This document shows positions 1 through 64,000 of a DNA stretch of 64,000 nt, piece after piece. This stretch comes from Desulfosporosinus acidiphilus SJ4. Its GTDB lineage: Bacteria > Bacillota > Desulfitobacteriia > Desulfitobacteriales > Desulfitobacteriaceae. Positions within the stretch are counted from its first letter, which is position 1. The number at the start of each line of letters is the position of its first letter. The position numbers and the translations under genes are program-made. The stretch spans positions 992,001 to 1,056,000 of the forward strand of contig NC_018068.1 of the NCBI RefSeq assembly GCF_000255115.2, given 5' to 3'. Below the pieces are notes generated by a model that was not told the DNA's origin, did not search any database, and saw nothing but the letters and a program-made list of their open reading frames with translations.

Positions 1-343
1 CTGCCAAGCATATACAGGAACATTTTTGGATTAATGGTTCTCGTCATTAAAAGAGAGCAATTCTGGTTTTAATTTTTTTCGAATGATATTTTCTATGATG
101 TCCTTATGACGGGGAATATGGTCAATTCATCATATTTACTTATTTTAACGTTGATATTTAAAATCATGGAGGGAGGAGTATGTCAAGTAATTAGCGAATT
201 GTATTACCAATGTACCTTTGTGCCGCAAAAAATCTTAATCTAAGGTTGCTGGCGTATGTTGCCGGTAAGATTAGTGCCTAGGAAAACGTTATGAAAACGT
301 ATGGTCTGACAGGTATGAGGCAAGTATTCAAAGGGGTGAGAAG
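1..343. other. Intergenic / left edge, no intact gene
   Basis: No convincing intact gene. The first about 80 bases can be read on the plus strand as the last residues of an open frame ending at a TAA near 82, so a gene truncated by the window edge is possible but unproven. An SD-like GGAGGGAGGAG near 168-178 precedes only a five-codon frame. The copies of GAAAACGT near 283-300 form a short direct repeat upstream of the selenoprotein gene. Nothing else is recognised. Confidence 0.4.
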
Positions 344-664
344 ATGGTCAAAGTTGATATTGAGGCCCTTCAGTATCTTGAGGAAAGAACGACATCTATC
401 GTTATCGACTTGGATTTCAATCCATCTCTGGGTGGATGAGCTTGTTCCGTAGAGCACGTAACAGGTAGTTACGTTCCTACCATTTATTTAAGAGAACCTG
501 AAGCCAGTGAAATTTTCAAATATAACGTTCAAAAAGTAGGTAACTTAAAAATATATTGTTCGCCGAGGATCGGAGTTGCTAACGGATATTCGGAAATTGA
601 AATTAAACTCAGTAAACTGTTGTTTTTTAAGCGGCTGAAGTTAGCAGGGGCTAGGGCGCTATAA
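344..664 (+). CDS. HesB/IscA-like selenoprotein (CC/Se-motif type), UGA = Sec32
   Basis: A 106-residue reading frame starts at ATG 344 behind a good SD (AAAGGGGTGAG, 330-340). It runs to TAA 662-664 and is interrupted only by TGA at 437-439. Read as selenocysteine, that codon gives GGUACS, in the place where HesB/IscA-like A-type Fe-S proteins carry their first conserved Cys. A bacterial-type SECIS hairpin lies directly downstream. The frame on both sides reads as one protein: a VTIDLDF-like beta strand before Sec, and NLKIYCSPRIG with a further Cys after it. HesB-like selenoproteins are an established anaerobe family. The exact role (Fe-S or redox handling) is not known here. A pseudogene is the alternative, but the hairpin argues against it. 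A standard gene caller would split or miss this gene. Confidence 0.85.
437..480 (+). promoter_or_regulatory. SECIS element of HesB-like selenoprotein
   Basis: Directly after the UGA (437-439), ACGTAAC (456-462) pairs perfectly with GTTACGT (468-474) around the 5-nt loop AGGTA. An outer helix GTAG (449-452) / CTAC (477-480) extends it across a small internal loop. The apical loop starts 23 nt after the UGA and has G at its second position. This fits the known bacterial SECIS rules (short loop with an early G, about 16-37 nt from the UGA). Confidence 0.8.
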
Positions 665-764
665 CGCTAACGGTGTCTCCTGACAACTTTTTCACAAAGT
701 TCCCATACTTTATTCATAGGAACCACATACCTCTGACGTAAAAAAGTAGTAAATTATAGGCAGG

Positions 765-801
765 CAATAACTCCGGTTTCCCTGGAAGCATTGAGTTATT
801 G
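765..801 (+). promoter_or_regulatory. 5'-leader inverted repeat upstream of repeat-protein gene
   Basis: CAATAACTC (765-773) is the exact reverse complement of GAGTTATTG (793-801). The hairpin ends 9 nt before the SD AGGAGG (811-816) of the next gene, so it would sit in the mRNA leader. No T-run follows, so it is not a terminator. A translational or stability role is inference. Confidence 0.4.
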
Positions 802-831
802 TAAAACATAAGGAGGTGTTTGGTTCCTGTT

Positions 832-1719
832 ATGTTGAAAGGGAGCAAAACGAAAACTATTGTTGTAGCTACTGCTATTACTACCCTTCTATCGGCAACG
901 GCTGTATATGCAGCTTCGACCAACAGCAGTCCCGTACATCAAAAAGGTGGTTTTAAAAGCCATCTGGATAGCTTAGTTTCCTCAGGTACTTTGACTCAGT
1001 CTCAAGAAGATGCAATTCAAAACGCAGTTTCAACAGCCATGAAGACAAAGGCGTCTAAGGGCGAGTTTAAGAAAGGCCCGGCCCACGGATTTAAAACTGT
1101 TTTGGATGGTCTAGTAACAGCCGGGACTATCACCTCAGATCAAGAAACAGCCCTTGTAAACGCAGTTCAAGCTGCCATCAAGACCGGCGCAGCCAACGGC
1201 GAATTTAGGAAAGACCTTTCCGACAGATTTAAAACCGTTCTGGATGGTCTCGTAACCTCGGAGACTATCACTTCAGATCAAGAAACAGCCATCGAAAACG
1301 CAGTTACAACCGCTGTGAAGACGAACGCAGCTAAAGGTGAGTTTAAGAGAGGTCCTGGGAATGGAGTTAAAACTGCCCTGGATGGGCTAGTAACAGCCGG
1401 GACCATCACCTCAGACCAAGAAACAGCCCTTGTAAACGCAGTCCAAGCTGCCATGAAGACCGGCGCAGCCAACGGCGAATTTAAGAAGGACCTTTCCGAC
1501 GGATTTAAAACCGTTCTGGATGGTCTCGTAACCTCGGGGACTATCACTTCAGATCAAGAAACTGCTGTTGAAAATGCGGTAACATCTGCCGTGAAGACAA
1601 GTAAATCTCGTGGTGAATTTAAACAAGGGGTTTCCAACGGAATTAAGACTGCTGTCGATGCTCTCGTAGCAAACGGTACAATTACTCAAGCCCAAGAGAA
1701 TTCTGTCTTTAACAAGTAG
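832..1719 (+). CDS. Secreted protein of tandem 46-residue repeats, function unknown
   Basis: The protein has about 295 residues. An N-terminal signal peptide (KTK, then a hydrophobic run, then an Ala-X-Ala-type AVYA/A cut near residue 27) implies export. The rest is almost entirely five complete and one partial copy of a 46-residue unit. Each unit carries the pattern FKT.LDGLVT.GTITSDQE, an amphipathic helix rich in Ala, and an N/KGEF turn. Similar LV..GTIT..Q helical modules are seen in secreted clostridial and bacillar proteins; I do not recognise a named family with confidence. Start is uncertain: ATG 832 begins the natural signal peptide but is 15 nt from the SD (811-816), while in-frame TTG 820 is only 3 nt from it. 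A terminator follows at 1756, so the gene appears monocistronic. Confidence 0.75.
   Translation: MLKGSKTKTIVVATAITTLLSATAVYAASTNSSPVHQKGGFKSHLDSLVSSGTLTQSQEDAIQNAVSTAMKTKASKGEFKKGPAHGFKTVLDGLVTAGTITSDQETALVNAVQAAIKTGAANGEFRKDLSDRFKTVLDGLVTSETITSDQETAIENAVTTAVKTNAAKGEFKRGPGNGVKTALDGLVTAGTITSDQETALVNAVQAAMKTGAANGEFKKDLSDGFKTVLDGLVTSGTITSDQETAVENAVTSAVKTSKSRGEFKQGVSNGIKTAVDALVANGTITQAQENSVFNK
949..1716 (+). repeat. 138-bp tandem coding repeats with 276-bp higher-order duplication
   Basis: Units begin at 949, 1087, 1225, 1363, 1501 and 1639, exactly 138 bp (46 codons) apart. Units 2 and 4, and units 3 and 5, are nearly identical at nucleotide level, while adjacent units differ more. The two-unit block 1087-1362 was therefore duplicated as 1363-1638, for example 1121 onward matching 1397 onward with few substitutions. 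Confidence 0.85.
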
Positions 1720-1755
1720 AGTGCAATAAGTATGTTAAAGTAGTCTCCATTATAG

Positions 1756-1796
1756 AAGAGAGAACCCAATAAAGGCGGGTTCTCTCTTTCTTCTTG
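1756..1796 (+). terminator. Rho-independent terminator
   Basis: AAGAGAGAACCC (1756-1767) pairs perfectly with GGGTTCTCTCTT (1777-1788) and is followed by TTCTTCTT. It lies about 40 nt after the repeat-protein stop codon. Confidence 0.8.
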
Positions 1797-1817
1797 TGCT
1801 ATCAGAGGTTGTTCTCG

Positions 1818-2172
1818 TCAATCGCGATAATTAATAATCAGAACGGGACAATGGGAATGAGCTAATACTCGCTGAGTAACGCTCCCAATGATAGTTCCCG
1901 TGAGAACCCCATGCCCTCGAGTACCCATAACGACTAAGTCAAACTCTCGTTTCATTTCATCTAAGATAGCCTTGGCAGGGGAACCAGATGTTTGTTTCTT
2001 TATTAAGTGTATGTTTGCTATCTTTTGATCATTTAAAGTAGCTTCGAAGACTAATTCCCCAGTCTTTTTTATTTGCTCAGGTGTCAGCAGAAAAAATCAT
2101 AACCAAGATTATAGCCCAGGTATGCTTCTGAAGTGGGAGTTGCATGGAAAAGTTCAACTTCAATAGTTATTG
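1818..2172 (-). pseudogene. Universal stress protein (UspA) remnant, N-truncated and frameshifted
   Basis: The minus strand encodes the C-terminal part of a UspA-family protein. It carries the ATP-binding signature VVMGTRGHG..TGTIIGSVTQRV and the final strand HCPVLIINYRD, ending at a stop at 1818-1820. Upstream, ELFHATPTSEAYLGYNLGYDF continues in another frame; the break falls at a run of six T (about 2087-2092 in plus coordinates). The first about 35 residues with the initial beta strand and start codon are missing, because the sequence runs straight into the end of the aminotransferase gene. It is a decayed gene or a deletion scar; a sequencing error could explain only the frameshift. Confidence 0.75.
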
Positions 2173-3477
2173 TTATAAGCGTTGTGCCTTCATATCTTGA
2201 AATCCCTGATAAATGAGGTCGAAAAGCTGTTTTAACTCTTGCTCTTCAACGCAGGAGAAGGCAACGCGCACATCACTCTCGCCCAGTGAAATGACCCCTA
2301 CGCCGTATTGATCAAGAAGGTGCAGACGTAAAGCCTCAGCCTTTACACCTTGTTTTAGTTTTAAACACATAAAGTAACCGGAATTAAATGGATAATAGTC
2401 CCAGGCATCGTTATAGATTCCCAGATTGAGGATTTGCTTGACTTGAACGGCCCGGTTTTTTAAAAGCTCGAATTTTTCATTCCTTTGAGCTTGGAACTCT
2501 GATGATTGAAGGGCATTTAAAACGAACGATTGAGATGGATGAGACGCGCTGGAAATAGTTCCCCGAATACAGCCTAAGGCTTTGTTTTCTAAAGCGTTTA
2601 ATACCGTCTGATATTTACTGGCAAACGTAATAAATCCAACCCGAAAGCCCCAAACAAAATCTTCTTTAGTGGCTCCATCAACCTTGATCGCTAATATTCG
2701 AGGGTGGAGATCAGCAATTCGGGCAAACATGGATTCCTTAATGGAGTTTTCATAAAATAATCCGAAATAGGCGTCATCAGTAACAACCACTAAATTCATA
2801 CCGAGCTGAGCAACTTCCCTCAGTACTTCTACAATCTCAGAGGCTTCCTGCTCACTGGGAGTATAACCAGTAGGGTTATTTGGGAAGTTAAGTAGTACGA
2901 GGGCTTTACCATGATCCTTTTGGGAAAGCAGAGCATCTTTTAAGCCTTTAGTATTAAAGGTTCCCTGCTCGGTATAAAAAGGATAGACGATGTTCTTAGC
3001 CCCTCTGCGAACTCCAAAAATAAGATTATAATTACCCCATAATTTATCAGGTAAAACTAGGGGATCGTTTTCATTTAGAAAAAGATCGGCAACAATGCTT
3101 AAACCATGGGTCAGAGCATTTGTGACAATGGGGTTACTGAAGCTTTTATCTTTTAGAGAAGGATTTTCATTTAGCATTTTTTTGCGCCAGAGCTGCCTTA
3201 ACTCAGGTTTGCCTGCAGGGGGGGCATAGGGATACAGATTTTTAGGATCATAATCAGGTAATGTATCCTGAATTACAGGCAAGAACATCGGACGATTATG
3301 CTCGGTGGCAATTCCGATGGTTGCATCAAAACGATGAGCCTTTTGCTTCGCTTCTGCGGTTTGAGTCAAGATCCCTTTAGGAAAATATAAATTCTTGCCC
3401 AGGTCCGACAATAAGTCATAAACATGGGGATTTTCCTTTTGTATTTGGCTATTTAACTCTTGAGCAATTTCATTCAT
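2173..3477 (-). CDS. PLP-dependent class I/II aminotransferase
   Basis: The protein has 434 residues. Fold-type I aminotransferase features are clear: ALTHGLSIVADLF in the cofactor-binding part, FPNNPTGY, VTDDAYFGLF (PLP-contacting Asp and Tyr), and KVDGATKEDFVWGFR with the Schiff-base Lys in TKEDF. It resembles aspartate/tyrosine-type aminotransferases with a longer N-terminus; the amino acid substrate cannot be assigned. I chose ATG 3477 because GGGAGAAGAG lies just upstream; the frame remains open to 3510 but without a better SD. It lies tail-to-head with the uspA remnant and is followed upstream by another aminotransferase on the same strand, about 460 bp away, so the two are probably separate transcripts. 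Confidence 0.85.
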   Translation of the reverse strand: MNEIAQELNSQIQKENPHVYDLLSDLGKNLYFPKGILTQTAEAKQKAHRFDATIGIATEHNRPMFLPVIQDTLPDYDPKNLYPYAPPAGKPELRQLWRKKMLNENPSLKDKSFSNPIVTNALTHGLSIVADLFLNENDPLVLPDKLWGNYNLIFGVRRGAKNIVYPFYTEQGTFNTKGLKDALLSQKDHGKALVLLNFPNNPTGYTPSEQEASEIVEVLREVAQLGMNLVVVTDDAYFGLFYENSIKESMFARIADLHPRILAIKVDGATKEDFVWGFRVGFITFASKYQTVLNALENKALGCIRGTISSASHPSQSFVLNALQSSEFQAQRNEKFELLKNRAVQVKQILNLGIYNDAWDYYPFNSGYFMCLKLKQGVKAEALRLHLLDQYGVGVISLGESDVRVAFSCVEEQELKQLFDLIYQGFQDMKAQRL

Positions 3478-3938
3478 GAACTCTTCTCCCTTTCTTAAGC
3501 AGCCGATCAACTTACCTAAAGCAGGTAAACGGATTTATTTTAGACTGAAAAATCATGTATGAACTAAAATAAATTAATTTGGTTTGATACTCTTTCGGGA
3601 ATCAGTTTTGAGGATATTATATTTAACCCATATTTTCGCGGCAAATCATGGATTTGCAGGTAACTAAATTCTACACTAAAATGTCGGTTTCCTCCACTAA
3701 AATCAAGGATAAAAATGAAAATGGCAATTTTTCTGTTTGCTTGATGCATTTCAAAAAATCGCATCTGCTTTCGCTTGTATAATCATTAAAGAAAGGCGTT
3801 GTCATCTCACAATATAATGGTGAAGTGACAACGCCCTTGGTTATTTGTCCCAGCTTTGGGTTTGCTCAGTAGGCTTTCACACACAGGCTCTGAAGAGATC
3901 CCATAAAGATATGATTTAAAGAAAGAAATAAAAGATTG
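3478..3938. other. Intergenic region with one palindromic repeat
   Basis: No supported gene. A 66-codon minus-strand frame (3564-3764) has low-complexity composition, no family match that I recognise and no good SD. The only structure is the palindromic repeat at 3781-3847, listed separately. Confidence 0.5.
3781..3847 (+). repeat. Palindromic intergenic repeat, family A copy 1
   Basis: AATCATTAAAGAAAGGCGTT opens the element. GGCGTTGTCA (3795-3804) pairs with TGACAACGCC (3826-3835), followed by a TGGTTATTTG tail. Two longer copies of the same element occur near 44.7 kb (inverted) and 56.3 kb. Confidence 0.7.
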
Positions 3939-5114
3939 CTATTTCAGTTTGCCTAAGGCAGTTTCAATTCGTTCTAAAGCCTTTTGGATATTTTCCACAG
4001 AATTGGCATAAGAGAATCGAAGGTATCCTTCACCATAAGAACCAAATGAAGTACCTCCTAAACAGGCGACCCCTGCATCGTTCAAGAGGTAGTCCGCAAT
4101 TTCCTTACTGTTCCTGTTGAAAGATTTAAAGTTAGGGAAAACGTAAAAAGAACCTTCCGGCAACAGACAGCTTACTTTGGGGATCGAATTTAAACCATTT
4201 ACCATAATATCGCGGCGTCGTTTAAACTCAGCTACCATCCGGTCGACATCTGTTTGGGGCCCGGTTAGTGCCTCTTTGCCTGCCATTTGTGTAAAAGCGG
4301 AAGTACAGGAATTTGAATTGACCATAAGCTGAGAAATCTTATCAGCAATCTCCTGGTGCATGACTCCGTAACCTAAACGCCAGCCTGTCATGGCATATGT
4401 TTTTGAGAATCCGTCAAGAATGATTGTCCAATCCTTCATGCCTGGTAAAGAGGCAATGGAAAGGGGATGTGTATTCCCATAGATGATTCGATCATAAATT
4501 TCATCGGATAAGACAAGGATTTCTTTGCCTCTCACTAAGTCGGCGATGGCTTCAACATCCTCATGGGTGAGAACTCCGCCTGTTGGATTGCCGGGGGAAT
4601 TAATGATGAGCATTTTTGTTTTAGGTGTAATCAACTGTGCCAGTTCATTGACATCCAGACGAAATTGTTTTTCTTCCCTCAGGGGTATTGGGACAGGTTT
4701 TGCGCCGACAAATCGAATAACGGATTCATAAATCGGAAAGCCGGGATTTGGATAAATTACTTCATCATCGGGATTGACAGTTGCCAGAATGGAGAAAAAC
4801 ATAATGGGCTTTCCGCCGGGCACTATTACAACATTCTCGAATGAAGCTTCCACCTGTTTATGATTCCGGATATAACCGGCGATGGTTTCTCTTACTTCAG
4901 GTATACCTGGAGCAGGAGTATAGTGGGTATACCCTTTTGTTAAGGCAAAACAAGCCGCATCGATGATGTTTTTAGGTGTCTCAAAATTCGGTTCACCAAT
5001 TTCCAAATGAACGATATCTTTCCCCTGAGCTTCAAGATTTTTGGCTCTAGCTAAAACTTCAAAAGCTGTTTCGGTACCTAACAAAGACATCCTCTCAGCA
5101 AATACGGATTTCAT
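3939..5114 (-). CDS. Pyridoxal phosphate-dependent aminotransferase (AspB/AspC-like)
   Basis: The protein has 391 residues, the usual length for class I aspartate-type aminotransferases. Visible motifs are NSPGNPTGG (about residues 171-179), VLSDEIYDRI (PLP-contacting Asp and Tyr), LDGFSKTYAMTGWRLGY with the Schiff-base Lys, and LRFSYANS with the C-terminal carboxylate-binding Arg. The start ATG 5114 has AAAGGAGC upstream. The substrate may be aspartate, alanine or another small amino acid; sequence alone does not decide. It diverges from norC, with a 300-bp spacer that must hold both promoters. Confidence 0.88.
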   Translation of the reverse strand: MKSVFAERMSLLGTETAFEVLARAKNLEAQGKDIVHLEIGEPNFETPKNIIDAACFALTKGYTHYTPAPGIPEVRETIAGYIRNHKQVEASFENVVIVPGGKPIMFFSILATVNPDDEVIYPNPGFPIYESVIRFVGAKPVPIPLREEKQFRLDVNELAQLITPKTKMLIINSPGNPTGGVLTHEDVEAIADLVRGKEILVLSDEIYDRIIYGNTHPLSIASLPGMKDWTIILDGFSKTYAMTGWRLGYGVMHQEIADKISQLMVNSNSCTSAFTQMAGKEALTGPQTDVDRMVAEFKRRRDIMVNGLNSIPKVSCLLPEGSFYVFPNFKSFNRNSKEIADYLLNDAGVACLGGTSFGSYGEGYLRFSYANSVENIQKALERIETALGKLK

Positions 5115-5410
5115 AACGATAGCTCCTTTACAATTGGTCTTTTATGTAGAGTTCCCTTTGGGAGTTTTACTTGGGCATACGTATCTATAAATTCTTTATT
5201 ACTCACCCTGACTAAAGGGAATCATCGGTTTTGCTATGAAGTATAGTTTCCCCTTATTCGCAGGATTATGTTATTTGGCCTGAGCTTTGCCGCGCTTTCT
5301 TAAGAAACCATTTCGCAAACTCTATGTTAAGTGATTGCTTCCGTATACTTTTAAAACAATAGCTAACACTACCATAAATCAAAATGGACAGAATTGGAAG
5401 GGAAAAGATT

Positions 5411-5806
5411 TTGAAACTGCGAACATTTTTATTATTTAGCAGCTTGTCCTTAGTTTTGTTTGTAGGGATAACTCTCATATCGGCTCGACTTCCTTTTCCT
5501 ATGCCGGAGCAGGCCGTTGCGGGTAAGCTTGTTTGGCAAAGACATAACTGCATTAGCTGCCATTCCCTGTTTGGCAATGGAGGATATGCCGGCGAAGACT
5601 TAACTCATATCACAGGCCAAGAGACTCCGTCCTTTCTCGTCAATTATCTTATCAAGCCGCCGGTGATTCCCCCCAACAAATACACTCATCACCCAGGGCT
5701 CGATAAAAGGGATGCCCAAAATCTAGTGTCCTATCTGGAGTTTGTTCACACTATACCAACGTTGGGGTGGCCACCGGAACCGAAAAAGGCGGGGAAGAAC
5801 TCATGA
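5411..5806 (+). CDS. norC: NorC-like cytochrome c subunit of nitric oxide reductase
   Basis: The protein has 131 residues. One N-terminal membrane anchor (about residues 6-25) is followed by a single c-type heme site CISCH (47-51). The C-terminal LVSYLEFVHTIPTLGWPP matches the NorC ending. It would pass electrons to NorB for 2NO -> N2O on the outer membrane face. I prefer TTG 5411, which has GGAAGGG 8 nt upstream, over in-frame ATG 5384, which lacks an SD. The stop overlaps the norB start (ATGA), indicating translational coupling. Odd point: no Met occurs after the heme motif, although NorC normally supplies a distal Met. The corresponding stretch reads NKYTHHPG, so a His may replace it. Confidence 0.82.
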   Translation: MKLRTFLLFSSLSLVLFVGITLISARLPFPMPEQAVAGKLVWQRHNCISCHSLFGNGGYAGEDLTHITGQETPSFLVNYLIKPPVIPPNKYTHHPGLDKRDAQNLVSYLEFVHTIPTLGWPPEPKKAGKNS

Positions 5807-7191
5807 AGCTGCTAAATTTCTTACCATTTGCCGGAAAGACTCATAAATCCGTGAACCGCAAACAGCAGTTTTTAGCTCAGAAAATCAGCCGCAGATATTG
5901 TTTAACGGCTGTAAGTTTATTTGCCCTGCAAAGTGTAGTGGCAGTGGCCGGTGCCTTAGATTTGGTGATGCCTGATTTACCGTCGCCCATTCCTTTTGAA
6001 TTCGGCAGAGCAATTCATTTGGGTCTGGCTGATCTCTGGCCTCTCATTGGTACGATGGGGATGGTCTACTTTTTCATCACCGCTGAACTTAATCGAGAAA
6101 TCTATTCTCCTCCTTTAGCGCGTTGGCAGTATTGGATTGTAGTGGTTTTCAGTTTGGCAATTTTTGCGAGTCTCTCTTTAAAGATAGGTAACGGGCGGGA
6201 ATTTCTCGAAGGGTTGCCTGTTCTTTATTTAGGGATCTGCATATCCTTGGCGATAGCTTCTTATAACCTGGTTCGGACATTGTTAATCGATAAAAGGAAT
6301 GTTACGCCGGCGGCAGCAGTGATGACCGTTGGGATAGTTTTTCTCTTGCTTTTAATGCTGCCAAATACGATTACTTATCATAATCCTATTACTGATGAAG
6401 CAACAAAGTTCTGGATTGTTCACCTATGGGAGGAGATGGCCTTCGAACTTACTTCTGCTGGTTTTATTGCCGGTTTTTATGTGGTTTCCGGCTTGGCAGA
6501 TCGCAACAAAGTAGAACAGTGGCTCTATCTTGAGGCTTCATTAGCAGTTGTCGGCGGCTTATATGGAACTGGGCATCATTACTATTGGATTGGGTTTCCT
6601 GCGATCTGGTTAGTCCTTGGTTCATTAGTTAGTATCGTAGAAGTCATTCCCGTAGGGTTGTTAGTTCATATGACTTATAAGGGTTTAAAATCTAAAAATC
6701 TTAGAAGCAGGCGAGAAAAACTGACCCTTTGGCTGTTGCTTAGCAGTATCTTTTATCATATCACCGGCGCATCACTCTTGGGCCTGTTTATAACCATACC
6801 ATGGGTTAACCTGTATATGCACGGAACCTATGTTACTTCAGGCCACGCGCACCTGGCTTTATTTGGAAGCCTCGGTTTTGTGGTGTTGTCAGGGTGTTAT
6901 TACATCCTTAGCTGGGGGAGTGAACCCACCAATAAAGGCTATAAAAGCGGTGTTCTAGCGGTGGGGTTACTCAATGTTGGATTAGTCAGCATGGCTGTGG
7001 CTTTACTGATTGCCGGCTCGGTAGAGACCTACCTCTGGCGATATTTGGGCATGAATTTTGAGAAGGTTCGGATGCTCCTAAATCCCTATTTAATGATTCG
7101 GGCCTTAGGCGGAGGAATTTTCGCCCTTGGTGATCTGCTTTTGTTTTGGCTTTTTTACAAAACGTGGAAGCAAACCAAAGTTAAAAAATAA
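5803..7191 (+). CDS. norB: Nitric oxide reductase catalytic subunit NorB
   Basis: The protein has 462 residues and about 12 membrane spans, in the heme-copper oxidase superfamily. Ligands match cNOR: HLWEE gives H207 and E211, GHHYY gives H258 and H259 (FeB site), E280 is present, and SGHAH (348-350) gives the heme b3/b ligands. The N-terminal heme b His is probably H72. No fused cytochrome or quinol-binding N-terminal extension is seen, so this is the two-subunit NorCB type, less usual in Firmicutes than qNOR. The start ATG 5803 overlaps the norC TGA and has GGGGAAGA upstream. It probably detoxifies NO in an anaerobe; respiration on NO is the alternative. Confidence 0.9.
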   Translation: MKLLNFLPFAGKTHKSVNRKQQFLAQKISRRYCLTAVSLFALQSVVAVAGALDLVMPDLPSPIPFEFGRAIHLGLADLWPLIGTMGMVYFFITAELNREIYSPPLARWQYWIVVVFSLAIFASLSLKIGNGREFLEGLPVLYLGICISLAIASYNLVRTLLIDKRNVTPAAAVMTVGIVFLLLLMLPNTITYHNPITDEATKFWIVHLWEEMAFELTSAGFIAGFYVVSGLADRNKVEQWLYLEASLAVVGGLYGTGHHYYWIGFPAIWLVLGSLVSIVEVIPVGLLVHMTYKGLKSKNLRSRREKLTLWLLLSSIFYHITGASLLGLFITIPWVNLYMHGTYVTSGHAHLALFGSLGFVVLSGCYYILSWGSEPTNKGYKSGVLAVGLLNVGLVSMAVALLIAGSVETYLWRYLGMNFEKVRMLLNPYLMIRALGGGIFALGDLLLFWLFYKTWKQTKVKK

Positions 7192-7215
7192 TTACAATTC
7201 AAATGGGGTTTAAAA

Positions 7216-8619
7216 ATGCAGATTACAATGCCAAGCTCCTATTGGTCGTTATTATTAATCTTGCTGCTTGTTCTACAGTTGCTTTTGGTACTGCCCTTGG
7301 TCATTAGACCGATGATCCGTTATCTAGTGGGACAACAGATCTCCGATTTTATGGACAGGCTCCTTTCGGACAAATACACGCAGAACCTCATGGAAGTTTG
7401 GCCCGCAGGAAAACGAATATCAGTACTCAATATTCTGGAGATAGGTTTCCGTGCCCAGCATGGAAAAATTATTACGAGGCCCCTTGGTTCCCCAAAACAT
7501 TTCCCAGGGTTCGATAATCTGATGTTCGCTCCCAACATCATGGGACGCTTATCACTTCCTGAAAATACGCCGATGAATATGCAGGTGACCATCGGTCCCA
7601 AAGCTGATAGACCGATGGTTATCAAAATTCCTATTATGATCGGAGCTATGGCTTACGGAATCGCTTTGAGTGAGGAAGCCAAAAGAGCTTTAGCCAGGGC
7701 CGCCAAAACATTGCAAACATCTACCTGTTCCGGCGAAGGTCCCTTCTTGCCGGAAGAACGACAAGAAGCAGGGAACTATACGCTGCAAATTTCCCGTTGG
7801 GCTTGGGGGGCCAGGACTCAAGAGCAGATTGAGGCTGCCGACATGTTGGAGGTCCAAATGGGTCAAGGCGCTGACATGGGAACTGTCAGTATCGAAGCCA
7901 AAGAATTTCAGGGCAGGGCCCAAGAACTCTCAGGATTGGCACCCGACGAGCCGGCTATAGCCTTTCCGGCGCCGCCGGGAGTACAAAAAAACGGTGATTG
8001 GCCGGGGTTTATGAAACAGTTGCGAAAACAAGCCAGGGGAATACCTATTGCCTTGAAAATTATGGCGACAGGTCATCTTGAAGATGATTTAGCCGCTGCA
8101 ATCCGATTGGGTTTTGATGCCGTTGTTATTGACGGCGCTCAAGGGGGTTCTCATGCCACAACCCCCATTAAGCAGGATGATTTTGGCATTCCCAGCTTCT
8201 ACGCTTTATGCCGGGCTGTGCGGTTTTTACAGCAACAGGGGGTTCGTGAGCAAATGAGTCTAATTGCGGCTGGGGGGTATTTTACTCCCGGAGAGTGTCT
8301 CAAAGCGATTGCTCTGGGGGCGGATGCTATTTACATGGCTACGGTTCCCCTCATTGCGCTGACCCACGACCAAGTCAAGAAAGTAATTCCCTGGGAACCG
8401 CCGACGACCCTAGTGTTTTACGATTCCCCTGCCAAAGGGAAACTTAACATCGATCAGGCGGCAACCAGCGTCGTTAACATCATAACCTCTATGGTTCTGG
8501 AAATGGAGGAAGGAATGCGTGCCCTGGGAAAATCATCGTTAAAAGAACTTTCGCCGGATGATCTTGTAGCCTTGGATACTTTGACAGCAGAAGTGACCGG
8601 TGCCAAAAGAATTTACTGA
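7216..8619 (+). CDS. Membrane-anchored FMN-binding glutamate synthase-like protein without Fe-S Cys motif
   Basis: The protein has 467 residues. An N-terminal transmembrane helix (about 9-32) is followed by a glutamate-synthase-type FMN (beta/alpha)8 barrel: IPIMIGAMAYG, LEVQMGQGADMG, ALKIMATGHLEDD, VIDGAQGGSHATTP and IAAGGYFTPGE. Where GltB and related enzymes carry the 3Fe-4S cysteines after the barrel, this protein reads VPLIALTHDQVKKVIPW, with no Cys. It starts 24 nt after norB, so it is very likely co-transcribed with norCB. A role in glutamate synthesis is unlikely (no amidotransferase domain, cluster lost). It may be an FMN oxidoreductase linked to the membrane, but the function is not known. 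Confidence 0.8.
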   Translation: MQITMPSSYWSLLLILLLVLQLLLVLPLVIRPMIRYLVGQQISDFMDRLLSDKYTQNLMEVWPAGKRISVLNILEIGFRAQHGKIITRPLGSPKHFPGFDNLMFAPNIMGRLSLPENTPMNMQVTIGPKADRPMVIKIPIMIGAMAYGIALSEEAKRALARAAKTLQTSTCSGEGPFLPEERQEAGNYTLQISRWAWGARTQEQIEAADMLEVQMGQGADMGTVSIEAKEFQGRAQELSGLAPDEPAIAFPAPPGVQKNGDWPGFMKQLRKQARGIPIALKIMATGHLEDDLAAAIRLGFDAVVIDGAQGGSHATTPIKQDDFGIPSFYALCRAVRFLQQQGVREQMSLIAAGGYFTPGECLKAIALGADAIYMATVPLIALTHDQVKKVIPWEPPTTLVFYDSPAKGKLNIDQAATSVVNIITSMVLEMEEGMRALGKSSLKELSPDDLVALDTLTAEVTGAKRIY

Positions 8620-8761
8620 GTGGTCTATGGACTAACAGAATTGTACCTAAAAATCACCCTTTCCTTTCACGCAAGAAACGGCATTAAGCTGAAAATAATG
8701 CTTAACAAAACAGCATAAAAGTGCTATTATTTTCTTAGGTAATGGAAAAGGGGTACATAAT

Positions 8762-9535
8762 ATGTTTGCAGAGGAACGCCGAGATAAAATCCTCTCTAAA
8801 ATTAAGTCCATGAGAAGGGTATTCGCCAAAGAACTTGCGGATGAATTTCAAGTTTCCATCGATACAATCCGCAGAGATCTTACCCAAATGGAAGAGGACG
8901 GCCTTCTCAAAAGGACTCATGGAGGAGCCGTTCTATTATCAAAGGTCAGACGGTTCCCAATGGATGAGAAGATACGGTTTAGTGAGGGGACAGAGCACCA
9001 GAATGCTGTAGCTAAACTTGCCGCTTCTTTCATCGAACAGGGAGATACAATCTTTATCGGCGGGGCTAGTATTCATTATGTATTACTGAAATATTTGCCG
9101 GTGGATCGGGATTTTACAGTGATTACAAACTCCCTGCTGATTGCTGAAAAACTAAAAAACTTTGCCAACATTGAACCCTATATTGTTTGCGGCAAGATAA
9201 AAAGCGAGGAAGGAATTGTTGATCCTCTGGCGACAGAATTTATCAGAACATTAAGGATTGATAAAGCTTTTTTAACCGGAGGGGGGATTTCAGCCAGTCA
9301 TGGCCTGAGCAGTTCAACACCGGAAGGGGCAATTTTTCAGAGGGTTGTGGCGGAGGTTTCCCGGCGAAAAATATGTCTGGCGAATTTTGACAAGGTGGGA
9401 ACAGAATTCTTTGCCCGAACCTTAGATTTAAGAGACCTGGATGTTCTTATTACCGATTGGGAAGCACCTGATGAAGAGCTTGAAAGAATTCAGCAGAAGG
9501 GTGTAAAAGTTTTAATAGCTAATGAGGAGTATTAA
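8762..9535 (+). CDS. DeoR/GlpR-family sugar-phosphate-responsive regulator
   Basis: The protein has 257 residues. The N-terminal winged helix-turn-helix (FAEERRDKILSKI, FQVSIDTIRRDL and KRTHGGAV at about 1-60) is the DeoR signature. The C-terminal DeoR sensor domain (about 75-230) has FIGGASIHY, ITNSLLIAEKL and AFLTGGGIS, the sugar-phosphate isomerase-like pocket. Such regulators repress carbohydrate genes until a phosphorylated sugar binds. Its likely targets are the two downstream sugar aminotransferase genes; a strong palindrome lies between them at 9653-9677. It is preceded by a moderate SD (AAAAGGGG). The effector is unknown. Confidence 0.87.
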   Translation: MFAEERRDKILSKIKSMRRVFAKELADEFQVSIDTIRRDLTQMEEDGLLKRTHGGAVLLSKVRRFPMDEKIRFSEGTEHQNAVAKLAASFIEQGDTIFIGGASIHYVLLKYLPVDRDFTVITNSLLIAEKLKNFANIEPYIVCGKIKSEEGIVDPLATEFIRTLRIDKAFLTGGGISASHGLSSSTPEGAIFQRVVAEVSRRKICLANFDKVGTEFFARTLDLRDLDVLITDWEAPDEELERIQQKGVKVLIANEEY

Positions 9536-9652
9536 GTGAAGAGAATTTATAAGCCCCCTACTTCTATATGTGGGAGTGGGTCCTTCGTAAACCTCAGGTG
9601 GGGTAGAGTCCTCCTTCGCCGCGAAGTAACCCTATTGGGAAAGGCGGCTCGG

Positions 9653-9677
9653 CAATAATGTCCACTGGACATTATTG
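9653..9677. promoter_or_regulatory. Perfect palindrome upstream of sugar aminotransferase, candidate operator
   Basis: CAATAATGTCC (9653-9663) and GGACATTATTG (9667-9677) are exact reverse complements around ACT. There is no U-run after it, and the next start codon is 84 nt downstream, so an operator (for example for the adjacent DeoR protein) is likelier than a terminator. Only the symmetry is observed; the rest is inference. Confidence 0.45.
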
Positions 9678-9760
9678 TATCTGAAGTTCCGATGTTCAGT
9701 TTTCCTGAACGAGTTCACTTTTGCTCAAATTATCTTAAAAAGGAAAAGAGGGTTTAAACT

Positions 9761-10879
9761 ATGAAGGTGAGTTTTTATACCTCCCAAAGGGAGTATTCGG
9801 CTAAAAAGGACGAGTTTAACACTGCTATTCAGGCGGTGATTGAAAAAGGGAATTTTATCCTGGGCGAACAGGTTGCTCAGTTGGAACAGGGTATTCAACA
9901 ATATACCGGAGCTAAATATGCGATCGGAGTTGCCTCCGGAACTGATGCTTTGACTATAGCGTCAGATATTCTCGGATTTAAAGACGGCAAAGAGGTTATT
10001 ACGTCTCCGTTTACCTTTCTTGCTTCTACCTCCTGCATTACTAAGCATAAGGGACGTCCCGTATTTGTAGATATTGACGAAGAAACCTTTGCTATGGACG
10101 TAAACAAGATCGAAGAAAAGGTTAATCAACAGACCGTAGGAATTCTTCCTATCCATCTCTTTGATCAGATGGCCGATATGGACAAAATTATGGAGATTGC
10201 CGAGAAACATCAACTGAAGGTGTTGGAAGATGCGGCCGAAGCTTTCGGTATGCGATGGAAAGGCAAAGGAGGACTGTATCGCCATGCCGGGACCATCGGT
10301 GATTTTGGGGTATTTTCCTTTTTCCCTACCAAAACTCTGGGGGGATACGGGGACGGAGGCATGATGGTTACGAATGATGATGAGCTTGCGCGCAAAGCAA
10401 AGTTTTTTCGGGTACACGGGGCGTCGAAAAAGTACCACTATGATTACATCGGTTACAATTCGCGCTTAGATACTCTCCAGGCAGCAATCTTGTCTGTTAA
10501 ACTTAAGTATATCGATGATGCCATCGCTAAACGAGAGAAGATTGCCAAGCAATATATTGAAAACCTCAGCGATTGTGAGGCAATAACTCTTCCTAAAGTA
10601 AAAGGGGATCAGAAACAAGTATATTATGTCTTTAACATTTTAGCAGAAAGTCGCGATCAATTAGCAGAGCATCTAGCTAAAAATGAAATTGGGTACAGCA
10701 TTTACTATCCACGCCCGCTTCACTTGCAGCCATGTTTCAGCTATCTCGGCTATCGCAAAGGGGATTTTCCGATCGCTGAGAGAGTATCAGAAAATATTAT
10801 TGCTTTGCCGATTTATCCGGAAATAACTGCGGACGAAGTAGAGTTTGTTTGCAGTACCATTAAATCTTTTTATAAATAA
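9761..10879 (+). CDS. DegT/DnrJ/EryC1/StrS-family sugar aminotransferase (first of two)
   Basis: The protein has 372 residues, typical for PLP enzymes that aminate keto-sugars or nucleotide-linked sugars. Visible are IGVASGTDAL (PLP phosphate loop), SPFTFLAS, LEDAAEAFG, and FSFFPTKTLGGYGDGG with the PLP-binding Lys, plus YNSRLDTLQAAIL near the substrate site. The start ATG 9761 has AAAAGGAAAAGAGGG upstream. It is followed 47 nt later by a second family member, and together they look like one unit under the DeoR-type regulator. No nucleotide-sugar synthesis, glycosyltransferase or capsule genes are nearby, so the substrate sugar is unknown. Confidence 0.87.
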   Translation: MKVSFYTSQREYSAKKDEFNTAIQAVIEKGNFILGEQVAQLEQGIQQYTGAKYAIGVASGTDALTIASDILGFKDGKEVITSPFTFLASTSCITKHKGRPVFVDIDEETFAMDVNKIEEKVNQQTVGILPIHLFDQMADMDKIMEIAEKHQLKVLEDAAEAFGMRWKGKGGLYRHAGTIGDFGVFSFFPTKTLGGYGDGGMMVTNDDELARKAKFFRVHGASKKYHYDYIGYNSRLDTLQAAILSVKLKYIDDAIAKREKIAKQYIENLSDCEAITLPKVKGDQKQVYYVFNILAESRDQLAEHLAKNEIGYSIYYPRPLHLQPCFSYLGYRKGDFPIAERVSENIIALPIYPEITADEVEFVCSTIKSFYK

Positions 10880-10926
10880 TCGCAAATTGGGTTGTGACAA
10901 AACATTGAATTGAAAGGAACTTGATT

Positions 10927-12102
10927 ATGACAACGAAGAAGATTCCCTTTTCTCCGCCGGATATAACAGAAGAAGAAATTAATGCAGTGGCTGAAGTATT
11001 AAGATCCGGATGGATTACCACGGGGCCGAACTCTAGGCTCTTTGAGGAAGAACTTGCTCATTACTGCGGGACTGGGCATGCAGTTGCTTTAAATAGCGCC
11101 ACAGCAGGTTTGGAACTGATTTTAAAGGTTTTGGGCATAGATCGGGGCGACGAAGTAGTTACCACCCCTTATACGTATACCGCTACGTCGAATGTTCTTA
11201 TTCACAGGGGAATTATGCCAACCTTTGTGGATGTTAAAAGAGACAGTTTCATGATTGATGAACAAAAAGTCTATGAAGCCATCACTCCGAAAACAAAGGC
11301 AATTATGACCGTTGACATAGGCGGGGTTCCTGTTGACTACAAAGCAATCAGGGACGTTCTGAAAGCTAAAAACCGGCAGGATATTGTGCTGATTTCTGAC
11401 TCGGCCCACTCTTTCGGAGCAATGTACAAAGGTGAAAAAGTCGGTGGCCAGATGGATTTTCATGTTTTCTCTTTCCATGCCATCAAAAATTTAACAACGG
11501 CAGAAGGCGGAGCCATTACCTATAATGACAATGGTTTCCAGGGAAAAGAGGATTTGTATAAAGAGTTTAAGTATACTTCTTTGCACGGCCAAAATAAGGA
11601 TGCTTTCTCTAAAATGCAAGCCGGTGCTTGGAAATATGATATCTTAACCGATGGTTTTAAATGCAATATGACGGATATCATGGCAGCTATTGGCCGGGTC
11701 CAACTTAGGCGTTATGATGAAATGTTACGAAAACGGGCAGAACTTCATCAGGTCTATAGTAAAGTGCTGGGAGAAAAAGACTGGGCCATCCTTCCCTTTG
11801 ATAAAAGCGAAGAAATGGCATCCTGTCATCACTTATATACCCTCAGACTTAAAGGCTTCACTGAAGAGAAGAGGGACCGGTTAATCCAAAAGATGGGTGA
11901 AAAAGACATTGCCACCAATGTGCATTTTATGCCTCTGCCGATGTTTACACTCTACCGGAACCTGGGATACAGAATTGAGGATTATCCAAATGCTCATGCT
12001 CAGTATGCCAATGAGATTTCTTTACCGCTCTATTCTAAATTGTCTCTGGATGATGCGGAATATGTTGCCCAAGAACTCATTGAGTGTATTGATTCGTTAT
12101 AA
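10927..12102 (+). CDS. DegT/DnrJ/EryC1/StrS-family sugar aminotransferase (second of two)
   Basis: The protein has 391 residues and starts at ATG 10927, 7 nt after GAAAGGAAC; the upstream in-frame TTG 10921 is too close to that SD. Family motifs include SPPDITEEEINAV, WITTGPNSR, VALNSATAGLELI, TPYTYTATSNV, ISDSAHSFGA and FSFHAIKNLTTAEGG with the PLP Lys, and C-terminal NVHFMPLP. It resembles UDP-4-amino-sugar aminotransferases (ArnB/PseC-like) more than its upstream neighbour does. Pairing of two divergent aminotransferases with a regulator hints at a diamino- or amino-sugar product, but no other pathway enzyme is present. A terminator follows at 12140. Confidence 0.87.
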   Translation: MTTKKIPFSPPDITEEEINAVAEVLRSGWITTGPNSRLFEEELAHYCGTGHAVALNSATAGLELILKVLGIDRGDEVVTTPYTYTATSNVLIHRGIMPTFVDVKRDSFMIDEQKVYEAITPKTKAIMTVDIGGVPVDYKAIRDVLKAKNRQDIVLISDSAHSFGAMYKGEKVGGQMDFHVFSFHAIKNLTTAEGGAITYNDNGFQGKEDLYKEFKYTSLHGQNKDAFSKMQAGAWKYDILTDGFKCNMTDIMAAIGRVQLRRYDEMLRKRAELHQVYSKVLGEKDWAILPFDKSEEMASCHHLYTLRLKGFTEEKRDRLIQKMGEKDIATNVHFMPLPMFTLYRNLGYRIEDYPNAHAQYANEISLPLYSKLSLDDAEYVAQELIECIDSL

Positions 12103-12139
12103 AGTTATCATCGAAGGTAATTATAGATTTTACAAGTGG

Positions 12140-12163
12140 GCAGCCTATTAAGGCTGCTTTTTT
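12140..12163 (+). terminator. Rho-independent terminator of sugar aminotransferase unit
   Basis: GCAGCCT (12140-12146) and AGGCTGC (12151-12157) form a tight stem with loop ATTA, followed by six T. It lies 38 nt after the stop codon. Confidence 0.85.
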
Positions 12164-12624
12164 GTACTATAAGAGCCCCCCATGCCGCTGCGCAGCATCA
12201 GCATATTATGAAAATCTTTGTAAGCTTTACCGCCTCTCCAGGTCATGAGTTCACTCTAGTGGGCGAAGCTGAGTACCTTTGAGATCTTTAGCGTCAATGC
12301 AACCTTGCCATACCGCTGACCACGACGATAAGCGGACAAGCTTATTGCTACACTGCAACTCATTTCATATACTCTTGCCGTGCGGATTTGGTCGAGTTTC
12401 TCTGAAGCCAAAAAAGTGCGATACCCTCTATGAGAGACTATCGGAATAGCTAGAAGAGGCAGTCGATTTCGAGAAATTATGACTTACAGTATTTTCCGAA
12501 AATTGGCAACAAAATAATTGTTAAAATTGTCAGTAAAATGCGGTGTCAAGATTGGTTTTCTTTGAATTGTAAATTCAGGTGGCCGGGCTTAAGATGAATT
12601 CAACAAATCAAAGGAGGTATGGAC
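12164..12624. other. Intergenic region upstream of mtlA
   Basis: This holds a short repeat beginning AGCCCCCCATGCCGCT (12174) that resembles the one at 22014. It also holds a hairpin-bearing stretch (12325-12375, GATAAGC...GCTTAT) similar to 56202-56225. The last 120 bp are AT-rich and should contain the mannitol promoter and an MtlR site, but I cannot fix their positions. No gene is supported; a 24-codon frame at 12208 is not convincing. Confidence 0.45.
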
Positions 12625-14031
12625 ATGTCAGCAAATGCAAGTTCCTTTGTCAACAGCGGCGGAAAGACAAAAGCCAAGATCCAGCGGTTCGGCGGTTTCC
12701 TGGCCGGAATGGTTATCCCCAATATCGGCGCCTTTATTGCCTGGGGGTTGATCACAGCTTTTGTTATTCCAACGGGATGGTGGCCTAATGCTTATTTAGC
12801 GAAAATGGTCGGCCCGATGATTTCCTATCTGCTGCCCCTCTTAATCGGTTATACGGGCGGCAAACTCGTCTATGGTGTCCGGGGCGGAGTTGTCGGGGCC
12901 ATTGCCACCACGGGTGTCGTAGTGGGAGCTTCGATTCCAATGTTTCTCGGCGGTATGATTATGGGACCCTTTGGCGGCTGGATCATTAAAAAGTTTGACC
13001 AATTGGTTGAAGGAAAAGTGCCTACTGGTTTCGAAATGCTAGTTAACAATTACTCGGCGGGAATCTTGGGTGCCTTACTTGCGATCCTAGCCTATGTTGT
13101 CATCGAACCTGTTGTGCAAGGTTTTTCCAATGTCTTAGGCGGTGCTGCTGTTGCTGTCACCAATGCAGGATTACTTCCCCTGATTGCAATTTTTATCGAA
13201 CCCGGTAAGATCTTATTTTTAAATAACGCGATTAATCACGGGGTTCTCTCGCCTTTAGGAATTCAACAAGTTAAAGAAGTCGGCAAATCGATCTTCTTCC
13301 TCCTGGAAACAGATCCTGGTCCTGGCTTGGGAATCTTAGCCGCCTATTGGATGTTTGGCAAGGGTATGATTAAACAATCAGCTCCCGGCGCAATTATCAT
13401 TCAGTTCTTTGGCGGTATTCACGAAATCTATTTCCCTTATGTTCTTATGAAACCCCTCTTATTGCTTGCCGTTATCGGCGGAGGCATGGCCGCTGATTTT
13501 ACCTTCGTAGTAACCCATGCTGGATTAGTGGCTACGCCTTCACCGGGCAGTATTTTTGCCGAAATGACAATGACCCCTAAAGGCGGCTTCCTGCCAGTTA
13601 TGCTTGGCATCGCAGTCGGTGCGGTGGTTTCCTTCCTGATTGCTTCAGTTATTTTAAAACGGGATAAAACTGAAGCCAGCGATGACGATCTTTTCAGTGC
13701 TCAGCAAAAGGTTTCCCAATTGAAAGCTGAAAGTAAAGGCCAAAAATCCACCCAAATGCCAAAGCTGATCATCTTTGCCTGCGAGGCGGGTATGGGTTCA
13801 TCGGCTATGGGAGAGTCTATTCTCAAGAAAACAATTAAAGATGCAGGTTTAAGTATTGAAGTGCATCATTCGGCAGTCAACCAGATTCCCGCGGAAGCTG
13901 ATGTTGTCTTTACCCAGGAGGGACTGGCAAGTCGTGCTGCTGAGGTTGCCCCAAATGCGGAAATTGTCACTGTCAAAAACTTTTTAGATAAAGCAACGTA
14001 TGTGGAGTATGTCAACAGTTTAATTAAATAG
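12625..14031 (+). CDS. mtlA: PTS mannitol transporter EIICB (MtlA)
   Basis: The protein has 468 residues. The EIIC membrane domain (about 1-345) has [19 protein letters not shown], the conserved substrate region FLNNAINHG and the family signature [11 protein letters not shown]. The EIIB domain (about 375-468) has [12 protein letters not shown] with the phosphorylated Cys. It imports and phosphorylates D-mannitol to mannitol-1-phosphate; the EIIA part is the separate mtlF. I chose ATG 12625, 7 nt after AAAGGAGG, because ATG 12619 is too close to the SD. It heads an eight-gene PTS island running without a large gap to hprK. Confidence 0.93.
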
Positions 14032-14042
14032 GTTGTGAGAAT

Positions 14043-16088
14043 GTGGAAGAATTAACTGTTCGGCAAAAGTTCATATTGAATAATCTTATGGAGAAAGGTC
14101 CCTTTACACTTAAGGGCCTTTCTCAACAGATTGACGTCAGCGAGAGGACGATTTCCCGGGAGACTTCTGCTCTGAATGATTGGCTTAAACAGTACAAAGT
14201 GCGAATCTCGGAAAGCGGGGGAAAGCTCTATGTCGACGGAGCTGAACGGGATTTAGGCAAAGTCAGGGAAAGCTTTAAAGAAATCCCTCCTCTCTGGCTT
14301 CTTACCCAAGAGCAGCGTCAGGTTCTGATCACAGCTCAGCTCTTACTGGCGGATGAGCCTATTAAATCGGCTTATTTTAGTCATCAATTTAACGTTGTTG
14401 AAGGAACTATAGGTTTCTACCTGGACAAAATTCAAAGCTGGCTGCAGGAAAAAAACCTGACGTTAGTTCGCAAAAGGGGCTATGGCCTGGAAGTTAAAGG
14501 TACGGACTGGTTTAAGCGCAATGCGTTTGTTGATTTAATCTACAATTATAAACCTCTTAGTGAATTATTGACGTTTCTCTATGAAGACAGCAAAGATTAT
14601 TTGTTACTAGCCTTTTTTAAAGTAACATTTGGGGAAAAGTTAACCTCCTTAACCAAAGAAATAATCGATGAAATTTATGAAAACGTGTCTCTGACAAATG
14701 ACCTTAAGTTTTTCAGCGCTTATATCCACTTGCTTCTGGTCATTAAACGAGCTGAGAGTAAGAACCCAATTGAATTGCCCGCACAACTGGTACAGGATAT
14801 TCTCACTTCAGAGGAATTTGGCTTTATGACTCAAGTGGAGGAAATTCTCCACAACTACGATATCAATCTTCCTAAGAGTGAACTTGCCTATTTAGCGATT
14901 CACTTACAGGGGGACAGGAAGTTACTTGAGAATGAAGATGAAGCCAAGAGGCTGGGGTTCGAACTGGATGATTTGATTCGCGAAATGATTCATCTGACGG
15001 CAAAAAAACTTAATCAGGAGATCATTTGTGATGAAACTCTTCTCAAGGGGCTAATCCAGCATCTTAATCCGGCCTTATACCGTTTGACAATGGGGCTGGA
15101 AGTCAGAAATCCGATCATCAATGACATCAGGCACTACTACGAACAGCTATATAATGCGGTTTCTTATGCATGTCGGCATGTTTTCTCTAAATATAATTTA
15201 ACAATTCCTAGTAATGAAATTGGCTATCTTACTATGCATATTGGCGCTGCTCTCGAACGGCAGAATAAGCATGAGAAAAAAAACAGTATGCTGATCATTT
15301 GCCCCAATGGCATGAGTACAGCCAAAATGCTTTATCACAAAATCAGAAATGAATTTCCTGAATTCGAAACCATCGATATCTGTTCTTTGCGGGATATGCA
15401 CGATAAGATCAAAGATGGTTATACCATGGTGGTTTCAACGGTTAATATCGAGCCTAAAATCCTACCGGACCTGACAGTCATCTCTCCTTTTCTGCCTAAT
15501 GAAGATATCGAAAAAGTAAGGGAAACATTAGCGAGAGCAGGAAAAGAGGGGGCTTTAAAAAAGAACCCTTCCTTACCTGTCAGTGAGCCTGGTGAAATAG
15601 AAAAAGATTTTAACACGGCCAATATCATGCTCCAGAATTTTCAGCTGATACCTTTGGAGGCTGAAAGTTATCAGGAGATCATTAAAGAAATTGCCCAAGA
15701 AATAAATGCTACGCATTTAATGGATGATGAAGAAAGAATCTATGAGTTAATCACCAAACGAGAAGAAAAAGGGAATGTCATTATTCCCGGACGTCATATA
15801 GCCCTCATTCACTTTCGGGCGGAGGACACCGCCGGTCCGTTTGTGAGTGCTTATCGCCTCAAAGACTTTATAGAAATCAAAGGAGTCGGGTACTCTTCTG
15901 AAGAAGTTGATACGTTTCTCGTAATGCTGGCACGCAAAGATGAAAGCAATTATATTCTTGAGCTGCTGGGGAAAATCAGCGTAGCTTTGCTGGAGAATGA
16001 TTATTTTGCTGAGGTTTTGCGTTTCGGAGATTTGAAAGATATACGCAGCGAATTAGTTGAAATCCTAAACAAGGAGGAAGAGTCGTGA
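14043..16088 (+). CDS. mtlR: PRD-containing BglG-family transcriptional activator MtlR
   Basis: The protein has 681 residues, matching MtlR in length and order. It has an N-terminal HTH (GLSQQIDVSERTISRE), two PTS regulation domains (LAYLAIHLQGDR and IGYLTMHIGAALER hold phosphorylatable His), an EIIB-Gat-like domain (IICPNGMSTAKM with Cys) and a C-terminal EIIA-Mtl-like domain (IPGRHIALIHFRAED). Phosphorylation by HPr and EIIB sets activity so that the operon is on when mannitol is imported and better sugars are absent. It starts with GTG 14043, 11 nt after mtlA, with a weak SD. It overlaps mtlF by 4 nt. Confidence 0.92.
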   Translation: MEELTVRQKFILNNLMEKGPFTLKGLSQQIDVSERTISRETSALNDWLKQYKVRISESGGKLYVDGAERDLGKVRESFKEIPPLWLLTQEQRQVLITAQLLLADEPIKSAYFSHQFNVVEGTIGFYLDKIQSWLQEKNLTLVRKRGYGLEVKGTDWFKRNAFVDLIYNYKPLSELLTFLYEDSKDYLLLAFFKVTFGEKLTSLTKEIIDEIYENVSLTNDLKFFSAYIHLLLVIKRAESKNPIELPAQLVQDILTSEEFGFMTQVEEILHNYDINLPKSELAYLAIHLQGDRKLLENEDEAKRLGFELDDLIREMIHLTAKKLNQEIICDETLLKGLIQHLNPALYRLTMGLEVRNPIINDIRHYYEQLYNAVSYACRHVFSKYNLTIPSNEIGYLTMHIGAALERQNKHEKKNSMLIICPNGMSTAKMLYHKIRNEFPEFETIDICSLRDMHDKIKDGYTMVVSTVNIEPKILPDLTVISPFLPNEDIEKVRETLARAGKEGALKKNPSLPVSEPGEIEKDFNTANIMLQNFQLIPLEAESYQEIIKEIAQEINATHLMDDEERIYELITKREEKGNVIIPGRHIALIHFRAEDTAGPFVSAYRLKDFIEIKGVGYSSEEVDTFLVMLARKDESNYILELLGKISVALLENDYFAEVLRFGDLKDIRSELVEILNKEEES

Positions 16089-16525
16089 ATCAGGAAATAT
16101 TTAACGAAAACAATATAATTTTAAACCTGGCTTCTGAGTCCAAGAGAGAGGCTATTTTAAGAGCGGGTGAACTTCTGAAAAAGAACGGTTACGTGCAGCA
16201 TGACTATCTGGAAGGGATGGAAAAGCGGGAAGAGAGTTTAACAACGTATGTGGGAAATGGCGTTGCAATTCCTCATGGACTGCCGGAATATATCCAATAT
16301 ATCGTGAAATCCGGCCTGGTAATGCTCCAATATCCCGAAGGTGTCGATTTTGGCGAGGGGAATACAGCTTACGTTGTCATTGGAATTGCCGGCAAAGATG
16401 ACGAACATCTTGAGCTGCTGTCGACCATTGCTTTGGTCTGTCAAGAGGAAGAGAATGTAACGAAGCTGAAAGTAGCTTCAAGCAAACAGGAAGTTCTGGA
16501 AATTCTGGCCGGTGGTGATGATTAA
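16085..16525 (+). CDS. mtlF: PTS mannitol EIIA component MtlF
   Basis: The protein has 146 residues, the full length of a free-standing mannitol EIIA. The active-site His lies in NGVAIPHGLPE, and the fold motifs VMLQYPEGVDF and GIAGKDDEHLELLS are present. It transfers phosphate from HPr to the Cys of the MtlA EIIB domain. GTG 16085 overlaps the mtlR stop and is preceded by AAGGAGGAAGAG. It is directly followed, without spacing, by the phosphofructokinase gene, supporting one polycistronic message. Confidence 0.93.
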   Translation: MNQEIFNENNIILNLASESKREAILRAGELLKKNGYVQHDYLEGMEKREESLTTYVGNGVAIPHGLPEYIQYIVKSGLVMLQYPEGVDFGEGNTAYVVIGIAGKDDEHLELLSTIALVCQEEENVTKLKVASSKQEVLEILAGGDD

Positions 16526-17458
16526 ATGATCAAAACTGTCACCTTGAACGCTGCAGTGGATAAAACCGTTGAAGTACAGGATTTTCGCTTGGGGGCTGTC
16601 AATCGAATCTCTAAACTTCAATTGGATGCCGGAGGAAAAGGTATTAACGTCTCCAAGGTTATTCAAGCATTAAAGGGAGAAAGCATAGCCCTGGGTGCTT
16701 TGGCCGGGCGAAATGGCGAATTCATTCAAGCAGAACTGGAGCGCAGAGGGATTGTTCACGATTTTCTTTTCGTGCAAGGGGAAACGCGGGTCAACTTAAA
16801 AGTTGTGGATCCGGTGAATTCAACCTTTACGGATATCAACGAGCCGGGAATCGTGATCTCTGAAAGTGAGCTTGAGCAAATAGAGGCTAAAATATTTCAA
16901 GGCTTCACTTCTGAGACGAGCTTGGTTCTTTCCGGCAGTGTCCCCAGTTATGTAACTCCTTCCATTTACCGGCGCTGGCTGGAACGGGCCAAAGCCCTGG
17001 GGGGAAAAACGTTTTTAGACGCCGACGGTGAGTTGCTGCGTGAAGGGATTAAAGCAAAACCCTTTCTTGTCAAGCCCAATCTCCACGAGCTGGAAAAACT
17101 GGTAGGACAAAGGCTTCCTAATTTAGAGGACGTGGTTAAAGCTGCTCGGAATATACTGCACCAAGGGGTTGAGGTTCTAGTAGTTTCACTGGGTGCGGAG
17201 GGAGCGCTCTTCGCTTATGAGGATCAGGTCATTCAGGCCGAAGCCTTATCAGTTGACGTCAAAAGTACGGTTGGAGCGGGAGATTCTATGGTAGCTGCCC
17301 TGTCCCTGGTTCCGCCGGGTGAGGATTATCTGCAGCGGGCGGCCCGCTGGGCTATTGCTACAAGTGCGGCTCAAGTGACCACACCGGGCACTCAGCCGCC
17401 GGAGTTAGATACAGTGCTTGCTTATTTGAATCAGGTTCGTTATCGCAGGTTGACCTAA
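16526..17458 (+). CDS. fruK: 1-phosphofructokinase (PfkB family)
   Basis: The protein has 310 residues, a ribokinase/PfkB-fold sugar-phosphate kinase of the FruK/LacC group. Signature 1 is GGKGINVSKV (about 38-47). Signature 2 is STVGAGDSMVAA (about 250-261), with the catalytic Asp in GAGD. FruK converts D-fructose-1-phosphate to fructose-1,6-bisphosphate; tagatose-6-phosphate kinase is the close alternative. ATG follows the mtlF stop immediately. Its presence in a mannitol cluster is unexpected, because classical mannitol breakdown gives fructose-6-phosphate. It makes sense if the next gene makes fructose-1-phosphate. Confidence 0.88.
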   Translation: MIKTVTLNAAVDKTVEVQDFRLGAVNRISKLQLDAGGKGINVSKVIQALKGESIALGALAGRNGEFIQAELERRGIVHDFLFVQGETRVNLKVVDPVNSTFTDINEPGIVISESELEQIEAKIFQGFTSETSLVLSGSVPSYVTPSIYRRWLERAKALGGKTFLDADGELLREGIKAKPFLVKPNLHELEKLVGQRLPNLEDVVKAARNILHQGVEVLVVSLGAEGALFAYEDQVIQAEALSVDVKSTVGAGDSMVAALSLVPPGEDYLQRAARWAIATSAAQVTTPGTQPPELDTVLAYLNQVRYRRLT

Positions 17459-17563
17459 GTTGTAGTTAAGAGAAGAATAAGATATGATAGTTCGAATAAA
17501 AACAGACTTTGCTTAAGTGTGGAGTTTATGCATTTTGACATCAGGAGCAGGAGGAGTAATGTA

Positions 17564-18826
17564 ATGAAAACAAAAGCTGTGCGCTTATACGATGAAAATG
17601 ATCTGCGTTTAGAGGAGTTTGAACTCCCGGAGATTACCGATGAGGAAATTTTGGTGGAAGTCATCTCAGACAGTGTTTGCATGTCCACGTATAAAGCGGC
17701 AATTTTAGGGAAGAAGCACAAACGGGTACCTCAAGACATTGATGTTCATCCAATTATCGTGGGTCATGAGTTTGCAGGCAATATTGTCAAGGTCGGTGAA
17801 AAACTAAAGGGCCAATTTAAGGAAGGGAATAAGTTTGCCCTGCAGCCGGCTTTAAATTACAAAGGATCTATGTGGTCACCGGGCTATTCGTACCGCTATT
17901 TCGGCGGGGATGCCACCTATAATGTTATTCCCCGGGAGGTTATGGAAATCGGCTGTTTTCTTAACTATTCGGGAGAATCCTATTACGAAGCTTCCTTGGC
18001 AGAACCTATGTCTTGCATCATCGGAGCTTTTCATGCCAGCTATCATACGAGCATGGGCAGTTATGAGCACCGCATGGGAATTGTAGAGGGCGGTAAAATG
18101 GCCATGCTGGCTGCTGCCGGCCCCATGGGCTTAGGCGCTATCGACTATGCTCTGCATACGGATCGTCGTCCCTCATTGTTAGTTGTCACAGATATCGATG
18201 AAGAGAAACTTTCCCGGGCCCGTACCATCTTCACGGAACAGGAAGCAAAAAAATGCGGGGTTGAATTAATATTTGTCAATACCAAAGATATGGACGACGC
18301 TCCGGCGAAGTTGCGCGCTTTGACCGGTGACACAGGCTTTGATGACGTTTTCGTTTTTACTCCGATTAAACCTGTCGTAGAGCAAGGAGATCAGATCTTA
18401 GGCCGTGACGGATGTCTTAACTTTTTTGCCGGTCCGACGGATCCTCAATTCGGAGCACATTTGAACTTGTATAATGTCCATTACGGCTCGACTCATGTCA
18501 TGGGTACAACCGGCGGGAATACGGATGATCTTTTGGAATCGCTGAAATTGACGGAAGAAAAGAAAATTAATCCTGCCGTAATGGTCACACATGTTGGCGG
18601 TTTGGATGCCGTGGCAGAAACAGTTCTGAATCTGCCTAAAATTCCCGGCGGAAAAAAATTAATTTATACTCATATTAATATGGAATTAACGGCCATCGAG
18701 GATTTTGCCAAGCTGGGAGTTAATAATACGCATTTTGCCTGCCTGGCGGATATTGTTGCCAATAATAAAGGACTTTGGTGTGCTGAAGCAGAACGTTATT
18801 TGCTCGAAAAATGGAGGGATAAATAA
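17564..18826 (+). CDS. Zinc-binding medium-chain dehydrogenase, sorbose-1-phosphate reductase-like
   Basis: The protein has 420 residues. N-terminal GroES-like part: catalytic zinc ligands in DSVCMSTYKAA and GHEFAGNIVKVGE. Cofactor domain: GGKMAMLAAAGPMGLGAIDYA, then DIDEEKLSRA. It lacks the four-Cys structural zinc lobe. It is closest in character to L-sorbose-1-phosphate reductase (SorE), which works on the carbon next to the phosphorylated one. The start ATG 17564 has AGGAGGAG upstream. It lies between fruK and ptsH, overlapping ptsH by one base. I infer that it oxidises mannitol-1-phosphate at C2 to D-fructose-1-phosphate; sorbitol-6-phosphate or sorbose-1-phosphate chemistry is the alternative. 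Confidence 0.75.
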   Translation: MKTKAVRLYDENDLRLEEFELPEITDEEILVEVISDSVCMSTYKAAILGKKHKRVPQDIDVHPIIVGHEFAGNIVKVGEKLKGQFKEGNKFALQPALNYKGSMWSPGYSYRYFGGDATYNVIPREVMEIGCFLNYSGESYYEASLAEPMSCIIGAFHASYHTSMGSYEHRMGIVEGGKMAMLAAAGPMGLGAIDYALHTDRRPSLLVVTDIDEEKLSRARTIFTEQEAKKCGVELIFVNTKDMDDAPAKLRALTGDTGFDDVFVFTPIKPVVEQGDQILGRDGCLNFFAGPTDPQFGAHLNLYNVHYGSTHVMGTTGGNTDDLLESLKLTEEKKINPAVMVTHVGGLDAVAETVLNLPKIPGGKKLIYTHINMELTAIEDFAKLGVNNTHFACLADIVANNKGLWCAEAERYLLEKWRDK

Positions 18827-19095
18827 TGCTGACCCGTGAGTTGGTGATAAATAACAAATCAGGGCTTCACGCTCGTCCGGCATCCCTATGGGTTCAAACT
18901 GCAAGTCGTTTCCGCAGTAAAATTAAAATTAAGCACGGAAATTCCGTGGTGGACGGCAAAAGTATTTTAGGAATTCTTTCCTTAGGTCTGTCCACGGGCA
19001 GCGTTTTTGAGCTTTCTGCTGAGGGCGAGGATGAAGCAGAAGCTGTTGCCGCTCTGGAAAAATTAATGAGTGATCTTGAAACTCAAGATAAGTAG
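18826..19095 (+). CDS. ptsH: PTS phosphocarrier protein HPr
   Basis: The protein has 89 residues. NKSGLHARPAS holds the His phosphorylated by enzyme I. GKSILGILSLG holds the Ser phosphorylated by HPr kinase in Gram-positive bacteria. Both regulatory residues are therefore present, consistent with hprK lying two genes downstream. The start codon shares one base with the preceding stop, and GGAGGG lies upstream. It may be the only HPr of the cell or a mannitol-dedicated copy; the window cannot tell. Confidence 0.93.
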   Translation: MLTRELVINNKSGLHARPASLWVQTASRFRSKIKIKHGNSVVDGKSILGILSLGLSTGSVFELSAEGEDEAEAVAALEKLMSDLETQDK

Positions 19096-19104
19096 GTTGA
19101 TCGT

Positions 19105-20802
19105 ATGGAAAATAATATTTGGCACGGACTTGGGGTCTCGGCGGGACGTGCCGCCGGACCAATCTGGTATATGAAGGAATTCCATACAGATGCTGCAGGG
19201 GAAATTTCCGGGGTGCGTTCGGCGGACGAGGAAATGGCCCGGTTGCAGCAAGCCGTAACCCGGACCGAAAAGAATTTAACCGCTCTGGAAGAGAAAGTAA
19301 AGGCTGAACAAGGCGAGGAAGTAGCTCAAATATTCGTGGCCCACAAACTCTTACTCAGCGATCCTTCGTTTGTTGGCGAAGCTTATCAACGCTTAGAAAA
19401 AGGGCAGTTAAGCGCGGAACAGGCTCTTCAGGAAGTAGCGGCCGAAGCAGTGCAGATGCTGCGCAGTCTTGATGACCCCTATTTTCAAGAGCGCGCAGTC
19501 GATGTCCAGGATGTTTTAGGCCAACTATTAAAGAGCCTTCAGAATGTACAAGAGGATGCGGCCGATCTCTTCCCCCCAACGGGAAATTATGTGGTTTTGG
19601 CGGATGAGTTGACCCCAGCCCAAACCATTGCTTTACCTAAAGACAGAGTTCTGGGTTTTATCGTGCGCCAGGGTGGGAAAACTTCTCATGCAGCAATTTT
19701 GGCCCGCACCTATGGTATTCCGGCTCTCGTCGGCATGGCGGAAGGCTGGGATGCCTTAACCCAGCAGAAATGGCTTGAATTGGACGGTGACGAAGGCTGG
19801 GCTCGGCCATCTGCCGAGAATCAGGTTGCTTTTGCCAATAACGGCGAAGGGAACGACGATATTTCTGGCGAAAGTCCCTTGCTTAGGGGAATGATTTTTG
19901 CAGCGAATATCGGCAGCCCCGGTGACTTGCCTCTTGTCGAGAAGTTTAAGGCTCAGGGGATCGGATTATATCGAACAGAATTTTTGTTTATGGGAGAAGA
20001 ACTTCCCAGTGAAGAAGAGCAGCTGGAAGCCTATCGTCAAGTCGTTGCTGCCTGTTCACCCCATTTGACGGTCATTAGGACCCTAGACATCGGGGGAGAT
20101 AAAAAAGCCCCGGCTTTGCATCTTCCCCAAGAGAAAAACCCCTTTCTCGGCGTTCGTGCCCTGCGGCTTACTTTACGGCGTCCTGAACTTTTTCGGCAGC
20201 AGCTGCGGGCCATTTGGCGAGCCTCTGCAGCAGGACCAACGGCGATTATGTTTCCCATGATTGCAACGATAGAGGAACTTGAAAGAGCCAAGGAAAACCT
20301 TTGGGCAGCGCGAGAGGAAGTTTTGCAGGCAGGTTATGAGATCGGAGAGCTTCAGGTCGGGATGATGATTGAAATTCCTTCGGCAGCCTGGCTGGCGGAC
20401 AAATTCGCTCCTAAGGTTGATTTTTTCTCAATCGGCACCAACGACTTGACTCAGTATATGTTGGCTGTAGACAGGGAAAACCCTGAACTGGCTGAGCTCA
20501 ATCAGCCTTATCATCCCTCAGTTTTGGCTATGATCGCCCGAGTCAGTCAGGCTGCCCTGCAAAACGGGATTTGGACAGGGATTTGCGGTGAAGCCGGAGG
20601 AGACCCGCTTCTAGCGCCTTTCTTCAAAGCAGTCGGTATCAAAGAGTTAAGTATGGCACCGGGGTCTTTAGCTAAAGTTCGAACCGCCTTAGCAAAGCTG
20701 GAGCAGTCAAAGGAAGAACAAGAAAGATTGGTAAGTTCTGTTCTGGATTGCGCATCTACTGCTGAAGTTGTAAATACCCTTCAAGCCTATAAGGCAATCT
20801 GA
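19105..20802 (+). CDS. ptsI: PTS enzyme I (phosphoenolpyruvate-protein phosphotransferase)
   Basis: The protein has 565 residues, normal for enzyme I. The phospho-His domain motif GGKTSHAAILART, the PEP-binding barrel motifs GIGLYRTEFLFM and DFFSIGTNDLTQYM, and GICGEAGGDP near the C-terminus are all intact. It takes phosphate from PEP and gives it to HPr. The gene begins 9 nt after ptsH, so the two are clearly coupled. Encoding ptsHI next to a single sugar PTS suggests that mannitol (or few sugars) is the main PTS substrate of this organism. Confidence 0.94.
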   Translation: MENNIWHGLGVSAGRAAGPIWYMKEFHTDAAGEISGVRSADEEMARLQQAVTRTEKNLTALEEKVKAEQGEEVAQIFVAHKLLLSDPSFVGEAYQRLEKGQLSAEQALQEVAAEAVQMLRSLDDPYFQERAVDVQDVLGQLLKSLQNVQEDAADLFPPTGNYVVLADELTPAQTIALPKDRVLGFIVRQGGKTSHAAILARTYGIPALVGMAEGWDALTQQKWLELDGDEGWARPSAENQVAFANNGEGNDDISGESPLLRGMIFAANIGSPGDLPLVEKFKAQGIGLYRTEFLFMGEELPSEEEQLEAYRQVVAACSPHLTVIRTLDIGGDKKAPALHLPQEKNPFLGVRALRLTLRRPELFRQQLRAIWRASAAGPTAIMFPMIATIEELERAKENLWAAREEVLQAGYEIGELQVGMMIEIPSAAWLADKFAPKVDFFSIGTNDLTQYMLAVDRENPELAELNQPYHPSVLAMIARVSQAALQNGIWTGICGEAGGDPLLAPFFKAVGIKELSMAPGSLAKVRTALAKLEQSKEEQERLVSSVLDCASTAEVVNTLQAYKAI

Positions 20803-20906
20803 TAAATAACGGAATAGCAGGGAACTGAGACTACTCATGCTTAGAGAAGTGGTGTTCCACGATTGGATGAACTTGGAATATTTGCGAACTCGGGAGGAGA
20901 ATCAAA

Positions 20907-21773
20907 CTGGTAACGGTTAGACAATTAGTGGAGGAATTTGAGTTTAGAGTCATAGCAGGCAAAAGGGGTCTGGAGAAGGAAATTACTGACTACAGTCTTA
21001 AACGACCCAGCGCCGAACTGGTGGGTTATCTAACCTATTTGACTCCCCAGAGGATTCAGATTTATGGACGCACTGAATTGGGCTTGTTTGAAGAGCTTTC
21101 TCCTCACCTGCGTTATGATAATTTGGCCAAGGTTATGATTGGGGAAGTACCCTGCCTCATTGTTACAAGAGGGCTGCCGATTCCCCCGGAATTTATCCAG
21201 TTAGCGGAGGAAAGAGATATACCGCTGTTGGCCAGTGATCGCTCCACCACGCAGCTTTATTATTTGCTGATTCGCTTTCTCGCTAATCGCTTGGCGCCTT
21301 CAACTCTGGTTCATGGGGTTCTGGTGGATGTTTTTGGCGTGGGGGTTTTGATTACCGGAGACAGCGGCATTGGGAAAAGTGAAACTGCCTTGGAGTTAAT
21401 TCGCGGCGGGCATTTATTAGTGGCTGATGATGCCGTTGAAGTGCAGCGGGTTGATGAGGAAAATTTGCATGGCAGAGCACCGCAATCCATTCGCCATCTT
21501 CTCGAAGTAAGGGGCCTTGGCATTTTAGATGTCACGAAACTCTTTGGGGCAGGGTCTGTTCGTGAAGAAAAGGAAATCAATCTTCTCGTGGAATTAGAAG
21601 AATGGGAAGAAGGGAAGTATTATGACCGCTTGGGTCTTGATCCTCCTCAAACCTCAACAATTTTAGGTATCCCTGTCCCCAAAGTGACAATTCCGGTTCG
21701 CCCAGGCCGTCATCTCGCCTCCATCATCGAGGTAGCGGTTATGCAGAACCGCCTGAGAAGCAGGCGGAAATGA
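20907..21773 (+). CDS. hprK: HPr kinase/phosphorylase
   Basis: The protein has about 288 residues. Visible are the Walker A motif GDSGIGKSETALEL, the catalytic ADDAVEV, the HprK signature RGLGILDVTKLFGAGSV and the C-terminal IPVRPGRHLA. It phosphorylates HPr on Ser to drive carbon catabolite control and reverses the reaction with phosphate. The start is probably CTG 20907: GGGAGGAGA lies 6 nt upstream and the resulting MVTVRQLVEEFEF N-terminus fits family length. GTG 20928 would also be in frame but lacks an SD and would lose the first strand. It is slightly shorter at the C-terminus than B. subtilis HprK. Confidence 0.9.
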   Translation: MVTVRQLVEEFEFRVIAGKRGLEKEITDYSLKRPSAELVGYLTYLTPQRIQIYGRTELGLFEELSPHLRYDNLAKVMIGEVPCLIVTRGLPIPPEFIQLAEERDIPLLASDRSTTQLYYLLIRFLANRLAPSTLVHGVLVDVFGVGVLITGDSGIGKSETALELIRGGHLLVADDAVEVQRVDEENLHGRAPQSIRHLLEVRGLGILDVTKLFGAGSVREEKEINLLVELEEWEEGKYYDRLGLDPPQTSTILGIPVPKVTIPVRPGRHLASIIEVAVMQNRLRSRRK

Positions 21774-21956
21774 GAGGATTGGCTCAACCCAGCCAGTTGC
21801 CTGCGACTGAGGCTCGCCCGCTAAGTATTCAAGTGATATTCAAATTACACTGGGGGAGTTTACTTTAAGAGGCAAAGTGACTACAAAAGCCCGATAAAAA
21901 TGAATTAGGCAAACTATTTGTTAAGTTTCCTAGCGATAATATTGGTTTAAACAATT

Positions 21957-22007
21957 AACGCCTATTATAAACGTATCATGATGATATGTTTATAACAGGC
22001 GTTTTTT
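21957..22007 (+). terminator. Rho-independent terminator after hprK
   Basis: AACGCCT (21957-21963) and AGGCGTT (21997-22003) bracket a long inner stem (TTATAAACGTATCA pairing with TGATATGTTTATAA). The stem ends in a T-run. It lies between convergent hprK and niaR and may serve mainly hprK. Confidence 0.85.
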
Positions 22008-22013
22008 GTGTTA

Positions 22014-22050
22014 TCAGCCCCCTATGCCGCTTAGCGGCGGCATCGCTGAT
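22014..22050. repeat. Palindromic repeat, family C (AGCCCCC type)
   Basis: ATCAGC and GCTGAT bound the element, and ATGCCGC pairs with GCGGC..CAT inside it. A related element starts at 12174 with AGCCCCCCATGCCGCTG and also contains GCATCAGC. Both sit just after a terminator. Confidence 0.5.
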
Positions 22051-22063
22051 GAAAGCACATGTC

Positions 22064-22606
22064 TTATTCTTTAATATCAACTAGAAATCCTTCTTGCTTC
22101 AGAGCTTCATAAACTTGTTTCAATACTTCCTCTGACGGAGCCTCGATGGTATGAAGATGCAGGCCGCCGGTTAACGAAGATAGTAAGTAAGCATTGTTCT
22201 CGGACATTTGGACCAAGAATTTTTTAACATCCAAGCGGCTTCTTAGTTGGAGGGGACGAAAAATATTGCCATATACGGAATGCTCTACGCCGACATCGAG
22301 TACACTAACGCCATGATCCACTAAGATGTTCAATTCTTTCTCAGTGTCTGAGGGTGAATGACGGCTGTATATAATTCTTTGCAGACCCTTGGGGCCAAAA
22401 TCTGAAGAATATAGATAACCGTGAGGAGTAGCAATCACCGGTTCCTCTGAGGCCCGGAGAAGGGCTATATCTTGAACAATAACCTGGCGGCTGACCCCTG
22501 TAAGTTTTGCTAGGGCGGCTGCTTTGATGGGTTCTTTGCTGTTTTTTAATAGTTTTAACAAGTGATCTCGGCGTTCTTGACCGGATAAACCCTCTTTTTG
22601 GCTCAT
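22064..22606 (-). CDS. niaR: NiaR-type niacin-responsive repressor (HTH_11 + 3H domain)
   Basis: The protein has 180 residues. The N-terminal winged helix (RRDHLLKLLKNSKEPI, LAKLTGVSRQVIVQDI) is followed by the 3H domain, named for three His that bind metal and ligand; here HSVYG, GGLHLHTIEAP and VDHGVSV hold His residues in the expected order. NiaR represses NAD-precursor transport and salvage genes when nicotinate is plentiful. It is transcribed away from the niaP-like transporter, and a palindrome lies in the shared 170-bp promoter region. Length and domain order match the family. Confidence 0.88.
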   Translation of the reverse strand: MSQKEGLSGQERRDHLLKLLKNSKEPIKAAALAKLTGVSRQVIVQDIALLRASEEPVIATPHGYLYSSDFGPKGLQRIIYSRHSPSDTEKELNILVDHGVSVLDVGVEHSVYGNIFRPLQLRSRLDVKKFLVQMSENNAYLLSSLTGGLHLHTIEAPSEEVLKQVYEALKQEGFLVDIKE

Positions 22607-22663
22607 TTAATCACCTACTTCTATCTGATTTTAATACGAGGTCTGAGAAGTTGTCAAATGGTG

Positions 22664-22681
22664 TCTTGACACGTGACAAGA
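22664..22681. promoter_or_regulatory. Candidate NiaR operator in niaR-niaP intergenic region
   Basis: TCTTGACACGTGACAAGA is symmetric except for the A at the fifth position from each inner edge (TCTTG.CACGTG.CAAGA). It contains a TTGACA -35-like hexamer (22667-22672), so a bound repressor would block the transporter promoter. The NiaR assignment comes from gene context. Confidence 0.55.
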
Positions 22682-22778
22682 TGATATGGTAAAACAAAAT
22701 AAATATAAATTTAGCAGTTTGCTTTAATAAGGGTGCAGTATATGCAGTCCCGAATTTTATGGAGGAAGAGGAAGTAGT

Positions 22779-24128
22779 ATGAAAATTAGTGAACGGCTGG
22801 AACAGTTGCCGGTTTCAAGGTTTCATTATGTTCTACTTATTACAGCGGGTTTAGGATGGATGTTTGATTCCATGGACACTGGAATTGTATCGTTTATTCT
22901 TCCGGTATTGATGAAAGATTGGCATTTGAGCCCGGAACAAATAGGAAACATTGGGAGCATCGGACTCCTTGGCATGGCCATCGGGGCAGTTATTTCCGGG
23001 ACTATTGCAGATAGGATAGGACGCAAGAAGGTGTTTGCCTTTACTTTGCTGACTTATAGTATTGCCACAGGATTATGTGGACTTTCTTGGAATTTAACCT
23101 CTTTGCTGGTTTTCCGGTTCATCGTCGGTTTTGGACTTGGCGGGCAGCTGCCAGTTGCGGTTACGTTAGTCAGTGAATTTTCACCGGTTAAACACCGGGG
23201 TAAGTTTCTTGTCTTACTGGAGAGTTTTTGGGCTTTTGGCTGGCTGCTGGCTTCGGTAATTTCTTACCTGATCATTCCCAAGTTCGGTTGGCCAATTGCT
23301 TTCTTTATCGGCTTTCTCCCCGCTTTATATGTGCTATACCTGTGGCGGTCAATCCCAGAATCGCCCCGCTACCTTTTAAGCAAAGGACGAATTCAGGAAG
23401 CTGAAGCTATTGTGCTTAAAATAGAACGGGAATGCAATGTTACTTCAAGTAAGAAATTATCACCCGGTACAGATGCTCAGCAGATGAAGGAATCGGTGAC
23501 TCAGGCTGATCAAGCGAAGTTTGCGGAATTGTTTTCTGCCGGACTCTTTAGGCGAACGGTTTTTCTTTGGCTTTTATGGTTTGGAATCGTCTTTTCTTAC
23601 TATGGAATTTTCACATGGCTGCCCTCACTGTTAGCCCTTAAAGGTTTTTCTCTGACAAAGAGCTTTAGCTACGTTATGATTATGACTCTTGCCCAGATTC
23701 CCGGCTATTTTAGTGCCGCCTATTTGGTGGACAAAATCGGACGCAAAACAACTCTTGCCCTCTATGTTATGGGAACGGCTATTACTGCTTACTTTTTTGG
23801 ACAGGGAACAACAGCTGCGGTCATTCTTACCATGGGTTCTCTAATGTCCTTCTTTAATCTAGGGGCCTGGGGAATTATTTACACCTATACCCCTGAACTA
23901 TATCCAACACGGACAAGAGCTACTGGCTCAGGCTGGGCGGCAGGTTTCGGACGAATAGGGGGCATTTTGGCTCCTATTGTCGTCGGTGAAATGATTGGGA
24001 AGTTTCAAAACGGAGCTCAGGCAGTGTTTATACTTTTTGCCCTTGTTTTAGTGGCCGTAGTTTTGGATGTCGTAATTCTGGGTGAAGAGACCAAAGGACA
24101 GTCATTAGAAGAACTTGCCTCCGAATAG
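22779..24128 (+). CDS. niaP: MFS transporter, NiaP-like (niacin uptake)
   Basis: The protein has 449 residues and 12 predicted spans, sugar-porter-like MFS. Motif A appears as GTIADRIGRKKVF in loop 2-3 and LVDKIGRKTTL in loop 8-9. RSIPESPRYLLSKGR marks the central loop, and the C-terminus ends with ETKGQSLEELAS. The N-terminal GWMFDSMDTGIVSF and overall length match NiaP nicotinate transporters, and the divergent niaR gene supports this. An aromatic-acid transporter of the same family is the alternative. The start ATG 22779 has GGAGGAAGAGG upstream. Confidence 0.8.
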   Translation: MKISERLEQLPVSRFHYVLLITAGLGWMFDSMDTGIVSFILPVLMKDWHLSPEQIGNIGSIGLLGMAIGAVISGTIADRIGRKKVFAFTLLTYSIATGLCGLSWNLTSLLVFRFIVGFGLGGQLPVAVTLVSEFSPVKHRGKFLVLLESFWAFGWLLASVISYLIIPKFGWPIAFFIGFLPALYVLYLWRSIPESPRYLLSKGRIQEAEAIVLKIERECNVTSSKKLSPGTDAQQMKESVTQADQAKFAELFSAGLFRRTVFLWLLWFGIVFSYYGIFTWLPSLLALKGFSLTKSFSYVMIMTLAQIPGYFSAAYLVDKIGRKTTLALYVMGTAITAYFFGQGTTAAVILTMGSLMSFFNLGAWGIIYTYTPELYPTRTRATGSGWAAGFGRIGGILAPIVVGEMIGKFQNGAQAVFILFALVLVAVVLDVVILGEETKGQSLEELASE

Positions 24129-24206
24129 ATTCCCCAGAATGATCAAGGGTGATCATTGATCAGAGGAGACTGAGCATCGGGTGAGCATGTAACCATAGTA
24201 ACCATA

Positions 24207-24253
24207 GGGGACGGTCCTTCTAACACAAAAAGTGTGTTAAAAGGACCGTCCCC
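24207..24253. repeat. GGGGACGGTCC palindromic repeat, family B copy 1
   Basis: GGGGACGGTCCTT and AAGGACCGTCCCC bound an inner TAACACA/TGTGTTA stem. A second copy is at 26841-26893. The motif resembles a REP-like palindrome family widespread in Firmicutes. It lies between convergent niaP and the dehydrogenase gene. Confidence 0.8.
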
Positions 24254-24272
24254 GCTGATTAACCCGCTGATA

Positions 24273-25262
24273 TTATTTGTCGAATTTAGACTTGAACACT
24301 TCAGGGTTCAGACAGTTGGGAGGTAGTTCACCTTTCATGGCAGTAAGAATGTTGGAGGCGGCTATGGTGCCCATTTTAGTTCGGGTTTCTATAGTAGCGC
24401 TGGCGATATGCGGGCAGAGAGTAACATTGTTCAGTTCACTTAACCCTTCAGCTAATTTTGGCTCCCATTCGTAAACATCCAGGCCTGCTCCCCAGATCTC
24501 CCCGGTCTGTAACGCTTTGACAAGGGCTAACTCATCAACGACGGGGCCTCGGGAAGTATTAATTAAGATGGCTGTCTTTTTCATTTGTTTGAACTCTTTC
24601 TCGCCGATGAGATGAAATGTTTCGGGAAGAAGGGGGGTATGGATCGAAACATAGTCTGAATCTTGGAGAAGTTGATTCAAGCTTACATACTGCCCGCCGG
24701 TTTCCTTTTCAAACTGGGGATTGGGTGCTCTGCCGGTGTAGAGTATTTTCATGTCAAAGGCTTTAGCTCTTTTAGCAAAGGATAGACCGATTCTTCCCGG
24801 GCCTATGATGCCTACAGTTTTGTTCATAACGTCTTGTCCTAAAAACAGCATCGGTCCCCAGCCTTCATATTTGCCCATTCGAGTGTACTTGTCTGACTCG
24901 GCAACTCTTCGGGCAACAGAAAATAATAAAGCCCAAGCCAACTCGGCAGTAGTATCCGTGAGAACTCCTGGTGTGTTGGAGATCATAATTCCCCGTTCGG
25001 TAGCCGCAGGAATGTCGATGTTGTTATAGCCAACAGCATAGTTGGCAAAAATCTTAGCCTGGCTGGCTGCCTTGAACACTTCATTATCGATTTGATCTGT
25101 CAGCAAACATAAAACGGCGTCCCGTCCTTGAACTTTCTCTAAAAGAGTTGACTTGGGCAGAGGTTTCCCCAGACGATTTACTTCAAGGTCGCAATGTTCT
25201 GCCAGCATGTCTAAAGCTGGTTTGGGAATTTCATTTGTTACGTAAACATTCCATTTATTCAT
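24273..25262 (-). CDS. D-isomer-specific 2-hydroxyacid dehydrogenase (glyoxylate/hydroxypyruvate reductase-like)
   Basis: The protein has 329 residues. Rossmann motif GIIGPGRIG (about 150-158). Catalytic triad: Arg in NTSRGPVVDE, Glu in VYEWEP, His in CPHIASAT. It is closest to the glyoxylate/hydroxypyruvate reductase or D-glycerate dehydrogenase group and would reduce a 2-keto acid with NAD(P)H. ATG 25262 was chosen because GGAGG lies 6 nt upstream; the frame extends to 25289 without an SD. It stands alone on the minus strand, 3.4 kb from the GlcD/GlcF/LarA hydroxyacid genes, with which it may be metabolically related. Confidence 0.87.
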   Translation of the reverse strand: MNKWNVYVTNEIPKPALDMLAEHCDLEVNRLGKPLPKSTLLEKVQGRDAVLCLLTDQIDNEVFKAASQAKIFANYAVGYNNIDIPAATERGIMISNTPGVLTDTTAELAWALLFSVARRVAESDKYTRMGKYEGWGPMLFLGQDVMNKTVGIIGPGRIGLSFAKRAKAFDMKILYTGRAPNPQFEKETGGQYVSLNQLLQDSDYVSIHTPLLPETFHLIGEKEFKQMKKTAILINTSRGPVVDELALVKALQTGEIWGAGLDVYEWEPKLAEGLSELNNVTLCPHIASATIETRTKMGTIAASNILTAMKGELPPNCLNPEVFKSKFDK

Positions 25263-25862
25263 GTTAGACCTCCGGTTGTAAAATTTCATTATTTGGAAGT
25301 TATATCTTCAAAAGCAATCTTCGATATAGGTATTATTGGTTAAAGACTTAAGTTTATGTCTCCCGAAAGTCCTTGTCTAAATCATCAATTTATTTTGCTA
25401 TAAATTACATGAAGTTAAGTGCTCATCGGTAGAATAAAGGAGAGTTAGAAATAGCGAAAAACAGTAAGAAACAGTAAGGCATCTACTATCGTGCTATCGC
25501 GGATTAAGGCTAAAACGAGGTTCGTTTTAAAAAAGACTGTTAATCGAACAGAACTGGAACGAAGGTTTAATGAGTTGCTAGTCTAAATCATGAACCTTAA
25601 ACTGTCTTCAGTCAAGTGCAGTCATATTTGAATTTGGACCATTGCACTTGCCTGGCATACGTTGTCGTCAGAGAAACGTTTGGCCCGAATTCAAGCTGTT
25701 GTTATGGCCTTACGAGGCGGTCTGATTACGAAGTATTGCACTGTTGCCGGATAGAACGATTGAGAACTGACAAGATATTTACCTAAGTATTGCATCATGG
25801 ATAAAAATTTACCCATGATGCAATACTTATACTTAGTCTAGGAAAAATAAGGAGGAAGTCGA
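25263..25862. other. Intergenic region with possible gene remnants
   Basis: No intact gene is supported. Two short plus-strand stretches have protein-like composition: 25491-25586 (31 codons from GTG, ending LERRFNELLV) and about 25651-25755 (ending GGLITKYCTVAG). They may be remnants of lost genes. A long perfect inverted repeat (25784-25829) precedes the selenoprotein gene. Confidence 0.35.
25784..25829. promoter_or_regulatory. Long perfect inverted repeat upstream of glutaredoxin selenoprotein
   Basis: TAAGTATTGCATCATGG (25784-25800) and CCATGATGCAATACTTA (25813-25829) are exact reverse complements around a 12-nt A/T-rich loop. It ends 20 nt before the SD, so it lies in the promoter or leader. 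There is no T-run, which argues against a simple terminator. Part of the arm (AAGTATTGCA) also occurs at about 25730-25740. Confidence 0.6.
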
Positions 25863-26090
25863 ATGAAAAATGTAACGATGTTTAGCAGCGATACCTGACC
25901 TTATTGCACTATGGCGAAGGAGTTTCTTTCGCAGCATAATATTTCGTATCAAGAACGAAATATCAGCACCGATCAGGAGGCCCTGAACGAGCTGGAAAGA
26001 AGGAACATTCGAGGAGTTCCGGCATTTATCGTCGGTAATGACACGGTGGTTGGCTTCAATAAGAATAAAATTCTCTCCTTGCTCCATTAA
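25863..26090 (+). CDS. Glutaredoxin-like selenoprotein (UPYC active site)
   Basis: The protein has 75 residues with TGA at codon 12 (25896-25898). Read as selenocysteine, the active site is TUPYC, the exact counterpart of the CPYC redox motif of glutaredoxin/NrdH-like proteins. The rest is a complete small thioredoxin fold: VTMFSSDT first strand, ISYQERNIS, RNIRGVPAFIVG with the cis-Pro loop, and a C-terminal GFNKNKILSLL helix. ATG 25863 follows AGGAGGAAG. A SECIS hairpin follows the UGA and a terminator follows the gene. It probably reduces disulfides or peroxides with a partner such as a peroxiredoxin or ribonucleotide reductase. Conventional calling would miss or truncate it. Confidence 0.9.
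25896..25938 (+). promoter_or_regulatory. SECIS element of glutaredoxin-like selenoprotein
   Basis: GCGAAGGA (25914-25921) pairs with TCTTTCGC (25925-25932), eight pairs including one G-U, around a GTT loop. An outer helix TATG (25910-25913) / CATA (25935-25938) extends it across an AG bulge. The loop starts with G, 23 nt after the UGA, the same distance as in the SECIS at 437-480. Confidence 0.85.
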
Positions 26091-26163
26091 AGATGATATT
26101 TAGAAAGAGCGAATGGTTGCTTAGCTTTTAATTTAAGTACAGCATCTCAAAATAAAGACATTG

Positions 26164-26209
26164 CCATATTATGAGGACTCAAAAAAGACCTTATGAATAT
26201 GGTTTTTTT
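26164..26209 (+). terminator. Rho-independent terminator after glutaredoxin selenoprotein
   Basis: CCATATT (26164-26170) with AATATGG (26196-26202), plus the inner pairing ATGAGG/CCTTAT, is followed by seven T. It lies 74 nt after the stop. Confidence 0.85.
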
Positions 26210-26793
26210 GCGTAAAAAATACTGTTTATATTTAAATCAATACTCTCAGCAAGGAAGAGTACTATTTAAGTCTGTGAGGTTAGTACGCAACTTACATATT
26301 TCCAGGAACTATTTCCCAGGATAAATCAGTGAATTCGGGCCATACTACAGTCATAAGGGTACGTAATGGTCGAGCCAAGATTTATATATGCTTAAATGGT
26401 GTATATAAGTCGGCCAAAGATTATAGTCAGGTGCTAAAGACGCTTGTTTATAGTCGGCGGGAAGATTTTTTTTGGTAGGGAAAAGCTTTAAGGCAGTCTA
26501 ACGATTGTTTTATGGTTCCAACTTATCAGAAAAAGTTGAGCTAAGATTTTGCAAGGTGTTGAAACTTGTACAATCATATATCACTAGATATATGCATGTA
26601 TAAGAATGCGTCGGTTAGGTATAGCCGTGAGGTTGTGTCTAGCTCAGTAGATACCTTGTTTAGTCGAACGAACCATCAGTCTAGGTGGGAACTTGCTTAG
26701 CCTTAGTCGGAAGATTATTGTTAGGTGATAAACTATCTCTATTGGTGCTAGATAAGACCATTACGTACTCTTTTAATTTTTATAAAATCAGTG
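26210..26793. other. Long non-coding stretch ending in an orphan terminator
   Basis: About 580 bp without a credible reading frame on either strand. Degenerate, partly repeated short strings such as AGTCGG.GGAAGATT recur near 26450 and 26706. It ends in a strong plus-strand terminator (26794-26822) with no gene in front of it. It could be an unrecognised small RNA or a decayed gene. Confidence 0.4.
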
Positions 26794-26822
26794 GGGCCGT
26801 TGCCAAGAACGGCCTCTTTTTT
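26794..26822 (+). terminator. Orphan Rho-independent terminator
   Basis: GGCCGTT (26795-26801) and AACGGCC (26808-26814) with loop GCCAAG are followed by TCTTTTTT. No plus-strand coding gene lies within the 700 bp upstream, so it should end a non-coding transcript or be a leftover. Confidence 0.75.
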
Positions 26823-26840
26823 GGAATGTGTAAGGGGTGT

Positions 26841-26893
26841 GTAAGGGGGACGGTCCTATTAACACAAACGTGTTAATAGGACCGCCCCCCTTA
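26841..26893. repeat. GGGGACGGTCC palindromic repeat, family B copy 2
   Basis: GGGGGACGGTCCTATTAACA and its near-perfect complement around AACG form a long hairpin. Outer arms GTGTGTAAGGGG and CCCCTTACACAC extend the symmetry, and the right outer arm contains the stop codon of the DUF202 gene. It is the same family as 24207-24253. Confidence 0.8.
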
Positions 26894-26899
26894 TCCCCC

Positions 26900-27313
26900 T
26901 TACACACTTTGCAGTAAATAGAATATCAAGAATGTGCCAACGGCTAAAACCGAAATACTGAGTAAAATATTGAGAAAGGACGATGGCTGATAAGTATCGG
27001 CACTGATTTGGGCATCAATACTCCTATATTTTAGATAGGCTAAGATACTCATTAAGGAGCCAAGGGCAACCAAAAAGATCCCAATCATTGATGAATACCC
27101 ATGAGAAGGGGGTAAGGGGACATCGATATTTGACTTTTCGAGAACATAGGACATTTGCTTAAGGAACAAGGCGAAGCGCTCGACAACGAAACCAAAGCCC
27201 ATAATTGCGATACTCGTTCTAATCCAGGCCAAAAACGTTCTTTCATTGGCAAGATGAAGACGTCGATTAATATTAGGTTCTAAAGCGGGGGTATCTTTTG
27301 TCAATTTCAGCAT
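26900..27313 (-). CDS. DUF202 (YidH-like) small membrane protein
   Basis: The protein has 137 residues. The DUF202 signature LANERTFLAWIRTSIAIMGF is followed by three hydrophobic segments (about 32-55, 77-100 and 113-135). The family is a bacterial inner-membrane protein of unknown biochemical role. The start ATG 27313 has AAAGGAGGAAATC upstream; an earlier in-frame ATG at 27340 lacks an SD. The last codons and stop lie inside the outer arm of a family B palindrome, suggesting that the element was inserted at, or has shaped, the gene end. It probably shares a transcript with the upstream cation antiporter gene (about 70-nt gap). Confidence 0.85.
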   Translation of the reverse strand: MLKLTKDTPALEPNINRRLHLANERTFLAWIRTSIAIMGFGFVVERFALFLKQMSYVLEKSNIDVPLPPSHGYSSMIGIFLVALGSLMSILAYLKYRSIDAQISADTYQPSSFLNILLSISVLAVGTFLIFYLLQSV

Positions 27314-27383
27314 GATTTCCTCCTTTATAGTCATTGCCACAAGTATCTTTCAAATGCTGCTCAGATATAGCATGTTTTCATTA

Positions 27384-28418
27384 TTACACAAAAAGAAAGG
27401 CTAAAGCCATAATTACATAAGATGCCAATAGCTGTGCGCCTTCCAGCCAATTTGAGCGGCCATCCATACTAATAATGGCTGTAATCACAGTTCCTAAAAT
27501 AATGACAACGAGCTCATAACTTGTAAAAAGAAGGTCGATTGGCTTCCCGATAAAATAGCCAATAAAGACCAGCAAGGGAGCAACAAAGAGAGCAATTTGA
27601 GTGCTGGACCCGATGGCGATTTCCAAGCTGATTTCCATTTTGTTTTTTAGAGCCATCATAACACTGGTTGTATGTTCGGCAGCATTGCCGATAATAGGGA
27701 TTATAATAACTCCGATAAAAAGTTCACTGATTCCTAGGGTGTTAACGACGGGTTCGATTCCCGACACCAGAAATTCGCTTTCCATGACAACAAGGATGGT
27801 AGCGGTTAGGAGAATAAGCAATGCTTTTAACTTTGTCCACTGAGGAGTACCTGAATGCTCTTGACTGGGACGAAAGACATCCTTATGAGTATGCAGGGAA
27901 AAGAGCAAACTTAGTAAATACACCAGGATTAAAACTGCGGCCACCCCGAGACTTAAGGGTTCGGCAGCAGGACTGGTATGTTTACTGAGAAAAATTGCGG
28001 GAATAATCAAGCCGGTAACAGCTAAGAGCAACATGGAAGTGTGCATGCCTGCGGCGGCCCTGTTGAACTTCTGTGTTTTAAATTTGAAACCTCCCAACAG
28101 CATGCTCAGACCTAAAACGAGGAGCAGATTGCCAATAATTGATCCGGTTATGGATGCCTTAACAACTTCGACGAGACCGGATTTTAAGGCAAAGAGTGTG
28201 ATAATGAGTTCGGCGGCATTTCCGAAGGTGGCATTTAATAGTCCTCCAATACTTGGGCCGACATAAATAGCAATTTCTTCTGTGGCTTTTCCCATGTAGC
28301 CGGAAAGAGGAATAATACTTAAGCAAGCCGCCAGAAATGCCAAGACAGGCGAGCTGTTGGTAAGATGGAAAAAGATACTGACAGGGATAGCTAAAAGTAA
28401 AAAATTAAGAAGCTTCAA
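27384..28418 (-). CDS. cax: Calcium/proton antiporter (CaCA family, Cax-type)
   Basis: The protein has about 344 residues and 11 predicted membrane spans. The two alpha repeats are clear: GNAAELIITLFALKSGLVEV in the first half and GNAAEHTTSVMMALKNKME in the second, each with the Glu that binds Ca2+. Cax proteins export Ca2+ (or other divalents) in exchange for H+. I chose TTG 28418 because GAGGAGG lies 7 nt upstream and the N-terminus then starts at the first span. ATG 28463 is in frame but weakly supported. It is upstream of DUF202 on the same strand. Confidence 0.88.
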   Translation of the reverse strand: MKLLNFLLLAIPVSIFFHLTNSSPVLAFLAACLSIIPLSGYMGKATEEIAIYVGPSIGGLLNATFGNAAELIITLFALKSGLVEVVKASITGSIIGNLLLVLGLSMLLGGFKFKTQKFNRAAAGMHTSMLLLAVTGLIIPAIFLSKHTSPAAEPLSLGVAAVLILVYLLSLLFSLHTHKDVFRPSQEHSGTPQWTKLKALLILLTATILVVMESEFLVSGIEPVVNTLGISELFIGVIIIPIIGNAAEHTTSVMMALKNKMEISLEIAIGSSTQIALFVAPLLVFIGYFIGKPIDLLFTSYELVVIILGTVITAIISMDGRSNWLEGAQLLASYVIMALAFLFV

Positions 28419-28685
28419 ACCGGTATCCTCCTCGATGTTTTCTAAGGTCTGCCATAGACGCATTTATTAAAAGGATATTTTATCAAGTTAGTAAATATCT
28501 CATCAAGCACATTATGCAGCACCTTATTCCTGCGTGCAATGTCCTATTTACAATAATATATAACAGATCGTAAAATAATTAAGTGTTTTAAAGGATATTT
28601 AGTACGAATGGAGAAATATTTATGAATACGGCGAATTATAAAGGATATTGCTGAAGAGCCGGAGCCTAGCAGAGGGGGCAAAACA

Positions 28686-30074
28686 TTGAAACCTGAAATC
28701 ATTCAAGAACTAAACGCAATAGTAGGAGAAGAAAATCTTTATACGACTCTAGAGGACTTATATTGCTATACCTATGATGCATCTTTCATAAAAGCTGATA
28801 TGAAAAATATTGCGGGTGTCGCGGTGTATCCGGGGACAACCGAAGAAGTTTCCAAGATTCTTACACTGGCTAATCGTGAAAAAATTCCCGTAGTTCCCCG
28901 GGGAGCAGGCACTAATGTCAGCGGAGGAAGCGTTTCAATCGGTGACTGCATCGTCCTTGTTCTGAAGAGAATGAATAAAATCTTGGAGATCGACAGAAAG
29001 AATCTTATTGCTGTGGTGGAACCGGGAGTAATCACCGGGCAATTCCAAAGAGAAGTGGAAAAACTCGGCCTCTTTTACCCCCCTGATCCGGCAAGCTTGG
29101 CTGTCTCAACCATGGGAGGGAATGTGGCAGAATGTGCCGGCGGCCCCCGGGGCGTAAAATACGGTGTAACCAGGGACTATATTCTAGGTCTTGAGGTGGT
29201 TTTGCCGACGGGTGAAATCATGACTACCGGCGGCAGAACGATAAAAAATGTCACAGGCTATGATATGACAAAACTTTTTACCGGTTCGGAAGGAACGCTT
29301 TGTGTGGTCACAAAAATTATTGTTAAGCTTATTCCCCTGCCTGAGGCCAAGAGCACTATGATGGCTGTTTTCTCTGAGATAGAGCAGGCTTCGGAGACAG
29401 TGTCGGAAATCATAGCCGGCGGTCTGGTTCCTTGTTCCCTTGAATTACTGGATAATATCTACATTAAAAATATTGAAGAGTATGCCAAAGTGGGGCTTCC
29501 CATCGAAGCCGGAGCTGTACTCTTAATCGAAGTGGATGGGGACTCTGAGATTCTGGCTAAACAGATTGGCAAGATTGAACAGATTTGCCGCCGCCTTGGA
29601 GCGGTTCAAATTCGGGTCGCCACCACGAAGGAAGAGGCGGAAGACTTATGGCTTGCTCGGCGATCCGCCTTTGCTTCGGTTTCTCGGGTGAAACCCACGA
29701 TTATCGGGGAAGATGCAACGGTTCCGCGCAGCCAAATTCCGGTTGCAGTACGAAGAATCCAAGAAATTGCTGCAAAGTACAATATAATTATTGCCATTCT
29801 AGGCCATGCGGGAGATGGAAATCTTCATGCTACTATTCTAACCGATGAGATGGATCAGGAGGAAGCGTTAAGAGTTGAAAAGGCCATTGAAGAAATTTTC
29901 GTTCTCACAGTAGAATTAGGTGGTTCCTTAAGCGGAGAGCATGGCATCGGACGGGCAAAATCTAAATTTATCGCTTTGCAAACCGGCGAAATAGGTCTGG
30001 AAGTCCAGCGGAGGATTAAGCTTGCTCTAGACCCGAACAATATTCTAAATCCTGGCGTTATGTTTGGAGCGTGA
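28686..30074 (+). CDS. glcD: FAD-binding oxidase GlcD-type (D-lactate/glycolate dehydrogenase flavoprotein)
   Basis: The protein has 462 residues. FAD_binding_4 domain: VPRGAGTNVSGGSVS, PPDPASLAVSTMGGNVAECAGG and GSEGTLCVVTKIIVKL. FAD-oxidase C-terminal domain: GHAGDGNLHATI and GGSLSGEHGIGRAKSKF, whose His residues serve the active site. It oxidises a 2-hydroxy acid, most likely D-lactate given larA downstream. Start is TTG 28686 with AGAGGGGGC upstream. Its stop is followed 4 nt later by the Fe-S partner gene. In lactate-using sulfate reducers such GlcD/GlcF pairs feed electrons into energy metabolism. Confidence 0.88.
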   Translation: MKPEIIQELNAIVGEENLYTTLEDLYCYTYDASFIKADMKNIAGVAVYPGTTEEVSKILTLANREKIPVVPRGAGTNVSGGSVSIGDCIVLVLKRMNKILEIDRKNLIAVVEPGVITGQFQREVEKLGLFYPPDPASLAVSTMGGNVAECAGGPRGVKYGVTRDYILGLEVVLPTGEIMTTGGRTIKNVTGYDMTKLFTGSEGTLCVVTKIIVKLIPLPEAKSTMMAVFSEIEQASETVSEIIAGGLVPCSLELLDNIYIKNIEEYAKVGLPIEAGAVLLIEVDGDSEILAKQIGKIEQICRRLGAVQIRVATTKEEAEDLWLARRSAFASVSRVKPTIIGEDATVPRSQIPVAVRRIQEIAAKYNIIIAILGHAGDGNLHATILTDEMDQEEALRVEKAIEEIFVLTVELGGSLSGEHGIGRAKSKFIALQTGEIGLEVQRRIKLALDPNNILNPGVMFGA

Positions 30075-30078
30075 GAAG

Positions 30079-31362
30079 ATGGATCGTTCATTTGAGACTT
30101 GGGAACAAGAAGTCATCCGCTGCATACGCTGCGGCTCCTGCCAAAATGTTTGTCCTGTCTTTCGAGAACTTCAGGCAGAATCTACTGTGGCCAGGGGGAG
30201 AGTAAAGCTCATACGAGGGGCTATCAGCAAAGACCTTTCCTTAACCGAAGGGTTTATTTCCAAGATGTCCTTATGTTTAATGTGTAAAGCTTGTGTAGCT
30301 AACTGTCCAAGCGGCGTCAAGGTTGACAAGCTAGTAGAAGCTGCCCGCAGGGAAATCGTGAACCAAAAAGGGCTTTCTCCTCTTAAAAAGCTGGTTTTTC
30401 GGTGGGTACTTAAAAACCGGTGGATCTTTGAGACCGGAATGAGTACAGGGAGAATCCTCCAGAAGCTTGTTTTTCGCCCAGGTCCGGGCGGGCAGGGAAT
30501 GCTGCCCAGGATGCCCTTGGGGATTGATCAAAGAAGGCTGCTCTCCCCGCTTGCTCCAAAACCCTTAAAGGCATTGTATCCGGAAGTTGTTACAGTTCCC
30601 AATCCACGGATGAGAGTGGCATTTTTCACCGGATGCATGATTAATTATATATACACGGACAGCGGAAGAGCGGTGATTAACGTTCTGAATCGTTTGGGAG
30701 TGGATGTTATCATTCCCAGACTTCAAAATTGCTGCGGAACCCCGGTGCGGATGAACGGGGATTACGAAACGGCGCGAGAAATGGCTCGGGCTAATATTGA
30801 CGTCCTCTTGAAGGAAAAGGCGGATGGAGTGGTCGTCGCTTGCGGGACCTGTGGTTTAGCCCTTAAAGAGGAATATGCAGAGTTATTGCAGGATGACCCA
30901 CGTTATGCGGAAAAGGCAAAACTTCTGGGAAAGATGGTCAAGGATTTCACGGAACTGGTGGTTCCCATGGAAGACTATCAAGAAAACCTAGGTGAACTTC
31001 CTCTCAAAGTTACCTATCATGATCCCTGTCATCTTGTGCGTGGATTGAAAGTAAGAGAACAACCCAGGGAAATTATTAAGCAAATCCCCGGGATAGAATT
31101 TATAGAAATGACGAAACCGGACACTTGCTGCGGCAGCGGTGGTTCCTTCAGTTTAGCTCATTATGAACTTGCGACAAAGATTAATAATCACAAAGTCGAA
31201 GATATCCGGCAAACCGGTGCGGAAGTATTAGTTACGGGATGTTCAGCTTGCCGCATGCACATTTTGGACGGATTTCATCGACAAGAGGCTGCCATTAGAG
31301 TGATGCATACTGCTCAACTTTTGGAGATGGCTTATGAAGCTAAAGAAAATAAAAAGGAATGA
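30079..31362 (+). CDS. glcF: GlcF-type Fe-S subunit of hydroxyacid oxidase (two 4Fe-4S + two CCG domains)
   Basis: The protein has 427 residues. Two ferredoxin-type clusters: CIRCGSCQNVCP (about 12-23) and CLMCKACVANCP (about 65-76). Two cysteine-rich CCG domains: NCCGTPVRMNGD and TCCGSGGSFSLAH. This is the electron-accepting partner of GlcD, transferring electrons from the flavin to a membrane or soluble acceptor. ATG 30079 has GGAG upstream and lies just after the glcD stop, so the two are coupled. LutA/LutB-type proteins share domains, but the length and order fit GlcF. Confidence 0.88.
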   Translation: MDRSFETWEQEVIRCIRCGSCQNVCPVFRELQAESTVARGRVKLIRGAISKDLSLTEGFISKMSLCLMCKACVANCPSGVKVDKLVEAARREIVNQKGLSPLKKLVFRWVLKNRWIFETGMSTGRILQKLVFRPGPGGQGMLPRMPLGIDQRRLLSPLAPKPLKALYPEVVTVPNPRMRVAFFTGCMINYIYTDSGRAVINVLNRLGVDVIIPRLQNCCGTPVRMNGDYETAREMARANIDVLLKEKADGVVVACGTCGLALKEEYAELLQDDPRYAEKAKLLGKMVKDFTELVVPMEDYQENLGELPLKVTYHDPCHLVRGLKVREQPREIIKQIPGIEFIEMTKPDTCCGSGGSFSLAHYELATKINNHKVEDIRQTGAEVLVTGCSACRMHILDGFHRQEAAIRVMHTAQLLEMAYEAKENKKE

Positions 31363-31427
31363 CAGGTTTAGTTACTCCGTAGTTCGGATAATTAAGTCTA
31401 GCTCAGAGGTTCAAAGGGGGAGCGTTG

Positions 31428-32714
31428 ATGAATTTCGTAAATCTAGCTTTTGGTAAAGAAATGTTAAAGTTTGAACTTCCGTCTGAGGTCAAAATTCAGC
31501 AGATTGAGGCTAAAAAAAGCCAGCCTATAACGAACATTGAAGAGAGCATTCGCCATGTATTAGCTCATCCGCTGGGCACTGCTCCCCTTAGAGAAGTCGT
31601 TAATTCCGGGGACAAAGTGGTTATTATTGTGAGCGACATCACTCGATTATGGGTTCGTACCGACGTTTTTCTGCCAGTATTACTGGATGTTCTGAACGAG
31701 GCAGGTATTCCGGATCAGGATATTTCCATTGTCACTGCCACTGGAGACCATCGCCTGCAATCGGATGAAGAACATAGGACCATTTGCGGCGCTATGGTTT
31801 TAGCTCGTGTTCCGATCTATGACCATGAATGTCAGGCCCAGGATCTTGTAGATTTAGGTCTGTCCTCAAGAGGGACTCCTATAAAAGTTAACCGCAGAGT
31901 GTGGGAAGCAGATAAAGTGATTTTAACCGGTGGCATAGCCTACCATTTATTGGCAGGGTTTGGCGGCGGGCGTAAATCCATTGCCCCAGGAGTGTGCGGT
32001 TATGAAATGATTCAGAAAAACCATGCCTTGGCTCTGGCGGCGGCCGGAACTAGTGGATTGCATCCGAATATTAAGACGGGAATCATGGAAGGCAATCCGG
32101 TTTCCGAAGATATGTTAGAAATCGCCCGTAAAGTTGGCGTGGATTTTATTCTCAATGTGGTTGTTAACGAACAAAAGGAGTTTGTCTACTTAGCGGCAGG
32201 GGACCTTTATGAAGCTCATCTTGCCGGATGCCGCGTGGTTGAAGATATTTTTGGCATTGAAATTGCTGCAAAAGCAGACGTCGTTTTTGTCTCCTGTGGG
32301 GGATATCCTAAAGATATTCAGCTTTACCAAGCAATTAAAGCTTTAGATAATGCTTCTTATGCCGTAAAAGAAGGCGGTGTCATTGTTTTGCTCAGTGAAT
32401 GTTCCGATGGAATAGGTTCCCATCCCTTCGAGGAGTTTTTTAAGTATGGTGATGTGGAAGAAATGAGTGCTAAGCTTCATCAAGACTTCATAATGCCGGG
32501 TTTTGTCAGTTTGAGAACGGCAAGTATCTGTCGTAAGACCCCGGTGATTTTAATCAGTTCCCTGCAGGAAGATGTAGTCAGAGGAATGGGGATGCACCCT
32601 GCATCTCTACCGGAGACGGCTTGGCAAATGGCTGCAGAGCTATTGGGGCGGAAGCCGGAACTTGTTTATGTAATGCCTTATGGAGGAAGCACTTTCCCTA
32701 TTATAAGAGAGTAA
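31428..32714 (+). CDS. larA: Nickel-pincer lactate racemase LarA family
   Basis: The protein has 428 residues. SDITRLW contains the conserved Asp and Arg, ATGDHR holds the first catalytic His, and GGIAYHLLAGFGGGRKSIAPG holds a His and the Lys that anchors the nickel-pincer cofactor in characterised LarA. It interconverts D- and L-lactate or a related 2-hydroxy acid, supplying the stereoisomer used by the GlcD/GlcF pair 66 bp upstream. ATG 31428 has AAAGGGGGAG in front. Cofactor-building larB, larC and larE are not in the window. Confidence 0.87.
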   Translation: MNFVNLAFGKEMLKFELPSEVKIQQIEAKKSQPITNIEESIRHVLAHPLGTAPLREVVNSGDKVVIIVSDITRLWVRTDVFLPVLLDVLNEAGIPDQDISIVTATGDHRLQSDEEHRTICGAMVLARVPIYDHECQAQDLVDLGLSSRGTPIKVNRRVWEADKVILTGGIAYHLLAGFGGGRKSIAPGVCGYEMIQKNHALALAAAGTSGLHPNIKTGIMEGNPVSEDMLEIARKVGVDFILNVVVNEQKEFVYLAAGDLYEAHLAGCRVVEDIFGIEIAAKADVVFVSCGGYPKDIQLYQAIKALDNASYAVKEGGVIVLLSECSDGIGSHPFEEFFKYGDVEEMSAKLHQDFIMPGFVSLRTASICRKTPVILISSLQEDVVRGMGMHPASLPETAWQMAAELLGRKPELVYVMPYGGSTFPIIRE

Positions 32715-32737
32715 TTTTTTTAAATTTTCCTCGATTT

Positions 32738-32782
32738 CCCTTTATTTAGAGGACGCCGTCCATGGCTGCCTCTGAATAAGGG
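32738..32782. terminator. Inverted repeat after larA, terminator-like
   Basis: CCCTTTATTTAGAGG (32738-32752) and CCTCTGAATAAGGG (32769-32782) pair with few mismatches, but no T-run follows. It may end the lactate operon or protect its 3' end. Confidence 0.45.
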
Positions 32783-32907
32783 AGCGCACGACTTTACTTG
32801 ACACAAAGATTTACGAACTTAATAAAAATGGCACTGGCGAGACGCACGAATTTAACCATGAACGAAAGTAGGATAATGTTTTTTAATAGGGAGGAGGGAT
32901 AATTTAG

Positions 32908-33276
32908 TTGTTTATAGCTTTAAAAAGTTGCAAACTGCTAAAAATATTTTGGATAATCCTATTGGTTGGTATTTTGATAGGTATATATTCTTGGTTAAAT
33001 CTTGCATTTTCGATTGACCTTAAAAAGTTCTGGTTAGTGGGCATTGTTTTATCATTTTTACTTGTGCTTATTCTCCATCAATTAACAAAATTGTGGATAA
33101 TACCAATAGTAGTGTTCCTTCTTGACTTGATTTATCATTTTAAGTTTCCATATACCGGTGAATTATTTATAACTTACTATTTAGTTGATATACCTTTTCT
33201 TGTTCTAACTATTTTATTTACAATCTGGATTTATATTTTGAGAAAGATTAAAAATGGAATTAAAGAAGACAACTAA
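32908..33276 (+). CDS. Small membrane protein, unrecognised
   Basis: The protein has 122 residues and is almost entirely hydrophobic, with about four predicted membrane segments (roughly 10-30, 40-58, 62-80 and 90-112) and a short charged C-terminus (LRKIKNGIKEDN). It starts at TTG 32908 behind GGGAGGAGG (32889-32897). Composition is AT-rich compared with neighbours. I do not recognise a family; it stands alone with about 190 bp before and 690 bp after it. Confidence 0.6.
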   Translation: MFIALKSCKLLKIFWIILLVGILIGIYSWLNLAFSIDLKKFWLVGIVLSFLLVLILHQLTKLWIIPIVVFLLDLIYHFKFPYTGELFITYYLVDIPFLVLTILFTIWIYILRKIKNGIKEDN

Positions 33277-33970
33277 ACATATACAGTAAAACGATTAAGA
33301 ATACCATGTATTCTTCCTATATAGCGTCACAATCTGAGTTTCCAGAATTTTAAACCATGAGGTACTCGTAAGATTAAAGCAACAGGTGGAAATAACTCGG
33401 AATGCCAGCGTTCACATGATATCGTAAAGGGGTTCTCAGGAAAATGGTAAAAATAAGAAGTGCTAAAGCAAACGAGTATGATAGTAGGCTAAGGAATTTT
33501 ATGTTAAGATGGGGCAATGCCTTGCGGAGAAGTAGAGTCTCTCCTTGAAAAGGGACGAATAATCCCTCAATTAATTTATACAGTAGCCAGCTAAAAATTT
33601 GATTTTTATATAGTCTTGGTGTAAGTGCCCATTTATCAAATAGAATTCGAGAGCTGCCACAATGTATATGGCAGTTCTTTTCATAATCCATTATCGGACT
33701 CTAATGCAGGGGCCTTGCCAAAAGCCCCAATTATCTAAGTAGAGACACGACGATTTTCAGCGAATCTTCATGTGCTTTTCAGATTAAATTCAGGTAATTG
33801 GATTATTATAATTTTATTACAGAATCAATTTCATATTTAGTTATTTCAATGAAGAAAACTACTATGTAGTGACATTCACTAATTTTTATCTATAGGGTGT
33901 TATCAATACAATTTTTAGTCATATGAATTGATTCGGATATGAAATACGTGAAGGGTAAGGGAGTTTCATT
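33277..33970. other. Long intergenic region, no supported gene
   Basis: A 105-codon minus-strand frame (33374-33691) has no SD and no recognisable domain, and runs antisense through a terminator-like hairpin, so I do not call it. The plus strand holds a hairpin GAGCTGCCA/TGGCAGTTC (33651-33677) followed by four T, again without a gene in front. The last 200 bp are AT-rich promoter-like DNA. Confidence 0.4.
33651..33681 (+). terminator. Terminator-like hairpin without an obvious gene
   Basis: GAGCTGCCA (33651-33659) pairs with TGGCAGTTC (33669-33677) including one G-U, then TTTT. The nearest plus-strand gene ends 375 bp upstream. Confidence 0.5.
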
Positions 33971-34768
33971 ATGCTGAAAAAGGATTACATTAAATTTGGG
34001 CTGGATATTATTATCGCTCTAATCTTCGCATTGCTTTATAATACACGCGTTTTTGGAGGATTAGCTTTCCACGAAATAATGGGATTAGGAATAGGGGTAA
34101 TATTTCTGGTGCATGTCCTGCTTAACTTGCAATGGGTTAGAAAAGTTACACGAAGATTATTTGATCGTAACTTGCCGAGTAAAACCCGCCTTAGCTGCGT
34201 CATAAACGTTTTGCTGTTGCTCTCGATGGCATTTACTATCATAAGCGGACTTATGATCTCAAGAATATTATTTCCCGGGTTAGGTTTAGCGAATCAACGA
34301 ACGTTTCATGGCTTGCATGTTGGTTTTTCCTATCTAACCCTTGTAATCGTTGGAGTTCATGTTGGACTTCATGGGCAATGGATAATGACTATAATTAAAA
34401 AGGCATTAAATGTGAAAAAATCAAACAAAATTATTGTCGGGGTTAAAGTCGCCTTAGCCCTGGTTATATTGCTTGAGGGTACCCAATTACTTTCAAGCCA
34501 ATTTGGCAGCGATATAGCACAGATAGGAACGAGCATTAGTACGTCACAACAAGTGCCGACCAATAAAGTTAGTGGCCAATTCAATGAGAATAATACATTT
34601 GACGGTAACCTTCATGGGGGGGATAGGCACGCGGAGGGCGTGAGCGGTGATAGAGGACGGGACGGAAATGCAAATACGACAGGTGCGATAATAACCTATT
34701 TAGGTGTAATTGGTGGAATAGCAGTACTCACACGTTATTTTGAAAAGCAAGTCATTAAAAGGACCTGA
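33971..34768 (+). CDS. DUF4405 / cytochrome b-like membrane protein
   Basis: The protein has 265 residues. The first about 185 residues form four to five membrane spans with paired His in HEIMGLGIG, FLVHVLLN, FHGLHVGFSYL and GVHVGLHGQW, as in DUF4405/cytochrome b561-type heme proteins. A Gly/Asn/Asp-rich linker (about 190-240) leads to a final hydrophobic segment. It would bind b heme in the membrane and pass electrons, but no redox partner is adjacent. ATG 33971 has a weak GGGTAAGGGAG upstream. Confidence in the family is fair; the function is open. Confidence 0.72.
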   Translation: MLKKDYIKFGLDIIIALIFALLYNTRVFGGLAFHEIMGLGIGVIFLVHVLLNLQWVRKVTRRLFDRNLPSKTRLSCVINVLLLLSMAFTIISGLMISRILFPGLGLANQRTFHGLHVGFSYLTLVIVGVHVGLHGQWIMTIIKKALNVKKSNKIIVGVKVALALVILLEGTQLLSSQFGSDIAQIGTSISTSQQVPTNKVSGQFNENNTFDGNLHGGDRHAEGVSGDRGRDGNANTTGAIITYLGVIGGIAVLTRYFEKQVIKRT

Positions 34769-34962
34769 GCATAGAACTATATACTATGAAGTCTTCGGAT
34801 ATCAAGCAATAGTTTTGACAGAGTCATTATTATTTTAGATTATGACGCTTGAGGAACATAATTTGTAAGCTTTGCTAGGGTTTTGGTTTTATTAGTCTGA
34901 TGAGAATAAGGCAGCAGTTTTATCAAAAGAATGATTTAGTTGTGTTTCGGATTAATGAAGCA

Positions 34963-35014
34963 ACATAGTATGCCGTCAGCACTTTTCAAGAAGAAGCGTG
35001 ACGGTTTACTATGT
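34963..35014. terminator. Inverted repeat between convergent genes
   Basis: ACATAGTATGCCGTCA (34963-34978) and TGACGGTTTACTATGT (34999-35014) pair at 14 of 16 positions. The location between convergent genes suggests bidirectional termination, though no strong T-run flanks it. Confidence 0.4.
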
Positions 35015-35043
35015 CTAAGGTAGCCTCTGCTCTGCTTTATTCA

Positions 35044-35736
35044 TTATACAAGCAAATATTTTGTCCTTATTTCTTCATTTTCGGATAGGGCTTCAACCGT
35101 TCCCTCGAAACGAACTTGACCGCGTTCAAGGATGTAACAGCGATTTGCTAATTTGAGGGCGGATTTTAGATTCTGTTCAGCTAAGAGGATTGACATCCCT
35201 GTGGAACAAAGTTCCGAAATTTGCCCTTCAAGCTCTCGGACAATTAATGGGGCAAGTCCTTCTGTCGGTTCGTCTAAAAGCAAAAGGTCCGGATTACCAA
35301 GCAAGGCACGGGCAATACTGAGCATTTGCTGCTCACCGCCGCTTAAATTGCCGCCGCGGCGATTTTCATATTTCTTAAGTACCGGGAATAAGTCGTGTAC
35401 TTTATCAATGGTCCAGCTGCCGGTTCGAATGCCGGCAGCAATCTCAAGATTTTCCCGGACAGAGAGATCGGAGAATATCCTGCGGCTGTCAGGAACATAA
35501 CAAATTCCTAATTTAACCAAACGATTGGTGGGGGTTTTAGTGATATTCTGACCGCGAAATGTTATTTGACCTGATTTGGGCGGAACGATTCCCATGATGC
35601 TTTTAAGTGTGGTTGTTTTGCCCACACCGTTTCGACCCAGAAGAGCTACCACTTCTCCTTGAGCGACGTTTAAGGATAAGCCGAATAAAATATGACTCAT
35701 ACCGTAATAACTGTGAATGTCCTTGATTTCTAGCAT
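35044..35736 (-). CDS. livF: Branched-chain amino acid ABC transporter ATP-binding protein LivF
   Basis: The protein has 230 residues. Walker A GRNGVGKTTTL, signature LSGGEQQML, Walker B LLLLDEPTEGL and the switch His region LLAEQN are intact. LivF-type features are SYYG near the N-terminus and YVPDSRRIFSDLSVREN. It energises the LivHM permease together with LivG. The ATG overlaps the livG stop. It is the last gene of the livK-H-M-G-F operon. Confidence 0.9.
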   Translation of the reverse strand: MLEIKDIHSYYGMSHILFGLSLNVAQGEVVALLGRNGVGKTTTLKSIMGIVPPKSGQITFRGQNITKTPTNRLVKLGICYVPDSRRIFSDLSVRENLEIAAGIRTGSWTIDKVHDLFPVLKKYENRRGGNLSGGEQQMLSIARALLGNPDLLLLDEPTEGLAPLIVRELEGQISELCSTGMSILLAEQNLKSALKLANRCYILERGQVRFEGTVEALSENEEIRTKYLLV

Positions 35737-36473
35737 ACTCCAGTTTCCCCCAAATAGGCATTTTGCACAGATTTATCGTTGCGTATATCTTCGGGCAGGC
35801 CTTGAGCAATGGTCTGCCCTTGGTGCAGGACCATGATTTTTTGGGCAACATCGAAGACAAGATCTGTGTCGTGTTCAGTAAGCAGTATGGTCAGGCCTTC
35901 ATCCTGAGACAATCGTTTAATGAGATGAACAATTTTTTGGGTTTCATCAGGAGACATTCCAGCCGTAGGTTCATCCAAGAGAAGGAGTTTTGGCTTGCTT
36001 CCAAGTGCTATGGCAATCTCCAGAACCTTTTGGTCGCCATAGGAAAGAGAGCTGCATAATTGATCCTTAAATCTTACAAGTCCAAAGCTAGCGAGAACTT
36101 CCAGAGTCTCTTCCCTCAGAAGTCTTTTGGCCGGTTTAAACAATTTTCGCTCAAGACGATGTCGGGCTAGGACAGCAGTTTGGATGTTCTCCAAGACTGT
36201 TAAACTAGAAAATATATTAATAAGCTGAAATGATCTCCCGATACCACAGTGACAAATTTGATAAGGGGTACATTTCGTGATATCTGTATCCTGGAAACGG
36301 ATAGAGCCTGAATCGGCAGTTAAATGACCTGTAATAAGATTAAACAGCGTGGATTTCCCGGCACCGTTGGGCCCAATGACAGCAACGACTTCTCCCGGGG
36401 GAACAGAAAGGTTAGCATTTGCTATGGCTTGATAACCGTCAAAGGATTTTTTTAGTTGATCAATTTGGAGCAT
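35730..36473 (-). CDS. livG: Branched-chain amino acid ABC transporter ATP-binding protein LivG
   Basis: The protein has 247 residues. Walker A GPNGAGKSTLFN, the LivG-specific GIGRSFQLINIFSSLTVLEN, signature SYGDQKVLEIA (a variant of LSGGQ, as is usual in LivG), and Walker B LLLLDEPTAGMSP. ATG 36473 was chosen because GAGAGGAGAAAG precedes it, making a short overlap with livM. It pairs with LivF to drive uptake. Confidence 0.9.
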   Translation of the reverse strand: MLQIDQLKKSFDGYQAIANANLSVPPGEVVAVIGPNGAGKSTLFNLITGHLTADSGSIRFQDTDITKCTPYQICHCGIGRSFQLINIFSSLTVLENIQTAVLARHRLERKLFKPAKRLLREETLEVLASFGLVRFKDQLCSSLSYGDQKVLEIAIALGSKPKLLLLDEPTAGMSPDETQKIVHLIKRLSQDEGLTILLTEHDTDLVFDVAQKIMVLHQGQTIAQGLPEDIRNDKSVQNAYLGETGVC

Positions 36474-37458
36474 CAGAACTTTCTCCTCTCTGTCTTTGCC
36501 CTTGAATTTTGTCAGCAACAAAACCGAGAATTCCTTGAGGTAAGAATAGTACTAAGATCAGCAAGAGAAAGCCGAGGACTAAAAGCCAATATTCAGTGTA
36601 AAGTCCCACGATCATGGAGATAAGAACCAGGATAGCGGCACCTAATGTTGGTCCGAGGAAAACTGTCAATCCCCCCATCAGACACATAATTAATATTTCG
36701 GCTGACTTACTCCAGAACAAGAGGGAGGGTGCTACGGAACGCTCGATCAGTACAAAAAGTACCCCGGCTACTCCGGCGAAGAAACCTGCTATCACAAAGG
36801 CGATGAGACGATGTTGTTTGACATTGATCCCAATGCTTTCCGAGCGCACCGGATTGTCTCGGGTTGCCAACAAAGTGAGACCAAAAGGAGATTTAGTGAT
36901 CAGATAGAGAATAACCAGCGAAAGGAGCAGAACCAAAAGAGTTGTGTAATAAACAGAGTTAATTGACGTCAGAAAATCCGGCACAGGAACAGCATGAATT
37001 CCATTATCGCCGTTGGTAAGGGCATTCCAGCGGTAGACAATCGCCCAAACCAACTGCCCTAAGGCTAAGGTGAGCATACCAAAATATAGTCCTCTCAAAC
37101 GGACACAAAACCAGCCAATCACTAAGGCAGCCACTGCCGCCAGGATAGGTCCCAGGATGACTGCCACGGCAAAAGGCCAAGTGGTTTTGGTCATAACGAC
37201 AGCGACAGTATAAGCTCCGATGCCGTAAAACACTCCATGGTGTAAGTGAAGCAGTCCTCCGTAGCCTAATACTAGATTCAAGCTAGTTGCCAGCAACGCT
37301 GTCGTGAAAATGGTGGCTAACAAATAACTATAATAAGGTGGAACCATCGTTGGAATAAAGAGGAGAATTATGATTCCAATCATAGCTAGTCCAAAACCCA
37401 GAAGGTTTGGAATTTTGCTTTGGGTTGTTTTTACTAAGGGGCTATTATTTTCTGACAT
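36460..37458 (-). CDS. livM: Branched-chain amino acid ABC transporter permease LivM
   Basis: The protein has 332 residues and about ten membrane spans. The LivM motifs NLVLGYGGLLHLHHGVFYGIGAY, LRGLYFGMLTLALGQ and GLTVFLGPTLGAAIL are clear. It forms the translocation path with LivH. It is 16 nt downstream of livH in the same operon and overlaps livG at its end. Confidence 0.9.
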   Translation of the reverse strand: MSENNSPLVKTTQSKIPNLLGFGLAMIGIIILLFIPTMVPPYYSYLLATIFTTALLATSLNLVLGYGGLLHLHHGVFYGIGAYTVAVVMTKTTWPFAVAVILGPILAAVAALVIGWFCVRLRGLYFGMLTLALGQLVWAIVYRWNALTNGDNGIHAVPVPDFLTSINSVYYTTLLVLLLSLVILYLITKSPFGLTLLATRDNPVRSESIGINVKQHRLIAFVIAGFFAGVAGVLFVLIERSVAPSLLFWSKSAEILIMCLMGGLTVFLGPTLGAAILVLISMIVGLYTEYWLLVLGFLLLILVLFLPQGILGFVADKIQGQRQRGESSDAPN

Positions 37459-37474
37459 ACATGGTTTCCTTTCT

Positions 37475-38353
37475 CTACCAGACAGATTTCAATAAACCGG
37501 AAGGCCTGAAAATAAGCAGAATTCCTGCGATTATATAAGGAAGAACAATAGAGACACTGGGGATGAACAAAACTCCGATGGCCTCCCCGACTCCTATAAT
37601 GATTGAACTGATAAGGGCTCCCCAGATATTACCTAAGCCACCAATGACTACAATTAAGAAGGCATAAATGAGAATATTAGCATCCATCCCCATAGAAATA
37701 GCAGTTGTAGGAGCAATTAGGGTTCCTCCTAATCCTGCCAGCCATCCTCCCAAAGCAAAAACCAAAGCAAAGACGCGAGTGCTGTTGATGCCCAGAATGT
37801 CTACCATCTCCCGGTCAGTTGCCGTTGCCCGGCATATTTTGCCCAGATGAGTTTTGGCTAAGAAGAACCATAATCCGAGTGCCACCAGAGGCCCGATGAA
37901 CAGCAGGAAAGCATTATACACTGGGAGAGAAGTCCCCCATAAGGATATAGAACCTCTTAGCCCTGCCGGGATATTCATGGATTTATATTCGGCTCCCCAA
38001 ATAATTTTAACTGCGTCGCCGGTAATAAGCACAAGGGAATAGGTTAAGAGCATTTGAGTTAAGTGATCTCGATTATAAATGAAACGCAGCAAGCCCCGTT
38101 CTATGATGAGACTTATAATCATCACGATAAGGGGAGCGACAAGCAGAGCCAGCCAGAAGCCATAATGACCTTGACCTAAGGAGGTCGAGACGGTGTATGC
38201 GATAAATGCTCCCAGCATATAAAGCGATCCGTGAGCAAAATTTGTAATCCGCAGAACTCCGAAGATAAGAGTAAGTCCCGCGGCGACGATAAAGAAAATC
38301 ATTCCTCGGCTGAGGCCTATTAACAACTGGTTTAAAAGAGTTGCTATATCCAT
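37475..38353 (-). CDS. livH: Branched-chain amino acid ABC transporter permease LivH
   Basis: The protein has 292 residues and about eight membrane spans. Typical LivH stretches are AAGLTLIFGVLRITNFAHG, SLYMLGAF, ATATDREMVDILGIN and VVIGGLGNIWGALISSI. It is the second permease half of the high-affinity branched-chain amino acid (or related amide) importer. ATG 38353 follows the binding-protein gene by about 70 nt. Confidence 0.9.
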   Translation of the reverse strand: MDIATLLNQLLIGLSRGMIFFIVAAGLTLIFGVLRITNFAHGSLYMLGAFIAYTVSTSLGQGHYGFWLALLVAPLIVMIISLIIERGLLRFIYNRDHLTQMLLTYSLVLITGDAVKIIWGAEYKSMNIPAGLRGSISLWGTSLPVYNAFLLFIGPLVALGLWFFLAKTHLGKICRATATDREMVDILGINSTRVFALVFALGGWLAGLGGTLIAPTTAISMGMDANILIYAFLIVVIGGLGNIWGALISSIIIGVGEAIGVLFIPSVSIVLPYIIAGILLIFRPSGLLKSVW

Positions 38354-38425
38354 GTGTCTATCCCCTGTCTTCTAAGGTTGAGAAATGGGCGGTACCTTGC
38401 GGTACCACCCATGAATACGTTCTCT

Positions 38426-39682
38426 CTATTTCTTCGTATTAGCTCTTGCTTTTTGAATATCATCAAGGGTAGGCATAATTTCATCGGCACTTAACGTGTG
38501 GAGGTCTACGGCACCGATTTTTCCGTCCACTTTGCCAATGACCCCATAGGACATGGGAATCTCCACCTGATGATCTTCTTTACGAATAGTGGCCTTGCCG
38601 ACTGGTGTATCAATCGTTAAGCCTTCCAGGGCATCGATGATCTTTTCTTTGTCAGTACTCCCGGCTTTTTCAATGGCCTGGCCTAAGAACTGGCCGGCCA
38701 TATAACCGTATAAAGCAAAGGCTGCGGGTTCACGGTTGTATTCCTTTTTGAAGGCGGCAACGAAAGCTTTGTTGGCCTCAGTGTCCGGGTAGTTGTAGAG
38801 ATAGGGATTTGTCCCTAAGACTCCAATGGGGGCCTGGTCGCCCAAGGGTCTCAAGGTTGCAGGGTCATAACAGGTATGAGCCCAGACCGGTATATCTTGA
38901 ACTAAGCCGGTTGCCTTGACAGCTTTCATAAAGGCCACCATATCGGCTCCTCCGGTGCCTACCACGAGAAGATCGGGTTTCTTGCTGCGAATGGCGTTAA
39001 TGTAAGGGGTGAAATCTGTTTCACCGACCTGCCACCAAGTTTCCCCCATTTTTTGAATACCCGGATCAATTGTTTGCAAGTTTGACCAAAGGTTGTTAAT
39101 GACTGAGTGACCGTATTCATAATCGCTGCCGGCAAACCAAATCTTTTTGTAGGGTGTCTTGGAGATTTGGACAGCTCCTGCTTTGCCGATAATGGCCGTA
39201 TTGGGCAAAGTACTAAAGACGTAGCGGTGACCGTCTGCCCCGGTTACTTTGTCACTCATCCCGCCCCAATCAATGAACGGAACTTTGTTTTCCTTGGCGT
39301 ATTGAGAAACAGCTAAAGAGCCTGCGCTATTAGTGGTTCCTGCCAGGAAGTCAACTTGATCACGCATAACTAACTCTTTTGCCCAGCTTGTTGCTTTGTC
39401 AGGTTTAAACTCATCATCGCGGGTTACAAAATCAATCTTAGGTCCGCCTTTAGCCTCAATTTCCTTGACGGCCAACTTAAAACCATCTAAAGAATCTTTG
39501 GCATAGACGGAGGCCCCTCCGGTATATGTATCGACGATTCCCACTTTAACAGCCTTTTGGCCCGATGATGAGGTTGGAGTATTTCCACACCCTGTTACCA
39601 GCAAGGCCGTCGTTAACAGTAAAGAACCTATACGCATTAAACTGCTGGATTTTCCTCTTGCTTTTCCTACCATTCTAACCAT
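38426..39682 (-). CDS. livK: ABC transporter substrate-binding lipoprotein (LivK-like)
   Basis: The protein has 418 residues. The lipoprotein signal has basic GKARGKSS, a hydrophobic core and lipobox LLVTGC, so the mature protein is tethered by its Cys to the outer membrane face. The periplasmic-binding type 1 fold is evident in VKVGIVDTYTGGASVYAKDS, FLAGTTNSAGSLAVS and FALYGYMAGQFLGQAIEKAG. It delivers substrate to LivHM. Branched-chain amino acids are the default guess; urea/amide or aromatic compounds are possible for this family. ATG 39682 has GGAGG 8 nt upstream; the frame extends to 39697. Confidence 0.88.
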   Translation of the reverse strand: MVRMVGKARGKSSSLMRIGSLLLTTALLVTGCGNTPTSSSGQKAVKVGIVDTYTGGASVYAKDSLDGFKLAVKEIEAKGGPKIDFVTRDDEFKPDKATSWAKELVMRDQVDFLAGTTNSAGSLAVSQYAKENKVPFIDWGGMSDKVTGADGHRYVFSTLPNTAIIGKAGAVQISKTPYKKIWFAGSDYEYGHSVINNLWSNLQTIDPGIQKMGETWWQVGETDFTPYINAIRSKKPDLLVVGTGGADMVAFMKAVKATGLVQDIPVWAHTCYDPATLRPLGDQAPIGVLGTNPYLYNYPDTEANKAFVAAFKKEYNREPAAFALYGYMAGQFLGQAIEKAGSTDKEKIIDALEGLTIDTPVGKATIRKEDHQVEIPMSYGVIGKVDGKIGAVDLHTLSADEIMPTLDDIQKARANTKK

Positions 39683-39997
39683 ACTATTTTCCTCCATCCT
39701 AATTCTCAGCTTTAGAGAATTGCTTTGTCTTTTAGTTATTAAAGATCAAAAGGCAATCGGATTTTCCGTTCTACCATCCTTCCTTTCTACCAGTGAACTT
39801 CTAGGGACTTGCAATAAATTGTTAAGTTTTGGCTAGCAAGCTTGTTAAGATTATAACAGGTGAGTTTGAAACAGACAATACTTTTTTACTGTGTAATACT
39901 ACAATTTCTCAAACCCTAATTTCTCAAACCAACTTCTTAAACAAATAGTTAAAAGCAATAAAGAGCAAAACAAAGAAAAGAAAAGAAAGAAAGGACC

Positions 39998-40027
39998 AGA
40001 AAAGCCCAGAAAAGCCCAGAAAAGCCC
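39998..40027 (+). repeat. Three tandem copies of AGAAAAGCCC
   Basis: The 10-bp unit is repeated exactly three times with no spacing, inside a longer purine-rich tract. It is probably replication slippage; no function is evident. Confidence 0.8.
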
Positions 40028-40113
40028 AGCGACTGCGCCCGAAAAACTGCCCACGCACTTATAGCCTAGGGCAACTACTGTATTTGCGGGATAGGGCTCT
40101 GCTTAACTAGAGA

Positions 40114-40156
40114 AAAAACAGGCTGGAGAACTAAAAAAGTTCTTCAGCCTGTTTTT
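40114..40156 (-). terminator. Rho-independent terminator after smsB
   Basis: AAAAACAGGCTG (40114-40125) and CAGCCTGTTTTT (40145-40156), with inner AGAACT/AGTTCT, form a long stem with T-runs on both strands. It lies 42 bp beyond the stop of the minus-strand gene and would also work on the plus strand. Confidence 0.85.
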
Positions 40157-40197
40157 GGGGCAACCGCTTATAATGCAATTAATTCAGTTAAGGCTGG

Positions 40198-41118
40198 TTA
40201 CTTTAGGAAACCGTTAAGGATGGTATCCTCTGCTTCCGATTCTGAGAATCCCAGGGACATCAGCTTAATTAATTGTTCTGATTCAATTCGGCCGATGGCG
40301 GCTTCATGGATCAATTGTGCTTCACTGTGATGGGCGGAAATTTTCGGAGTAGAGAGGACTTGAGCATTGTGCATGATGATAGCATCACATTGAATATGAC
40401 CTCGGCCCTTATTGCGTCCAACTAAGTCAAAATAAAATTCCTGTTTGGAATTGTCCTGGGCGACGGAGCGAGAGATAATCTGGGCCGAAGAATCTGCCCC
40501 TATTAATTCAACGGTGATGTTAGACTCCGCATCTTGGTCCTTGTTAGTAAGAAGACGTTCAGTGATGACAAGCTTAGCCTTATCCATAAGCCGAATCTCG
40601 GTGTCTCTTTTTGTGTGGTCGATTCCTTTGATCTGAACCATTTCAAGTTCCACCACAGCACCCTCTTCGGCTTCAATGATTGTCTTGGGATTAAGAACCC
40701 GTTCACCGGTTCCTTCTCCCTGGCCGTAGTGTTTTTCGACGTACTTAAGTTTTGCTCCGCGGCGGACAAAGAAATTGTGGATTCCGTCGTGTTGGGACTT
40801 GTGGCTTCCGCAATTATGAATTCCGCAGCCTGCAACAACTACGACATCAGAGTATTCCCCGATTTCAAAGGTGTTATAGACGACATCATTGATTGATTCT
40901 TCAGTGACAATTACAGGAATATGGACACTTTCGCCTTTAGTATACGGTTTAACGATTACGTCAATGCCGGGTTTATCCGTTTTCGTAACGATGTCGATAT
41001 TGGCGGTAGTATTTCTCTGAACGCCAGCACCATTCTTGCGAATATTGAAAGCTCCCTGTGGTATTTCATGAAGGTCTGCCACCTTCTCTAACATTTGTTT
41101 ATCCAGCGCATTGAGCAT
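40198..41118 (-). CDS. smsB: SufB/SufD-like scaffold of minimal SUF system (SmsB)
   Basis: The protein has 306 residues, far shorter than SufB (about 470), with only the right-handed beta-helix core. Key stretches are VVVAGCGIHNCGSHKSQHDGIHNF, KHYGQGEGTGERVLNPK and the C-terminal SAHHSEAQLIHEAAIGRIESEQL, where the last matches the SufB/D C-terminal assembly motif. With SmsC alone it forms the SUF-like minimal system described for archaea and strict anaerobes. The cofactor-loading Cys and His pattern (CGIHNCG) is notable. ATG 41118 has AAAGGAG upstream and overlaps smsC by 20 nt. No sufS or sufU is adjacent, so sulfur may come from sulfide or a distant desulfurase. Confidence 0.85.
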   Translation of the reverse strand: MLNALDKQMLEKVADLHEIPQGAFNIRKNGAGVQRNTTANIDIVTKTDKPGIDVIVKPYTKGESVHIPVIVTEESINDVVYNTFEIGEYSDVVVVAGCGIHNCGSHKSQHDGIHNFFVRRGAKLKYVEKHYGQGEGTGERVLNPKTIIEAEEGAVVELEMVQIKGIDHTKRDTEIRLMDKAKLVITERLLTNKDQDAESNITVELIGADSSAQIISRSVAQDNSKQEFYFDLVGRNKGRGHIQCDAIIMHNAQVLSTPKISAHHSEAQLIHEAAIGRIESEQLIKLMSLGFSESEAEDTILNGFLK

Positions 41119-41851
41119 TTTGATTAACTCCTTTCGCGCAGTTTGAACCGCAAAGACAAGAATCGTTATTTAGGATTTTGGCTAAAATTGTGTCACGTTC
41201 GGATTGCTCACTAATCCTTCCGCCAGACAATAAAATAATTTCATCAGCCAATTCCATAATGCGTTCTTGATGAGAGATAATCACGATTGTGGTATCGTAT
41301 TTCAGATGAATGTTTTTGAATGTTTCGGCAAGCTTCTGGAAGCTCCATAAATCAATACCAGCTTCCGGTTCGTCAAACACCGCCAGCTTAAGGTTTCGGG
41401 CGAGTACCGTGGCGATTTCAATTCGTTTCATTTCGCCGCCGGATAGACTGGTATCAACATCTCTGTTGAGATAATCCTGGGCACATAGCCCTACATCAAA
41501 GAGCAAATCACAAATATTTATGTTTTCGGGGTTATGCGAAGCTGCCATTTTAAGGAGTTCTTTTACTTTGATCCCTTTAAAGCGGGGTGGATTTTGGAAG
41601 GCATATCCTATTCCCAAACGGGCTCTTTCGGTAATACTCAGGTTCGTAATATCTTGTCCATCAAGTAAAAGTTTTCCTGCAGTAGGGTTATAAACTCCCA
41701 TAATTAATTTGGCTAGAGAAGATTTCCCCCCACCATTGGGTCCGGTAATAACATATATTTTTTTCTCAAAAAACTTCAAATTAATCTCTTTGAGGATTTC
41801 GACCCCTTTATCCTCATTGAGGCCCAGAGACACATTCTGGATTTCCAGCAT
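41099..41851 (-). CDS. smsC: SufC-like ATPase of minimal SUF system (SmsC)
   Basis: The protein has 250 residues. Walker A GPNGGGKSSLAKLI, Q-loop FQNPPRFKGI, signature LSGGEMKRIE and Walker B LAVFDEPEAGID (SufC-type EAGID) are present. It powers conformational change in the SmsB scaffold during Fe-S assembly. ATG 41851 follows AAGGAGG. Unusual: the C-terminus carries five Cys within 19 residues (CLCGSNC and QCAG), partly encoded in the DNA that also holds the smsB SD and start. The tail may bind metal or cluster. Confidence 0.87.
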   Translation of the reverse strand: MLEIQNVSLGLNEDKGVEILKEINLKFFEKKIYVITGPNGGGKSSLAKLIMGVYNPTAGKLLLDGQDITNLSITERARLGIGYAFQNPPRFKGIKVKELLKMAASHNPENINICDLLFDVGLCAQDYLNRDVDTSLSGGEMKRIEIATVLARNLKLAVFDEPEAGIDLWSFQKLAETFKNIHLKYDTTIVIISHQERIMELADEIILLSGGRISEQSERDTILAKILNNDSCLCGSNCAKGVNQNAQCAG

Positions 41852-42008
41852 TGTTATTCCTCCTTAGTTTATCTAGGTTCAACAATAACATAATCCGACA
41901 TTATATTGTAGAGGATATCGTAATTATTTTCAAAAAAAACCCAAGTTCTTATTGTACGAGCTCTTGAATAATGTTTATGAGTGACGTATGAATGAGGAGG
42001 GGGCATTT

Positions 42009-43544
42009 TTGGAACCTGTTTCCAGACTCAAGATAAAGGACAACCTTATACCGGTATCCCCTGGTTACTTCTTGGCAAAGAGCGATCCGTTATTTTGGCG
42101 TAAACTCTTAAAAAGAAAACCAGAAGATGCAGAGGCCATGTATCACGTGGCTTTGGAAATTGAGCAAATTGCTAAAAACAATTTAGAAAAATACATGATA
42201 ACCAATACGGAAGCATATTTAAGCACTTATCGCAGAGTGATTAATGAGGCTTTTGATTTACTGAAGAAATCTTTTGGCAAGGGATATTTGAAGGCTAGGG
42301 CAGAGACTTTAAGAATGCAAGAAGAAATTAAAACGACTGAAAAAAGATTAACGGTACTAAACAAAAAATCAACTCGGGGTAGTAAGGCGCTTATATATTT
42401 CTTTTTATCTGTAATTATCGGACTCTTATTATTAATAGCTTTCCTAATTTACAACAGGTCTTCAACTACCTATCTTGAGAATCAGCGATATACATATTTG
42501 CTGCCCTATGAAGTCGTTGAGAAAAAGGATTTAGTCCTCCCGCAGACAGACTTTGAGCCGATCACTATTCAGGTAAAACGGAATATAAGTAAACAACTCC
42601 TAGTAAATCAGCTTATGGAAACCATGAAACGAGATTATGATAAAAACCCCCAGGCCGGTAAGCTGGTAGTGGCTGTGGACGAAGATCAAAAAGACGTAGG
42701 AATTGCTTATTGGGAGGGCGAAGATAAGGAGATCGAAGTCTATGTCTATCCTTCTGACCCTATTACTGACCTGAAGACAGAAGAAAACTCTCAATTGTTG
42801 GAGGCAACGACGGTCATTAGAAGTGCTTTATACCAATTTATCAGAAAGAATGGATATATGCCCAAAGATTTGACGATCTTAACCCAAGCCTATCCTAATA
42901 ATTATTTATCAGAGCTGCCGAAAAACCCTTATAACATGAAAAATAACGTCACAACCTCTCCCTCGGGAGATGCGGGGTGGCTTTTTTTCCCTTCCGTGGT
43001 CTCCTCTAATATGGATTTAGTTTCTGTCGTTCAACAAGCGATTAAACCCAGTATTCCCAAAGGTATAAACCTTCCCTTTGCTCCGCTGGAGATCAGTATT
43101 AATAAGATAAACCATGAGCTTTGCGTTATGTCGGGGGACGAACCAATAAGGAAGTATACGGTCGCTTTGGGGAAAAACGATTTAACTCCTGAAGGAAGAT
43201 TACAAATTACTAAAAAAATTGTGAATCCTGATAAATGGGTGCCTAAGACGGACAACGTCTATGGGTCAAGGGGTATGGAGTTGTCGAATCCCAACTTTGC
43301 TATTCATGGTACGAATTCCCCCGATAGTATTGGTAAGGATGTATCTTTAGGCTGCATTCGTTTAGACAATCCTCAAATGGAAGACCTTTATGCCCTAACG
43401 CCTCTCTATACTTCAGTTAATATTTCCAAGGCCCCGACGCCGGAAGTGAATCTTGAGAGTGATCCTAGGCCCTGTTTAGCGCTTTACGGACATTCTGACA
43501 TCGCCAAAGAAGAGGATTCGAATTTTTATCACTGGGGTGGATAA
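42009..43544 (+). CDS. L,D-transpeptidase (YkuD domain) with N-terminal membrane-anchored region
   Basis: The protein has about 511 residues. A cytoplasmic helical N-terminus (about 1-110, with a coiled-coil-like Lys/Glu-rich part) precedes one membrane helix (about 125-145), then an extracellular region. The C-terminal YkuD catalytic domain (about 355-480) has HGTNSPDSIGKDVSLGCIR with the His and the Cys nucleophile. Such enzymes cross-link peptidoglycan stems or attach proteins. The start is probably TTG 42009, 5 nt after GAGGAGGGGG; ATG 41988 is in frame but lies within that SD region. It is divergent from smsCB. The N-terminal topology is unusual for the family. Confidence 0.82.
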   Translation: MEPVSRLKIKDNLIPVSPGYFLAKSDPLFWRKLLKRKPEDAEAMYHVALEIEQIAKNNLEKYMITNTEAYLSTYRRVINEAFDLLKKSFGKGYLKARAETLRMQEEIKTTEKRLTVLNKKSTRGSKALIYFFLSVIIGLLLLIAFLIYNRSSTTYLENQRYTYLLPYEVVEKKDLVLPQTDFEPITIQVKRNISKQLLVNQLMETMKRDYDKNPQAGKLVVAVDEDQKDVGIAYWEGEDKEIEVYVYPSDPITDLKTEENSQLLEATTVIRSALYQFIRKNGYMPKDLTILTQAYPNNYLSELPKNPYNMKNNVTTSPSGDAGWLFFPSVVSSNMDLVSVVQQAIKPSIPKGINLPFAPLEISINKINHELCVMSGDEPIRKYTVALGKNDLTPEGRLQITKKIVNPDKWVPKTDNVYGSRGMELSNPNFAIHGTNSPDSIGKDVSLGCIRLDNPQMEDLYALTPLYTSVNISKAPTPEVNLESDPRPCLALYGHSDIAKEEDSNFYHWGG

Positions 43545-43625
43545 TTGAAAAAGTATTATTTTGAAGGAAATATATTAAGAAAAGCGAATTAAGGAGTTGA
43601 TGTTTAATAGATCGGAGGAATCTTT

Positions 43626-44558
43626 GTGATTTCGCAGAATTTTACCTTCAAGTCCCAAGAAGGAACAGAAATCTTTGTTTATACATGGATGCCGGATAAA
43701 ATGACCAATGCCAGAGGCATCGTGCAAATAGCTCATGGTATGGCAGAAACGGGCGCGAGGTATGAAAGGTTTGCTGAGAAATTGACGGATCACGGCTATA
43801 TTGTTTATATCCATGATCATCGCGGCCATGGAAAAACCGCAAAGACCGTTGAGAATCTTGGTATTCTGGCCGAATCGGAAGGGTTTAAATGGCTTGTTGA
43901 AGATCTTTATCAACTAAGTGAGATTATCAAACAGAATCATCCTGAATTGCCTTTGTTTCTCTTTGGTCACAGCATGGGTTCTTTCGTAACTCAAAGATAT
44001 ATCATGCTCTATGGCCGGAGGCTAAAGGGGGTAATCATATCCGGCTCCAACGGCAGGCAAGGAATCCTGCTTTCCTTGGGGATATGCCTTGCCAAAGCTG
44101 AATCTAAGAAACACGGACGAAAGGCCCGCAGCGAGAAACTTACTAATTTGACCTTAGGGAGTTATAACAAGAGTTTTAAACCTAATCGAACGAAATTTGA
44201 TTGGTTAAGCAGGGATACGGCGGAAGTAGATAAGTTCATCCAAGACCCTTTCTGCGGAACAACTTTTACTGCAGGCTTCTTTGAGGATTTACTGACAGGA
44301 CTTAAAGAAATTGAACATAAGCCTAATCTGGCCTTGGTGCCTAAAGAGTTGCCGGTTTATATAGTATCAGGGGAAAAAGATCCTGTCGGTAAAAACGGTC
44401 GGGGAATTTTAAAGTTATTCAATACGTATAAGAAATTGGGTCTTCACGATGTAACCTACAGATTGTATAAAGATGGACGTCATGAGATGCTGAATGAGAC
44501 CAATCGGGAAGAAGTTATGAATGATATCATCCTTTGGTTAGATGAGCATTGCCGTTAG
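43626..44558 (+). CDS. Alpha/beta hydrolase (monoacylglycerol lipase/lysophospholipase-like)
   Basis: The protein has 310 residues. Typical features are VQIAHGMAETGARYERFA (oxyanion region), YIHDHRGHGKT, the nucleophile elbow FGHSMGSF, the acid in VSGEKDPVG and the catalytic His in KDGRHEMLNE. This matches the PldB/Hydrolase_4 group acting on acylglycerols or lysophospholipids. GTG 43626 has GGAGG 6 nt upstream. No signal peptide is visible, so it is cytoplasmic. It is about 80 bp after the L,D-transpeptidase gene and may share its transcript. Confidence 0.87.
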   Translation: MISQNFTFKSQEGTEIFVYTWMPDKMTNARGIVQIAHGMAETGARYERFAEKLTDHGYIVYIHDHRGHGKTAKTVENLGILAESEGFKWLVEDLYQLSEIIKQNHPELPLFLFGHSMGSFVTQRYIMLYGRRLKGVIISGSNGRQGILLSLGICLAKAESKKHGRKARSEKLTNLTLGSYNKSFKPNRTKFDWLSRDTAEVDKFIQDPFCGTTFTAGFFEDLLTGLKEIEHKPNLALVPKELPVYIVSGEKDPVGKNGRGILKLFNTYKKLGLHDVTYRLYKDGRHEMLNETNREEVMNDIILWLDEHCR

Positions 44559-44652
44559 GAAACTTTATAGGTCATATAGTCTGGGTTTCCAGAGCACATG
44601 CGACATAATAATAGGAAGAAAATTGAGGAACGTTCATGAGGGCTGAAAAGTT

Positions 44653-44773
44653 TAAGGGGTTGTGTAAAAACTTAACTCGGAAAACAAAAGGTGGGGCAAA
44701 ATAGCCAAAGGCGTTATCATTTCACTGCTATAGTGGAGTGACAACGCCTTTCTTTAGTGATTAGGGAAGCAAT
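44653..44773 (-). repeat. Palindromic intergenic repeat, family A copy 2
   Basis: Read on the minus strand it starts TTGCTTCCCTAATCACTAAA, carries the AAAGGCGTT...AACGCCTTT hairpin, and continues to TTTTTACACAACCCCTT. The copy at 56253-56370 follows the same order with only scattered differences. It lies between convergent genes. Confidence 0.8.
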
Positions 44774-44940
44774 AGTTGGAATGCAATGCGGGCAAACAAG
44801 TTTTGGCACAGTACCATGCTTTACTTTATACTGTCAGAAAATATAACCTTGGGCTGTATACATTCATCAAAAGACCATCTTCAATAATTGGGTTTACCGT
44901 CTCACTTTTTTCGGTGGGATAGAGTTGTCAGTTAATTTAC

Positions 44941-46236
44941 TTATTGATTTGAAGAGATTTCCCCAAGAGTTGCTTGAACGGTTTTTGTTTTGCCGTCACG
45001 CACGAAGGTTACTGATATTTTACTGCCCACAGAATATTTATAGAGTTCATGAACCAGGTCCGCAGAACTTTGAACTTGGGCATCATTGATCTTTGTGATG
45101 ACATCACCTTTGATGATTCCGGCTTTATCAGCAGGACCATTGGGGGTTACACTGGAAATATAGGCACCCAGAGGAAGGTTATTGTCTTGAGCGTAAGAAA
45201 GATATTGATCATTTGTGGTCACTAAAAGGGCAGGATGTGTTGCCACACCGGTCTTAATCAATTGTTGTATTGTGGGCAGAGCATCGGAAATGGGGATTGA
45301 GAAGCCCATTCCCTCAAAGCCGGATTCTGCGTATTTGGCAGAATTTATGCCGATAACGTTTCCTTGGTAATCTACAAGAGGTCCGCCGCTGTTTCCAGGA
45401 TTGATTGCCGCATCCGTTTGAATGAGATTAAAACTGGACTCTCCTTGGATGTCAAGGGTACGGTCTGTAGCTGAAACAACGCCAGCGGTCACAGAACGGG
45501 CAAATTCGGCACCTCCGGGATTACCGATGGCCACAACGGGTTCTCCGACTTCTAGTTTGCTCGAATCTCCTAACTTGACTGCAGTCAGGTTTTTCGTGTC
45601 GGGAATTTGTAAAACAGCAAGATCTGTGCGCGGATCAGCTCCCACGACCTTTGCCACTTCATTGCGTCCGTCGCTTAAGCTCACGGTGATCTTCTGTGCC
45701 CCATCGATGACATGATTATTAGTAACAATATATCCTTTTTGGGCATCAATAATAAATCCTGAACCGCTGCCGGCCTCCTGGAGATTTGTATTGCTGCCGA
45801 AGACACTTTGGCTGGACTGGAAATTGGAAACCCCTACCACTGCGGGACCTACCTCTTTAGCGATTTCAGAAACGGGAAAATTAGTCTGATTTGAGGAAGA
45901 AGCAGTAGAAACTTGAGCAATGGAGCTCGTTGTTTTTGCAGAAGCAGAGGGAGCGGCGGTGGTAGTTAAAGCGTTTGTAGGATAAATCGCCGGAACTACA
46001 GCCACTGCGCTCAGTGCTCCAATGACGGCACTCATGACACAAAGCCCAGCCGTAACAGCAAATCTTCCGGGAAGTTTTTTCTTGCCGGACAGAGGCGGAG
46101 TAAATCGTGAATTATACTCCTGGTTTGAATTGTTCGGTTGATTTAAGTTAGTATCTTGATTTAGGTTAGTGCTTTCTGCAGGCTGCACTTCAGGCTGCAC
46201 CTCATCTGTTTTAGTTAAGCGGATTTCTTCGTCCAT
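44941..46236 (-). CDS. htrA: HtrA/DegP-like membrane-anchored serine protease with PDZ domain
   Basis: The protein has 431 residues. An acidic, Asn/Gln-rich cytoplasmic tail (about 1-60) precedes a membrane anchor (about 62-85), then a Ser/Thr-rich linker. Trypsin-like domain: His in VTNNHVIDGA, Asp in DPRTDLAVLQI, Ser in INPGNSGGPLVD. C-terminal PDZ domain (about 335-425): LGAYISSVTPNGPADKAGI and GDVITKINDAQV. It degrades misfolded proteins at the cell surface. ATG 46236 has GGGAGGAATTAATC upstream; an earlier in-frame ATG at 46287 lacks an SD. It stands alone, divergent from the glycogen operon. Confidence 0.9.
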   Translation of the reverse strand: MDEEIRLTKTDEVQPEVQPAESTNLNQDTNLNQPNNSNQEYNSRFTPPLSGKKKLPGRFAVTAGLCVMSAVIGALSAVAVVPAIYPTNALTTTAAPSASAKTTSSIAQVSTASSSNQTNFPVSEIAKEVGPAVVGVSNFQSSQSVFGSNTNLQEAGSGSGFIIDAQKGYIVTNNHVIDGAQKITVSLSDGRNEVAKVVGADPRTDLAVLQIPDTKNLTAVKLGDSSKLEVGEPVVAIGNPGGAEFARSVTAGVVSATDRTLDIQGESSFNLIQTDAAINPGNSGGPLVDYQGNVIGINSAKYAESGFEGMGFSIPISDALPTIQQLIKTGVATHPALLVTTNDQYLSYAQDNNLPLGAYISSVTPNGPADKAGIIKGDVITKINDAQVQSSADLVHELYKYSVGSKISVTFVRDGKTKTVQATLGEISSNQ

Positions 46237-46869
46237 GATTAATTCCTCCCAATTAAAATTAGCTATATGTCGATCCGAGTGGTTCATAAGTCATAAATTT
46301 TATTACCTTGCAGATATAAGTTTTTAAAATCGACGTTGTTGATTACTACTCAAGGATAACTCAAAGTTGTGAAGCAAAAAGGTTCAAAATGTGAATTTTT
46401 TTTGGAGTATACGTTGAGAAAGTGTGAAGATGCTTAGCAAAACTCGATTCTGAAAGACAAAAGAAGGCCAAATAATAAGGATTTGGCCTTCTTTTGTCTT
46501 TCGCTTATATGTTAATGATCTAAAGGATAAATTACCAAGCTATTGACAATCTATAGACTTACATTTGTGTAAATATTAGGATTTAATTAGGAAGAATATA
46601 GATTTTAAGTTTAATATTTATAGCTTAGCGATGAGGCATATATTTCTTGAATAAGTTATAGCGTAATAATATTAGCGCCAGCTAAGTATCATGTTAGGTC
46701 ACACCATTACCTAATCCAAAGAAAATGAATTACTGTGAATAAGGGAGTAATCAGGAGATATTGAAAAGACACTAAGGGGGGGTCTTAAGTTTCTGTTAAC
46801 TACTATAAAAACTAATATTTTTAAAATCGTAGAATACATTTAATAACAAACAATGCTGGGTTGTGAACT
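46237..46869. other. Divergent promoter region htrA / glg operon with a long hairpin
   Basis: An AT-rich 630-bp region without a supported gene. It must contain the promoters of htrA and glgB. A 22-bp perfect inverted repeat at 46452-46502 is listed separately. A smaller hairpin TTAGGT/ACCTAA lies near 46693-46713. I could not assign operators. Confidence 0.5.
46452..46502. terminator. 22-bp perfect inverted repeat between divergent genes
   Basis: GAAAGACAAAAGAAGGCCAA and its complement pair fully (arms 46452-46473 and 46481-46502) around AATAAGG. The right arm carries T-rich TTCTTTTGTCTTT, so it could terminate a plus-strand RNA, and symmetrically a minus-strand one. No gene precedes it on either strand. 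Confidence 0.65.
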
Positions 46870-48846
46870 ATGGAAAATTTGCCTTTTCTAAATATAGAAG
46901 AAATATACCTGTTTAACAGGGGAGAACTTTACAACGCTTATACAAAGTTTGGGGTTCATATCATCGAACAGAAGGGGAAGACGGGAACCTTCTTTGTGGT
47001 TTGGGTACCGGGGGCTAAAGCGGTCTGCGTTGTAGGAGATTTTAACCTTTGGCAGTCAAAACGGGATGCCATGTTGGAAACCGGAATTACAGGCGTATGG
47101 ACTCTTTTTATTCCTAAGCGACTCAAGGGATTATATAAGTTTGAAATCGTGACCCCAAATGGTGATTTATTTCTCAAATCAGATCCTTTTGCCTTCTATT
47201 CTGAGCATAGGCCGTTAACGGCGTCTCGGATTTACTCCCTGGAGGGATATCCTTGGCAGGATCAAGCCTGGATTTCGCAACGGGAAAAAAGTTGCCCCCA
47301 AGAAAAACCATTGCTTATCTATGAAGTTCATTTAGGATCTTGGCGCCGAAAAACAGATGGAAGTTTTTTTCAGTGGGCAGACTTGACGGAAGAATTGTTG
47401 TGCTACGTTCTGGAGATGGGCTATACCCATATTGAACTTATGCCTCTGATGGAGCATCCTTACGACGGTTCTTGGGGCTATCAGGCAACCGGCTATTATT
47501 CCTGTACAAGCCGCTATGGAACTCCTCATGATTTTATGTATTTTATTGATTGTTGTCATCAAGCAGGGATTGGGGTCATTTTGGACTGGGTTCCCGGACA
47601 TTTTTGCAAGGATAGTCATGGCTTGGGAAAGTTCAATGGGTCCTCGCTTTATGAGAAAGATGAACATGGAAAATGGGGAACGTATAACTTCAATTTTTCT
47701 AAACCCGAAGTCTGGAGTTTTCTTATCTCCAATGCAGTTTTTTGGTTGGAAAAATTCCACCTTGACGGTCTTCGTGTGGATGGCGTCAGCAGCATGCTTT
47801 ATCTTGACTTTGAAAAGCCGGATAAAGGTTGGGAACGCAATAGCAATGGAGGGAGAGAAAACCTGGAAGCCATTGCCTTTATGCAAAGATTAAATGAAGT
47901 TGTGTTTCGGGATTTCCCCGGAATCCTTATGATTGCCGAAGAAGCGACGGATTGGCCTTTAGTAACTTATCCTACCTATGTCAATGGTTTAGGCTATAAC
48001 TTCAAATGGAATATGGGGTGGATGAACGATACCCTGCGTTATATGCAGCAAGATTTTTTCTGCCGGAAAGATTGCCATAACCTCTTGAATTTTTCCTTAA
48101 CCTACGCCTTTTCGGAGAATTTTGTCTTGCCCCTTTCTCATGACGAAGTAGTTCACGGGAAACAGTCTCTTCTCAATAAAATGCCTGGGGACTATTGGCA
48201 AAAATTTGCCGGTTTAAGAAATTTGCTGGGATACCAAATGGGGCACCCTGGAAAAAAGTTAATGTTTATGGGGGGTGAGATAGCCCAGTTCATTGAATGG
48301 CGTTATGATGCGGAACTAGATTGGCTGCTTTTAGATTACGAGATGCACAAAAAGTTTCAGGCCTATGTTAAAGAGCTAAATAAACTTTATCAGCGGGAAA
48401 AGGCTTTCTGGGAAAATGAGCGGGAATGGTCGGGTTTTGAGTGGATTGATGCGGATAACAAGAACCAAAGCATTTTGGCCTTCTGTCGCCGAGGGAAGAA
48501 TCCTAAGGATCTTCTTATTATAGTGATCAATTTTCAGCCGGTTAGTTATAGGGATTTTCGTATAGGAATTCCCCAAAGAGGAATCTATCAGGAACTTTTC
48601 AATTCAGATCAGGATAGCTTTGGAGGTTCCAACTGTCTGAATAAAAAACCTATTGCCTCAGAGAAGGTGCCGTGGCATGGTCGGGCTGTTTCTTTAAGAA
48701 TAAAAGTTCCTCCGTTGGCAACCGTCATATTCAAACCTCAATATAAATACAAATTAAGGCGGGGGGGCGTTTCATGTTTGCGAGCAAGGAAAGTTTTAAA
48801 CTGGCATACCTTACAAAAATCAGCGAATCAGAAGGTATTACCCTAG
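46870..48846 (+). CDS. glgB: 1,4-alpha-glucan branching enzyme GlgB
   Basis: The protein has 658 residues, family GH13. The N-terminal CBM48 domain (about 20-105: FFVVWVPGAKAVCVVGDFN) precedes the catalytic barrel with YEVHLGSWRRK, ELMPLMEHP, GLRVDGVSSML (nucleophile Asp), LMIAEEATDWP (acid Glu) and PLSHDEVVHGKQS. It makes alpha-1,6 branches in glycogen and heads the glg operon. ATG 46870 has a weak SD. Odd: the last 24 codons overlap glgP by 73 nt and read like out-of-frame glgP sequence. A G7 run at 48761-48767 precedes the overlap, so the true end could differ by a frameshift. Confidence 0.9.
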   Translation: MENLPFLNIEEIYLFNRGELYNAYTKFGVHIIEQKGKTGTFFVVWVPGAKAVCVVGDFNLWQSKRDAMLETGITGVWTLFIPKRLKGLYKFEIVTPNGDLFLKSDPFAFYSEHRPLTASRIYSLEGYPWQDQAWISQREKSCPQEKPLLIYEVHLGSWRRKTDGSFFQWADLTEELLCYVLEMGYTHIELMPLMEHPYDGSWGYQATGYYSCTSRYGTPHDFMYFIDCCHQAGIGVILDWVPGHFCKDSHGLGKFNGSSLYEKDEHGKWGTYNFNFSKPEVWSFLISNAVFWLEKFHLDGLRVDGVSSMLYLDFEKPDKGWERNSNGGRENLEAIAFMQRLNEVVFRDFPGILMIAEEATDWPLVTYPTYVNGLGYNFKWNMGWMNDTLRYMQQDFFCRKDCHNLLNFSLTYAFSENFVLPLSHDEVVHGKQSLLNKMPGDYWQKFAGLRNLLGYQMGHPGKKLMFMGGEIAQFIEWRYDAELDWLLLDYEMHKKFQAYVKELNKLYQREKAFWENEREWSGFEWIDADNKNQSILAFCRRGKNPKDLLIIVINFQPVSYRDFRIGIPQRGIYQELFNSDQDSFGGSNCLNKKPIASEKVPWHGRAVSLRIKVPPLATVIFKPQYKYKLRRGGVSCLRARKVLNWHTLQKSANQKVLP

Positions 48847-51206
48847 ATGAAAGTTCGTTGTGGGATAAGTATAAAACGTTGGTTTTGCTGCTGAAAGAAA
48901 CGATCAGCTTTAACCGGGCCTTGACTAAGAATTCAATATCTACGAAACAAGTTTATTATTTTTCCATGGAGTTTTTGATCGGCAGGCTTCTCCGTTATTA
49001 CTTGGTCAATATGGAAGTAGAGGAACTAGTTAGAGAAAGTTTAGCCGAATTACACATTAATCTTGACGACTTGCTGGAGCAGGAAGCTGATCCCGGTTTG
49101 GGCAACGGCGGCCTTGGCAGATTAGCGGCTTGTTTTTTAGATTCCATGGCTTTTGGGGGGATATCTGGACATGGCAATGGTATTCGCTATAAATACGGGT
49201 TGTTTGAGCAAAAGATCAGAAATGGTTTTCAGACGGAACTGGCCGACAATTGGTTGAAAAATGACTATCCTTGGGAGATACGACGGGCAGATAAGAGTGT
49301 TGTAGTGAAGTTTAAAGGTAATGTTCAAACGGAATGTGCTGACGGAAAATTAGTCTTTTATCATGAAGACTATGAACCAGTTTTAGCTGTTCCTTATGAT
49401 ATCCCTGTCATGAGCTATGATAATCCCTCTAATATCAATAATCTTAGACTATGGAGCGCTGAGCCGGTCAGCAATGAATTGGACTTCGCTTCCTTCAATC
49501 GCGGGGATTTTAATCAGGCAGTCAGTTTAAGATCCGGAGTTGAAGCTATATCTTATATTCTCTATCCTGATGACTGCAGCCGGTCAGGCAAGGAGTTAAG
49601 ATTAAAACAGGAATATTTTTTTGTAGCGGCAGGATTAGGGTCAATCATGCGCAGCTTTAAAAAACGTAATTTTCCCTTGGGAGACTTTTCCCGGTGGGTC
49701 TCAATCCATATCAATGATACTCATCCAGTGCTTTGTATTCCCGAATTGATGCGTATCCTAATTGATGAAGAGGGCTTGGGATGGGACCAGGCTTGGAATA
49801 TAACCGTGAATTCAATTTCTTTCACCAATCATACGATTATGCCAGAAGCTTTGGAAAAGTGGCCGGTGAATTTATTTAAGAATCTGTTGCCGAGAATTTA
49901 TATGATTGTGGAAGAAATCGACCGAAGATTTAAAGAACGTACAGCTAAACAATTTATAGACGATGTACAGCTTATCCAAAACACCCAGATCATTGCCGAC
50001 GGTCATATTCAAATGGCTAACCTAGCGGTTATCGGCAGTTCGTCAGTGAACGGTGTTGCTTCGTTACATACCATGATTTTGAAGCAACGGGTCTTCAGCG
50101 ATTATTTTCGGATTTTTGGCTATAAGTTTAACAACAAAACGAACGGTGTTAACCATCGGAGATTTCTTTTAGCGGCGAATCCTTTGTTATCCGCTCTTAT
50201 TACGGAAGCCATAGGACCCGGTTGGAAGAAAAACGCTGAGGAGTTAGAGAACCTTCTTATTTATCGGGAGGATGCAAGTTTTTTAGAGAAGCTCGCCCAA
50301 GTAAAATCTCATAATAAAACTCAATTGGTTAAGTATGTTAAGGAGAACCAGGGCTCAGACCTTGATTCTCAGTCAATGTTTGATGTCCAGGTCAAAAGAA
50401 TCCATGCTTATAAACGGCAGCTGCTTAATATTTTGAAAATAATGCATCTGTATAATCAACTTCTGGAGAACCCCAATTCTTTGCCAGGCTCTCATACCTT
50501 TATTTTCGGAGGAAAAGCAGCTCCGGGTTATCACTACGCTAAAACCATCATTAAACTCATCAATACTCTGGCTGAAAAGATTCATAAGGAGTCAAGAGTT
50601 AGGGAAAAACTGCAAATTGTATTTTTGGAGAATTTCAATGTTTCTTTAGGAGAGTTGGTATATCCGGCCGCCGATATCAGTGAACAAATTTCCACCGCCA
50701 GCAAAGAAGCCTCAGGTACCGGGAATATGAAATTTATGATGAATGGCGCCATTACCATCGGGACTTTAGATGGAGCAAATGTAGAGATCAAAGAAGCTGT
50801 GGGAGAAAAAAATATTTTTATCTTTGGCTTAGCGGCTGAAGAAGTTTTGCGCTATTCCAGTGAGGGGGGGTACAAATCCTTAGATCTTTATTATTCAAAT
50901 CAGAGTTTGCGGCTCTGTGTTGATCAATTGGTCAACGGTTTTTTTGAAACAGCCGGTGAAGAATTCAGGGTAATTTTTGATTCCCTGCTGCTGTACAATG
51001 ATGACTACTTTGTTTTGCGAGATTTCGATACTTACCTCGAAGCTTATAAAAAGCTGCAATGTTCTTACACTGATAAAAAGCATTGGCAGGGTTTGTCTTT
51101 ATTCAATATCGCCAAATCAGGCATATTCTCCAGTGATCGGACTATCAGAGAATATGCCAAACAGATTTGGAAGGTTAATACTCGTCGTTTTGATTCTTAT
51201 ATTTGA
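48774..51206 (+). CDS. glgP: Glycogen/alpha-glucan phosphorylase
   Basis: The protein has 810 residues, the usual size of GT35 phosphorylases. Visible are DPGLGNGGLGRLAACFLDS, INDTHPVLCIPELMRI, TNHTIMPEALE, VKRIHAYKRQLLN and the PLP-lysine region ASGTGNMKFMMNGA followed by GTLDGANVEI. It releases glucose-1-phosphate from glycogen with phosphate. ATG 48774 lies inside the glgB reading frame, and its likely SD is the G-rich AAGGCGGGGGGG just upstream. Placing degradation and synthesis genes in one operon is common in Firmicutes. Confidence 0.93.
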   Translation: MFASKESFKLAYLTKISESEGITLDESSLWDKYKTLVLLLKETISFNRALTKNSISTKQVYYFSMEFLIGRLLRYYLVNMEVEELVRESLAELHINLDDLLEQEADPGLGNGGLGRLAACFLDSMAFGGISGHGNGIRYKYGLFEQKIRNGFQTELADNWLKNDYPWEIRRADKSVVVKFKGNVQTECADGKLVFYHEDYEPVLAVPYDIPVMSYDNPSNINNLRLWSAEPVSNELDFASFNRGDFNQAVSLRSGVEAISYILYPDDCSRSGKELRLKQEYFFVAAGLGSIMRSFKKRNFPLGDFSRWVSIHINDTHPVLCIPELMRILIDEEGLGWDQAWNITVNSISFTNHTIMPEALEKWPVNLFKNLLPRIYMIVEEIDRRFKERTAKQFIDDVQLIQNTQIIADGHIQMANLAVIGSSSVNGVASLHTMILKQRVFSDYFRIFGYKFNNKTNGVNHRRFLLAANPLLSALITEAIGPGWKKNAEELENLLIYREDASFLEKLAQVKSHNKTQLVKYVKENQGSDLDSQSMFDVQVKRIHAYKRQLLNILKIMHLYNQLLENPNSLPGSHTFIFGGKAAPGYHYAKTIIKLINTLAEKIHKESRVREKLQIVFLENFNVSLGELVYPAADISEQISTASKEASGTGNMKFMMNGAITIGTLDGANVEIKEAVGEKNIFIFGLAAEEVLRYSSEGGYKSLDLYYSNQSLRLCVDQLVNGFFETAGEEFRVIFDSLLLYNDDYFVLRDFDTYLEAYKKLQCSYTDKKHWQGLSLFNIAKSGIFSSDRTIREYAKQIWKVNTRRFDSYI

Positions 51207-51250
51207 GTTAGTATTGTAGGTGCGGGAAGCGGAGAGAAAGGTGAAGAAGT

Positions 51251-52444
51251 ATGCAAAAGCAAGAGTGTATTGCCATGCTTTTGGCAGGCGGACAGGGAAG
51301 CAGATTAGGGAGCCTGACACGTAATATTGCCAAACCCGCGGTATCTTTTTGCGGCAAGTACCGAATTATTGATTTTAGTTTAAGTAATTGCGCGAATTCT
51401 AATATCCATACCGTAGGAGTTCTCACTCAATATAAACCGTTCCTGCTTAATTCGTATATTGGCTTGGGTTCTGCCTGGAATCTCGATAATCCTTTCGGCG
51501 GCGTTCATATCTTACCCCCCTATGTAGGCGAACATGAATTAAGTTGGTACAAAGGGACAGCAAATGCTATATATCAAAATTTAAATTTTATCAACTTCTA
51601 TGATCCGGATTATGTGCTCATTATCTCAGGGGATCATATTTATACGATGAATTATCTTTCCATGCTGAATTATCATAAGGAAAAGGGTGCAGAGATTACT
51701 ATTTCAACGATTGAAGTACCCTGGGAGGAAGTTGCGCGTTTTGGAATCGTGACCACGAATAAGGACGGGCGGATTATTAAGTTCACTGAAAAGCTAGCGA
51801 ATCCGGACAGCAATTTAGCATCCATGGGAATCTACATTTTTAATTGGCCGGTTTTAAAACAGGCGTTGTTTGAAGATGCTCTGGATCAGAACTCCGAAAA
51901 TGATTTCGGGAAAAATATTATCCCTAAGCAAATTGAACAAGGCAGAAAATTATATGCCTATAACTTTCAAGGCTATTGGAGAGATGTAGGCACCATCGAA
52001 AGTTATTACAACGCTAATATGGAATTTCTTGAAGGAGAAGAAGCGATCAATCTCTTTGATCCCGCCCTAAGGGTGTTTTCCAATGAAGACATTTTACCGC
52101 CCCAATTTATCGGCCCGAAGGCCAAAATAAGCAACAGCCTCATTAGTAATGGTTGTGTGGTGCTAGGAGACGTCAGTTATTCGATTCTAGCCCCCGGCGC
52201 CTACGTCGGTGAAGGTTCCTCTGTGAAGAATTCAATTTTATTGCCTCATGCCAGGGTAAGTGTCCATTCCAAGATTGATAAAACTATTATCGGAGAAAAC
52301 GCTAAAATTATGAGCTATTGTTCCATAGGCATCGAAAAAGACACTATTGTACACCAGGCAGGAATAACTGTGGTTGAGGACCATTATGTCGTAGGAAAAG
52401 GCTCTGTCGTCAATGCGGGCAGTAATCTGTATTCTACTCGCTAA
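51251..52444 (+). CDS. glgC: Glucose-1-phosphate adenylyltransferase catalytic subunit GlgC
   Basis: The protein has 397 residues. The N-terminal nucleotidyltransferase has [49 protein letters not shown] and [12 protein letters not shown]. The C-terminal left-handed beta helix (about 290-390) has repeated hexapeptides ([19 protein letters not shown]). It makes ADP-glucose from ATP and glucose-1-phosphate, the committed step of glycogen synthesis. GAGAAAGGTGAAG precedes ATG 51251. It pairs with GlgD, encoded 24 nt downstream. Confidence 0.93.
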
Positions 52445-52468
52445 GATCAGTTGAGGGGAGGGAAGCAG

Positions 52469-53605
52469 ATGCATAATGCAATTGGCATCCTATTTGGAAA
52501 TAACGGTTCAGATAATTTGCAAGGGTTAACCTTCGAAAGGGCATTAGCAGCGGTCACCTTTGGCGGTCGTTACCGTATCCTGGATTTTGCCCTCTCAAGC
52601 ATGGTTAACTCAGGATTATGGACTATCGGGTTAATTACCCCTCGTTATTATAGGTCAATACTTGACCATTTGGGGGCCGGTAAAGACTGGTTTCTGGATC
52701 GAAAAGCAGGAGGATTATTTATTTTACCTGGGGCAATTCATGGGTTATCTGGCGAAAACGGAAAATTTAGGCTTAAGGATTTACAGCTGAATATAGAGTA
52801 TCTGCAGAAAGATTTATCGGAAAATATTATTATCAGCGGCTGCAACCATATTTTTAATATTAACTACCATGAAGCCTTAGAAACTCATAAAACAAAGAAA
52901 GCGGATATTACGTTAATTTATAAAGAAAGCGAAGATTCTTCCGCTATGCTCGGAAGAGAACGCCTTGTTATCACGGAAAATCAAGAAGTTCAAGAAATTC
53001 AAGATCAAGATATTATTGAAAAGAAACCGGGATCGGTGTCAAAGAGAAGCCGGAATTATTTCCTGGATATGTTAATTATCCGGAGAACACTCCTTTTGAA
53101 AATTGTCGAAGGTTATCGATCCATTGAAACGATGAATTTAATCGAGGCTATACGTGACAATATTAGTTCGTTAAAAATTATCGGAGTTCCTTTTAATGGC
53201 TATTTTGGAATCTTAAATTCAGTTAAAGATTACTTTGATCGGAGCATGGAATTACTTAATCCGGCGGTTAGCAGGGAAGTATTAATGGGACACGATCGAA
53301 TTCATACCAAGATTGTGGACAATCCTCCCACCAAGCATAGCGCTCAGGCGAACGTGTCAAATTCTTTAATTTCCAGTGGTTGCATCATTGAAGGAGAGGT
53401 AAGAAATTCAATTCTCTCTCGGGGAGTGATTGTCGAAGCAGGAGCCGCAATAAGCCATTGCATCATTATGCAGAACTGTAAAATTGCTAAGGGTTCGAAT
53501 TTAGATCATGTTATCCTGGATAAGTTTGTTCAAGTTCATCCTGGAAATGTATTAAAGGGCAACAAAAATTCTCCATTGGTCGTCCTCAAAGGGTCTTTGG
53601 TCTAG
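52469..53605 (+). CDS. glgD: Glucose-1-phosphate adenylyltransferase regulatory subunit GlgD
   Basis: The protein has 378 residues. It is GlgC-like (FGGRYRILDFALSSMVNSG, SPLVVLKG ending) but the catalytic GGxGxRL loop is replaced by IGILFGNNGSDNLQGL. This is the hallmark of GlgD, the non-catalytic partner that activates GlgC in Bacillota. ATG 52469 has GGGGAGGGAAG 5 nt upstream; the frame stays open to 52451 without a better start. It is followed 21 nt later by glgA. Confidence 0.92.
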   Translation: MHNAIGILFGNNGSDNLQGLTFERALAAVTFGGRYRILDFALSSMVNSGLWTIGLITPRYYRSILDHLGAGKDWFLDRKAGGLFILPGAIHGLSGENGKFRLKDLQLNIEYLQKDLSENIIISGCNHIFNINYHEALETHKTKKADITLIYKESEDSSAMLGRERLVITENQEVQEIQDQDIIEKKPGSVSKRSRNYFLDMLIIRRTLLLKIVEGYRSIETMNLIEAIRDNISSLKIIGVPFNGYFGILNSVKDYFDRSMELLNPAVSREVLMGHDRIHTKIVDNPPTKHSAQANVSNSLISSGCIIEGEVRNSILSRGVIVEAGAAISHCIIMQNCKIAKGSNLDHVILDKFVQVHPGNVLKGNKNSPLVVLKGSLV

Positions 53606-53626
53606 GCTTGAGAAAAGAGGGATAAG

Positions 53627-55057
53627 ATGAAGATTGTTTTCGCTATTGCTGAGGCAGATCCTTTTGTCAAGACGGGTGGACTGGGTGAAGTCGGAGGCTC
53701 ATTACCCGGTGCCTTGCAAAGACAGGGTGCTGATGTTCGCGTCATAATGCCTAAGTATAGTGTTATCCCCGCAGAATTCCGTAAAAAGTTTTACTACATC
53801 AATCACTTCCATGTCCCTTTAGCTTGGCGCAGACAATATTGTGGGCTAGAGGAATTCACTTATAACGGAATTCGTTATTATTTTATTGACAATGAGTATT
53901 ATTTTACGCGTTCCCGTGTCTATGGTGAGTACGACGAGGCAGAACAGTATGCTTTTTTTTCACGTGCCGTGTTAGAAAGTCTGACCCACCTGCCTGAATT
54001 CAAGCCCGATATTCTTCATTGTCATGACTGGCACACGGGTTTGATTCCCTTATTGAAAAGTGAGTTTTATGCCAAGGAGCCTCTTTATTATTCGCTTAAG
54101 ACGGTATTTACAATTCATAATCTTAAGTATCAAGGGATTTTTCCTAAAGAGGTCTTGACGGATGTTATCGGACTGAATCAAAGGTATTTTACAGAAGAGA
54201 ATCTGGAATTTCACGGCAGAGTCAACTTTATGAAAGCAGGACTTTTGTATGCTGACCAGATTACAACAGTGAGTCCAACCTACGCTCAGGAAATCCAATA
54301 TTCTTTTTATGGAGAGAAACTGGAAGGAATTTTACAGAAACGCAAAGATTCTTTGCTTGGCATACTTAACGGGATTGATTATCAAGTTTATGATCCTGAT
54401 ACGGATCCCCTGATTGCAGTACCATATCGTTCCTCTCCTGAAGCGAAAGAAATGAATAAAGGCAATCTGCAGCGAAGTTTAGGGCTTGCCGAACAAGTGA
54501 ATCGTCCTCTTTTGGGGATGGTAAGCCGTTTAGTAGATCAGAAAGGACTGGACCTTCTTTGCTTCATAATGGAAGAAATCCTGATGCTTGATGTGCAAAT
54601 AGTTATCCTAGGGACTGGAGAACGTCAATATGAGGAGAAATTACAAACCTTTGCCGAGAAATATCGGGATAAGTTTGTCTTTAAGAATGGATTTGACGAT
54701 CAATTAGCTCACCAGATTTATGCAGGAATTGATATTTTATTAATGCCTTCCTTGTTTGAACCATGCGGTATATCCCAAATGATTGCCATGCGTTATGGAA
54801 CGATTCCCATCGTAAGAGAAACAGGAGGGTTAAAGGATACGGTAATTCCCTATAATGAATATACTGGTGAGGGCAACGGTTTTAGTTTTGCCAATTATAA
54901 TGCACACGAATTACTCTTTGCAGTGCAGCGGGCTGTAGAAATCTTTGATTCAGATAAAACCGCCTGGGCTCGTTTGAAAAACAATGCTATGAAGCGTGAT
55001 TTCAGTTGGGAGTCATCAGCCTCCGCTTATATCAATATTTATAAATCGTTAATGTAG
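53627..55057 (+). CDS. glgA: Glycogen synthase GlgA
   Basis: The protein has 476 residues, family GT5. The N-terminal ADP-glucose motif is KTGGLGEVGGSLP (about 16-28). CHDWHTGLIPLL, VFTIHNLKYQGIFP, TTVSPTYAQEI, GILNGIDYQVYDP, GMVSRLVDQKGLDLL, LMPSLFEPCGISQMIAMRYG and RETGGLKDTV follow in the right order. It extends alpha-1,4-glucan from ADP-glucose. ATG 53627 has AGAGGGAT upstream. It is the last intact gene of the glg operon; a malQ fragment follows. Confidence 0.94.
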   Translation: MKIVFAIAEADPFVKTGGLGEVGGSLPGALQRQGADVRVIMPKYSVIPAEFRKKFYYINHFHVPLAWRRQYCGLEEFTYNGIRYYFIDNEYYFTRSRVYGEYDEAEQYAFFSRAVLESLTHLPEFKPDILHCHDWHTGLIPLLKSEFYAKEPLYYSLKTVFTIHNLKYQGIFPKEVLTDVIGLNQRYFTEENLEFHGRVNFMKAGLLYADQITTVSPTYAQEIQYSFYGEKLEGILQKRKDSLLGILNGIDYQVYDPDTDPLIAVPYRSSPEAKEMNKGNLQRSLGLAEQVNRPLLGMVSRLVDQKGLDLLCFIMEEILMLDVQIVILGTGERQYEEKLQTFAEKYRDKFVFKNGFDDQLAHQIYAGIDILLMPSLFEPCGISQMIAMRYGTIPIVRETGGLKDTVIPYNEYTGEGNGFSFANYNAHELLFAVQRAVEIFDSDKTAWARLKNNAMKRDFSWESSASAYINIYKSLM

Positions 55058-55075
55058 GCAAAGGTTTATCCAAGC

Positions 55076-55387
55076 GTGAGACTCCCACTTGGAAAACGTT
55101 TTTTTGAAAGTCTGGCAGAGGAATTCGGAAGGCTTCCTTTCATAGCAGAGGAGTTGGGAATTATTACGCCGGAAGTGAATAACCTTAAAAGGATCTTTGG
55201 TTTTCTGGGTATGAAGGTGCTTCAATTTACGTCAATTCAAGATGCTATATCCGAAGGTGATATGAATTTTGTTTTTTACTCCGGTACCCATGACAATGAC
55301 ACTTTGCTGGGGTGGTATACATCAAAGAACGTTGTCATCGTAGAGGAAGGTCATAATGTCCATTGCTTTTGGAGAGATAACTATTGA
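55076..55387 (+). pseudogene. malQ: 4-alpha-glucanotransferase (malQ) C-terminal fragment
   Basis: A 103-codon frame from GTG matches only the C-terminal quarter of MalQ: LPFIAEELGIITPEV (acid Glu region), GFLGMKVLQFTS and FYSGTHDNDTLLGWY. The roughly 400 N-terminal residues with the nucleophile Asp are missing. Residues normally found between the LQF and GTHDND motifs are also reduced. It cannot be an active transferase. It directly follows glgA, where an intact malQ would be a natural glycogen-operon member, so a deletion is likely. It has a weak SD and may still be translated. Confidence 0.8.
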
Positions 55388-55432
55388 CTCTGACCTTTGG
55401 TAAGGCTTTATCATATTCTTGAGGTGAGATGA

Positions 55433-56176
55433 ATGCTGTTCACGGTACAGGAAATTGCAAATTTGACAGGATCAACAGTGAAAACTCTTCATCATTATCA
55501 CAAAATAGGTTTGTTGCAACCTCACGAGATCAGTGAGGCCGGCTATCGACTCTATGGAATTCAAGAGTTGGAACGGTTGCAGCAAATTTTGTTTTATCGT
55601 GAATTGGATTTTCCCCTCAAAGATATTAAAAAGGCACTGGAGGATGAACCGAGCAGAATCGAGTGTTTAAGAAAACAACAAGAACTGCTTATAGCGCGCA
55701 GGCAGCGTCTGGATTGTTTGCTGAAAACGCTTGAAGAATCGATCGTCCACGCAAAGAGAGGAGAAATTATGGATAAAAACGTCATGTTTCAAGGGTTAAA
55801 CCGTGAAGAATGGGAAAAAGCCCTTTCGGAACAAAATGAATACCTTAAAGAGACGTATAATCATGATCTTATGAAACAAGAAATTAATGTTGAAGATTTA
55901 AACGAAAAAGCTAAGGAAGCTCAACGGTTTCTGGTAAGTATTGCTGAGGCTCTTAAGAATGGCTGGGCGGTGACTGAGCATAGATTATATGATTTATTCG
56001 ATGAACATCTTAACTTTTTAAATTGCCATGGGACCCCTATGGATAAGACTTCTTTTAAAAAACAAACCAGGTTTTTTTTAGAGGATGAATTCCATAGGAA
56101 TATGTTAGAAAACATGCAGGTAGGACTCTGCTATTATCTTTGCCTTGCTGCCGAATCATATGCTGCCCTAACCTAG
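55433..56176 (+). CDS. MerR-family regulator with TipAS-like effector domain
   Basis: The protein has 247 residues. The N-terminal MerR DNA-binding domain is clear (FTVQEIANLTGSTVKTLHHY, GLLQPHEISEAGYRLYG), with a coiled-coil dimerisation helix (about 85-115). The C-terminal about 120 residues (WEKALSEQNEYLKETYNHD..., HLNFLNCHGTPMDKTSF) match TipAS domains that sense thiopeptide-like drugs or other cues. ATG 55433 is preceded by GAGGTGAGATGA. It lies after the malQ fragment on the same strand, but with its own spacing. The target genes are unknown. Confidence 0.85.
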   Translation: MLFTVQEIANLTGSTVKTLHHYHKIGLLQPHEISEAGYRLYGIQELERLQQILFYRELDFPLKDIKKALEDEPSRIECLRKQQELLIARRQRLDCLLKTLEESIVHAKRGEIMDKNVMFQGLNREEWEKALSEQNEYLKETYNHDLMKQEINVEDLNEKAKEAQRFLVSIAEALKNGWAVTEHRLYDLFDEHLNFLNCHGTPMDKTSFKKQTRFFLEDEFHRNMLENMQVGLCYYLCLAAESYAALT

Positions 56177-56201
56177 AGGGCAGCCAGGCAACCGTCGGCT
56201 A

Positions 56202-56225
56202 CACGATAAGCAGACGAGCTTATCG
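56202..56225. repeat. Short hairpin repeat, related to 12325-12375
   Basis: ACGATAAGC and GCTTATCGT pair perfectly around AGACGA. The region 56190-56257 resembles 12312-12375 (GATAAGC, GAC, AGCTTAT, CACT, CAA, TCAT and TAC.TTGC in the same order). The copies are diverged. Confidence 0.45.
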
Positions 56226-56252
56226 TCACACTTCAAGTCATGACGCATACTT

Positions 56253-56370
56253 TTGCTTCCCTAATCATTAAAGAAAGGCGTTGTCACTCCACTATAGCAA
56301 TGAAATGATAACGCCTTTGGCTATTTGAACATACTTCAGTTTTTTGAGCTGAATTTTTACAACCCCTTGT
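56253..56370 (+). repeat. Palindromic intergenic repeat, family A copy 3
   Basis: It starts TTGCTTCCCTAATCATTAAA. AAAGGCGTT (56275-56283) and AACGCCTTT bracket a 40-nt hairpin, and the tail reaches TTTTTACAACCCCTT. It is nearly the same as copy 2 read on its other strand. It lies between convergent merR-type and HAD genes. Confidence 0.8.
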
Positions 56371-56426
56371 TAAGTTTACAATAGATGTGTTTACGTTGAA
56401 GAGATAGGTGCTTTTTGTCATATTGC

Positions 56427-57068
56427 CTAAGTTGTCTGCTTAATCCAATTATTAAATGAGTCTACATCTGTGAAACAGACAGACGGTTTCTCGTTCATCA
56501 CCTTTTGGACCTGTGCTGTATTAGCCCAGACAGCTCCGACAGAGAACGTGCCAACATCTTTTGCTGCGATAATATCATAAGCTGTATCCCCAATGTAAGC
56601 AACCTCGAGAGGTGAATAATTCCAGATCCTGAGAACTTCGTTAATGTGCGTTGGCTTATCTGCACCTTGTTCAGAGCCCGTAAGCACTAACTCAAAATAT
56701 TGCCCCAGACCTGAATGCCTTAAAGAAATATCCATACTACCAGGGCCTTTGCCGGAAACGATAGCAAGCTTAATTCCCCGCTGCCTCAGCAATTCCAATA
56801 CTTCTTCTATCCCCGGGAAAGGCTTTGCGTACTCGGTGTGTGCTTTATCGTATTCATCAAGGTAGCTCTTAAGGCAGACTTCCCAGTTATCTGGAAGAAT
56901 TTTTTTGAATACTCCTTCCTCCGAGGGTCCAAGTAGGGCAGTAATTTCTTGATCTGTAAACTCACGGCCCAAAAACTTTTGCAAGACCTTGCGAAATCCA
57001 ATGTAGCAAACGGGCAATGTATTGGTCAATGTACCGTCTAAATCAAAAATGAATCCTTTTAGTTTCAT
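56427..57068 (-). CDS. HAD-family hydrolase (phosphoglycolate phosphatase-like)
   Basis: The protein has 213 residues. Motif I FIFDLDGTLTNT (nucleophile Asp and acid Asp), motif II IVSGKG, a Lys in DKPTH (motif III) and motif IV YIGDTAYDIIAA are all intact. The cap domain between motifs I and II makes it a subfamily I, Gph/PgmB-like enzyme. It removes phosphate from a small metabolite; the substrate is unknown. ATG 57068 has AAGGAGTTAACAG upstream, and the YdcF-like gene ends 20 bp upstream, so the two are co-transcribed. Confidence 0.88.
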   Translation of the reverse strand: MKLKGFIFDLDGTLTNTLPVCYIGFRKVLQKFLGREFTDQEITALLGPSEEGVFKKILPDNWEVCLKSYLDEYDKAHTEYAKPFPGIEEVLELLRQRGIKLAIVSGKGPGSMDISLRHSGLGQYFELVLTGSEQGADKPTHINEVLRIWNYSPLEVAYIGDTAYDIIAAKDVGTFSVGAVWANTAQVQKVMNEKPSVCFTDVDSFNNWIKQTT

Positions 57069-57087
57069 CTGTTAACTCCTTCAGGTG

Positions 57088-57774
57088 CTATTTATCGTTT
57101 GTTGCGTCGCCGTCGCCGAATACGGGGATAGTATCTCCTAAATAAGTTGGTTTAGGTTTAAATACTTTAGCCCAAAGGAAGTCCTTGTTCCGTGCGGCGA
57201 TTTCTCTAAGGTTATAATAGGCCATGACTTCTCCATAATTATGTTTGTCGGAAGCTACTCCGTAAGCTTCCAGTCCCATTGCCCGAGCTAAGAAAACTGC
57301 CCGCATGAGATGATACTCTTGGGTTACGATGATTACCTTTCGGACTTCAAAAATATCCTTGGCTCGATAAATGCTTTCATAGGTGCTGAAGCCTGCGTGG
57401 TCCATAAATATATTTCGTCCGGGTATTCCTTTGTTCATGAGATAAGTTTTCATGGCATTAACTTCATCATAATTTTTCCGCCCATGATCCCCGCTTACTA
57501 ATAGCTTTGGTGCTTTCCCTTGTTCGTAAAGTTCATATCCTTCGCTCAGCCTGTCACCCAGCATTGGCGAGGGAGTTCCGTCTGGAGCGACATAAGCTCC
57601 TAATACAAGGATAGCATCGACGGAAGGAATATCGTTAACCTTAAGGATGTACTTTGAGCCTACTCCTTCAACATAATGGTTAATGGACAAAGCCGTACAC
57701 CCCAAAAGCCCAGAGATAATAAGAAAAATGATGACTAGTTTTGGCAGCCACTTTTTTAATTTTAATAAATCCAT
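57088..57774 (-). CDS. YdcF/SanA-family (DUF218) membrane-anchored protein
   Basis: The protein has 228 residues. An N-terminal membrane helix (about 11-33) precedes the DUF218 domain with DAILVLGAYVAPDGTPS, LLVSGDHGRKNYDEVNAM, STYESIYRAKD and VIIVTQEYHLMRA. SanA/YdcF proteins are linked to envelope integrity; their biochemistry is poorly known. The domain faces outward if the helix is a signal anchor. The gene is upstream of the HAD phosphatase gene on the same strand. The start is the first ATG of the frame. Confidence 0.85.
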   Translation of the reverse strand: MDLLKLKKWLPKLVIIFLIISGLLGCTALSINHYVEGVGSKYILKVNDIPSVDAILVLGAYVAPDGTPSPMLGDRLSEGYELYEQGKAPKLLVSGDHGRKNYDEVNAMKTYLMNKGIPGRNIFMDHAGFSTYESIYRAKDIFEVRKVIIVTQEYHLMRAVFLARAMGLEAYGVASDKHNYGEVMAYYNLREIAARNKDFLWAKVFKPKPTYLGDTIPVFGDGDATNDK

Positions 57775-57839
57775 TTAATCACTCACCACAATCTTATTAA
57801 TCGTTTCTTTCATTAATATAAATATATTAGTTATTATTG

Positions 57840-58220
57840 TTAATTCGGATTAGATATTTCAATGAGATTACCTTCCGGATCGTTAATATAAACTGAATTT
57901 AGGGTGCTGCAAGCTCCATTTTATAATACAGGCCCTTCAATGACCGGAACTCCGTGATCTATCAAGTGCTGAATAACATTATCTAATGGGGTTTCCGTTA
58001 GAAGGCATACGTCTATTGAACCAGGCGTAGGCATTAAGGCATTTGGTGTAAACTCTTTCACAGCTTCATGCAAGTTAATTTTATATTCCCCAAAAGAAAG
58101 TGCTTTTCGTCCTTCACCGAACGAAAGAACTTTCATGCCCAAGACTCCGGAGTAAAATTCGCAAGCGCGCTCTGAATCTTCTACTGTTAAAACAAAATGA
58201 TCCATCTTGTGAACTTTCAT
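57840..58220 (-). pseudogene. VOC (glyoxalase-fold) protein interrupted by an in-frame TAA
   Basis: From ATG 58220 the minus strand encodes a VOC protein (MDHFVLTVEDSERACEFYSG, GMKVLSFG, INLHEA) for 99 codons to TAA at 57921-57923. The same frame then continues NGACSTLNSVYINDPEGNLIE to a second TAA at 57840-57842, giving the full family length of about 126 residues. A single substitution (for example AAA to TAA) explains the break. TAA is not a selenocysteine codon. It has an SD (GGAGGTATC) and may be recently inactivated, or a sequencing error. Confidence 0.82.
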
Positions 58221-58764
58221 GATACCTCCATAGAACGGTTAGATTAAGCAGGGGGTCTTTATTAGTTTTACATTAATTGCTACTTTAAATAATTGGTAAT
58301 TCATATCTCATTATTCTTCATTTGCCGCTTTTTTCCTTTATGGGATCGAAGATTATATGCATTAGGAGAAAGGTTATAAGGTTCAATATAAGACTTTTGA
58401 GCTATTACTGCAATATCCAGCCAATTTTTTAAAAGACCAGGGTAACAGGGGAGAGTTTTTGCGACTCTACTAATGGTGAGAATCTGGCGAATAGATAGCC
58501 ATGACGTCTTATTGGACGATCTATACTTTTGAGCTTTCATAGAGTATTATCCGGGGAAGGGAATCGAGGAAAAATGCTGAAAGTGTTAGAATGACAGGAA
58601 AGAGAGAAAATCACATAAGTAGGATTAGCGGAAGTTTATTTCCGGATTATTGTTGCAAACGTTTGGAAAAAAACAATAAACCCAAGCTCTATGGGCTTGA
58701 GTTTATCACAATCATAAAACGGATTTAGCAAACAGAGAAATAAAGATAGCTTTGGAAAGACATT
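58221..58764. other. Intergenic region, no supported gene
   Basis: A 79-codon minus-strand frame (58301-58540) has no SD and no recognisable family, so I leave it uncalled. The region ends with a terminator for the downstream minus-strand gene pair (58664-58706). Confidence 0.45.
58664..58706 (-). terminator. Rho-independent terminator of the XRE/DUF2178-like pair
   Basis: ATAAACCCAAGC (58676-58687) pairs with GCTTGAGTTTAT (58695-58706). On the minus strand the stem is followed by TTGTTTTTTT. It lies about 60 bp after the stop of the membrane-protein gene. Confidence 0.8.
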
Positions 58765-59196
58765 CTAAATTCTCTTTTCATAGTATATTGAACACATAAT
58801 AGATAAAATGAGTTTAATTGGTATTAATAGACCAAATATGACTACTAATATAAGGAATTCATTAGTTCCAAATAAAGTATACAAGGTAATAGATATTGCT
58901 TCTAGAGATACAAATATCCAAAACAAGATATTACTTACTGTATTCCCTGAATTTAGTTTAATAAGGTCATCCCTTTCATCTAATTTTATATTCTTATAAT
59001 TATTTTTCGATTTTTTATCTGTATTAGTCGTGAAAGCTCCTATAGCTCCAAATAGAACGAATAGCGATGCAATTATATGGCTTATTATTGATGCCGTATC
59101 TGATTTACGGTGAATAACATCCCATATTAATAAAGCAATAGCACCTCCAAAAAATATTATCATTAACAGCCTTACTACAGAGTGCTTCATTTTCAT
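58765..59196 (-). CDS. Membrane protein, DUF2178-like, partner of XRE regulator
   Basis: The protein has 143 residues and four hydrophobic segments (about 8-26, 35-55, 88-110 and 113-137). A central cytoplasmic loop carries KLDERDDLIKLNSGN, the DERD-type motif seen in DUF2178/DUF3796-like membrane proteins that travel with small XRE regulators. The start overlaps the XRE stop by 4 nt, so the pair is one translational unit. The biochemical role is unknown. The AT content is higher than in metabolic genes of this window. Confidence 0.72.
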   Translation of the reverse strand: MKMKHSVVRLLMIIFFGGAIALLIWDVIHRKSDTASIISHIIASLFVLFGAIGAFTTNTDKKSKNNYKNIKLDERDDLIKLNSGNTVSNILFWIFVSLEAISITLYTLFGTNEFLILVVIFGLLIPIKLILSIMCSIYYEKRI

Positions 59197-59414
59197 CGTT
59201 TTTTCTCCTCTTTTTTTAAATTTTCATCAAGTTTAAAAATACACTCAATAGTTTCGTTAAAAATAAGCGATAATTTATAAGCTAACATTATTGATGGCTT
59301 ATATATTCCTTTTTCTAGAGAAATTATAGTTCGAGATGATACACCTACTTTTTCTGCTAACTGTTCCTGAGTTAATCCAAGGTTAATTCGAAACTCTCTT
59401 ACACGATTATCCAA
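59193..59414 (-). CDS. Small XRE-family transcriptional regulator (YozG-like)
   Basis: The protein has 73 residues and is essentially one helix-turn-helix: LGLTQEQLAEKVGVSSRTIISLEKG, followed by KPSIMLAYKLSLIFN and a charged tail. Such single-domain regulators usually control their own promoter and a membrane-protein partner. It starts with TTG 59414 behind GGGGGG. A consensus promoter and three equally spaced inverted repeats lie 40-110 bp upstream, so autoregulation is likely. Confidence 0.87.
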   Translation of the reverse strand: MDNRVREFRINLGLTQEQLAEKVGVSSRTIISLEKGIYKPSIMLAYKLSLIFNETIECIFKLDENLKKEEKKR

Positions 59415-59456
59415 TTAATGAATCCCCCCTAAATTCAGTAATGAGGAGCTCTACAC

Positions 59457-59519
59457 GAAGTATGCTTCACAAGAAGCTGACTTCACATGAAGTATACTTC
59501 GTATGAAACATAAAGTCAA
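59457..59519 (-). promoter_or_regulatory. Promoter with three 16-bp-phased GAAGnnnnCTTC operators
   Basis: On the minus strand TTGACT (59514-59519), a 17-bp spacer and TATACT (59491-59496) form a near-consensus sigma-A promoter for the XRE gene. Three dyads GAAGTATGCTTC (59457-59468), GAAGCTGACTTC (59473-59484) and GAAGTATACTTC (59489-59500) start exactly 16 bp apart. The last covers the -10 box and the others lie downstream of the start of transcription. Confidence 0.75.
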
Positions 59520-59718
59520 CCCTAAGAACTAGATGGAAAGGATGTCAGTCTGTTCAGCTTGATGATAAGGTTTTATTAGAACATTTTTAAGCTTCTAGTT
59601 ATTCTTAAAATATTCAGTGAAAAATGACGCCCTTCTATGTCTTACGGCATTCGAATAATTATGGAGAATATAAAAATTGGGTTTGTTGATATAATAAATA
59701 GACTTTTGGAGGTGAGAG

Positions 59719-60273
59719 GTGGATTATACGATGCAAATAGAGGAAATTATATCCGGAGTAAAAGAGGCCCTCAAAATTCATGAATACGCTTTTATTAATG
59801 CTGAGGACGTTATATTTTCTCAAGAAGTAAGAGGATTATGTGAAAAGAACTCCTGTCGAATGTATGGTACTTCATGGGCATGTCCACCGGCAACCGGCAG
59901 TATCGAAGACGGCAAAAAGCAATGCCTAGGATATAAGCATGTTCTAATTTTTACAACAGCGACTCAGCTAAAAAAGAAGTATGACATGGCTGGTTGGCGA
60001 GAAGCAAGAATTGCACACGAGGCAGTTACTGAAAAAGTTGCGGAGATTTTTCGTAAGGAATTCAGCAATCCAATAATTCTTTCCACAGAAGGTTGTACTA
60101 TCTGTCCAAAATGTACTTATCCGGAGAATCCCTGCCGCTTTCCGAAGCGTATGTTCCCGGCAACTGAGAGCTATGGCATCCTAGTGATGAAACTGGCCCC
60201 CTCAGTGGGCATTCGTTACAACAATGGACCCGACTCAGTAACTTATTTTAGTATGATATTTTTTTCTGAATAG
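59719..60273 (+). CDS. DUF2284 cysteine-rich metal-binding protein
   Basis: The protein has 184 residues. DUF2284 features are GLCEKNSCRMYGTSWACPPATG in the N-terminal half and GCTICPKCTYPENPCRFPKRMFPATESYG in the second, giving eight or more conserved Cys likely to bind Fe-S or zinc. The family is common in anaerobes and is uncharacterised; the CPPATG motif is typical. GTG 59719 has GGAGGTGAG 6 nt upstream; ATG 59731 is in frame but too far from the SD. It stands alone, divergent from the XRE regulator. Confidence 0.85.
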   Translation: MDYTMQIEEIISGVKEALKIHEYAFINAEDVIFSQEVRGLCEKNSCRMYGTSWACPPATGSIEDGKKQCLGYKHVLIFTTATQLKKKYDMAGWREARIAHEAVTEKVAEIFRKEFSNPIILSTEGCTICPKCTYPENPCRFPKRMFPATESYGILVMKLAPSVGIRYNNGPDSVTYFSMIFFSE

Positions 60274-60421
60274 GGCCTTACTACAAGTGTATTTGGGTCT
60301 AAAGTGCAATGCAACCCTAAAGCAACATTATTTAGGAACAGAGCCTATTAACGTTTTTTACCGTTTTCTTTATTACTTCGCATTGTTCTTATTTTACGAC
60401 GTATTATGTGAATATAAAAGC

Positions 60422-61252
60422 TTACCGGACCCTGAGTTGCCAAAAGGCCACGGCGCTGGCTGCAGCAACGTTCAGAGAGTCTACGTTATGGGACATGGGG
60501 ATGCACGCGGTGTAATCGCAGTCAGCAATCGTGCAGGGCGCCAGTCCATTACCTTCTGAACCCAATACGATAGCAAGCTTTTCCTCTGCCATAAGCTGCG
60601 GATCGTCTATGCTGACAGCGTTATCATTTAAAGCCATGGCAACGGTCTTAAAACCCAGCTTGCGCAGACTCTTCATGCCCTGCTGCGGCCACTGCGAGGG
60701 CTCGCTGCCAATACGGGCCCATGGCACTTGGAAGATGGTACCCATGCTCACCCTCACCGCACGCCGGCACAGTGGGTCACAGCATGAGGGGGTAAGCAAC
60801 ACGGTATCGATGCCTAGCGCCGCAGCCGAGCGAAAAATGGCACCGACGTTGGTAGAGTCCGCAATACCTTCAAGCACAGCCACTCGACTTGCACCGGCAC
60901 ACGCCTCCTCAACGCTGGGTAGATGAGGACGCCGCATGGCACACAGCACACCGCGGGTCAGCTGAAAGCCAGTCAGCCCTGCTAGCATGTTGCTATCGGC
61001 AGTATAGACGGGGACATCTCCGCAGCGGGTGATTATACCGTGCGCCTGCCCTGCAATGTATTTGCGCTCCATCAAAAGTGAAATAGGTTCGCATCCAGCG
61101 TCGAGGGCAAGTCCAATTACCTTGGTACTCTCCGCAATAAAGATGCCCATCTCCGGCTCCAACCGGTTGCGCAGCTGCGTTTCCGTCAGGCGAGCAAAGA
61201 CATCCAAATTGGACGATGAAAAATCGCTTATCTCAATGATATTTGACATCTT
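60422..61252 (-). CDS. TrmH/SpoU-family RNA methyltransferase
   Basis: The protein has 276 residues. The N-terminal substrate-binding part (DVFARLTETQLRNRLEP, GIFIAESTKVIGLAL) precedes the SPOUT knot: GIADSTNVGAIFRSAAALG, MGTIFQVPW, IVLGSEGNGL and CIPMSHNVDSLNVAAASAV. It 2'-O-methylates a tRNA or rRNA ribose using SAM. ATG 61252 has AAAAGGAGATAAG upstream. The gene is visibly GC-rich (37 of 60 bases at 60721-60780 by hand count), unlike its AT-rich neighbours, which suggests horizontal acquisition. The RNA target is not known. Confidence 0.87.
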   Translation of the reverse strand, partial: KMSNIIEISDFSSSNLDVFARLTETQLRNRLEPEMGIFIAESTKVIGLALDAGCEPISLLMERKYIAGQAHGIITRCGDVPVYTADSNMLAGLTGFQLTRGVLCAMRRPHLPSVEEACAGASRVAVLEGIADSTNVGAIFRSAAALGIDTVLLTPSCCDPLCRRAVRVSMGTIFQVPWARIGSEPSQWPQQGMKSLRKLGFKTVAMALNDNAVSIDDPQLMAEEKLAIVLGSEGNGLAPCTIADCDYTACIPMSHNVDSLNVAAASAVAFWQLRVR

Positions 61253-61875
61253 ATCTCCTTTTATGTTCGAGGTTAGTGGTAACATATCAACCTTGTTTTT
61301 TTTGCAACATAAAATCCTTTTTTACCGTAAGTAAGAATTACACCACCATCAATATACTATAATATTAACTACACTATATTGCTTATAAGACACATCTTTC
61401 TACACTAGATAGGTAACCCCAAAGCGTGTGTTTCTACATGCACAGTGGCTCCAGCATGGTTTAATCAATTCTTGTAAGCATTGACTGCCGCGAGAAAACA
61501 ATATTTTATTAAGAAATTTTGGTAAAAGCAATAGCCTACCATATAACATCATAACCAACATCCCATCTGTTATCTTTTAATGTACTAAATATAATTTCAT
61601 ATTCCTTATGTCAACTGTATATTCCTGCCATAATTTACTTCAACTTTAGATAAATTCCAGGGTTGTTTACCAAAAAACGTTCTGGCTAAGCTACTATACC
61701 AGTAACCTCTGCAGATACATCTTATCAATCGAAATTAGTCAAATCCCTTTTGAAGAAATTGCAAGAAGATTTAACTACAGTTCCAAAATAATACCATTAA
61801 ACATTATCGACATTCGAACCTTTTTGTCCTTGCTTTCGCTAATTCTTGTTCGGACACTTTGAGAGGGCGCGGAAA
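61253..61875. other. AT-rich intergenic region with weak gene remnants
   Basis: No intact gene. Near 61725-61790 the plus strand reads IPFEEIARRFNYSSK, which resembles an HTH recognition region, but stops break it on both sides. No repeats or terminators of note were seen. Confidence 0.4.
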
Positions 61876-62246
61876 ATGAATAATACTTACTTTGAAACAC
61901 TAGGAAAATATTTGTCTCGCATACCTGGCATAACTGGAACAGTAGGGTACGGCCTCTTTGATGATGGATGGTGGGTAAAATTTATATAGACATAGACCAT
62001 CCACTTTCATGGCATGTAGTCCAGGAATTAGGCTATGTATTGAATTATATTTCTATCAGTGAACCATTACCTACTATTTTTAAGCCCGTTTCTCCTCCAC
62101 CATATATGAATGGAGGACCTAAAGACTTTTTAGCATGGGTTATTGAATGCAGAGAAAAAGACTTCACACCAGACATTTGCTTGAAGTGGCTTGAGGGGCG
62201 TTTGCCCCGGCCCGTTGATGAAATTTCCCAGTGGAACAACGATTAA
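61876..62246 (+). pseudogene. Frameshifted hypothetical protein
   Basis: ATG 61876 opens MNNTYFETLGKYLSRIPG and runs to GLFDDGWWVKF before TAG at 61987-61989. In another frame, IDIDHPLSWHVVQELGYVLN continues from about 61984 to TAA at 62244-62246. Together they would make one protein of about 123 residues, so a one-base frameshift near the AAAATTT string (61977-61983) is likely. The C-terminal part (92 codons from ATG 61968) may still be translated. I do not recognise the family; DFTPDICLKWLEGRLPRP is the most distinctive stretch. Confidence 0.65.
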
Positions 62247-62319
62247 ATAGATGAGAAAAAACCAGGGCTTAAATTAACAACCAACGTCTAATTGTTCTTA
62301 AACTCTTCAGTGAAGATGC

Positions 62320-62581
62320 CGTCCCTCCGCTGACTCAGGAAAGAAAAAGATACTTGAAGAAATGAAAAAAGTTTTTGTAGAAATTCCTTACGGAGTTGAC
62401 CACACTCTGAAGGTATTACAAAATACGGAAGAAATAATCACAATTGTCGCATTTCTACATGATATAGGGGCAGTCAAAGCCCAAAAAAAAGTCCAGGTCT
62501 ATTAATGGCAAATATCAAGAAAAAGAGGGGCCAGTGGTGGCACAAGAGATACTGCAAAAAGTAATAGCTTTACAAAGGTAG
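62320..62581 (+). pseudogene. HD-domain phosphohydrolase remnant
   Basis: The plus strand reads TQERKKILEEMKKVF, then PYGVDHTLKVLQNTEEI (first metal-binding His), then IVAFLHDIGAVKAQKK with the HD pair. It shifts frame at an A8 run (about 62483-62490) to GKYQEKEGPVVAQEILQKV, ending at TAG 62579-62581. The order matches an HD-superfamily hydrolase, but the start, part of the helix between the two His sites and the C-terminus are missing. It is a decayed gene. Confidence 0.65.
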
Positions 62582-62604
62582 TAAGGCGACTTACTATATA
62601 GTAA
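62569..62604 (+). promoter_or_regulatory. Promoter and palindromic operator of marR-nitroreductase unit
   Basis: TTTACA (62569-62574), a 17-bp spacer and TACTAT (62592-62597) form a plausible promoter. The perfect 14-bp palindrome TTACTATATAGTAA (62591-62604) covers the -10 box, as expected for MarR autorepression. Confidence 0.65.
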
Positions 62605-62630
62605 GGTGGCTAACAAAAGGAGGATATTAT

Positions 62631-63155
62631 TTGGAAGGATTTAGATTTAGTTTAAGGGACCTACCGCAACGGGATATATTAGATAAATTTTCAAAACGTT
62701 TTCCAAATCTAAATAAAGAATCAGTTGAGAGCTGCATTGCTTTATTAAGAACTGCTTCTGACATATCTAAACTTTTTGAGAGTAACTTTGCAAAACATGG
62801 TTTGTCCGAAGGTAGATTTACAATTTTAATGCTTTTGTATCGTCAGGACAATCATTTGCTGTCTCCCGCATCGCTGAGTCAGAAGGCTGAAGTTACCAGA
62901 GCAACCATGACAGGACTTATTAGTGGTCTTGAAACTCAAGGTTTCATAGAAAAAGTCCCTAATCCTAATGACCAGAGAGGTTATTTAGTTCATCTTTGTC
63001 AAAAGGGATTAGATTTATTGAATGAAATTCTGCCCAATCATTATATGTTGAACGCTTCGATTATGTCTGGACTAGAACAAAGTCAGTTAAACGAGTTAAT
63101 GTCTTTATTAAATGCCTTAAGATTAAATTTACCAAATACAATTCAGGGGGAATGA
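62631..63155 (+). CDS. MarR-family transcriptional regulator
   Basis: The protein has 174 residues. The winged helix spans about 60-135 with FTILMLLYRQDNHLLSPASL, AEVTRATMTGLISGLE and the wing VPNPNDQRGYLVHLC. Flanking helices form the dimer interface. MarR proteins usually bind a palindrome at their own promoter and release it on contact with phenolic or oxidising compounds. TTG 62631 has AAAGGAGG 7 nt upstream. The next gene, a nitroreductase, begins 5 nt after the stop and is the probable target. Confidence 0.9.
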   Translation: MEGFRFSLRDLPQRDILDKFSKRFPNLNKESVESCIALLRTASDISKLFESNFAKHGLSEGRFTILMLLYRQDNHLLSPASLSQKAEVTRATMTGLISGLETQGFIEKVPNPNDQRGYLVHLCQKGLDLLNEILPNHYMLNASIMSGLEQSQLNELMSLLNALRLNLPNTIQGE

Positions 63156-63159
63156 TTAA

Positions 63160-63798
63160 ATGTCAATTGACCAAAATCTTGATGAGATCATTAAAGCTCG
63201 CCGTTCTATTCGTCTGTTTACTTCTGAGATGCCTACTAAAGAGGACATTAAAGCCATTATACAAGCTGGAGTTTTAGCTCCCTTTGCAGGTTTAGCAAAT
63301 ACAGGTAAGGATGGACGCAAATTTATTGTTGTTTCCAGAAACAATCCACTTATTAACCAATTATCAAGCGTAGTAAAGAATCGGGCTGGTGTCTTTGCCG
63401 AACAATTTAATGCCCAAACAAATTCAAATCCAATACTCCGGGCTCAGGGACAGGGATTCTTAAAACGTTTGGAAATGACTGCTCAGCAAGGACCTTTAGG
63501 TATTGGAAGTGCACCATATTATATAGTGGTCGCAGAAAAAAGAGGAATACCCGATGTACAACACAAATCACTTGCCCATTGCATGGAAAATATGTGGTTA
63601 AAAGCAACGGCATTAGGGTTAGGTTTTCATTTAGTTACAATCACTACCCAAATGGAGCAAGATAATGAGTTTTGTAATCTACTTAGTCTCCCGTTTGGAG
63701 AGTACAGATTAGACGGATGTGCAATTGGATTTCCAGCACAAAATCCTCCCCAACCAATACGTTCCAGCATAGATGACGTGACCACCTGGTTTCTGTAA
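63160..63798 (+). CDS. Nitroreductase-family FMN oxidoreductase
   Basis: The protein has 212 residues. RRSIRLFTSEMPTKEDI and AGVLAPFAGLANTGKDGRKF form the N-terminal FMN-binding region, and LGFHLVTITTQMEQDNEF with GCAIGFPAQNPPQP the C-terminal part. Members reduce nitroaromatics, quinones or flavins with NAD(P)H, or have specialised roles. The replacement of the usual SP..N by AP..GL..T at the FMN site is slightly unusual. It is translationally coupled to the MarR gene, which suggests induction by an electrophilic or aromatic compound. Confidence 0.87.
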   Translation: MSIDQNLDEIIKARRSIRLFTSEMPTKEDIKAIIQAGVLAPFAGLANTGKDGRKFIVVSRNNPLINQLSSVVKNRAGVFAEQFNAQTNSNPILRAQGQGFLKRLEMTAQQGPLGIGSAPYYIVVAEKRGIPDVQHKSLAHCMENMWLKATALGLGFHLVTITTQMEQDNEFCNLLSLPFGEYRLDGCAIGFPAQNPPQPIRSSIDDVTTWFL

Positions 63799-63943
63799 GA
63801 ATCTTTTTCTGATATAACTTTTTCGGAATGGACTCAAACTGAAAGTTTTGTTGGATAATAGCGGTAAGCCCATCAATGGACTTTCGCCAGATTTTTGTGT
63901 AAAATCAATATTTGGAAAACTAAAATGGATTGAGTGATTTGAG

Positions 63944-64000
63944 ATGGAAAATAAAGTGAAAATGGGTGGTCATCCGGGTGGACACCCAGGAATGAACGTT
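63944..64000 (+). CDS. Start of a gene cut by the window edge (Gly/His/Pro-rich N-terminus)
   Basis: ATG 63944 opens MENKVKMGGHPGGHPGMNV and runs off the end. Only 19 codons are visible, and the upstream GATTTGAG is a weak SD. The GGHPGGHPG stretch could bind metal or nucleotide. Nothing more can be said. Confidence 0.45.
   Translation, partial: MENKVKMGGHPGGHPGMNV

Follow-up and report, generated by a model that had tools for sequence, protein, structure and literature searches.

A probable route of mannitol catabolism through fructose-1-phosphate, without the usual mannitol-phosphate dehydrogenase, in Desulfosporosinus acidiphilus and many related bacteria

Introduction

Textbook catabolism of mannitol by the phosphotransferase system (PTS) passes through fructose-6-phosphate, which is produced by MtlD (EC 1.1.1.17) when it oxidises C-5 of mannitol-1-phosphate. 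The locus studied here lies in a window of 64,000 nucleotides from Desulfosporosinus acidiphilus SJ4 (NC_018068.1, positions 992,001 to 1,056,000), and shares with the classical mtlA-(R)-F-D operon, found for example in Thermoanaerobacter kivui, the transporter family, the activator, the IIA protein and most of the gene order. It differs in having an unrelated zinc dehydrogenase in place of MtlD, usually together with fruK in the clade to which the window belongs, and the predicted product is fructose-1-phosphate instead of fructose-6-phosphate. We use SorEL as a working name for this SorE-like enzyme.

SorE of the sor operons of Klebsiella and Citrobacter, the L-sorbose-1-phosphate reductase, interconverts glucitol-6-phosphate and L-sorbose-1-phosphate and acts on the carbon beside the phosphorylated one. 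It is of the same family as SorEL and shares its zinc-ligand positions, but SorEL falls in a separate clade, is accompanied by a mannitol-type PTS in place of the sorbose PTS and SorD, and has mannitol-1-phosphate as its proposed substrate. The E. coli cluster cmtB-cmtA-yggP-glpX-fumE-yggC likewise combines a mannitol-type PTS with a dehydrogenase of the SorEL clade (about 56% identity). It differs in lacking fruK and in encoding a fructose-bisphosphatase (glpX) as well as a protein of a kinase family.

In the parts of the literature consulted, T. kivui requires mtlD on mannitol and fruK on fructose (PMC12724272). For E. coli, one table has the IIA as "mannitol-specific cryptic" and lists YggP as "uncharacterized" (PMC7432712). 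The open papers naming yggP hold gene lists and, in one case, a peptide string, and the sections consulted give no function for it. Haloarcula hispanica resembles the proposed route in that carbon from mannitol goes by way of fructose-1-phosphate and FruK, according to deletion mutants described in the consulted part of PMC11519228. Unlike the window, it uses ABC uptake, conversion of mannitol to free fructose and a ketohexokinase, without PTS uptake or a mannitol-1-phosphate step. Among the papers listed by our searches of the open literature we saw none on conversion of mannitol-1-phosphate to fructose-1-phosphate, and we met no enzyme assay of SorEL. The nearest account in print, as far as the sections consulted go, concerns a mannitol-fermenting Defluviitalea, for which MPDH and FRUK both appear in the legend of Fig. 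3 and fructose-6-phosphate is mentioned in the background section (PMC4818487).

Results

Open reading frames and profile searches place mtlA, mtlR, mtlF, fruK and SorEL in succession between 12619 and 18826, continuing into ptsH and ptsI (Table 1). The sequence-only reading had described a mannitol PTS followed by fruK and a SorE-like dehydrogenase in a cluster without mtlD, and frames and profiles confirm this arrangement; its mtlA start, 12625, is trivially off, being the second in-frame methionine of a frame that begins at 12619. MtlA exceeds the curated cut-off for mannitol IIC. The intergenic gaps from mtlA to ptsI are short (11, -4, 0, 105, -1 and 9 bp), which makes a single transcript plausible. 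GGAGG precedes the SorEL ATG at 17564, and a weak terminator-like hairpin (12138-12159; 15 such matches against 11.0 in shuffled sequence) lies between the cluster and the upstream genes. The downstream hprK is 83-91% identical in all five same-genus relatives that have the cluster.

Table 1. Genes of the mannitol cluster and the adjoining PTS genes, in window coordinates
Gene	Product	Position	Strand	Profile evidence
mtlA	mannitol PTS IICB (IIC-IIB)	12619..14031	+	TIGR00851 506.8 bits (cut-off 468.4); NF011663 638.7 (cut-off 589)
mtlR	PRD/EIIA-type transcriptional activator	14043..16088	+	HTH_11, Mga, PRD, PTS_EIIA_2 domains
mtlF	mannitol PTS IIA	16085..16525	+	PF00359 118.1 bits; C-terminal part of NF011663
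fruK	1-phosphofructokinase	16526..17458	+	TIGR03828 321.8 bits (cut-off 292)
SorEL	SorE-like zinc medium-chain dehydrogenase, predicted mannitol-1-phosphate 2-dehydrogenase	17564..18826	+	PF08240 + PF00107
ptsH	HPr	18826..19095	+	TIGR01003 92 bits (cut-off 47.9)
ptsI	enzyme I	19105..20802	+	TIGR01417 502.1 bits (cut-off 341.7)
hprK	HPr(Ser) kinase/phosphatase, downstream	20928..21773	+	TIGR00679 349.2 bits (cut-off 240)

A genome search for mtlD, proposed in the sequence-only reading and made with PF08125 and PF01232, revealed no protein of MtlD type (MtlD being about 380-400 aa), an outcome in favour of that reading. Both profiles match the same two long proteins, L001 and L002 (frames of 490 and 547 aa). 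Neither reaches an MtlD model. L001 is ruled out as a hidden MtlD by its score as tagaturonate reductase (730.8 bits, cut-off 359). L002 reached no MtlD model at 1e-20 and its gene follows one for mannonate dehydratase at a distance of 0.8 kb; it is therefore probably a fructuronate reductase, though under that model's cut-off (122.9 against 603). The 6-phosphofructokinase profile PF00365 has two matches in the genome and is present in all 82 genomes of its class, so that a missing 6-phosphofructokinase is ruled out as the reason for the route. The genome also has a second fruK, in a DeoR-fruK-fructose IIA-fructose IIBC-ptsH-ptsI operon, and the fruK of the window is thus an extra copy. The two FruK proteins are 39% identical. 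Cluster FruK stays under the cut-offs of the lacC (143.6; cut-off 409.6) and 6-phosphofructokinase II (144; cut-off 353) models, and its nearest PDB sequences, 2abq and 9qv0, are named fructose-1-phosphate kinase / 1-phosphofructokinase.

SorEL is above the cut-off of no NCBIfam model. With the proteins annotated as SorE in Klebsiella, Citrobacter and Serratia it shares 46-48% identity, so the earlier label "SorE-like" was well chosen. However in a quick tree, rooted at the midpoint and with long branches among the SorE rows, it stands outside the clade of sor-operon SorE with a support of 100 for the separating branch, together with E. coli YggP, whose gene adjoins cmtAB. It is linked to mtlA and fruK and not to a sorbose PTS and SorD; tree and gene context together rule out a plain SorE. 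One scan gave at least 576 SorEL relatives, not all of which need be mtl-linked, and the basal members L130, L137 and L249 lie outside mtl clusters. C39, H68, E69 and E147, which we take to be the catalytic zinc ligands, do not vary across the 39 sequences aligned, SorE included, and coincide in alignment with the zinc site of sorbitol dehydrogenase. NAD is suggested as cofactor by D210, which lies where a Rossmann strand ends. A structure model (pLDDT 87.4; best Z 30.1, to 6ie0) has the MDR fold and supports the fold only; residues 283-316 are strongly conserved, yet have a pLDDT below 50. Galactitol-1-phosphate dehydrogenase (4a2c) is at Foldseek rank 42, and its absence from the 50 structural matches listed for SorEL excludes nothing.

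Within the class of the window genome mtlA occurs in 8 of 82 genomes, at nine loci. All eight have SorEL (76-95% identity), fruK directly precedes it at each of the nine loci and mtlR directly follows mtlA in every mtlA-carrying cluster copy (9/9), while the sole protein of MtlD size in the class belongs to a genome without mtlA. Conservation of the gene pair beside mtlA, a check proposed in the sequence-only reading, was thus found in every mtlA-bearing genome of the class, in favour of that reading, and it extends beyond. Among 80 loci kept for SorEL similarity, with neighbours counted within 8 kb, mtlA is present in 65, fruK in 66 and both in 54; fruK is not within that distance in 14, and neither mtlD nor a sorbose PTS was met within it (0/80 each). 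Two FruK lineages occur beside MtlA/SorEL. The second has 13 such members; the 12 that were compared share 57-62% identity with the FruK encoded in a fructose PTS operon, and 30-39% with that of the window. At four loci of the second lineage (L126, L129, L138 and L151) fruK runs in the other direction, on the strand opposite, which counts against the explanation favoured below. At one Caproiciproducens locus (L102) an ABC transporter lies beside fruK-SorEL; its best profiles, of aminoethylphosphonate, polyamine and ferric type, are below cut-off among the matches listed.

A second sample of 392 genomes was drawn from the class of Clostridium rhizosphaerae. Any mtlA match was present in 34, of which two fragments were dropped and 32 genomes kept. 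SorEL lies beside mtlA in 13, MtlD is present in 18, none has both and one has neither (Fisher p = 4.8e-9; 1.2e-8 if the centre genome is left out). Of the 13 SorEL clusters, nine have no fruK in the surrounding stretches that were read, and the excess of fruK over mtlD clusters (4/13 against 1/17) is not significant here (p = 0.14). These nine clusters, like the 14 loci above, weigh against the explanation favoured below. On a tree of MtlA with 63 rows, transporters of SorEL clusters are interleaved with those of mtlD operons, and at least eight changes of partner are needed, six of them forced by well-supported branches. The two dehydrogenases therefore look interchangeable behind MtlA. In one genome (G189), also a point against that explanation, mtlD shares an mtl cluster with fruK and a SorEL is encoded elsewhere. 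As the MtlA and FruK of this genome group with those of SorEL type this looks like a later swap, or FruK could do something else.

Caloramator quimbayensis, whose locus reads mtlA-R-F-fruK-SorEL (L081), has no protein of MtlD size, and its use of mannitol is noted in the part of PMC6110305 consulted, which favours the proposed route. H. polyolivorans carries a SorEL cluster plus a real MtlD elsewhere in its genome; according to the sections of PMC10536098 consulted it uses mannitol and not sorbitol, dulcitol, xylitol or L-sorbose, and its authors credit mannitol use to mtlD, which weighs against the proposed route. Acetoanaerobium pronyense carries mtlA-fruK-SorEL (L088), and Table 7 of PMC11253131, the part consulted, lists fructose as not used and has no entry for mannitol. 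In the portions of the open literature searched we found no report of mannitol growth for a Desulfosporosinus, for Thermohalobacter or for A. pronyense, and for D. fructosivorans the part of PMC5760507 consulted yields no more than a citation.

Discussion

It is likely that the cluster encodes all steps of a second type of mannitol PTS pathway, in which SorEL takes the place of MtlD. MtlA and MtlF, with HPr and enzyme I, would import mannitol as mannitol-1-phosphate. SorEL, zinc-dependent and probably NAD-dependent, would then oxidise C-2 to give D-fructose-1-phosphate, and phosphorylation of this at C-6 by FruK would yield fructose-1,6-bisphosphate, which would join glycolysis below 6-phosphofructokinase. 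The exchange with MtlD points to mannitol-1-phosphate as substrate, and from the kinship with SorE together with the presence of FruK we infer that C-2 is the carbon oxidised and that mannitol carbon flows through fructose-1-phosphate. The earlier argument from SorE-type chemistry is sound, as mannitol-1-phosphate and glucitol-6-phosphate share their configuration over the three carbons closest to the phosphate and only the far carbon differs. Comparative genomics lends its support to the fructose-1-phosphate interpretation first made from the sequence.

The exchange on the MtlA tree would fit equally well if SorEL, though unrelated to the MtlD it replaces, likewise oxidised C-5 to give fructose-6-phosphate, with FruK a hitch-hiker or serving fructose. 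Fructose-6-phosphate could be used, as PF00365 is found throughout the class of the window genome, and the nine SorEL clusters without fruK in the C. rhizosphaerae class sample are in keeping with such a role. We nevertheless consider it unlikely. SorE, the nearest named kin, works beside the phosphate, and fruK of two lineages is near SorEL in 66 of 80 loci as against one of 17 mtlD clusters. In addition, A. pronyense has the cluster fruK and is listed, in the table consulted, as not using fructose, so that its FruK need not serve this sugar.

It is also possible, though quite improbable, that another hexitol or pentitol (sorbitol, galactitol or arabitol) is the substrate, in which case FruK would receive L-sorbose-1-phosphate or a tagatose phosphate. 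SorE itself handles glucitol-6-phosphate, the kinase family of FruK includes tagatose kinases and basal SorEL members lie outside mtl clusters. However MtlA is over the mannitol cut-offs and interleaved with MtlA of mtlD operons, FruK scores 321.8 on the 1-phosphofructokinase model against 143.6 on lacC, and the 80 loci are without a neighbouring sorbose PTS. The polyols used by H. polyolivorans also argue for mannitol, though this organism has MtlD as well. That the neighbourhood arose by chance, or that the cluster is decayed and silent, is scarcely credible given a gene order conserved both within the class and outside it, intact frames preceded by ribosome sites and the SorEL identities within the class.

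Returning to the route through fructose-1-phosphate, we think it fairly probable that mannitol-1-phosphate 2-dehydrogenase is a previously undescribed activity and that it defines a second PTS route for mannitol, widespread among Clostridia (those of gut lineages too), repeatedly exchanged with MtlD behind the same transporter and merging mannitol and fructose catabolism at fructose-1-phosphate, which would also explain cmtAB-yggP of E. coli. If this is true, mannitol enters glycolysis below 6-phosphofructokinase in a widespread version of the pathway and could fall under the fructose-1-phosphate signal, and growth on mannitol alone would call for fructose-bisphosphatase. The E. coli cmtAB-yggP operon becomes a testable prediction, and a function would be provided for many enzymes that are now named only "zinc-binding dehydrogenase".

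The mannitol cluster and its conservation

The genome of D. acidiphilus SJ4 (G000, 5.0 Mb, 99.99% complete) contains the window at C3:992001-1056000, and the mtlA-mtlR-mtlF-fruK-SorEL cluster described in the sequence-only reading is genuine and continues into ptsH-ptsI; profiles fit, gaps are short and ribosome sites are present. The same reading had noted that the cluster lacks the classical mannitol-phosphate dehydrogenase, MtlD, and profile searches indeed found none in the cluster or the whole genome. A second FruK is encoded elsewhere in the genome, in a fructose PTS operon that also includes genes for HPr and enzyme I; the two ptsH-ptsI pairs are listed in the table. Elsewhere in the window, the pair at 5384-7191 presumably resembles nitric oxide reductase NorCB, with no NCBIfam match at 1e-20.

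Coordinates of the features discussed
Feature	Location	Remark
Repeat protein	window 820-1719	secreted-looking; several near-identical repeats of ~45 residues each (by eye)
Gene pair	window 5384-7191	small CxxCH protein, then large multi-spanning membrane protein
fruK	window 16526-17458	
SorEL	window 17564-18826	
ptsH-ptsI	window 18826-20802	mannitol-tied
ptsH-ptsI	L041:1758-3729 (G000)	fructose-tied
MtlD and neighbour	L063:165-2067 (G018)	neighbour resembles HAD phosphatase (by eye)
fruK-SorEL	L102:5989-13312 (Caproiciproducens faecalis)	then ABC importer in place of PTS
cmtB-cmtA-yggP-glpX-fumE-yggC	L155:8127-13481 (E. coli NZ_CP137739.1)	YggP in SorEL clade
mtlF-mtlA	L250:2194-5430 (G235)	SDR-type dehydrogenase (32% to SorD); neither mtlD nor SorEL; short contig
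mtlA cluster	L252:4318-14000 (G189)	mtlD and fruK together; SorEL elsewhere in genome (L249)

Within the class, mtlA occurs in 8 of 82 genomes (nine loci). SorEL is present at 76% identity or more in all eight and fruK sits between mtlF and SorEL at all nine loci; the fruK-SorEL pair, whose conservation beside mtlA the sequence-only reading had proposed to check, is thus conserved in 9/9. One genome, G001, has the mtl cluster twice (L051 and L052), with transposase-looking genes, by eye, on both sides of one copy. A ninth genome (G045) has a partial mtlR followed by mtlF-fruK-SorEL at a contig edge, and the next SorEL matches in the class drop to 28% identity. G018, a genome without an mtlA match, encodes the sole protein of MtlD size in the class, with a frame of 391 aa that profiles identify as MtlD; together with its phosphatase-like neighbour, this protein could serve mannitol synthesis rather than breakdown.

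Beyond the class, at least 576 SorEL relatives turned up among 84,980 species genomes scanned. The best 80 (at least 65% identity) were kept; having been chosen as most similar to the window's SorEL, they over-represent its clade. Within 8 kb of SorEL in these best 80 were mtlA (65/80), fruK (66/80), both (54/80) or neither (3/80), and mtlD and sorbose PTS subunits in none. For the 50 loci where the sequence extends 5 kb or more to each side of SorEL, the counts were 44 for mtlA, 39 for fruK and 34 for both. The ABC importer at the C. faecalis locus possibly brings in a phosphorylated polyol. In 19 of the 22 isolate genomes among the 80, no protein matching PF08125, the profile of the MtlD family, has a frame shorter than 470 aa. 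The exceptions are H. polyolivorans, whose true MtlD belongs to a different cluster; Faecalicoccus pleomorphus, with two neighbouring MtlD-size members away from mtl, assigned by family and size; and Butyricicoccus pullicaecorum, whose 423-aa frame is read as a shortened hexuronate-type reductase.

Exchange of SorEL with MtlD

From the class to which Clostridium rhizosphaerae (G085) belongs, we drew 392 genomes of 95% completeness or more; two of them (G087, G090) were also among the relatives from the earlier scan. An mtlA match occurred in 34, and 32 remained after G352 and G477 (mtlA fragments, E about 1e-4) were left out. SorEL adjoins mtlA in 13 of these, all of them free of PF08125 proteins shorter than 480 aa; another 18 have MtlD, none with SorEL beside mtlA (Fisher p = 4.8e-9, or 1.2e-8 without G085, a genome picked for having SorEL). 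In 16 of the 18, MtlD and mtlA share a contig and are about 5 kb apart at most; in G361 and G376, whose mtlA contig ends nearby, MtlD is on a different one. The MtlD frame in G337 is just 190 aa. Three of the 18 (G154, G189, G230) have a SorE-family protein away from mtlA. The remaining genome, G235 (contig of 6,531 bases), has neither enzyme and perhaps represents a third operon variant or another substrate. The split without overlap indicates two operon forms, mtlA-R-F-mtlD and mtlA-R-F-(fruK)-SorEL, with the dehydrogenase gene mostly in the same slot.

That SorEL exchanges with MtlD is well supported. A quick MtlA tree of 63 rows (support by SH-aLRT only) includes the window, 38 SorEL-type loci chosen from those available, 17 mtlA+mtlD loci, L264, L265 and L250. 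The partner label requires eight changes, six forced by starred branches, and the sister group of the window's SorEL clade (14 rows) consists of three mtlD-type MtlAs. That closely related transporters alternate between the two dehydrogenases points to one substrate, mannitol. In G189, MtlA and FruK group with their SorEL-type counterparts, which would fit a displacement of SorEL by mtlD.

Association with 1-phosphofructokinase

The 73 FruK sequences compared (59 adjoining SorEL, 10 adjoining MtlA) split into two lineages. The second contains 13 beside MtlA/SorEL together with a FruK encoded in a fructose PTS operon (L113), whose transporter passes the fructose IIC, IIB and IIA cut-offs and which lies immediately upstream of SorEL-DeoR-mtlA. 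Twelve of the 13 were compared and share 57-62% identity with that fructose FruK and 30-39% with the window's; one (L107) passes the 1-phosphofructokinase cut-off (342.3 vs 292). Since two lineages occur and the second is close to a fructose-operon FruK, 1-phosphofructokinase seems to have been linked to mtlA/SorEL on more than one occasion. At L126, L129, L138 and L151, four of the 13 loci, fruK runs on the opposite strand. In the C. rhizosphaerae class sample it is near only 4/13 SorEL clusters vs 1/17 mtlD clusters (p = 0.14), and it is absent from the divergent clusters (SorEL 54-59%; L243-L246, L248). A housekeeping FruK could serve clusters without their own.

The enzyme and its predicted product

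SorEL is a zinc MDR protein by profiles, structure model and fold comparison. In a midpoint-rooted tree of 102 SorE-family sequences (112 gathered, 10 repeats removed), a branch with support of 100 parts all mtlA- or cmtA-linked members from the sor-PTS SorE proteins; the zinc-ligand positions do not vary in either group. On the mtl side, three members without an mtl link (L130, L137, L249) branch near the base, and in two of these, L137 and L249, a SorD-like SDR is close by. Residues 283-316 of SorEL (DGCLNFFAGP...NVHY), highly conserved with AlphaFold pLDDT below 50, may be a substrate-binding element peculiar to SorE/SorEL.

MtlD oxidises C-5 of mannitol-1-phosphate to give fructose-6-phosphate. 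SorE works next to the phosphorylated carbon, interconverting glucitol-6-phosphate and L-sorbose-1-phosphate, and the same reaction on mannitol-1-phosphate gives D-fructose-1-phosphate, the substrate of FruK. Kinship with SorE and the presence of FruK thus make a mannitol route through fructose-1-phosphate probable; that SorEL, in the slot of MtlD, instead forms fructose-6-phosphate is unlikely.

Also on the mtl side are YggP of E. coli and a homologue from Photobacterium (L271: IIA-MtlA-SorEL-MtlR-kinase family), each adjoining a mannitol-type PTS. The position of YggP in the SorEL clade suggests a mannitol route via fructose-1-phosphate for the E. coli operon too. The glpX of the E. coli operon encodes a fructose-bisphosphatase (TIGR00330, 588 bits), whose presence would make sense if the route skips fructose-6-phosphate, because hexose phosphate must then be remade from fructose-1,6-bisphosphate.

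Among organisms with the cluster, mannitol use is noted, with reference to the species description, for Caloramator quimbayensis (PMC6110305), which carries the full cluster (L081) and a single PF08125 protein whose 485-aa frame is not of MtlD size. Acetoanaerobium pronyense has mtlA-fruK-SorEL (L088), and fructose is given as not used in a table without a mannitol entry (PMC11253131, Table 7). H. polyolivorans is described as using mannitol and not sorbitol, dulcitol, xylitol or L-sorbose (PMC10536098), a phenotype qualified by its MtlD besides the SorEL cluster. The predicted route through fructose-1-phosphate is a variation within PTS hexitol catabolism and not a separate kind of system.
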